From positions 1 through 26,380 of IMG/VR virus record IMGVR_UViG_3300018421_000168: DNA of 26,380 nucleotides; one strand, given 5' to 3'. This DNA comes from a virus. The notes under the pieces were generated by a model. That model ran no database searches, was not told where the DNA came from, and saw only the letters and a program-made list of their open reading frames with translations. Below, piece by piece: positions 1 to 26,380 of the stretch (the first letter of the stretch is position 1; each line of letters starts with the position of its first letter). Both the position numbers and the translations under genes were made by a program.

Positions 1-1647
1 CCCGCTGTGGAGGTTTTAAATAAGCCAAATGCCAGTGGTACTGAAGGCGAAGGCGAGTTTGAACAGTTCATGGAGGCTATCGTTCTTCATGATCAGATGA
101 TGAGCAATATTGCCAAGAACATTGAGTTCTTTGGTAATCCCACGCTCGTCAGCTCCCGTCCCCGTAGCGATCTGGTCGAATCTGCCGGCGGTGACCGTAA
201 TTTCCGCCCGACTATTAGTAGTCAAAGCGGTTTTGCTGGTATCGATAATCCGTCAACTCGGGTTTCTGACCCGTTTGGCTCGAACAGTTTGCTTGGCGGT
301 TTGCGTGTTCCGCGAATCATTGCGAACGTTGAACCGTCCGATCGGGTCGGCTTCCTGACGCCTGACCCGGTTAACGGTGACATGAACCGTTACGCTCTGT
401 TGCTTCGGGAAGAGATTCGGACAGCTTTAGGCGGCGTGGATGAGATTTCGATCTCAGCTGGTGCGACTGCCACGGAGATTAAAGGTTTGATGGGTCGGGC
501 TCAGGCCACGGCCACCCGTAAAAACAAGAGCTTCTTAACCTACGGATTCTGTAGGCTTCTTGAGATGATTCTGTATCATCAAGAGAACGTCTTTAGAGAG
601 TCGTTTGTTGAGGTTACGGGCATGAAGCCGCCCAAGCCTCCTGAGGAGCAGACTGAGGAAGCTGTTGCTCGTTATCAAAACCGCTTTGCAAAGTTCGAAG
701 CGGATGTTGATGCAAGGATTCAAAAAGCTCTTGAAAATCAAAAAATCCCGCGTGGCGTTTACGGGCTACCGCCTGATGGTGATCGGAACGTTAGCTTCCG
801 GTATCAAGGCGATGTGTACGAAGACACTGCTTACGATCTTGTACAGAAATCCGTTGTTGTTCGGAACTTGCAGGAATTAGGTGTCGATAGCGTCGAAGCT
901 ATTCGTTACCTTTTCCCTGATAAAACTGAAACTGAGCGGGCTGAGATGTTGAAAGGATTTCCTTTCAGAATGGTTCAACAAACCCAGGGCGCTTTTCAGC
1001 AATTTCTATTATTATTGAATCAGATGTTGCAAGTGCCACATCCGCTTGCGCCGAACCAGCCCCTTGCCGCTGACCCTCGGCTCAACATAACTGGTCTTTT
1101 ATACAGGACCTTCGACCACCTTGCGCAAGAATTAACTTACTCGGGCAGCTATGAGCCAGCAGATCCAAGCTTCGATCCCGAGCCCGGTCTCTCCGGCGGT
1201 AGCAGCCCCGCAGGCGGCTCCCTCGGCGGATATGGGTTCAACCAGTTACCCGCAATGGGTAGCCAATACCCAGGGGGCACCTTCGGTAGCTATGCCCCAA
1301 CAGCCGTCGCCGGCAACACCGGCTACGGCCCCTTCTACCAACAACCAGTTCAGCCAGTCTCCGTCCAGCTACTCCCCGAGCAATCCGTGGGAGGCAGCAA
1401 TGAGCAGCCTGGAGCGGGTGGTTTCGCAGATTTCGCCGTCCCCCAGCCAGACAGCATCGTATCCTCAGTACCAAACGGCACCGCAGGTTACAACACAGTA
1501 CAGTCCGAATTTACAGGCCCAACCGGCGCAATATCCGGCGGCCCAGGCTCCGCAGACCTCGTTCAGCAACGCCTCTACAACCCCGACTTCTTATCAGGGT
1601 TCTACGGCGACACCTCAACTCAGCGCCGAAACCGCCGCCGTCGTTAA
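1..1647 (+). CDS. portal protein, C-terminal part (5' end outside window)
   Basis: The frame is open to the left window edge, so the gene is 5'-partial; the GTG at 7 is only the first internal start-like codon. About 400 residues look like the C-terminal half of a phage portal protein, the dodecameric channel at the head-tail vertex. The best signature is the stretch around residues 150-190 (SAGATATEIKGLMGRAQATA followed by a Leu-rich helix), typical of portal stem and wing regions. After about residue 380 the protein becomes a Gly/Ser/Pro/Gln-rich tail of some 165 residues ending in RRNRRRR. That tail is read through 1151-1647, where the next gene is open in another frame, so its expression is less certain than the rest. 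The portal call is inferred from pattern and from the scaffold-like neighbour. Confidence 0.6.
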   Translation, partial: PAVEVLNKPNASGTEGEGEFEQFMEAIVLHDQMMSNIAKNIEFFGNPTLVSSRPRSDLVESAGGDRNFRPTISSQSGFAGIDNPSTRVSDPFGSNSLLGGLRVPRIIANVEPSDRVGFLTPDPVNGDMNRYALLLREEIRTALGGVDEISISAGATATEIKGLMGRAQATATRKNKSFLTYGFCRLLEMILYHQENVFRESFVEVTGMKPPKPPEEQTEEAVARYQNRFAKFEADVDARIQKALENQKIPRGVYGLPPDGDRNVSFRYQGDVYEDTAYDLVQKSVVVRNLQELGVDSVEAIRYLFPDKTETERAEMLKGFPFRMVQQTQGAFQQFLLLLNQMLQVPHPLAPNQPLAADPRLNITGLLYRTFDHLAQELTYSGSYEPADPSFDPEPGLSGGSSPAGGSLGGYGFNQLPAMGSQYPGGTFGSYAPTAVAGNTGYGPFYQQPVQPVSVQLLPEQSVGGSNEQPGAGGFADFAVPQPDSIVSSVPNGTAGYNTVQSEFTGPTGAISGGPGSADLVQQRLYNPDFLSGFYGDTSTQRRNRRRR

Positions 1648-2092
1648 TCACTTCGGTATCGAGGCCCCTGGCATTCTGAATCAGTATGCCACCACGCTGG
1701 AAGATGCTCTGATCCAACAGCAAGCTGTGCTTGAGCAAACCACTCAGCGTGCTGCTGCCATGGAGCACATCCTGACCGATGGTGACACCCTGGCCGATTA
1801 CACTGATCGGTACTTCACTGAAGTAGAGCCGATTGATGTGCAGACTGACGAGGGTTATTACGACGATCAAGGTCAGTTCTGGCCGAATCAGCAAGCCACT
1901 GCTCCTGACTACGATCAGTTCCCTGCTGTTCCTGCTAATGCTTCTGCTGGGAACACTGCTGTGAATCCTGACATGCAGTGGCAAGGTTTTAATCAGGTTA
2001 TGAACCAAGCCCCTGATCAAGCGTGGCGTTATCTGTCTCAGATGAGCCCCGAGGCCGTGCGCAGCAAACTGCTGTTCATGGACCAAGGCTGA
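1151..2092 (+). CDS. scaffold-like Ser/Pro/Gln/Ala-rich protein
   Basis: Unrecognised by family. The first ~150 residues are low-complexity Pro/Ser/Gln/Ala/Thr; the C-terminal ~150 are ordered-looking, with a predicted helical stretch (LEDALIQQQAVLEQTTQRAA) and an acidic region, ending SPEAVRSKLLFMDQG. A disordered acidic protein with helices directly after a portal gene fits a scaffolding or head-morphogenesis role. That is inference from position. The longest frame starts at 1151 with no clear ribosome site. An ATG at 1400 (MSSLERVV) has GGGAGG at 1389-1394, 5 nt upstream, and may be the true start, giving 230 aa. It overlaps the portal frame by 497 nt from the first start or 248 nt from the second. 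A strong terminator follows 27 nt after the stop. Confidence 0.6.
   Translation: MSQQIQASIPSPVSPAVAAPQAAPSADMGSTSYPQWVANTQGAPSVAMPQQPSPATPATAPSTNNQFSQSPSSYSPSNPWEAAMSSLERVVSQISPSPSQTASYPQYQTAPQVTTQYSPNLQAQPAQYPAAQAPQTSFSNASTTPTSYQGSTATPQLSAETAAVVNHFGIEAPGILNQYATTLEDALIQQQAVLEQTTQRAAAMEHILTDGDTLADYTDRYFTEVEPIDVQTDEGYYDDQGQFWPNQQATAPDYDQFPAVPANASAGNTAVNPDMQWQGFNQVMNQAPDQAWRYLSQMSPEAVRSKLLFMDQG
1389..1402 (+). promoter_or_regulatory. strong ribosome-binding site with internal ATG
   Basis: GGGAGG (1389-1394) lies 5 nt before ATG (1400-1402), in the frame of the scaffold-like gene. It is one of the few canonical Shine-Dalgarno sequences in the left half of the window and favours an internal start or a second, shorter product. 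Confidence 0.45.
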
Positions 2093-2118
2093 TATATTTA
2101 GCTTGTAGGGTTGGTGAG

Positions 2119-2145
2119 GGACTCGCTCTAAGCGGGTCCTTTTTT
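2119..2145 (+). terminator. rho-independent terminator after head genes
   Basis: GGACTCGCT (2119-2127) pairs with AGCGGGTCC (2131-2139), nine base pairs including one G-T wobble, with a 3-nt loop. A run of six T follows at 2140-2145. It sits just after the scaffold-like gene and separates the head genes from the small genes downstream. Confidence 0.85.
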
Positions 2146-2177
2146 ATGTAAAATAGTTATAACTGGTGTTTATTAGG

Positions 2178-2372
2178 ATGCCTTTTAAGAGCGAAGCACA
2201 AAGACGTAAGTTCTATGCCATGGCTGAGCGAGGTGAAATTTCTAAAGGTAAAGTAGCTGAGTACGAGGAAAAGACTAAAGGCGATTTGCCTGAGAGAGTT
2301 TCAAAAAAATCTAAGGCGAAGGAAAAGGCTAAGATGTACAGTGAGAGAAAGAAATCCTCTGAAAATGCCTAA
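2178..2372 (+). CDS. small basic phage protein (MPFKSEAQRR type)
   Basis: A 64-aa, very Lys/Arg/Glu-rich protein starting MPFKSEAQRRKFYAMAERGE. Small proteins with this opening (MPFKS..QRR.FYAMA) recur in many phages and have no established function. I chose the ATG at 2178, preceded by TTAGG, over a GTG at 2166, because the family starts at MPFKS. It is the first gene after the terminator at 2119-2145. Its stop overlaps the next start by 8 nt, so the two are probably co-translated. The charged composition suggests a nucleic-acid-binding or highly helical accessory protein, but that is a guess. Confidence 0.7.
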   Translation: MPFKSEAQRRKFYAMAERGEISKGKVAEYEEKTKGDLPERVSKKSKAKEKAKMYSERKKSSENA

Positions 2373-2625
2373 TCCTCTTGGTCGTAACCGCCGCATTGAT
2401 TCTGGTTCATCTGACTCTTCTGCTGAGGTTGCTCGGTTGAAGGATGAGCTCAACGAGCTCCGTAAGATGTATATGCAGGACATGGCTAGTGTTAGTAGCG
2501 ATATGCGAGTGCTCGTTTCGCAACTTGCTGCACAAACTGAAACCCCTGCGGCTGACGGGAATGTGGGTAGTCCTGATGTTCCTGCTGTCGATAATCCTGG
2601 TGTTGATATTCCTGCTGCTGGATGA
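2365..2625 (+). CDS. small coiled-coil protein
   Basis: Unrecognised 86-aa protein. It has a basic N-terminus (MPNPLGRNRR), a short amphipathic coiled-coil-like helix (residues about 20-60, VARLKDELNELRKMYMQDMA), then an Ala/Pro/Gly/Asp-rich tail. I chose the ATG at 2365 over a GTG at 2341 because it gives the 8-nt coupled overlap with the preceding stop. The 848-aa structural gene begins 10 nt after the stop, which suggests one operon. A helix with a flexible tail would suit a virion accessory or tail-adaptor protein. The sequence alone does not prove this. Confidence 0.55.
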   Translation: MPNPLGRNRRIDSGSSDSSAEVARLKDELNELRKMYMQDMASVSSDMRVLVSQLAAQTETPAADGNVGSPDVPAVDNPGVDIPAAG

Positions 2626-2635
2626 CTGATCGGCC

Positions 2636-5182
2636 ATGCCGTATCTTCCTCTGCCTAATTTCAATCATGACTCTGGGCCGAGGAGGATACAATCTGGCCC
2701 GGATCATGAAGGTTATGTAGTTTTGTATTCAGGGGTGCAAGCTGACGGAGCTGATGAAGGCTTTGTTGTAGCTGGCTCACCTTTAAGTGGAACAACTCTA
2801 AACGGAGCGTGGGATTACGACGGTAATTGGCGGTATGTTCCTGGGGTATTACCGGATCAGAGTGGTTCAATAGACCCGACACCGTATAACGCTAGCGGTG
2901 CGATATTAGATACATACAAAGGAACACGGATAGCTACGCGAACTCAGGTTGCTGGTGCGCAAGCAGCCGATGCGATCGGACCTGAAGCGAATGTCTTACG
3001 TCCACGGCAAGCTCCGCTGCAGCCTCACGCTGATGTAACCCAGCGGGAAAAATACATGTATTTCGGGGGCGCGGCTCCCGATAATCAAGGTTATTCACCG
3101 TACAACACACCGGACGCTAACACCCCTGCTGAAGGCAGGACTGGCGGTCCTGTCACTCATAGGAACTATGAAAACACATTACTGACAAATGTTTTTGGTA
3201 CGCAGGGGACTTCTGACAGATCGCAGTGGCGGTATCACCAGCCGGTGTACTGCAAGACTTATACGGAGACGTTACGCTCGCAGTCGCCTGGCTTAATGTC
3301 CACGCCACTGCGGTACATCTACCGTGGCAACTCAACGCAATACAATGAAAGCTACGACTTAGGTATAGGCTTCGCTCCTCTTAACTACGACGAGTTCGGC
3401 GGTGGTTGCGATATTCCGCCTCCGTGCCCAACAACCACTGGGGACCCCCTAAACCCTCAACCTGGGGATATTTTAAGAGGGTCCAGCTTCTGCACTTATG
3501 ATTTTATAACATGGTATAACACTTTAAGCTCCGCTCCAATAGGTACAGGAGATACATACACAATACAAGATTCAGACTACTTCAGTAAGGTATACTACGT
3601 TGTAACGTATCCGAACGGCTCCACGGGAGTTTCTGATGCTAATTGTTTAGGCACAGTAGATCCCGGTGTATCTTTAGATCTATGGGTAAATGAAATAACT
3701 GAGTTTAACTCAATAAAACTAGATGAAGGAATAGCATACTGTAATCCCAAGACAACAATAGATAAATATGGATTTACTTATGTAGCCTATTGGGTGCCTT
3801 CAGCACAAACAGGAGCTTTAGATACAACTCCAAGCTCCGTCTTCATACGTAAACTCGGGCGGGACGGAAAAGAAATTTGGACTAAAAAATACAACACCGA
3901 ACCGTATACGATCGGAGGAGGAGGGATACTTATATCCTGGGTGCCTCAAATGAGCTTAGAATTTGATACTACAAATCAATTCTTATATTTAGTTTACGGA
4001 AAAGGTTACTTGAGGGCAACCGAAAACGTAGTTATAAAGATAAAAAGTCAAGATGGAAGTATACAATGGTCTTACTCTTATAATTTAGGGCTGCCAGAAA
4101 GCTCTACAGCCGGAGAGAACTTTAAAAGAGGTCAATGGGATCCTGTATTAAATAAACTATGGGTACTTACTAGAAGAAATGAATTTAGCGTAGTTTATAA
4201 TATAGATCCAGATGACCCTAGTACACCATCAGCAGCACAGTTATTTAAATGGAGAAATGCTAGCGCCTTAACACCGTCAAACCACATAACAGAAGTAAGT
4301 TTTGTGAGATCTTTAGACGGTAGTGTATTATGGTGGATTGTTTACGACGATATAAATTTCCAGTACATTTATAAAGCAGATGAGCAAGGAATAATCGATG
4401 CAAGTACTCCAGCGAAACGATACTCATTAAATAATAGTACTGGCACAAATGAAGTTAATCCGCACCCCATAGCGTTAGCTGTAACTTATTCAACAGGGTT
4501 AGAAGGATTTATAGTAGCGTTCTCGCGAACAAGAAATAATGGTCAGTACAGAGGTTTAGTGCTGTATGACGACCAATTTAATATTGTTAGAGCAATTACA
4601 CTACCAAACAGTATGTTTAATATATTAAGTATAAGCTTAAAAGACTCAGACACAACTAAACTTATAGTAGCCTGTACTGGTGGTTTTATTAGCAGTCAAA
4701 GTACTGTAAATCGTGGAGACTCTGTTTCTTATGAAGTTGACTCAAATTTAACTCAGATAAAAACTATATCTGCTGGAAAAATTGTATCTCAAGTTGCAAC
4801 TCAAGTAGAAGGATTTCCCTGCCGAGTTGCGGCGAAATACGACTCAAATGTAAATAGAGCTATAACAACTACGCAATCTTTCCCAAATAATAGATACGCA
4901 GCATTTGGGATTAGAGGAATCGTAACGATAGGCATCAGAGCAATCGGTTCCGGTTTAAGCCCCAACTTAAACTACGGGAATCCTTCTGGGTACACAGCAA
5001 GAGCAGAGGCTAATATAGGAGTAAGTCAAGCAATATCTACAACACTTTCAGTGAACTCATCTGGATTACTGCCTCTAATTTCGGGTGTGTCTCTAATACC
5101 GTCAAGGACAAACCTAGCTTTAACAGCAGAAGATACTACAGGAATGTTCACAACAAACTACAGCGGGATAAACTTCACCTAA
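2636..5182 (+). CDS. large structural/adhesin protein with beta-propeller-like C-terminal part
   Basis: 848 aa with no recognised named family. Residues 1 to about 280 are Gly/Asn/Pro/Tyr-rich, in the style of virion and fibre proteins, and are encoded in sequence of moderate GC. From about residue 285 the coding becomes AT-rich, with many ATA and AGA codons. Repeated beta-strand units of the kind VFIRKLGRDGKEIWTKKY and VVIKIKSQDGSIQWSYSY resemble the strand/turn pattern of PQQ-type beta-propeller blades. The protein is therefore probably a virion-attached adhesin with a phage-type base and an acquired head domain. The gene ends 3 nt before the convergent nblA-like gene. No signal peptide or membrane segment is seen. 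Confidence 0.6.
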   Translation: MPYLPLPNFNHDSGPRRIQSGPDHEGYVVLYSGVQADGADEGFVVAGSPLSGTTLNGAWDYDGNWRYVPGVLPDQSGSIDPTPYNASGAILDTYKGTRIATRTQVAGAQAADAIGPEANVLRPRQAPLQPHADVTQREKYMYFGGAAPDNQGYSPYNTPDANTPAEGRTGGPVTHRNYENTLLTNVFGTQGTSDRSQWRYHQPVYCKTYTETLRSQSPGLMSTPLRYIYRGNSTQYNESYDLGIGFAPLNYDEFGGGCDIPPPCPTTTGDPLNPQPGDILRGSSFCTYDFITWYNTLSSAPIGTGDTYTIQDSDYFSKVYYVVTYPNGSTGVSDANCLGTVDPGVSLDLWVNEITEFNSIKLDEGIAYCNPKTTIDKYGFTYVAYWVPSAQTGALDTTPSSVFIRKLGRDGKEIWTKKYNTEPYTIGGGGILISWVPQMSLEFDTTNQFLYLVYGKGYLRATENVVIKIKSQDGSIQWSYSYNLGLPESSTAGENFKRGQWDPVLNKLWVLTRRNEFSVVYNIDPDDPSTPSAAQLFKWRNASALTPSNHITEVSFVRSLDGSVLWWIVYDDINFQYIYKADEQGIIDASTPAKRYSLNNSTGTNEVNPHPIALAVTYSTGLEGFIVAFSRTRNNGQYRGLVLYDDQFNIVRAITLPNSMFNILSISLKDSDTTKLIVACTGGFISSQSTVNRGDSVSYEVDSNLTQIKTISAGKIVSQVATQVEGFPCRVAAKYDSNVNRAITTTQSFPNNRYAAFGIRGIVTIGIRAIGSGLSPNLNYGNPSGYTARAEANIGVSQAISTTLSVNSSGLLPLISGVSLIPSRTNLALTAEDTTGMFTTNYSGINFT

Positions 5183-5185
5183 TTA

Positions 5186-5398
5186 TCACTCAAGTAATGT
5201 AGAAAAACTAGGAAGGCCTAAACCCTCTTTAGCGCACCATTTCATAAGAGACTTAAATAACCTATGGTTAACTAAGTACTGTTTATGAACATGCTCAAAC
5301 AAATCTAATAACTCTTCTTTGTCAAGCTTCTTAGCTTGCATCAAAAAATACTGATGCGTAAACTCTTGCTCAGCCGTAATCCAATTAGGCTCGGTCAT
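5186..5398 (-). CDS. nblA: NblA-like phycobilisome degradation protein
   Basis: A 70-aa protein, within the size range of NblA, the small helical adaptor that targets phycobilisomes for proteolysis during nutrient stress and that several cyanophages carry. Visible features are EQEF near the N-terminus (residues 10-13, after MTEPNWITA), an amphipathic helix with Q and LDKEELLDL spacing, and a second helix KQYLVNHRLFKSLMKW corresponding to the YRQMMVRxxxxKxLLK region of NblA. I chose the ATG at 5398 because it places EQEF at the usual distance; a longer frame to 5470 would overlap the divergent gene. It lies alone on the minus strand between two plus-strand blocks, as expected of a cargo gene. 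The call rests on remembered family pattern. Confidence 0.62.
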   Translation of the reverse strand: MTEPNWITAEQEFTHQYFLMQAKKLDKEELLDLFEHVHKQYLVNHRLFKSLMKWCAKEGLGLPSFSTLLE

Positions 5399-5462
5399 GG
5401 CCACGCGGCGCAAAGGGAGGTAAATAAATCCTGACGATGTAAACTGGCTTGCATCGCGTCTT

Positions 5463-6008
5463 ATGCACATGGATGACTTTTACAATCTGCCATCAGGTGT
5501 GGTTGAAGCACTGCTTGATAATTACACAGTGCAAGGGCGCGTGCTAGCTCCTTATGACCCCCTCCAACTACTTACAGATAATCTTAAGCAGAGGGTCTCG
5601 GAGATCACAACCAACAAAGATGAAGAAAATTTATATAGTTTAAATTGGTGGCTCGATCAGTCCGTCAAAGACTTCGACTGGGTGGTGGCAGTAACTCTAG
5701 GTTCAAAAGAGTACAACAAGTACATCCTTGAATACGGAACAAACATAGCAAAAAAGGGAATCATTATACTCGATAGACTGTCCTTCATCGAGCCAGTAAC
5801 CAGGAGACGCGGGTTCCTTCTGTCCAACCCCATGACAAAGATGATAGTGCTTTCCCCTCGACCTAAGTTCAGAGCGATTGGATCCACGCGGGACTCCGTA
5901 ACAGCCTGCTGGTTCGTCTTTGAAAAAGACCCGAAAACAAAAAGTACAGAGATCGCGTATGCCCTAGATTGGGACGCAGTTAAACCTTTAACTCCCCTTC
6001 AACCGTGA
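5463..6008 (+). CDS. methyltransferase-like protein lacking catalytic motifs
   Basis: 181 aa. The order of elements matches phage adenine-specific methyltransferases of the Dam/N6A type: an N-terminal DDFYNLPSGVVEALL (compare DxFYTPP..VEALL), then a central WWLDQSVK.FDWVVAVTLGS. The C-terminal half is the best match, with IILDRLSFIEPVTRR, IVLSPRPKFR and STRDSVTACWFVFEKD. The SAM-binding motif I is replaced by APYDPLQLL, and the NPPY/DPPY catalytic box is replaced by SLNWW. The fold may survive while catalysis is probably lost; a non-enzymatic role (DNA binding, decoy) is possible. The start is weakly supported, and ATG 5469 is an alternative. It overlaps the next gene by 4 nt (GTGA). Confidence 0.5.
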   Translation: MHMDDFYNLPSGVVEALLDNYTVQGRVLAPYDPLQLLTDNLKQRVSEITTNKDEENLYSLNWWLDQSVKDFDWVVAVTLGSKEYNKYILEYGTNIAKKGIIILDRLSFIEPVTRRRGFLLSNPMTKMIVLSPRPKFRAIGSTRDSVTACWFVFEKDPKTKSTEIAYALDWDAVKPLTPLQP

Positions 6009-6325
6009 ATAAGATCGACAGGCTGATCAAACTGCAAACCAACTTAGTTGAGAGCGTAGACAAGCTTAATGCGCAGCTTAATAAAATGTGCGCTCTGTTA
6101 GTGTCTGATCAGATCCTGCAAGAAACTGTGTCCCCAGATGGGGACGTGCGGTCTCCAGAGCAGTGTGCGTCGATCATAAAAGAAAGTTTTAATGCAAGCC
6201 TGTGCTTATCGAAGAGTCTAGATGACGACTGTAAACAATTTGACTATTCAGTGTCGGAATTTTTCGTAGACGACGAAGATACCGAAGAACCTCGGAAGGC
6301 AATCGACATTTCTGATGTGTTCTAA
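6005..6325 (+). CDS. small coiled-coil acidic protein
   Basis: 106 aa, unrecognised. It starts with GTG in a GTGA overlap with the preceding stop, so translation is probably coupled. Residues about 3-35 (IDRLIKLQTNLVESVDKLNA) have a heptad-like Leu/Ile/Val pattern suggesting a coiled coil. The C-terminal 35 residues are strongly acidic (FFVDDEDTEEP). It lies between the methyltransferase-like gene and the nuclease gene in the replication block, so an accessory role in DNA metabolism is plausible but unproven. Confidence 0.55.
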   Translation: MNKIDRLIKLQTNLVESVDKLNAQLNKMCALLVSDQILQETVSPDGDVRSPEQCASIIKESFNASLCLSKSLDDDCKQFDYSVSEFFVDDEDTEEPRKAIDISDVF

Positions 6326-6361
6326 GTATCGAGCTATACTTCAGATAATTGACACGGGAAT

Positions 6362-7141
6362 GTGTCCCAAACACGACTAACTCTAGACGGCTTACGGCAT
6401 TACGTTTGCGACGGAGTTAACAGGCCGCTTCCTTCTGTAACTAGCGTTTTATCTGCCACGCAGACCGAGGAAACAAGAAAGAAGCTGCAGCACTGGAATC
6501 TGATGAACCCCGGAGTGGCTGAGCAAGCTGCTGAACGGGGTTCTTGGATCCATAACTCTGTAGAAAACTACATCCGAGGACTAAAGGTACAACCGCCCAA
6601 AGCTTACGAACCATACTGGCTTGACATGCCAGAGAAGTTAAACGAACTCCTAGACGACGCAAAAGTACTCTGGTCCGAAAAACCTTACAACCAACCGAAG
6701 TGGAATAAGTTTGTAGGCAGCGACGGTGTAGGCAGGCTCCATTACTACGATACGGAATCAGACGAGGGGTACGCAGGGTGCCCTGACATCATCTATCGTG
6801 ATCGCAATGGAGAAATTGTCCTAGGAGACTTCAAGACATCACTAGGCCCGTACTCAGCCAAGTTCCCCAGCACGAAAGTGCAGATGAGCGATCAGCTCAG
6901 AAAGTCTCTAGTATCTGGAGTCTTCAAGCTGAAAAAGACCACGCTGCAGCTCGCTGCCTACAAGCTCGCGGCCGAGAGCTGCCTAGGAATTAAGATACAG
7001 AAAACACAAATCATTGTAAGTACACCAGTGCCGTCATATTCGGTGCAGGTGTTTACATTTAGCGAAGGCGAGGTGGAAAAACATACAAAGTCGTGGCTCG
7101 CGGTCCTCAAGGACTTCTATATCAAGCTGCGCACAACTTAA
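6362..7141 (+). CDS. PD-(D/E)XK exonuclease (RecB/Cas4-type)
   Basis: 259 aa with the motifs of the RecB/Cas4-like nuclease family in order: a G..H...E helix motif (GSWIHNSVE, H64 and E68), PD at residues 141-142, the acidic-acidic-Lys box DFK at 156-158 (VLGDFKTS), and the QxxxY motif QLAAY at 196-200. This is a metal-dependent DNA nuclease, probably acting in phage recombination or replication. The start is a GTG at 6362 after CGGGAA; an ATG two bases earlier is out of frame. The coupled upstream genes and the primase-helicase downstream place it in the DNA replication/recombination module. Confidence 0.78.
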   Translation: MSQTRLTLDGLRHYVCDGVNRPLPSVTSVLSATQTEETRKKLQHWNLMNPGVAEQAAERGSWIHNSVENYIRGLKVQPPKAYEPYWLDMPEKLNELLDDAKVLWSEKPYNQPKWNKFVGSDGVGRLHYYDTESDEGYAGCPDIIYRDRNGEIVLGDFKTSLGPYSAKFPSTKVQMSDQLRKSLVSGVFKLKKTTLQLAAYKLAAESCLGIKIQKTQIIVSTPVPSYSVQVFTFSEGEVEKHTKSWLAVLKDFYIKLRTT

Positions 7142-7213
7142 CACAGTCTTCACAGACTGAACTTGACGGCCGGCCCAGCCGTGCCAGAATGACCGTCTGC
7201 CCAGCCCTTTCGC

Positions 7214-9964
7214 ATGGATTTTGCCTTTTCGTGGAACAAGGAAGTCAAGAACTATCTTGACCCGAAACTAGGCAAAATCGCCGAAGGTGGTAACTTTGCT
7301 GCGTTCAATAACAACTGGATTCAGGGCGACGACGATATAATCAAGATCGCAGACCTAACATGCCAAGGCTATGGACTCTGCGCGTGGCACTTAGTCAATG
7401 GAAAGAGAGTTCAAGGTGGTACAGGCTGCATCCAAGCAGGTCTGATAATTCTAGATATTGATAACCAGGCAGATGGTAAGGATAAAAATGGCAATAAAGT
7501 ACAACAGCAAGAACTGACAGTAGAAGAAGCTCTAGAGCTAGACCTATGCAAGCGGTATCTAAGTTTTGCATACTATTCTCCTAGTACGTCAGAAACCTGG
7601 CCGCGCTTTAGGTTAGTCTTCGGCTTAGCTAAACCTATTATAGATAAAGACTTCTACCAGTGGTTTACTAGAGAGTTAGCTAAACAAGTTCCTGGCAGTG
7701 ATGTTCGAGCCACGCAGGTCCCAAACCTGTTCTATGGAACATCTGATCCTAATGGTCTTATCTGCGTAACAGACAAATACATACCCGCCGAGAAGATAGA
7801 TGAAGCTTACCAGGCTTTCATAAAGATACCTAAGCAAGAGTCAGGTCAATCAGACCCTGAGGAGGCGATCACCCTGGAGGCCGATCCTGACGGGGTAGAG
7901 CTGACAGGTCTGCTGAGCCGAACGGTCAAAGGGATCCTCGATGGGGAGGCTGTAGACGACCGCTCAACCGCCATGGCGGTGGCATTCAAAGAGATCATCG
8001 GCTGGGCCAACTGGCTGCGAGAGAACAGCGTCCCGGTGGCAACTGCGCCACTTGACGCAGCGAACCAAGTGTTTTACGCTATCTACCAGTACGCCCCGGA
8101 ACTAGACGGAAAATTCAACCGCATCCTAAATAGCATCCAAGATCCCATCAGCCTTAAACCAGCAGTAACCCTGGCAGCAGACGACGGCGACTTAGCTGCG
8201 TGGAAGCGGATCAAGACTCAGAACAATCAGATCTTTAAAGAGTACTGCCCAGAAGAAATCAAAAAAGAACTTAAGGCCAAAAAAGCAGAGCCTAAGAACT
8301 CTGTAATGACTATCGACTTCGATTTCAACTCATCCAAATCAACATCGGTATCAACACCCCCAAAGGAGAAACCTATGGATGCCACGCCGCAATCCCCTTC
8401 CCAGCTCATCCAGATTCAGAACAACAACAGGCAGTTCAGTGAAAACGATATTGCAGACATTATTGTAAACAACTATGGAGAACAGTTCCTCTACGACTCA
8501 AGCCTCGATGAGTTCTTTACATACGACGAAAACGATGGCGTCTGGTTCCTGAACGACGAGCAGCACATCAAACGCAGGATCGTAAAAACCCTAGATACAT
8601 TCGTTCAAGCCGGTGTCCTCTCGAAGTACAACTCGGCAACCATCAGCTCCGTTTACCTGATTCTCAAAGCAAAACTCCTCCGTTCTGTAAACGGCGGGCG
8701 CGGGTCGATCTGGCAAACCTCCAGAGGCAAAATCCCGTTCAAAAACGGCGTGCTCGAAGCTCACACACTGGAGTTCGAGGAAGGCAATCAGCGCGAGGGC
8801 TACTTCCAAACCCGGCTGCCATTTGAATACGACCCGAATGCTACGTGCCCAGAGATCCTTAAGTGGCTTGAATGGGCTGTGGGTAAGGATAAGCTGATCA
8901 TCATCCGTGCGTTCTGCCGTGCTGTTCTGATCGGCTACACAACTGGCGAACGTTTCCTGCATCTGATCGGCCCAGGAGGCTCTGGTAAGTCCACGCTGCA
9001 GCAGCTGCTCATCGCCTTGGCCGGCTACACGGGCACACATACCAGCGACCTAGAGACAATCGAAACCAACCGCTTCGAGTGTCACAGCCTGATCGGCAAG
9101 CGGCTATTGCTCCTGACTGACGAGGCGTCATTCAGCAAGCGACTCGACACGCTCAAGAAACTTACATCCTCCAGCGACACTCTTCGCGCTGAGCGTAAAT
9201 ACGGCAAAGAAGTCATCAACTTTAAACCAGAGCTACTGGTATCCATCGCCAGTAACGAACACATCAGCAGCTCCGACATCAGCAGCGGTCTGGAGCGCCG
9301 CCGACTGACGATCGTGATGGATCAGGTTATCGATCCTTCACTACGCCGCAACTTGATCAGTGTGTTCCCCGATCGCATAGAAGGCGAGTTCGTTAAGGAA
9401 CTGCCAGGATTTGCAGCGTGGCTGTTGGCTATGCCGTTCCACGAAATGCGTGATGTTCTCGCTAACCCGGTCAAGCACGTTCCGACCCTCAACGAATCAA
9501 ACCTTGACGCACTGGTGTTCAACAACCCGATCTGTGCGTTCTTGGCTGACTGCTGCCTGTACGCTCCCAATAGCCACGCCTCGCTCGGTGGCGGTGCGTT
9601 CCGTCCGTCGATTGATGAGTCCGAACGTGGTATGTACGTCAAGAACGCATACTCTGAAGTGTATGCCTCGTACGTCAACTACTGCAAGTCAAACGGCTAC
9701 AAGCACAGCGCTAAGGCCCGTTTCGTTGACAGGCTTAAAGAAACTGTAAGTAATGTCGTTAAAATTCCTGGCATCAACGTCAAGTACCACGGAGGCAAGC
9801 CAGTCGTTACAGGTCTCCGCCTTAAGCCTTACGACGTGAGTACGGATAGGGCGGCATCGGGTAAGAACCGCTTGCCTTCGCCTATAGACTGGGCCATGGA
9901 TCCCGACTCCTGGGATTCTGCTTTCCAAGAACACGACCCAGCACCGAGCCAATCAAATGCTTAA
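7214..9964 (+). CDS. primase-polymerase / SF3 helicase fusion (D5-like)
   Basis: 916 aa. The N-terminal ~200 residues resemble an archaeo-eukaryotic-type primase: the metal-binding LIILDIDN has D81 and D83, followed by YYSPSTSETWPRFRLVFGL and QVPNLFYG. After a linker, residues about 410-560 look like the D5_N region that precedes phage/poxvirus helicases. The C-terminal helicase core has Walker A GPGGSGKST at 586-594, Walker B LLLLTDEAS with D636-E637, a sensor Asn at N681 (SIASNEH) and an arginine-finger cluster ERRR at 694-697. The protein would unwind DNA as a hexamer and lay down primers at the replication fork. No clear ribosome site precedes the ATG. The stop overlaps the next gene by 8 nt. 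Confidence 0.85.
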   Translation: MDFAFSWNKEVKNYLDPKLGKIAEGGNFAAFNNNWIQGDDDIIKIADLTCQGYGLCAWHLVNGKRVQGGTGCIQAGLIILDIDNQADGKDKNGNKVQQQELTVEEALELDLCKRYLSFAYYSPSTSETWPRFRLVFGLAKPIIDKDFYQWFTRELAKQVPGSDVRATQVPNLFYGTSDPNGLICVTDKYIPAEKIDEAYQAFIKIPKQESGQSDPEEAITLEADPDGVELTGLLSRTVKGILDGEAVDDRSTAMAVAFKEIIGWANWLRENSVPVATAPLDAANQVFYAIYQYAPELDGKFNRILNSIQDPISLKPAVTLAADDGDLAAWKRIKTQNNQIFKEYCPEEIKKELKAKKAEPKNSVMTIDFDFNSSKSTSVSTPPKEKPMDATPQSPSQLIQIQNNNRQFSENDIADIIVNNYGEQFLYDSSLDEFFTYDENDGVWFLNDEQHIKRRIVKTLDTFVQAGVLSKYNSATISSVYLILKAKLLRSVNGGRGSIWQTSRGKIPFKNGVLEAHTLEFEEGNQREGYFQTRLPFEYDPNATCPEILKWLEWAVGKDKLIIIRAFCRAVLIGYTTGERFLHLIGPGGSGKSTLQQLLIALAGYTGTHTSDLETIETNRFECHSLIGKRLLLLTDEASFSKRLDTLKKLTSSSDTLRAERKYGKEVINFKPELLVSIASNEHISSSDISSGLERRRLTIVMDQVIDPSLRRNLISVFPDRIEGEFVKELPGFAAWLLAMPFHEMRDVLANPVKHVPTLNESNLDALVFNNPICAFLADCCLYAPNSHASLGGGAFRPSIDESERGMYVKNAYSEVYASYVNYCKSNGYKHSAKARFVDRLKETVSNVVKIPGINVKYHGGKPVVTGLRLKPYDVSTDRAASGKNRLPSPIDWAMDPDSWDSAFQEHDPAPSQSNA

Positions 9965-10538
9965 AAACTTGTACACAATTATCTTTGGGGTTGGAGCAGC
10001 AGCCAGCACCTTAACAGCTGTCGTTAAGCCTGAACTGCTTTCCATCCCCCTGGCCGCTATGGGAGGCACTCTGGCGGGTGCTTCCCTGATGAATGAACAA
10101 AGGCGCATCGCAGAGTTAAAGATCCGCGAGGCCTCGAAGGTGACCACGGCCTTCCAACAGGCGTACTCAAAGAACAGAGGTATTGTCCAAGCCGAAGAAA
10201 TCTCGATCTTCGGTGAGATCCCGATTGAAAAAGCTGTTGCTTTCCTCGATGCCTTAGCTACAGAAGAGGGCGGGCAGCCAATCGAAGCAGGCCCAGGCAA
10301 AACATACGCCTTCCCCCACCCTGAGAACGCCCTGCAAACTCTGAACGAAAACGCAAAGAACTGGGCTAACGCTCAGCTGCAGCAGCTGCAAGCGGAAAAC
10401 AATAGTCTGCGGCAGATGGTAGCAACACTCCAACGGCCGGCGACGAACCCGGTAGCTGCTGGGATCGCCCAGGCACGCGGACTCCAAAAACAACAAAAAC
10501 AAGAAGCTGAACAGAACCCTTGGAATGAACTACTCTGA
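9957..10538 (+). CDS. membrane-anchored coiled-coil protein
   Basis: 193 aa, unrecognised. The first ~48 residues hold two hydrophobic stretches (LYTIIFGVGAAASTLTAVV and LLSIPLAAMGGTLAGASL), probably a membrane hairpin. A central region (residues about 75-115) with alternating helix and strand character could be a small winged-helix-like domain. Residues about 120-165 are Gln/Leu/Ala-rich coiled coil (LQQLQAENNSLRQMVATL). The start overlaps the primase-helicase by 8 nt, so expression is coupled to replication. Membrane tethering of replication factors is one possibility, but nothing proves it. Confidence 0.6.
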   Translation: MLKNLYTIIFGVGAAASTLTAVVKPELLSIPLAAMGGTLAGASLMNEQRRIAELKIREASKVTTAFQQAYSKNRGIVQAEEISIFGEIPIEKAVAFLDALATEEGGQPIEAGPGKTYAFPHPENALQTLNENAKNWANAQLQQLQAENNSLRQMVATLQRPATNPVAAGIAQARGLQKQQKQEAEQNPWNELL

Positions 10539-10558
10539 GCCCAACTGACAAGTAAGAG

Positions 10559-10735
10559 ATGAGCGAGGCTCCTTTTCAAACCGAAGTGCTGGAAGATGGT
10601 TGCGTCAAAGTCTGTTTAACGGAAGACAACATCACTGAATGTTGTATCGTATCCAGCCATCACTTAGTAGACGGTAAGAAGAGGCAGCTTCGAAACGCAA
10701 TAGCTTCCACAGCGGCTAAGGCGTACGAACAATAA
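10559..10735 (+). CDS. 58-aa hypothetical protein
   Basis: Small gene beginning ATGAGCGAGGCT, product MSEAPFQTEVLEDG... ending AYEQ. It has four Cys (residues 15, 19, 28, 29), the last two adjacent, and a central VSSHHLVDGKKR stretch; the spacing is not a recognisable zinc motif. AAGAG lies directly before the start, which is a weak ribosome site. It is the last gene of the plus-strand replication block, 20 nt after the previous stop, and its stop abuts the hairpin that ends the convergent thyX operon. The function is unknown. Confidence 0.5.
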   Translation: MSEAPFQTEVLEDGCVKVCLTEDNITECCIVSSHHLVDGKKRQLRNAIASTAAKAYEQ

Positions 10736-10759
10736 AAAGGGAGGTCTGCAACCCTCCCT
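10734..10759 (-). terminator. rho-independent terminator of the thyX operon
   Basis: Read on the minus strand, AGGGAGG (10759-10753) pairs with CCTCCCT (10744-10738), seven base pairs around an 8-nt loop, and runs into TTTTTATT. It lies about 60 nt beyond the thyX stop. The plus-strand reading has the same stem but no T run after it, so it mainly serves the minus strand. Confidence 0.8.
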
Positions 10760-10816
10760 GAACCTCCATCTTGACCCGAATGCAGTGAACCTCCACTGCG
10801 GCTCCAGGCTAAGGCA

Positions 10817-11542
10817 TCAAACCAGATCGTCAAGGTGCTTCCAGCCGCAAAGCCCCAGGCTGTCACTTTCCGTAGCAGCCTCGATCACAGCGGAAATCGT
10901 TGACGGGATCAGGTCCCTCAGGTTTCGGCCGATCAGCGTTGCGATGTACTTGTGTTCGAGCTGCGTACCTGGGGCGCATCGCAGGCCGACGTAGAAGATC
11001 CAGTTGCGAAGGTTCCCCTGCATGTGCAGGCGGGTCGGCGAACCCATAGGCAGGACGTTACGGGCGCACTCACGAGCCACGCCGTCTGCAATCATCGACT
11101 CGTACAGAGTCGTGGCAGCCTCATACACTTTATAGATATCATCACGATACTTGTTTTCTAAAATAGTATCTGTGTATCGTGTGCTGTTCTGCCTGTTCTT
11201 CTGATCTTGCTCGCGCAGCTCAAAGTCAGCGGGATTTGAAATGTGATCCGAAAGAACCTCTAGTGGGTTGCAGTAGCGCTGACTGGTTTCCTGAAAACAA
11301 AAGGATCGATGCCTAATGATTTGAGCTGAAATGCTGCGAGTCGTAATAATCTCGTAAGAAGCACAAACCTGCTCGAACACACTAACGTGCCCATGCTTGA
11401 TGCAATACTTTAAAAGCCCAATAAACTCGGGCTTATTAGGGTCTTTACAGGAGACGCGAGCATGACGGGCTAAAACCCGCTCAGGGTCTGGCGTAGACCA
11501 GTCAAGACTGACTTTATGCAGACCCGTCAGGGAGCTCGTCAC
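10817..11542 (-). CDS. thyX: flavin-dependent thymidylate synthase ThyX
   Basis: 241 aa. It carries the ThyX signature RHRx7S: R77-H78-R79 and S87 in RHRSFCFQETSQRY. KHGHVSVFE (H50, H52) and a C-terminal NLRNWIFYVGLRCAPGTQLE also match the family's NLR...FLxLRxxxxAQxE segment. The enzyme makes dTMP from dUMP using FAD, NADPH and methylenetetrahydrofolate, and supplies thymidylate for phage replication. The GTG start at 11542 lies inside the 3' end of the preceding 59-codon gene (29-nt overlap). It is the last gene of a long minus-strand operon and is followed by a terminator at 10734-10759. Confidence 0.93.
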   Translation of the reverse strand: MTSSLTGLHKVSLDWSTPDPERVLARHARVSCKDPNKPEFIGLLKYCIKHGHVSVFEQVCASYEIITTRSISAQIIRHRSFCFQETSQRYCNPLEVLSDHISNPADFELREQDQKNRQNSTRYTDTILENKYRDDIYKVYEAATTLYESMIADGVARECARNVLPMGSPTRLHMQGNLRNWIFYVGLRCAPGTQLEHKYIATLIGRNLRDLIPSTISAVIEAATESDSLGLCGWKHLDDLV

Positions 11543-11693
11543 AGGAATAACCCGACTCTTCGGGCAGTATAGAGGCCTCGATGCGGTCTACTAACTGTGG
11601 GAAGGCAGCAGGTAAAGCGCCAGCGAAACGAGAAGCACCACCATAAGGAAGGTCCCTAGGGTCGAACTCAACTTCTGCTCCAGAAAAACGCAT
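11514..11693 (-). CDS. 59-aa hypothetical protein
   Basis: Short frame from the ATG at 11693, product MRFSGAEVEFDPRDLPYGGA..., ending LPDGSA. It starts 1 nt after the stop of the preceding 43-codon gene and ends 29 nt inside thyX, the tight packing expected of a real operon member. It has an acidic C-terminal half (ILPEESGYSCDELPDG) and a central PQLVDRIEASIL helix. I recognise no family. Confidence comes from gap-free tiling between two genes and natural-looking composition. Confidence 0.55.
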   Translation of the reverse strand: MRFSGAEVEFDPRDLPYGGASRFAGALPAAFPQLVDRIEASILPEESGYSCDELPDGSA

Positions 11694-11694
11694 C

Positions 11695-11826
11695 TTAGGT
11701 TCTAGGGAAGGTCTGCTGGTAACGAAGTCTACTGGTTACTTCCATCGGAGTAACGCCACGCAGGTCTCTTGCTGACAGACCAAAACGCTGGCCTGCTAAA
11801 CGAACTGGAAAGTCGTTATCAACCAT
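11695..11826 (-). CDS. 43-aa hypothetical protein
   Basis: Short frame from the ATG at 11826, product MVDNDFPVRLAGQRFGLSAR..., ending QTFPRT. It begins 3 nt after the stop of the 165-aa gene and ends 1 nt before the next start. The stretch FGLSARDLRGVTPMEVTSRLRYQ looks like a short helix-turn-helix or helical hairpin, but it is too small to assign. Together with the next small gene it fills the gap between the 165-aa gene and thyX. Confidence 0.5.
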   Translation of the reverse strand: MVDNDFPVRLAGQRFGLSARDLRGVTPMEVTSRLRYQQTFPRT

Positions 11827-11829
11827 GGT

Positions 11830-12327
11830 TTAAACGGCGGCTTTTTTAGCAGCAGCTAACGAAAGGAGATTGTTCATCATATTATGAGTCTGATAAGGAT
11901 AATCAGCATTAACAGTAGGAGTTCTTAAAAAGTTTTGATTTTGATTTAACGACATAGCCATACGTAAAGTCTCTCTATTTTTAGGCTCTGTCTGACCTAA
12001 GTACATCATCATCTCTTCCTGAGATAAATCGTCAGGAGAGAACATAGGCATCGCCCTGTGATTATACCCAGCTACACCTATAGGTTGAGTAGACTTTTTA
12101 ATGTTGCCTTCGCTGTACTCTACAGGACTTACAGGACGCCTAAAAGATATTCCGTAGTCATTGCGAATCTGAGCGGGTACACGAGTTGCGGAATCAGAGT
12201 CAAAGACTGCAAAGCGCCTTAAATAAACTTGATCCGGGGAGTTAGGTACTAAAACAGCGGGATAATCTCTGAGCGATCCAGTAAGCTCAGCAGAAGCCGT
12301 TAAGTTGGGCTGTGGAAAAACGGCCAT
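11830..12327 (-). CDS. 165-aa hypothetical protein
   Basis: Unrecognised. The N-terminal half is beta-rich (PAVLVPNSPDQVYLRRFAVF) and the middle is Pro/Ser-rich. The C-terminal half is Met/Asn/Gln-rich (FSPDDLSQEEMMMYLGQTEP) and helical, ending LLSLAAAKKAAV. There is no signal peptide or membrane segment. Its ATG shares one base with the stop of the HNH gene (TAATG), so the two are translationally coupled. Small head- or tail-completion proteins often look like this, but I cannot support a specific role. Confidence 0.6.
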   Translation of the reverse strand: MAVFPQPNLTASAELTGSLRDYPAVLVPNSPDQVYLRRFAVFDSDSATRVPAQIRNDYGISFRRPVSPVEYSEGNIKKSTQPIGVAGYNHRAMPMFSPDDLSQEEMMMYLGQTEPKNRETLRMAMSLNQNQNFLRTPTVNADYPYQTHNMMNNLLSLAAAKKAAV

Positions 12328-12554
12328 TAGTGCTTCCCGCGATTCGTACTACGATCTATAACACGTATGTTAGCCGACCCGTTATTCAAAGGGTTGCCGT
12401 CTTTGTGATCCACATCTTTACCGTCACCCTTGCGAACTCGACCGGAACGTTCTAAGTGGCGGCGGGCTTTGTTTCTAGCTGCCCGCCGTTTCTTTTGCTC
12501 AGTGGTTCCGTGGTAAGAGTCGTACTCTTCCCTATAGTCCCTATCGTTTGCCAT
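12327..12554 (-). CDS. HNH endonuclease-like small protein
   Basis: 75 aa. A strongly basic N-terminal half (KKRRAARNKARRHLERSGRV) leads into KGDGKDVDHKDGNPLNNGSANIRV, the DHxDxNPxNN core of a small HNH family common in phages. The His of VDH and the Asn residues are the expected metal-site positions. It has no zinc-binding Cys pairs. In phages such proteins serve as homing endonucleases or packaging-associated nicking enzymes. The first 14 nt of the gene overlap the preceding 76-aa gene, and it is coupled to the 165-aa gene by TAATG. A homing-type role is possible but not shown. Confidence 0.75.
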   Translation of the reverse strand: MANDRDYREEYDSYHGTTEQKKRRAARNKARRHLERSGRVRKGDGKDVDHKDGNPLNNGSANIRVIDRSTNRGKH

Positions 12555-12771
12555 GTAAGAAGTTAACGATAGCGGTAGGGTCCTTCACCGCGAGCCCTCT
12601 AAATATATTAGCGCAATCTTCAGTAAACCTCAACCAAAGTCCGGTATATGTGTGATCAGCAGGCTGATAATAATCGTAGAGGATTTCTAAGAAGTCAGCT
12701 TTAACTTGTTCCTCTTGATAATCCCACTCACGAAGGATCGCCTCGTGATCGAAGTCTGCTGAGGTCACCAT
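12541..12771 (-). CDS. 76-aa hypothetical protein
   Basis: Unrecognised acidic, aromatic-rich protein (FDHEAILREWDYQEEQVKAD, LYDYYQPADHTYTGLWLRF) likely to be mostly helical. Its ATG overlaps the endolysin stop by 7 nt and its 3' end overlaps the HNH gene by 14 nt, so it is embedded in the operon. No motif suggests a function. Being next to the endolysin hints at a lysis accessory role, but the next genes are unrelated to lysis, so this is weak. Confidence 0.55.
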   Translation of the reverse strand: MVTSADFDHEAILREWDYQEEQVKADFLEILYDYYQPADHTYTGLWLRFTEDCANIFRGLAVKDPTAIVNFLHGKR

Positions 12772-14003
12772 TCCAAAGCCTCAATATACCAGCCAGAGTT
12801 AGGGTTCTCTACCAGCCACCGGGGTCCAAGATTCTTTTGGCTGTAACGGAGGTTAGCTCCGTCCTTGCTGCCGTAAGTCCCGTTGACCAGATCGAGCTCC
12901 CCGTACGGGTCGTGGACAACGTAGCCCTGATGGTTTTTCCACGACCCGATGGCGACGATCCAATGGCCGCCCGTAGGGGCGCTCACAGGACCCTTGTGCA
13001 AGATGCCTATAGGGACAGGCTTGCCCTCGTCTAGGAGCTGGTTCACGGTGGCCCAGGAGCCGTCCATGCGGAACTGTGCAGTCACACCGAAGTGCTTAAG
13101 AGCAGCGATTTGTGAAGAAGGCTCCGTAGTATCACCAAATTTAAAGACTACACGCAAGTAGTCATCATCTGTTTGAATGCTATCGGGCTTTAGATACTTC
13201 AGCAGCATTGCACAAGAGCTGCTAAAGCACGTCCTGTAAGGATCTTTATAGTTATCCAGCTGCGAATAATAAGGAACTGGAAGGACACCATCAGCCCCAG
13301 GCTTTTCTGGATTGCTAGGGCTGCTGCCATTATCGTTAATGATTTTGAAATGAGGCGGCCAGAACCACCACGGCGGGTCAGGCTGCCTCTCAAGACGTAC
13401 ACGGTAATGAGTCTCACCAGGAACGATCTCAATCAGCTCCCACTGATGAGCGCTGCCCTTAGGGACAAAAACTTTTTCCTCAGCTTTTAACTCTGAGGAC
13501 TGTTTGGGTTCACGCTTGAGCCAAGTATCCTCAAGCGCATAGATTGAGCTAGCCAAAGCTGGGTTCTTCACAGGACTAAGAAATAGATCTCGCTCAGCCT
13601 CGCGGCGCCGAGTCAAGCCAGGGAGAGGCTTGGAATCAACCTTGTTCCAACGGAGAAACTCAGCGGCCACGGTGGTCCGAGGCGCGTTGTCATTCAAAAG
13701 GCGCAACAACGTCGAACGTCTGAGAGCACCAAAGCCGACGTTATATGTAAAGCTAACTAAAGCATCAAACTCATGTTGATTGATCGGGACAGAAACAATG
13801 TCCCGCAGTTGAGTTTCAATAGTCTCCAGGAAGTTAATCAATCTGCTCTCGGCTTCTGCCTCGGTGATCTTCATCCCGACTTTTACATCGGGTCCAGTCG
13901 ATCCGTAACCAACAGTCGGAACCCCTGCTGGGCAGAGGTAACCAACTAGGCGCAAGCCTTCAAACCTCTTAATGAGGTTGATGCCTTCTTGACTTGTACG
14001 CAT
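12765..14003 (-). CDS. two-domain endolysin: GH24 lysozyme + C39-like peptidase
   Basis: 412 aa. Residues 1 to about 145 are a GH24 (T4-type) lysozyme with FEG (catalytic E15), C24 at the place of T4 Asp20, T30 at the place of Thr26, plus TYNVGFGALRRSTLLRLLN and GLTRRREAE. Residues about 165-210 are a small beta-rich linker (KVFVPKGSAHQWELIEIVPG). Residues about 240-405 look like a C39_2-type papain-fold peptidase with Q248, C259 (YRTCFSSSCAMLL), H347 (GGHWIVAIG) and D365 (VHDPYG). The protein would cut both glycan and peptide bonds of cell-wall peptidoglycan at lysis. It has no signal peptide, so it depends on a holin for export. Its start is 2 nt after the upstream stop. Confidence 0.85.
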   Translation of the reverse strand: MRTSQEGINLIKRFEGLRLVGYLCPAGVPTVGYGSTGPDVKVGMKITEAEAESRLINFLETIETQLRDIVSVPINQHEFDALVSFTYNVGFGALRRSTLLRLLNDNAPRTTVAAEFLRWNKVDSKPLPGLTRRREAERDLFLSPVKNPALASSIYALEDTWLKREPKQSSELKAEEKVFVPKGSAHQWELIEIVPGETHYRVRLERQPDPPWWFWPPHFKIINDNGSSPSNPEKPGADGVLPVPYYSQLDNYKDPYRTCFSSSCAMLLKYLKPDSIQTDDDYLRVVFKFGDTTEPSSQIAALKHFGVTAQFRMDGSWATVNQLLDEGKPVPIGILHKGPVSAPTGGHWIVAIGSWKNHQGYVVHDPYGELDLVNGTYGSKDGANLRYSQKNLGPRWLVENPNSGWYIEALEW

Positions 14004-14005
14004 TA

Positions 14006-14443
14006 TCAGCCGCCGTACAGATCAATCCCGATCTTGTACTCAGAGCTGTTGCGACCCAGGAGCTGAATGTAAGCGTAGTGAGCGCCCGAAGCATTCACCG
14101 TCGTTGTTGTGACGGTGCTGTTACGGGAACTGTACTTAGACGGAGAGGCTTTAAGAACCTCAGTGCCAGCAGCGTTAAGAATGATAACGTCGCCGCAAGA
14201 GTTATGCTCTCTGATGTTGACCTGAAGAATTCCTGTAGCATTGAAAGTAAGTGGATAATAATCAGAAATACCATAGTTACCGTCAGCAACATAGGTGACG
14301 GCATTGGCTGTATCGACCACCACGCCGCTAGCATTAACAGTCCGGCGTTGATCGAAGTGAGTCGAACCCGACCGACGATCAGCAGACTGGATACCACTAG
14401 CTAACGTAGAGTCAAGTTCCGAGTCTTTTGTAAACTGAGACAT
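14006..14443 (-). CDS. PPC-like beta-sandwich virion/secreted protein
   Basis: About 145 aa from the ATG at 14443 (MSQFTKDSELDSTLASG). A longer frame reaches 14569 but would overlap the small basic gene at 14499-14627. The C-terminal ~100 residues have the strand pattern of the bacterial pre-peptidase C-terminal (PPC) domain: YYPLTFNATGILQVNI, then CGDVIILNAAGTEVLKAS, then AHYAYIQLLGRNSSEYKIGI. The domain is usually a beta-sandwich appended to secreted enzymes. Placed directly upstream of the endolysin, it may be a minor virion or wall-binding accessory protein. The PPC call is pattern-based and moderate. Confidence 0.5.
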   Translation of the reverse strand: MSQFTKDSELDSTLASGIQSADRRSGSTHFDQRRTVNASGVVVDTANAVTYVADGNYGISDYYPLTFNATGILQVNIREHNSCGDVIILNAAGTEVLKASPSKYSSRNSTVTTTTVNASGAHYAYIQLLGRNSSEYKIGIDLYGG

Positions 14444-14498
14444 AACTAAGGCCGGACTTTTAGATAATTTTAAATCAAAAGAACGGCCAAAGCGATAA

Positions 14499-14627
14499 TC
14501 AACCTTTCCCCTGTCCGCGATACCGCTTCTTGCCACGGCGGCGGGGACGGGACAGAGTACCGTGCCCAATAGAAGTAGTCTTGGGTTTGGACTCGATCTT
14601 GTTCAAAGCGCCCTTAGGCTTAGCCAT
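14499..14627 (-). CDS. 42-aa very basic protein
   Basis: From the ATG at 14627: MAKPKGALNKIESKPKTTSI, followed by an Arg/Lys/Gly-rich end (RPRRRGKKRYRGQGKG). About 14 of 42 residues are Lys or Arg. It lies just ahead of the PPC-like gene in the minus operon, leaving 55 nt between them. Short Lys/Arg-rich proteins starting MAK or MAKK are common in phages and may condense or bind nucleic acid; no function is established here. It conflicts with the longer possible start of the PPC-like gene, which I therefore reject. Confidence 0.6.
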   Translation of the reverse strand: MAKPKGALNKIESKPKTTSIGHGTLSRPRRRGKKRYRGQGKG

Positions 14628-14720
14628 GGTTCAAAAAGTGAACAGGCAAACTATAGGGCATTATTGACTATTGTGCGTAAAATAAAGCTACAACACTACT
14701 AAAACACTATTAACACCGAA

Positions 14721-15029
14721 TCACGTCTGGTGAATCCATGCTAGTACCCGCAGCTCGCGCTCGGAGGACCAAAAGGTCTGGGAGCGAAACCACTCCATAA
14801 AATCCAGAGATCCTTTCTTCAAGTTACAGCCGGCACACGCTGCAACTAAATTGTTTTTGACGGTCAAACCGCCGTGAGCTTGAGCCAGAACATGATCCAG
14901 AGTTGTTGGTCTGGTGGCTCCGCAATACGCACAACACCCCCACGAGTCGAAGATATCCTTTCGGAACTTACGTTTGGCTTTACTTCTCTGAAGACACTGA
15001 AGCTCGAAAAGAAGTTGCCTCTCGCCCAC
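14721..15029 (-). CDS. HNH endonuclease with zinc-binding Cys pairs
   Basis: 102 aa. A typical compact HNH nuclease: basic N-terminus (LQRSKAKRKFRKDIFDSWG), CAYCG as first Cys pair, LDHVLAQAHGG with the catalytic His, NNLVAACAGCNLKKGS with the second Cys pair and the Asn/Lys region. It is a stand-alone, freely diffusing DNA endonuclease, possibly a homing enzyme. It is the first gene of the minus operon and lies next to the plus-strand island at 15132-16332, where homing-type spread could have helped insertion (inference). A 93-nt gap, in which I see no strong promoter, separates it from the 42-aa basic gene. Confidence 0.85.
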   Translation of the reverse strand: MGERQLLFELQCLQRSKAKRKFRKDIFDSWGCCAYCGATRPTTLDHVLAQAHGGLTVKNNLVAACAGCNLKKGSLDFMEWFRSQTFWSSERELRVLAWIHQT

Positions 15030-15090
15030 TCGGGTTAGTTCGGCTGCCTCCAGTCTACCCCAACTGTCAAAACACTGACTCTCAGATTTG

Positions 15091-15096
15091 TATAAA
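15091..15096 (+). promoter_or_regulatory. candidate -10 box for the plus-strand island
   Basis: TATAAA lies 35 nt before the ATG at 15132, in the divergent 102-bp gap between the HNH gene (minus) and the membrane-protein gene (plus). A -35 element is weak: TGTCAA at 15065-15070, spacing 20. AAGGGTAGAG nearer the start could serve as ribosome site. Confidence 0.3.
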
Positions 15097-15131
15097 ATTG
15101 AAAGTAGAATAAGGGTAGAGATCAGAGCTTC

Positions 15132-15386
15132 ATGGGCGGCGAGACTATTGCCACGCTGGTAGCGTCGGCCGTGGCGTTTTTAACGTGGAGTCATCAACAA
15201 AGACAGAAGGCACTGGATGGTAAATTCCAGTACTGCAAGGACAAAATACAAGGCGTAGAGGATCGCTTGAATAACCTGCCGCTGCAGTACGTGCTTAAAG
15301 TTGATCTGGATGCACAAATAGAAGACATGCGTACTAGGTTAAGAGACATCAATGATAAGCTTGATCAACTTCTGCTGAAGCGCTGA
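15132..15386 (+). CDS. single-pass membrane protein with coiled coil (spanin/holin-like)
   Basis: 84 aa. The N-terminus is one hydrophobic helix (residues about 5-20, TIATLVASAVAFLTW) followed by basic/polar residues, then a long coiled coil (VDLDAQIEDMRTRLRDINDK) to the end. This N-in anchor plus periplasmic or cytoplasmic coil is the layout of i-spanins and some small phage membrane proteins. It could act in lysis but is 1.1 kb from the endolysin and on the opposite strand. It is the first gene of a plus-strand island, with 52 nt to the glycosyltransferase gene. Confidence 0.6.
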   Translation: MGGETIATLVASAVAFLTWSHQQRQKALDGKFQYCKDKIQGVEDRLNNLPLQYVLKVDLDAQIEDMRTRLRDINDKLDQLLLKR

Positions 15387-15438
15387 AATCAGCGACAGTT
15401 GGAGTAAGATTGGCAAAACTCAAGAACAGCACATCTAA

Positions 15439-16332
15439 ATGAGAAATGTAAATATCCAGTGGGTAACCCAGGACTATGGGTTATTCGAGCTCGACTGGCT
15501 ATGTGAATTGCTAGATGTAAAAGAAAAAGATATAAATATAGTTACGACTGGCGACAGTTTTGAAGAAGACTGTAACAGTCTAATTATATGTAACCATGCT
15601 GTTAACTATAGATATTACTTAGACAAGCTAAGAAACAAATCTAAGTTGTATGGAGTGTTTTTACTGTCAGATGAAAACCTTAGGGAACCGTGTGAGTGGC
15701 TGCATGACCCCCATTGTAAGTTTAGTGTACGTAACTATGTACACTTTATGCACACAAACAACCCTAAAGTTCTTACGGTAGGTTTAGGATATAAAAGAGG
15801 CCTTAATCAATATCTAAAAAATAATAAAAGCTCAGAAAGAGTTTATAACTGGGCGTTTGCAGGCACCCCTCATGGAGACCGGGAGCAAATGGTTGAAATA
15901 TTTACAGAAGTACGCGACTTCAAAACGCATTACTGTGGAGGATTCGGGGCTATGGATGGATTAACCACGCGGGCCTACGCCGAGATGCTCAACGAAACGA
16001 AATTTGCGTTATGTCCGCCGGGTCAGGACAGCATGGATAGCTTCCGCATGTACGAAGCACTAGAAGCCGGGTGCATACCAGTAACTCTCAGAAACGCTAG
16101 GCAACTGCACGTAGTACCAACCTACTGGCACGCAATCTTTAGAAACACTCCGAACGGGGAGCTGCCGTTCATAGTCGGCGACTCGTGGGAGGAGTGTAAG
16201 AATAAAGTAAATGAAGTTATAGAGTCAGGAAAAATAAATACCATGCAGGCTAATTGCATGGAATTATGGAGCGAACAGAAGCAGGTATGGAAGACAGAGA
16301 TACAAAAGCGCTTAAGGCTGCTTGGATCTTAA
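15439..16332 (+). CDS. exostosin-type (GT47-like) glycosyltransferase
   Basis: 297 aa. The C-terminal half has the exostosin-family pattern: AEMLNETKFALCPPGQDSMD, then SFRMYEALEAGCIPV, then an aromatic strand region. The N-terminal half is Rossmann-like (NIVTTGDSFEEDCNSLIICN). Such enzymes transfer sugars from nucleotide donors; in phages they may decorate host surface glycans, virion proteins or DNA. There is no membrane segment, so it is probably cytoplasmic. The first ~400 nt are AT-rich compared with flanking genes. The 3' end overlaps the convergent holin-like gene by 21 nt. The acceptor is unknown. Confidence 0.75.
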   Translation: MRNVNIQWVTQDYGLFELDWLCELLDVKEKDINIVTTGDSFEEDCNSLIICNHAVNYRYYLDKLRNKSKLYGVFLLSDENLREPCEWLHDPHCKFSVRNYVHFMHTNNPKVLTVGLGYKRGLNQYLKNNKSSERVYNWAFAGTPHGDREQMVEIFTEVRDFKTHYCGGFGAMDGLTTRAYAEMLNETKFALCPPGQDSMDSFRMYEALEAGCIPVTLRNARQLHVVPTYWHAIFRNTPNGELPFIVGDSWEECKNKVNEVIESGKINTMQANCMELWSEQKQVWKTEIQKRLRLLGS

Positions 16333-16623
16333 GCGATCTGCTGCAGCTCTAGGATCATACAACTGCCAGAAGTAGCTAAGATCTACAGCTGACCAGTCGT
16401 CTCCCGTCAACTTAGTAAAGGTGTCTCGAACAAGCTGATCCAACTCAGCCCCAGTTTTAGACGCTAAGACTTCTGGAAGAAGAAAATCGACATGCTCCAG
16501 AACAACAGGCGCCCAGGAGATGATGCGTCGTCTAGCCCAAGTGGTCGCCACGGGCTTCACTACAGCCTCGATCAGGCCTAGTAGAGCGAAAGAAACAGCT
16601 AAGTCAGCGATCAGTCTGATCAT
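16312..16623 (-). CDS. holin-like small membrane protein
   Basis: 103 aa. The N-terminal ~30 residues are one hydrophobic segment (LIADLAVSFALLGLIEAVV), followed by a basic patch (ARRR) and a helical acidic/hydrophobic C-terminal domain. It overlaps the preceding gene by 20 nt; that gene is another small one-TM protein, so the two are probably translated together as a membrane pair at the end of the fibre operon. A holin or antiholin role for pore formation with the endolysin (12765-14003) is plausible; the family is not recognised with certainty. Confidence 0.5.
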   Translation of the reverse strand: MIRLIADLAVSFALLGLIEAVVKPVATTWARRRIISWAPVVLEHVDFLLPEVLASKTGAELDQLVRDTFTKLTGDDWSAVDLSYFWQLYDPRAAADRLRSKQP

Positions 16624-16828
16624 GGCGTCTAGATACGAATCGACCGTGCTCGTCTCGCTTTAAGCGTTTTGTGGTTTTTTGTTTTATTTCAAGTGGAAAC
16701 ATTGTTGTCAAAGTTCTAAGGACAACTTGAGTTATAGAGTTATCCTTGGCCTTAGACATGCCAACTAATTCTGAAAATATAAATAGACCTACTGCAATCC
16801 ATAGATCGGTTTTATCTGGCGAAGACAT
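16604..16828 (-). CDS. holin-like one-TM protein
   Basis: 74 aa. A short polar N-terminus (MSSPDKTD) is followed by a hydrophobic helix LWIAVGLFIFSELVGMS, then SKAKDNSITQVVLRTLTTMF, then a basic tail (KQKTTKRLKRDEHGRFVSRR). The combination FSELVGMSKxKxNS resembles small phage holin-like proteins that end SEilGMSk.k.NSi.Q. Its 3' end overlaps the next small membrane gene by 20 nt. The DNA for TTKRLKR includes a 19-nt sequence found again at 22153-22171. Confidence 0.5.
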   Translation of the reverse strand: MSSPDKTDLWIAVGLFIFSELVGMSKAKDNSITQVVLRTLTTMFPLEIKQKTTKRLKRDEHGRFVSRRHDQTDR

Positions 16829-16941
16829 AGATAAGACACGAGTTACTTACACGTTAGCAACTCCGTTCTTTCAATCCCATCTGCGGGTGTCAGTTAAAAC
16901 AAAAATTTAGCACAGAAAACGTAGTCGAACAAAACCTAAAG

Positions 16942-18036
16942 TTAGGACCCGTAGTGGTAACTTGTTATATTACTTGGCGTTATATTAATACCGGGGGCGT
17001 TTCCTAGACTCGACCCAACACCAGAAGAAGACCAATTATAAGCTGTTAATCTATAAACCGAAGTACAACCAAAAAAAGCAACATCGTTAGTAAGAGCAAT
17101 GTCTAACGCAGATGCATTTCCGCCTAATGTAATAGATGATAACTCAGAGCCCCATCCAGAAACTTTGTCAAAAGCCCAAACTCTAAACTGAGGAGAACTT
17201 GATTTCCCTACAACAACTGTTCTCGAATCAGGGCCTACCGCTAAACACTCATCCCTAGGAGTAAAAGTAGGGCTAACAGTAGGAGCAGAATAAGCAGTAC
17301 CGAAGCCTGTTGAATCGGACCATGGCCACGCATATAAATAGCTGCCGCCTGAAGTCACCCCAAAAATTATGTCGCCTTCAAAGTTCCATTTAACCCCGCG
17401 AGAAGATCCGGCAACAGACGGCTGAGAATATAAAGCGCCAAAACCAGTAGAAGCGTCAAAAGCGTAAGCTTGAAATTGATGAGGAGCGGTAGAGTTAGAC
17501 CTAGTAACACATACAGCTGTAAATGTAGGGGATACTGAAATATCATTTAAACTTGATTGAGGTAAAGTAGCTGGGTTTGAGTACTTAACTCCAAAACCAG
17601 TAGAGGAGTCCCAAGGATATGCGTGTATGTAAGGAGATGAACTAGAAACAGCAAAAATGGCTGAAGTTGAAGCTGTTACAGCAGCCGTAGAAGTTCCAGG
17701 TAAAGCTGTTGCAGGATCAGAATATTTAGCCCCAAACCCAACCCCAGGTGTCCAAGCGTAAGCTGATATAAACGGAGTAGAACGCTGACCGACAATGACA
17801 GCAGAACCATCTGGCACAAAAGTGCTACTATCTACGCCTACAGCAGGAGGAGAAGCGGGATTTGAATAAGCAGCGCTCCAGCCAATATCAGCGCTAAAAG
17901 GGAACACCTTTAGATAAGGAGACGAATAACTAGAAAATAAAACATCTCCAATAAAAGGCCCAACAGGAGGGGTAGGCCCACCGCCGCCAGCATTAGCGCT
18001 AGAAGCAAGCAATAAATTACTAGCAGTATCAGCCAT
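16942..18036 (-). CDS. seven-bladed beta-propeller tail protein (copy 2)
   Basis: 364 aa built of about seven repeats of 45-50 residues. Each has a core like SPYIHAYPWDSSTGFGVKYS followed by NPA.LP and a strand SP.G..v.v. Repeat heads visible are SPYLKVFPF, TPFISAYAW, SPYIHAYPW, HQFQAYAF, SGGSYLYAWPW, SPQFRVWAF and VYRLTAYNW. Seven WD40/NHL-like units imply a closed propeller, a common carbohydrate- or protein-binding head. The N-terminal ~25 residues (ASNLLLASSANAGGGGPTPP) are a flexible linker. The gene starts 2 nt after the fibre gene at 18039-18701 and is a paralog of the propeller at 20323-21408. A virion adhesin is likely. Confidence 0.7.
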   Translation of the reverse strand: MADTASNLLLASSANAGGGGPTPPVGPFIGDVLFSSYSSPYLKVFPFSADIGWSAAYSNPASPPAVGVDSSTFVPDGSAVIVGQRSTPFISAYAWTPGVGFGAKYSDPATALPGTSTAAVTASTSAIFAVSSSSPYIHAYPWDSSTGFGVKYSNPATLPQSSLNDISVSPTFTAVCVTRSNSTAPHQFQAYAFDASTGFGALYSQPSVAGSSRGVKWNFEGDIIFGVTSGGSYLYAWPWSDSTGFGTAYSAPTVSPTFTPRDECLAVGPDSRTVVVGKSSSPQFRVWAFDKVSGWGSELSSITLGGNASALDIALTNDVAFFGCTSVYRLTAYNWSSSGVGSSLGNAPGINITPSNITSYHYGS

Positions 18037-18038
18037 AT

Positions 18039-18701
18039 CTACGTAGCAAAATCAACAAGGCTCCCAGCACGCCAACGGGAACCGCCATCATCAGTAACAA
18101 ATATAAATAAGTGAGTTTTACCAGTAGTTAAAGTAGGTGCCGTGCTACTAGCCCACTCAACTTCAGTCGGCCAAGTTATAGTTCCAGTTTCATGCAAAAC
18201 CTCATAAGTAAACGAATAAGCAACACTAGACGGAGCACCAGAAATAACAACCGTCGAATCGCCACTGATCGTAGCAGTAAAATAGTTACCTAAAGAACAA
18301 TCAATACCACTACCATACAATCCAAGCGCAACAATATTCTGTGTAAACTGACCAGCTACAGTGCCGCCAGAAATCGGCAGCTTTAAATCAGCGGAAGCAA
18401 TACCAGCATTACCGCTGGCTAACGCAACTGCCGAAGTCGAAAGGGCCGCATTACCACTCGACAACGCCACGCCGGCATCAGCAATACCAGCGTTGCCACT
18501 AGCCAAAGCAGTCGCAGCATCTGAAATACCCTGAGCGCCAACGACGAAAGCAGCGTTGCCACTAGCCTGAGCTGTGGCAGCATCGACTAAGGCAGCATTA
18601 CCACTAGCGAGGGCCGCTGCATCAGTGCCAGGAACTGTATCCCCAGTAGGCAACTGGGAGTAACCGCCACTGATCAGAATGATCGGAGTTCTTAAAGCCA
18701 T
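18039..18701 (-). CDS. tail fibre with ASGNA repeats and shared C-terminal domain
   Basis: 220 aa. Residues about 25-100 repeat an ASGNA unit roughly every 14 residues (ALASGNAALVDAATAQ, ALASGNAGIADAGVA), suggesting a trimeric fibre shaft. From KLPISGG at about residue 107 there is a ~110-residue domain that is nearly the same in the protein at 21412-22005: GLYGSGI, LGNYFTATISGDSTVVISG, GTITWPTEVEW and TLTTGKTH, ending SLVDFAT. It probably forms the fibre tip or attachment point for the beta-propeller encoded 2 nt downstream. It follows the 285-aa fibre gene by 6 nt. Confidence 0.7.
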   Translation of the reverse strand: MALRTPIILISGGYSQLPTGDTVPGTDAAALASGNAALVDAATAQASGNAAFVVGAQGISDAATALASGNAGIADAGVALSSGNAALSTSAVALASGNAGIASADLKLPISGGTVAGQFTQNIVALGLYGSGIDCSLGNYFTATISGDSTVVISGAPSSVAYSFTYEVLHETGTITWPTEVEWASSTAPTLTTGKTHLFIFVTDDGGSRWRAGSLVDFAT

Positions 18702-18707
18702 CTCAAA

Positions 18708-19565
18708 TCACTCCGTCAGCAGGATTTTAGGTTGAATCTCAACTTCAAGTTGAGTTGTGCTCAAGGCACGGCCGACATAGACCAACGCGCCGTAACCTTC
18801 AGCAAACGTAATCGTACCGGAAGTGGTCGAGAACCGAGTCACCTCACCATAAAACTTCGACAGATAATAAGACTCACCAGGAGTCAGCGCCGCATCAGCA
18901 GTAATATTAGAACTACTGAGTGTCACAATATTATCTGAATTAACCTTGATCGTATCGGACACGCCGCCGGCAGTAACAGCACAACCGAACGTGTTGTAGC
19001 GAGTCGAATCCACGCCGCTCGCAGCGGAGGCCTTAACGAGCGAACCAGCGTCGAAACAAACGAACTGACCGACAGAGATAGACTCGCCAGCCGTGTAGTT
19101 CTTTACAGAACTGATATCCGTGCCGCTAACAGTGATGTAATCACCGCTAGGAAGAACCGTGTTGCTACCTTCAGCCAACACATGACCAGAAACCGAGCCC
19201 TGAAAGACTTGGTTGTAGTCGATATTAAACTCAGTGCTATTAACAAGGTACAGACCGGAACCAGCACTGAATAAAGTGCCAGAAGCGCTAGTAACTGTAG
19301 CGTTTATAATGTCGTAGCTACCACTTGTAGTAATATAAATTCCCGAACCGGCGGCGATGTTAGCAGACCCTCCACCTCCAGCAGAAATGCCGCTGATTGT
19401 ACTATTTAAATCTGCCAGCGCCGAGACAACACCTCCAAAGTTCGACGGATAACCGTCAGGTGACAAGGTGAAGGAGGTTGTGCCCACGCCGCTGACTGTC
19501 TCAATAATGTTGGTAATGACTGTGACGATGCCCTCAAAGCTCTGAGAGTAAATAGGATTGCTCAT
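18708..19565 (-). CDS. tail fibre / virion decoration protein
   Basis: 285 aa, Gly/Ser/Thr-rich, no signal peptide. The N-terminal ~70 residues are an adaptor-like helix/strand region (FEGIVTVITNIIETVSGVG) followed by a poly-Gly hinge. A beta-repeat middle follows (AAGSGIYITTSGSYDIINAT, SAGSGLYLVNSTEFNID). The C-terminal ~130 residues resemble a recurring phage domain with GQFVCFDAGSLVKA, LTPGESYYLSKFYGEVT and GRALSTTQLEVEI. It lies between the tail-chaperone-like gene and the ASGNA fibre in the fibre operon. A structural fibre or collar component is the best call. Confidence 0.6.
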   Translation of the reverse strand: MSNPIYSQSFEGIVTVITNIIETVSGVGTTSFTLSPDGYPSNFGGVVSALADLNSTISGISAGGGGSANIAAGSGIYITTSGSYDIINATVTSASGTLFSAGSGLYLVNSTEFNIDYNQVFQGSVSGHVLAEGSNTVLPSGDYITVSGTDISSVKNYTAGESISVGQFVCFDAGSLVKASAASGVDSTRYNTFGCAVTAGGVSDTIKVNSDNIVTLSSSNITADAALTPGESYYLSKFYGEVTRFSTTSGTITFAEGYGALVYVGRALSTTQLEVEIQPKILLTE

Positions 19566-19592
19566 GAGCTTTGGTTTTGTATCTATTTTAAA

Positions 19593-20051
19593 TTACGCGG
19601 GCTCAGTAGGCCAGGTGATCTCCCAAGGGAATCCAGCTTGCTGAGGCACATCGCGCAGGGCTTGACGGTACGTCGCCCAGGTCGCAGCATCGACAGTAGC
19701 GTCCGAGAGCTGGGTCCAGTCGCAAGCCGAGAGTTTTTCGTTGCGCTCGAACCGAACGGATTCAGCTTGACCGGCTGTGCGCTCAGCCAAAGTCGCGGGA
19801 TCCAAGTCCCGGTACGTCCAAATCTCGGCGAAGGTGCCATCGGGATTAGCGACGACGCCCCGCACATATTCTTTGTCGTACAGGTACGGAGGCTGTTCTG
19901 TCCGGCTGATGGTAACCACGCCGAAGCTGGCTAAAGTCTCGGGACTGATCTCTTTCGTGAAACTGACGTTCGGATGATCACGCTTGAGTTCCGTAATCGA
20001 ATACGGCCACTTAGCGAGTGTCCCGTCTTCAGCCAACTTTCCGTAGAACAT
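19593..20051 (-). CDS. tail assembly chaperone-like protein
   Basis: 152 aa. The C-terminal ~55 residues match the widely seen phage tail-assembly-chaperone/tail-fibre assembly domain: ERNEKLSACDWTQLSDATVD, then WATYRQALRDVPQQ, then FPWEITWPTEP. The N-terminal ~85 residues are beta-rich. These proteins help fold or assemble tail fibres. The ATG shares one base with the stop of the upstream 81-aa coiled-coil gene (TGATG), so the two are coupled. Its position among fibre genes agrees with the call. Confidence 0.75.
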   Translation of the reverse strand: MFYGKLAEDGTLAKWPYSITELKRDHPNVSFTKEISPETLASFGVVTISRTEQPPYLYDKEYVRGVVANPDGTFAEIWTYRDLDPATLAERTAGQAESVRFERNEKLSACDWTQLSDATVDAATWATYRQALRDVPQQAGFPWEITWPTEPA

Positions 20052-20296
20052 CAGGATTCCTCCAGCTCCGCAAGCTGATCGGCAATAACATCTCTCATAA
20101 TTATAGATTTAAGTTGCTCTCGTTGGTTATCGGCCAACAGTTTAATGAGCTGCTCTTTGAAGTCAAGCATATCTTGGTTCTCAGCGTACTGAGTGTTAAT
20201 TTTTTCGATGGCGCGTTTGAAATTGTCTATGTTTAGTTGGTACTCAGCAACTTCGTTATTGCGAGCTTCGAGAAAAGTCTGCAGTTGATCTCGCAT
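20051..20296 (-). CDS. 81-aa coiled-coil protein
   Basis: From the ATG at 20296: MRDQLQTFLEARNNEVAEYQ and onward, almost entirely helical with heptad-like spacing (LDFKEQLIKLLADNQREQLK), ending ADQLAELEES. A longer frame begins at 20428 but would run through the 3' end of the propeller gene and has an unlikely Cys/Phe/Trp-rich start, so I use the internal ATG. It is coupled to the tail-chaperone-like gene by TGATG. It may form part of a chaperone pair for fibres. Confidence 0.6.
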   Translation of the reverse strand: MRDQLQTFLEARNNEVAEYQLNIDNFKRAIEKINTQYAENQDMLDFKEQLIKLLADNQREQLKSIIMRDVIADQLAELEES

Positions 20297-20322
20297 TGGA
20301 AGCAAAAACAGAAGTATATAGG

Positions 20323-21408
20323 TTAAGTAGGAGAAAAAGCAACAGAACGTCCTACCCCAGTTGGCGCAATAGAAGGAGCCGAATAAGCGGTTCCAAAACC
20401 AGTGGCAGGGTCGAAAGGCCACGCCCAAGGTCTATTGCCGGATGTAGCAGCTACGTTAGATACAGCTAGGCCATCGGCTGACACAGACGTGTCTGCAGAG
20501 GTGCTGGTAGGATAAGTAGCAGGTTGATAACGAGTACCGAAACCAGTAGCATCACTCCATAGATATACATAAACTCTAGGCGCATTGCCATAAACATAAC
20601 TAAAAAAGTCACCAGCAGGAGAGAAAGAAATGCCTCCGCCGTTAGAACTGCCTAAAGGGCTGGGATCAGCATATTTCGAACCAAAGCCAGTAGAGGAATC
20701 CCAAGCGTAAGCCAGAATTCTAGTTCCGCTAACAGTAGTTGTGACTACAGCCCCACCCGTGGAGCTAAACCTAACTCCTTGACCTGTAGACCCAGGCAAA
20801 ACAGCAGGATTACTATATTTAGTACCAAAACCAGTACTTTCAGACCAAGCGTAAGCAGATATATAAGGAGAACCATAGTGAGTTACAGCTATAGCGTCAT
20901 TATTGGGGTGAAAGTCAACACTTTTTCCGTGACTAGGTAAGGCTACAGCAGGGTCTGCATACTTAGCCCCAAAACCAGTAGAATTGTCCCAACTGTAAGC
21001 TATTACATAAGGAGTATTAAAAAACATAGGAAAAGCAACAGCAGTCCCTAATTTAGAAAAAGACGGAGTATAACTACTTTCGCTTGTAGCTCTAGGTAAA
21101 ACAGCTGGATTCGAATAAGCGGTCCCAAAACCAGCAGCTGAAAATGGATAAGCTCTGACGTAAGGATTTGTTGAAGAAAGAGTAACTAATACTTTAGAAT
21201 CAGGAGACCAGCAAACGCCATAACAGTTTCCTGTTGGTAATGTAGCGGGATTAGAAAACTTAGTCCCAAATCCAGTAGTAACATCCCACGGATAAACAGA
21301 AATATAAGGAGAAGTGTCATGACCGACAGCTATATAGCTGGATTTAGCTGGACCTCCTCCGCCCGCACCAGCAGCACCTAACAATGCAGCATCAGTTGTG
21401 AAAGCCAT
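20323..21408 (-). CDS. seven-bladed beta-propeller tail protein (copy 1)
   Basis: 361 aa, the paralog of 16942-18036. Seven blade heads are visible: SPYISVYPW, NPYVRAYPF, TPYVIAYSW, SPYISAYAW, TRILAYAW, PRVYVYLW and NRPWAWPF. Most are followed by xxTGFGxxYxxPAxLP and a strand of the form GVxFSPxG. The last strand (GVGRSVAFSPT) could close the ring with the N-terminus. The N-terminal linker is Gly-rich (LLGAAGAGGGGPAKS). The gene starts 3 nt after the stop of the fibre at 21412-22005, the same pairing as the other copy. It is probably a virion-borne binding head; no enzymatic motif is seen. Confidence 0.72.
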   Translation of the reverse strand: MAFTTDAALLGAAGAGGGGPAKSSYIAVGHDTSPYISVYPWDVTTGFGTKFSNPATLPTGNCYGVCWSPDSKVLVTLSSTNPYVRAYPFSAAGFGTAYSNPAVLPRATSESSYTPSFSKLGTAVAFPMFFNTPYVIAYSWDNSTGFGAKYADPAVALPSHGKSVDFHPNNDAIAVTHYGSPYISAYAWSESTGFGTKYSNPAVLPGSTGQGVRFSSTGGAVVTTTVSGTRILAYAWDSSTGFGSKYADPSPLGSSNGGGISFSPAGDFFSYVYGNAPRVYVYLWSDATGFGTRYQPATYPTSTSADTSVSADGLAVSNVAATSGNRPWAWPFDPATGFGTAYSAPSIAPTGVGRSVAFSPT

Positions 21409-21411
21409 ATA

Positions 21412-22005
21412 TCAAGTGTCGTAATCGACTAAACTTGCAGCACGCCAGCGAGAACCCCCGTCATCTGTAATAAAGATGAATACATGGGTCTTGCCAGTAG
21501 TCAGAGTCGGCGCGGTATCACTCGGCCACTCGACTTCAGTAGGCCAAGTAATCGTTCCTGTATCGTGTTGAACCTCATAAATAAGACTATAAGCAACACT
21601 CGACGGAACACCCGATATAACAACAGTCGAGTCGCCGCTAATCGTAGCTGTAAAGTAATTACCTAAAGCACAGTTAATACCGCTGCCGTACAACCCGAGA
21701 GCAACGATATTCTGTGTGATCTGGCCGTCCACGGCGCCGCCAGAAATCGGCAGTTTCGTATCAGCCAGGGAAAGAGCAGCGTTACCGCTGGCCCGAGCAA
21801 CCGAGTCAGTAGCGGAAATACCGCCGCCCAGACTGGAAATAGTTATCTTTTTAGGCTGAGCGTCAGCGTTAACCTCGCTAACGTCTAAAACCGCAAGAAT
21901 ATCGTCACCCGAAACCTGACCTGCAGACAGTTCCTGTAAGTCATGAATGGGTTGGATGTGCCGCCCGTAATCTAGGGCGTCGTTTAGTTTACGCCTAGCG
22001 GCCAT
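21412..22005 (-). CDS. short tail fibre with shared anchor and shared tip domain
   Basis: 197 aa. The N-terminal ~58 residues (ARRKLNDALDYGRHIQPIHD, then VLDVSEVNADAQPKKIT) match the start of the 406-aa fibre at 25003-26223, so this is probably the virion-anchoring domain. A single ASGNAAL unit follows, then from KLPISGG the ~110-residue C-terminal domain shared with 18039-18701. The protein is a short chimera of two modules found separately elsewhere in the operon. Upstream are a TATAAT box (22028-22033) and the HTH-coding repeat. The propeller gene follows 3 nt after the stop. Confidence 0.72.
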   Translation of the reverse strand: MAARRKLNDALDYGRHIQPIHDLQELSAGQVSGDDILAVLDVSEVNADAQPKKITISSLGGGISATDSVARASGNAALSLADTKLPISGGAVDGQITQNIVALGLYGSGINCALGNYFTATISGDSTVVISGVPSSVAYSLIYEVQHDTGTITWPTEVEWPSDTAPTLTTGKTHVFIFITDDGGSRWRAASLVDYDT

Positions 22006-22027
22006 ACGAATCCGACCTAATGTCTAA

Positions 22028-22033
22028 ATTATA
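22028..22033 (-). promoter_or_regulatory. TATAAT -10-like box upstream of short fibre
   Basis: A perfect TATAAT on the minus strand, 22 nt before the ATG at 22005. The TAA inside it is the stop of the HTH frame. The same arrangement occurs at 26250-26255. No convincing -35 element is seen 17 nt upstream. Confidence 0.45.
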
Positions 22034-22178
22034 GCTCAACAGATTTGTGCTGTATTTTACACCAACGTGCCGACACTCGTTTAACAGAACTGAGGTGGCA
22101 ACCCAGATTTTTAGAGATCTGCATACAAGTCAAGCCGTCCTGAAGGCCCGAGCTCGCTTTAAGCGTTTTGTAGTTCTT
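22029..22178 (-). pseudogene. helix-turn-helix ORF or remnant (copy 1)
   Basis: An open frame of 49 codons with no good start at its 5' end (two TGA codons precede it at 22179-22184). It reads ...LKASSGLQDGLTCMQISKNLG, then CHLSSVKRVSARW, a clear helix-turn-helix pattern with turn LG and recognition helix SSVKRV. The only ATG (22124) would start inside the domain and give 31 aa; a TTG is at 22133. A neighbouring frame starts at an ATG (22182) with MKELQNA and would join this one after a single +1 shift, so the gene may be frameshifted or decayed. The tail after SARW is CKIQHKSVEL. Confidence 0.45.
22062..22152. repeat. 91-bp perfect direct repeat, copy 1
   Basis: Identical over 91 bases to 26290-26380, from CCAACGTGCCGAC to GAAGGCCCGAG. 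It covers most of the HTH reading frame on the minus strand. It ends on its right side against ctcgctttaag, which at copy 2 lies beyond the window, so the true repeat may be longer. It precedes the anchor-domain fibre gene at 21412-22005. Confidence 0.95.
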
Positions 22179-22220
22179 TCATCAGGCCCGTAGTCGGGGA
22201 CACTACGAGGTCTGGCTCAA

Positions 22221-23000
22221 CTACACAATCGCTGCGGCGAGGTCGCTCATCAGCGTGGTGACGCGGGCGTCGAGTAGGGCTAGGTCTAGGGATTCGCCGA
22301 TTGAGTAGAAGGAGAGGCGGGCGTCGGACTGAGCAATCAAATTACGACCGAACACAATAATTGACTGATCTAACGGTAATTGCGAGGAAGAGCTATAGGA
22401 GGTAGTTGCACCAGAAGTTCTTATTAAAATGCTGCTGCTGCTATTGCGACTCGCGCCGGTAAATCCAATCCCAGAGTTTGACCCGATGTTTATGGCAGCG
22501 GAAGAGTTTATTCTTGCGGCAAACACTGGCGACGCCCCCGCAAAAGTAGAAAGATTTGAAGCTCCACTGTCACTAGTGCCCGCGCCGATGTAACCCTGAT
22601 TAACGGTCCCCGAGTTTAACTCTGCTGCATAAAAGCACAAGTGCTTGCTATTCTGCGGATCAGCATTGTTATTCCTATTGCTGTTTACATACTTGGTGCT
22701 TCCGTCGCCAATCAATCCCGTCTCGCGGTTGTAGTCCCCAGAGACAAAGTTGTAGTTCGTCGGAGCCGTACCAACTAGCGGAACCAACGCACCATCCAAC
22801 GTCCTAGCACCAGCCAGGACGCAGCTCGCCTTCAGTGCTGGCCAGATGCCATCAGCCTTGCAGCCTTTGATGAAGGTGTTGTACGCCAGCTTCACTGCCG
22901 GTTCCAGCTCCTGGCCATCGGCTGCTTCCACGGCAGCGATGTAGCTCAACGCTTCGGGTTCGTCGGGTAGGCGAAACTCGGGGATGATTGCCCAGCTCAT
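22221..23000 (-). CDS. receptor-binding-type tail protein (paralog 1)
   Basis: 259 aa, paralog of 23782-24552. The N-terminal ~115 residues are conserved between the two (EALSYIAAVEAADGQELEPA, KASCVLAGARTL.GALVPLVG, GDYNRETGLIGDGSTKY, NRNNNADPQ). The middle is variable and Ser/Asn-rich. The end is conserved again (ARLSFYSIGESLDLALLDAR). Conserved ends around a variable centre fit a phage adhesin whose exposed part diversifies; a concanavalin/LamG-like jelly-roll is possible. GGAGG lies before the ATG at 23000. A 23-codon micro-ORF overlaps its start by 4 nt. Confidence 0.6.
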   Translation of the reverse strand: MSWAIIPEFRLPDEPEALSYIAAVEAADGQELEPAVKLAYNTFIKGCKADGIWPALKASCVLAGARTLDGALVPLVGTAPTNYNFVSGDYNRETGLIGDGSTKYVNSNRNNNADPQNSKHLCFYAAELNSGTVNQGYIGAGTSDSGASNLSTFAGASPVFAARINSSAAINIGSNSGIGFTGASRNSSSSILIRTSGATTSYSSSSQLPLDQSIIVFGRNLIAQSDARLSFYSIGESLDLALLDARVTTLMSDLAAAIV

Positions 23001-23068
23001 GGTGATACCTCCATTTCAGTGGTAGTGGCAGTGTCTAGTCCAGTGGTCGTGATGTAGGTCATGGTCAT
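22997..23068 (-). CDS. 23-aa coupling micro-ORF
   Basis: MTMTYITTTGLDTATTTEME plus VSP. Its ATG overlaps the stop of the DUF1566-like gene (ATGA) and its stop overlaps the ATG of the paralog-1 gene (ATGA). It contains the GGAGG of that gene. It may be translated only as a coupling leader, or be an accidental frame. Confidence 0.3.
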   Translation of the reverse strand: MTMTYITTTGLDTATTTEMEVSP

Positions 23069-23733
23069 GGAAGGGCTATACGGCGGAAGGCACGAACATA
23101 TAATCCCGTTGTTTTCGGTGAGTTGTCTAGCTTCCCGGTGGAAGGAGTTAACTGTTTTGCGTTGGTGGTACTAGCCTCAGTAGAACTCCAGTGCCGATCT
23201 GCAATAAATCCTTCAGCAGAAGTCGCAAATGCCGTGACACTTGTTATGCTTGGGTAGTTTGTGGTGTTATTTATTATTCTCTTCGGTACAGAATAATTGT
23301 TAATACCGAAGGAGCTGTCGTTGGCCTGGGTCGTTGGTTTTAGATTGAAGTAAGCAATATCAAGTTCTAGCACGCTCGGTAAATACCAATCAGTAAATCC
23401 ACCGATGGTCAAATTCGTGCAGAACTGAGCAGCAGGGTGATCCGCAATACCTGCCGTAACGATTGCAGCCGTATTAGCTACTCCATCAAAGTCGCTAGTA
23501 GTGCCGATCGTGGTTGTGCTCGTTGTTTTCCAAGCGGGAAAAGTAGTCTGGGGGTAAGCGCCCCCCGTCGCCCCAGTCGCGGCTGGCGCAACGATCAACG
23601 CATGGGTTGGATTCCCGTCAGCGGTATGGCTGATGTAGCCAGCAAAATAACCACCGCCCCAGGGCTCACCGATGACAGCCGGATACTGCTGGATCTTGGA
23701 TAGCGTCAACTTCCCCGGCACATAGATCGTCAT
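23065..23733 (-). CDS. DUF1566/Lcl-type tail protein
   Basis: 222 aa. The N-terminal part has WGGGYFAGYISHTADGNPTH followed by ALIVAPAATGA, typical of phage-borne DUF1566 (Lcl C-terminal-like) domains. The core has FTDWYLPSVLELDIAYFNL and the end has RHWSSTEASTTNAKQL followed by YVRAFRRI, the expected closing motifs. The domain is related to formylglycine-enzyme/C-type-lectin-like folds and often forms adhesin tips. A well-placed GGAGG precedes the ATG at 23733. It lies between the two paralogous receptor-binding-type genes, which supports a host-recognition function. Confidence 0.75.
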   Translation of the reverse strand: MTIYVPGKLTLSKIQQYPAVIGEPWGGGYFAGYISHTADGNPTHALIVAPAATGATGGAYPQTTFPAWKTTSTTTIGTTSDFDGVANTAAIVTAGIADHPAAQFCTNLTIGGFTDWYLPSVLELDIAYFNLKPTTQANDSSFGINNYSVPKRIINNTTNYPSITSVTAFATSAEGFIADRHWSSTEASTTNAKQLTPSTGKLDNSPKTTGLYVRAFRRIALP

Positions 23734-23737
23734 AGCG

Positions 23738-23785
23738 TCACCTCCGCAGCAGCATTAGTGTTACAGAATTGTGTGTGTGGGTCAT
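23738..23785 (-). CDS. 15-aa coupling micro-ORF
   Basis: MTHTHNSVTLMLLRR. Its ATG overlaps the stop of the paralog-2 gene (ATGA); its stop lies at the ribosome-binding site of the DUF1566-like gene. Coding status is uncertain. Confidence 0.25.
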   Translation of the reverse strand: MTHTHNSVTLMLLRR

Positions 23786-24552
23786 GGTATAGCGGCTCCG
23801 ATGGCGGTGATCAGGTCGGTGACACGACTATCGAGGGCGGCCAGGTCCAGGAATTCGCCGATGGAGTAGAAGGCGAGGCGGGCGTTGGTCGAACTTGCAT
23901 AAACAAGCCAAGGTGCGCCTGTGGCTACAGTCGAGCTGCCACCGCCTGTTACAGTAAAACCATTACCACGAAAAGTTGCACTAGTAGAAGAATTCCTAGA
24001 TACCCCTAAGAATGCTGGGACGTTCTCGTTGTCCCCGTTGAGCTGGAGAAAGTTAGTTTGACTTGCACCTTGCCATCTAGGAACACTTCGGTTCTGAAGA
24101 ATCGCAGACCAGCCGTTCTGTCCAAACGTACCCGTTGATATTGCTGTCGGGAAGGAGTTTACGATATCCTTTTCCGAACAGTACACAGAAAAGTGCTGGT
24201 TATCCTTCGGATCCGCGTTGTTATTCCTGTTGCAATCCAAATACTTCGTGCTCCCATCCCCCACCAGCCCCGTCTCGCGGTTGTAATCACCAGCCACGAA
24301 GTTGAAGTTCGTAGGCGCTGCACCCACCAGCGGCACCAATGCACCATTGAGCGTACGGGCACCAGCAAGAATGCACGATGCCTTGATCGCGCTCCAGATA
24401 CCGTCGTTCTTGCAGCCAAGGACGAAATCATTGATCGCCCTGGCTACACCAAATTCAAGATCCTGACCATCGGCAGCCTCTACGGCAGCGACATACTCCA
24501 CCGCTTCAGGTTCAGTCAGTCCGTTCCAGCCAGGCCGCCAGACCAAAGTCAT
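23782..24552 (-). CDS. receptor-binding-type tail protein (paralog 2)
   Basis: 256 aa, paralog of 22221-23000, with the same conserved start (EAVEYVAAVEAADGQDLEFG, SCILAGARTLNGALVPLVG, GDYNRETGLVGDGSTKY) and end (ARLAFYSIGEFLDLAALDSR). Residues about 125-220 have no obvious similarity to paralog 1. No signal peptide, membrane segment or catalytic motif is seen. GGGAGG lies before the ATG at 24552. A 15-codon micro-ORF overlaps the start by 4 nt. It is probably a tail-tip adhesin or its cap. Confidence 0.6.
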   Translation of the reverse strand: MTLVWRPGWNGLTEPEAVEYVAAVEAADGQDLEFGVARAINDFVLGCKNDGIWSAIKASCILAGARTLNGALVPLVGAAPTNFNFVAGDYNRETGLVGDGSTKYLDCNRNNNADPKDNQHFSVYCSEKDIVNSFPTAISTGTFGQNGWSAILQNRSVPRWQGASQTNFLQLNGDNENVPAFLGVSRNSSTSATFRGNGFTVTGGGSSTVATGAPWLVYASSTNARLAFYSIGEFLDLAALDSRVTDLITAIGAAIP

Positions 24553-24596
24553 GGTGTGGCCTCCCGATTAGTGTCGTTGTCTAGGAGGGCGCTCAT
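24549..24596 (-). CDS. 15-aa coupling micro-ORF
   Basis: MSALLDNDTNREATP. It starts in an ATGA overlap with the stop of the 134-aa gene and ends in an ATGA overlap with the start of the paralog-2 gene; it contains that gene's GGGAGG. Coding status is uncertain. Confidence 0.3.
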   Translation of the reverse strand: MSALLDNDTNREATP

Positions 24597-24997
24597 TCCA
24601 CCACCTCCGGCTCGGGTCGCACATAGCTCAGGATTTCAGCCGGGCGGGCGGCATCCAGCAGGCCTTCGGATACCAGCAGAGCCAGGCCGGGTGCAAGGCG
24701 TGGATCATCCATCGCCACATTGGGTGAGGCGTAGAGCTGCTCCAGCAGACCAGCAACTTCAGCATTCTGCTCGGCAGCAGCCAGGATGGCGCCGTACTCA
24801 GCAGGTGTGAAGCGAGCCACAAAGGCAGCACCAGTGATGACGCCCACCTCGTTCAGGTCGGCATAGGAGCGGCCTTGGTTGTTCAGGAACTCGAGTGCCA
24901 AGGCTTCAGGGCTGAGGCCATTGGCGTTTGCTGCAGCGACCCAGCCATCAATCAGGCGGGTGTCGGTCAGCGTGATGGTCAAAGTAGAAAGGGGCAT
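24593..24997 (-). CDS. 134-aa fibre-module protein
   Basis: From the ATG at 24997 (MPLSTLTITLTDTRLIDGWV). A TTG at 25006 overlapping the upstream stop would add three residues. The product is helical and Ala/Leu-rich: AANANGLSPEALALEFLNNQ, GRSYADLNEVGVITGAAFVA, RFTPAEYGAILAAAEQNAEV. Proteins of this type appear next to fibre genes in cyanophage-like sequences; a small chaperone or adaptor role is likely, but no function is established. It lies between the 406-aa fibre and the receptor-binding-type paralogs and is coupled on both sides. Confidence 0.6.
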   Translation of the reverse strand: MPLSTLTITLTDTRLIDGWVAAANANGLSPEALALEFLNNQGRSYADLNEVGVITGAAFVARFTPAEYGAILAAAEQNAEVAGLLEQLYASPNVAMDDPRLAPGLALLVSEGLLDAARPAEILSYVRPEPEVVE

Positions 24998-25002
24998 GGC
25001 TA

Positions 25003-26223
25003 TCAAACGGTGATACGGAGTTCGCCAGTGGCGGTTTTGTAAACGTCACCGGCAACTAGACCACCGGAGGTGGCTGCAGTGTTGTCGGCATAGGTGGGCA
25101 GGTTGGGCAGCTTCAGTGTTGCTGCAGTGATACGAACGGTTTGCTCGGAGCCAGTACCTGCACCTTCGGAACCGATCTCAAAGACGTTGCTGTTCCACTG
25201 AAGGAAGCCACGCTCGTAGTTTGAGGCGTCGGTGTAGGTGTTGTAGAGCCTGTAGGTTTGGGCGTTGGTGCCGTTTTTTTGCTCAACGACTGAAGCCACA
25301 AGCGTCAAAGGACCAAGTGTTCCTCCGGGCGTTCCCGCAGTAATCTGAATTTCATGACCAGTGCCAAGACCAAAACCAATTCTGCCCCTTAATGAGGTTG
25401 CAAAGTATCCATCTACCGTGGCGCCAGCATTGGATCCTATGCGTAAATTATGGTTGGCATCTCCAAATCTTGCAAACGAAGGAGTGATGTAGGCACGACC
25501 ACTCCCATTCAACTGCAGATCCAGCAGATTCCCCGTAAACCCACTAGCAGCATTAACACCCAAGCCTGTGCCGCTGGTGCTCCAGGCAGTCGAGGTGGTG
25601 CCAGCTGGTTCAATCAGCACCTGAGGCTTGGTGGTAGTAGCCGTGCCGCCCGTGAACCACGTGCCGGTGAACTTGACAGGCGGAGTGGATGCAGCGCCAG
25701 CCAGGCTGACATCAATCTCACCAGTGCTGCCGATGTTGGCAGAGGTCAGGCCAGCTTGAGCGCCAGCATTGTTGTACGTGAACTGCCCACTAGAGCCTGC
25801 AACTAAGGCAACGGTGCCCGTTGCATCGGGGAAGCTGATGGTGCGGTTGGCAGTAGCCGTCACCATCTGGAGCGTGGTGGAATACGTCCCACCGTCATCC
25901 AGGTTGATGTCACCGCCGACGCCAAGCTCTTTAGCGGTGTCGTCCCAGGTCAGATCGGCAGAGCCACCGAAGGCGCCGCCGTCATTGAATTGGATCTGGG
26001 TATCTGAGCCGCCGGGTGTCCCCCCTCCCCCTCCTCCTCCAGCTGTTACTAAATCTTGTAAAGTAATTTTTTTAGGCTGTGCGTCAGCGTCAATCTCGCT
26101 AACATCTAAAATGGCTACTATATCATCAGCAGCAGCACTAACACCAGCGTCCTGCAACTCATGTATAGGCTGCATATTGCGCCCATAATCTAGGGCGTCA
26201 TCTAATTTACGTCTAGCCGTCAC
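25003..26223 (-). CDS. long tail fibre with shared N-terminal anchor
   Basis: 406 aa from a GTG at 26223. The N-terminal ~57 residues (ARRKLDDALDYGRNMQPIHE, then AILDVSEIDADAQPKKIT) match those of the short fibre at 21412-22005. A seven-Gly hinge and TPGGSDTQIQFNDGGAFGGS then lead into a Gly/Thr/Ser-rich beta shaft of a kind common in phage fibres (WDDTAKELGVGGDINLDDGG, SFPDATGTVALVAGSSGQFT). The C-terminus (NLPTYADNTAATSGGLVAGD VYKTATGELRITV) is a typical short fibre end. No collagen-like repeats or intramolecular chaperone motif are seen. The HTH repeat and a TATAAT box lie just upstream. Confidence 0.75.
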   Translation of the reverse strand: MTARRKLDDALDYGRNMQPIHELQDAGVSAAADDIVAILDVSEIDADAQPKKITLQDLVTAGGGGGGGTPGGSDTQIQFNDGGAFGGSADLTWDDTAKELGVGGDINLDDGGTYSTTLQMVTATANRTISFPDATGTVALVAGSSGQFTYNNAGAQAGLTSANIGSTGEIDVSLAGAASTPPVKFTGTWFTGGTATTTKPQVLIEPAGTTSTAWSTSGTGLGVNAASGFTGNLLDLQLNGSGRAYITPSFARFGDANHNLRIGSNAGATVDGYFATSLRGRIGFGLGTGHEIQITAGTPGGTLGPLTLVASVVEQKNGTNAQTYRLYNTYTDASNYERGFLQWNSNVFEIGSEGAGTGSEQTVRITAATLKLPNLPTYADNTAATSGGLVAGDVYKTATGELRITV

Positions 26224-26249
26224 ACAATAACCCCAGACCTCTGATAAAC

Positions 26250-26255
26250 ATTATA
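26250..26255 (-). promoter_or_regulatory. TATAAT -10-like box upstream of long fibre
   Basis: A perfect TATAAT on the minus strand, 26 nt before the GTG at 26223. As at 22028-22033, it contains the stop codon of the HTH frame. No clear -35 element is seen. Confidence 0.45.
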
Positions 26256-26379
26256 ACAAAGAGTTTTGAGCTTTGTCTTGAGATTTTCGCCAACGTGCCG
26301 ACACTCGTTTAACAGAACTGAGGTGGCAACCCAGATTTTTAGAGATCTGCATACAAGTCAAGCCGTCCTGAAGGCCCGA
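26251..26379 (-). CDS. helix-turn-helix ORF (copy 2), 5' end outside window
   Basis: 42 codons to the window edge. It has the same SGLQDGLTCMQISKNLG and CHLSSVKRVSARW as copy 1, then a different tail, RKSQDKAQNSLL. The tail keeps the K-x-Q-x-K spacing of copy 1, and the Gln codon is changed synonymously (CAG to CAA), which favours protein-level constraint. Whether this copy has an intact start cannot be seen. It could be a small DNA-binding regulator or the C-terminal part of a larger recombinase-like protein. Confidence 0.5.
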   Translation of the reverse strand, partial: SGLQDGLTCMQISKNLGCHLSSVKRVSARWRKSQDKAQNSLL

Positions 26380-26380
26380 G
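26290..26380. repeat. 91-bp perfect direct repeat, copy 2 (cut by window end)
   Basis: Identical to 22062-22152 in the same orientation. It precedes the anchor-domain fibre gene at 25003-26223 by 66 nt. The window stops at its last base, so the right boundary is unknown. Confidence 0.95.

Follow-up and report, generated by a model that had tools for sequence, protein, structure and literature searches.

Results and Discussion

The fibre locus and its two gene arrays

The window analysed here is one whole IMG/VR contig of 26,380 bp, which is classed as linear and is therefore probably a fragment. The structural protein at its left end has 50% identity to Synechococcus phage S-EIVl, and its genes include a D5-type primase, ThyX and an endolysin, with the fibre region on the minus strand. 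The window belongs to a cyanobacterial virus and, as assembled, carries two tail-fibre/receptor-binding arrays in tandem. A megablast search with its DNA found no known phage with the same DNA, and the sole match of the intergenic region, 30 nt long, was at chance level and was set aside. Two small HNH-endonuclease-type genes (12327–12554 and 14721–15029, both minus strand) lie in the lysis region beside the fibre locus. A protein with an Exostosin GT47-like glycosyltransferase domain (15439–16332, plus strand) adjoins the locus and has the same place in the relatives G001 and G003.

In G001 and G003, a single array lies between a helix-turn-helix (HTH) DNA-binding gene upstream and a gene here called g74 downstream, so that two conserved border genes enclose variable fibre and receptor-binding content. 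The order in the window is HTH, array 2, a joined g74 stub and HTH stub, array 1, and g74. This last gene, the downstream border of the locus, is intact at 16604–16828 on the minus strand and is conserved in both relatives.

Array 2 consists of five genes, all on the minus strand; the sequence-only reading was correct in describing a 4.1-kb adhesin set between two repeat copies. The five genes encode a 406-aa fibre protein (anchor2, 25003–26223), a small phrog_25252-like protein (24593–25006), a receptor-binding-type protein of phrog_17104 (paralog a, 23782–24552), an adhesin-type protein resembling Lcl_C (DUF1566) below the Pfam cut-off (23065–23733), and a second phrog_17104 protein (paralog b, 22221–23000), which is the last gene of the array. 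The two phrog_17104 genes are ordinary paralogs, 73% identical in DNA. The distal proteins of array 2 resemble those of cyanophages KBS-S-2A and S-CBS4.

Array 1, also on the minus strand, begins with a 197-aa fibre gene (anchor1, 21412–22005). Its remainder (16942–21408) comprises a repeat protein (20323–21408), a tail assembly chaperone (19593–20051), a further gene (18708–19565), an anchor1-like gene (18039–18701) and another repeat protein (16942–18036). The two repeat proteins have a period of about 48 residues and are mutually related through homologs in the contigs L068 and L069, which have fewer or different repeats. The anchor1-like gene is a second copy of the C-terminal half of anchor1, matching 21526–21753 at about 81% DNA identity across 228 bp, and both L068 and L069 break off in the stretch homologous to it. 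Anchors 1 and 2 share 65% protein identity over the N-terminal domain; past the anchors, the two arrays have no gene content in common.

A 91-bp repeat at the end of an HTH gene

A perfect repeat had been claimed upstream of the two fibre genes, and it is real: positions 22062–22152 and 26290–26380 agree letter for letter, and the copies diverge immediately to the left (downstream on the gene strand), where the very next base differs. This pair is the only exact repeat of at least 25 bases in the window. Also borne out was the statement that the adjacent anchor-coding regions are related yet different, since their N-terminal coding parts are 76–79% identical in DNA. At 78% identity, the probability of 91 consecutive matches is about 1.5e-10, so the identity of the copies is not due to chance. 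Copy 2 runs into the contig end, making 91 bp a lower bound from that side, and copy 1 has an independent edge of its own at 22152/22153, where g74-derived sequence starts.

Translation of the 91 bp on the minus strand gives SGLQDGLTCMQISKNLGCHLSSVKRVSARW, which identifies the repeat, on sequence grounds, as the 3′ end of the neighbouring HTH gene. In G001 (L076), a 115-aa protein with two HTH motifs (HTH_23 and HTH_28), ending in ALQSGLTCSKVAEVVGCHVSTVKRVSARRKKAQA, is encoded directly upstream of the homologous anchor of a single fibre operon; the repeat translation matches this protein at 58% over 33 residues. Beyond the 91 bp, both copies stay in frame into different tails, each closed by a stop codon: CKIQHKSVEL in copy 1 (22029–22061, minus strand) and RKSQDKAQNSLL in copy 2 (26251–26289, minus strand). 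Copy 2 (minus strand) is the 3′ end (30 codons) of an HTH gene that presumably continues intact past 26380, and copy 1 (minus strand) a 5′-truncated HTH remnant fused to the g74 stub.

Screens with ARAGORN and Rfam found no tRNA-like or structured RNA in the repeat, and no exact 40-mer of it occurs in 2.9 million viral contigs. A coding-pattern search with the repeat returned one match, to an unrelated protein, which was discarded.

Each copy is followed by a box resembling a −10 element by consensus match only. TATAAT lies 26 nt before the anchor2 start codon (26250–26255, minus strand), overlapping the HTH stop codon, with AAGACA, likewise a consensus match only, 18 nt upstream. The same hexamer lies 22 nt before the anchor1 start codon (22028–22033, minus strand) and overlaps the stop codon of the HTH remnant. 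TATAAT or TATACT also occurs 20–22 nt before the anchors of G001, G002 and G003. A promoter just past the repeat is therefore likely in both copies, judging from these boxes, and each array would be expressed independently from its own.

The junction between the arrays

Directly upstream of copy 1 on the gene strand lies a 25-nt sequence, AGAACTACAAAACGCTTAAAGCGAG (22153–22177, minus strand), which is a g74 stub. It matches g74 of the window exactly over 19 nt (16654–16672) and g74 of L068 over 23 nt, while shuffled g74 controls never gave an exact match longer than 10 nt. The junction between the arrays thus joins a fragment of the downstream border gene to a fragment of the upstream border gene. 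Because g74 and HTH border a single array in the relatives, this join brings the downstream edge of one array together with the upstream edge of another. This short fragment is missing roughly the first 50 codons of g74, which calls for at least one additional rearrangement. Neither the 40-mer scan of 2.9 million viral contigs nor the coding-pattern search turned up a relative with this scar.

Module exchange in close relatives

L068 and L069 have 94–96% DNA identity to the window in shared stretches. The window segments 16861–18535 and 20288–21353 are replaced in them by other receptor-binding-type genes, and the comparison with L068 accordingly reveals different content between near-identical flanks. 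We conclude that fibre modules travel as a group within this phage lineage. Since the repeat brackets a complete second array and close relatives have swapped other parts of the same locus, the earlier proposal that arrays are gained, lost or exchanged here gains support.

Other arrangements are also found. G002 (L077) has two anchor-type fibre genes head-to-head on one intergenic region (7929–8639, minus strand, and 8744–9919, plus strand), and the anchor of G003 is separated from the HTH locus by about 34 kb. Judged by eye, the gene preceding the anchor in L086 and L087 resembles thyX.

A conserved 20-nt element at the array border

Just after the last stop codon of array 2 lies a 20-nt element, CCTCGTAGTGTCCCCGACTA (22191–22210, minus strand). 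We collected 62 loci solely for encoding a phrog_17104 relative; the element, with at most four mismatches, is present in 30 of them, against about 0.3 in shuffles, and always on the gene strand. The core TAGTGTCCCCG is invariant in all 26 stop-adjacent copies of this unbiased set. An exact 17-mer scan located the element in 58 viral contigs, and in 39 of 48 distinct contexts a long open frame ends 4–21 nt before it. The preceding frames fall into six single-linkage BLASTP groups, including phrog_17104-like and Lcl_C-like proteins; as they come from single-linkage grouping and exact-match scans, these counts are approximate only.

The sequences on either side of the element change abruptly. 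One downstream flank is found behind different gene groups, as in L090 and L128 (21% identical upstream, 100% downstream), and one upstream gene is found before different flanks, as in L006 and L009 (100% identical upstream, about 30% downstream). Overall, dozens of cyanophage contigs (L003–L064, L090–L142, L150 and L151) have the element after unrelated receptor-binding-type genes. The isolates include KBS-S-2A, with mismatches, and 7B11-B and WH11-B, with exact copies. Past the element, the sequence of 7B11-B is that of the metagenomic contig L003, and the upstream genes differ; assembly error is therefore not the explanation there. In Synechococcus phages 7B11-B and WH11-B (L150 and L151, 5001–5020), the element directly follows a truncated open frame (MSIQPGQHNISVQRRAD...). 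The start of this frame is similar to genes that lie downstream of the element in other contigs, as though the element were the point at which a gene had been cut and joined again.

An intrinsic terminator was considered and rejected: four T within 15 nt downstream occurred in none of 45 contexts, and the mean folding energy was about that of shuffles. An origin in host DNA was likewise rejected, no exact 19-mer of the element being present in the prokaryote genome set, and a literature search for the core TAGTGTCCCCG gave two unrelated papers, with no occurrence in the phage papers covered.

In mosaic phage genomes, boundary or linker sequences occur at gene borders. The 20-nt element is similar in being a short conserved DNA at a border where unrelated genes exchange, but what sets it apart is its repeated presence in several cyanophage groups, and specifically behind receptor-binding genes. 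It is possible, though we propose it only tentatively from these flank comparisons, that receptor-binding cassettes are actually exchanged at this element across several groups of cyanophages and that the tandem array is one product of such exchange, whose mechanism would be the annealing of short homologies or the action of an endonuclease or recombinase. Alternatively, the element may be a functional border that recombination respects. Together with its abrupt flank changes, it may be a more novel observation than the repeat.

Origin of the tandem arrays

Our preferred reading, to which we give a probability of roughly 80%, is that two arrays stand in tandem in one exchange locus, that the repeat is the 3′ end of the HTH gene, and that the join of g74 to HTH sequence at 22153/22152 is a recombination scar. 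Unequal or illegitimate recombination would have placed one array behind another, leaving this scar between them. The two HTH ends, one in the presumably intact gene and the other in the truncated remnant, would be identical through recent shared origin, and the tails, promoters and anchors beyond them would come from two diverged lineages. The divergence of tails and anchors points to a crossover between lineages at the inner edge of the repeat.

A simple tandem duplication of the whole fibre locus within the genome, followed by divergence or replacement of the contents of one array, would account for the same outer genes on both arrays (an HTH end before them, g74 or its stub after them) and for the homologous anchors with which both arrays start. 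It is nevertheless unlikely, as gene content past the anchors is not common to the arrays and the distal proteins of array 2 match KBS-S-2A and S-CBS4. Moreover, identity is only 50–62% at the third codon positions of the anchors against 100% in the repeat, which indicates that foreign DNA entered at or after any duplication. We regard it as quite unlikely that an assembly artefact, the collapse of two strains that share the 91 bp, produced copy 2 or joined the arrays. Both arrays are linked in the contig as assembled; however, copy 2 stops precisely where the contig does, as expected at a fork in the assembly graph, and with only 91 bp shared a loop is conceivable, with array 2 as a circle or multimer. 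The join of element, g74 stub and HTH stub, by contrast, offers no overlap from which an assembler could create it and must therefore exist in molecules, and both the reading frames of the genes and the order in relatives with one array agree with a real tandem product.

Perfect identity between diverged neighbours, together with the −10-like box that closely follows each copy, could also suggest a functional DNA element: a promoter-upstream regulatory sequence or a dedicated recombination site in which selection or an active enzyme maintains the identity. We consider this very unlikely; the earlier suggestions of an active recombination site or strong constraint are not supported, nor is a role as conserved upstream regulatory DNA. 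The 91 bp form an open HTH reading frame, and they do not occur before the anchor genes of G002, G003 and the others examined, which have a −10-like box all the same. Compared with G001, DNA identity of the HTH end is only 54% overall and 27% at third codon positions. The HTH-end DNA is thus not strongly constrained across the group, and saturation of synonymous sites against G001 makes the perfect identity between the copies point to a recent common origin. No inverted repeats of at least 30 nt surround the repeat, and no recombinase, invertase or integrase was found among the window proteins scanned.

Two known kinds of system were also considered and rejected. For an invertible tail-fibre switch of the Mu/P1 Gin/Cin type, no inverted pair of at least 30 nt is present in 19000–26380, which has direct repeats only. 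No serine recombinase gene occurs among the scanned proteins within the contig, the HTH protein of G001 resembling serine recombinases in the HTH motif only, and no reverse transcriptase of a diversity-generating retroelement was detected among them; the phrog_17104 paralogs do not resemble the template and variable repeats of such an element but are ordinary paralogs. The repeat marks a recent swap of host-recognition genes rather than a special switch.

Under the exchange-locus reading, the tandem arrays and the repeat predict a simple reverse event. A crossover between the two copies would excise array 2 and return the locus to one array, with the HTH gene intact. The sequence-only reading, which had this recombination delete or swap the intervening set, stands as far as the deletion goes: loss of array 2 would leave HTH and array 1, as in G001. 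No relative with array 2 alone behind HTH was found.

Comparison with known systems and significance

Tail-fibre and host-recognition modules are exchanged horizontally between distant phages, for example Alteromonas phages A5 and V22 (PMC10579305). There too, fibre, chaperone and receptor-binding modules are common to phages of different groups; here, however, two arrays stand side by side, and fragments of both border genes form a legible scar between them. Enterococcus phage EfV12-phi1 acquired tandem duplications within its tail-fibre gene during coevolution (PMC6365445). That case is alike in the copy-number change at a host-recognition gene but differs in being an in-frame duplication within one gene with identical copies, whereas in the window divergent multi-gene arrays lie side by side.

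The scar is a readable record of how two sets of host-recognition genes can end up together in one cyanophage. The movement of receptor-binding genes between unrelated cyanophages is usually inferred without a physical breakpoint, and the 20-nt element provides a testable handle on it.
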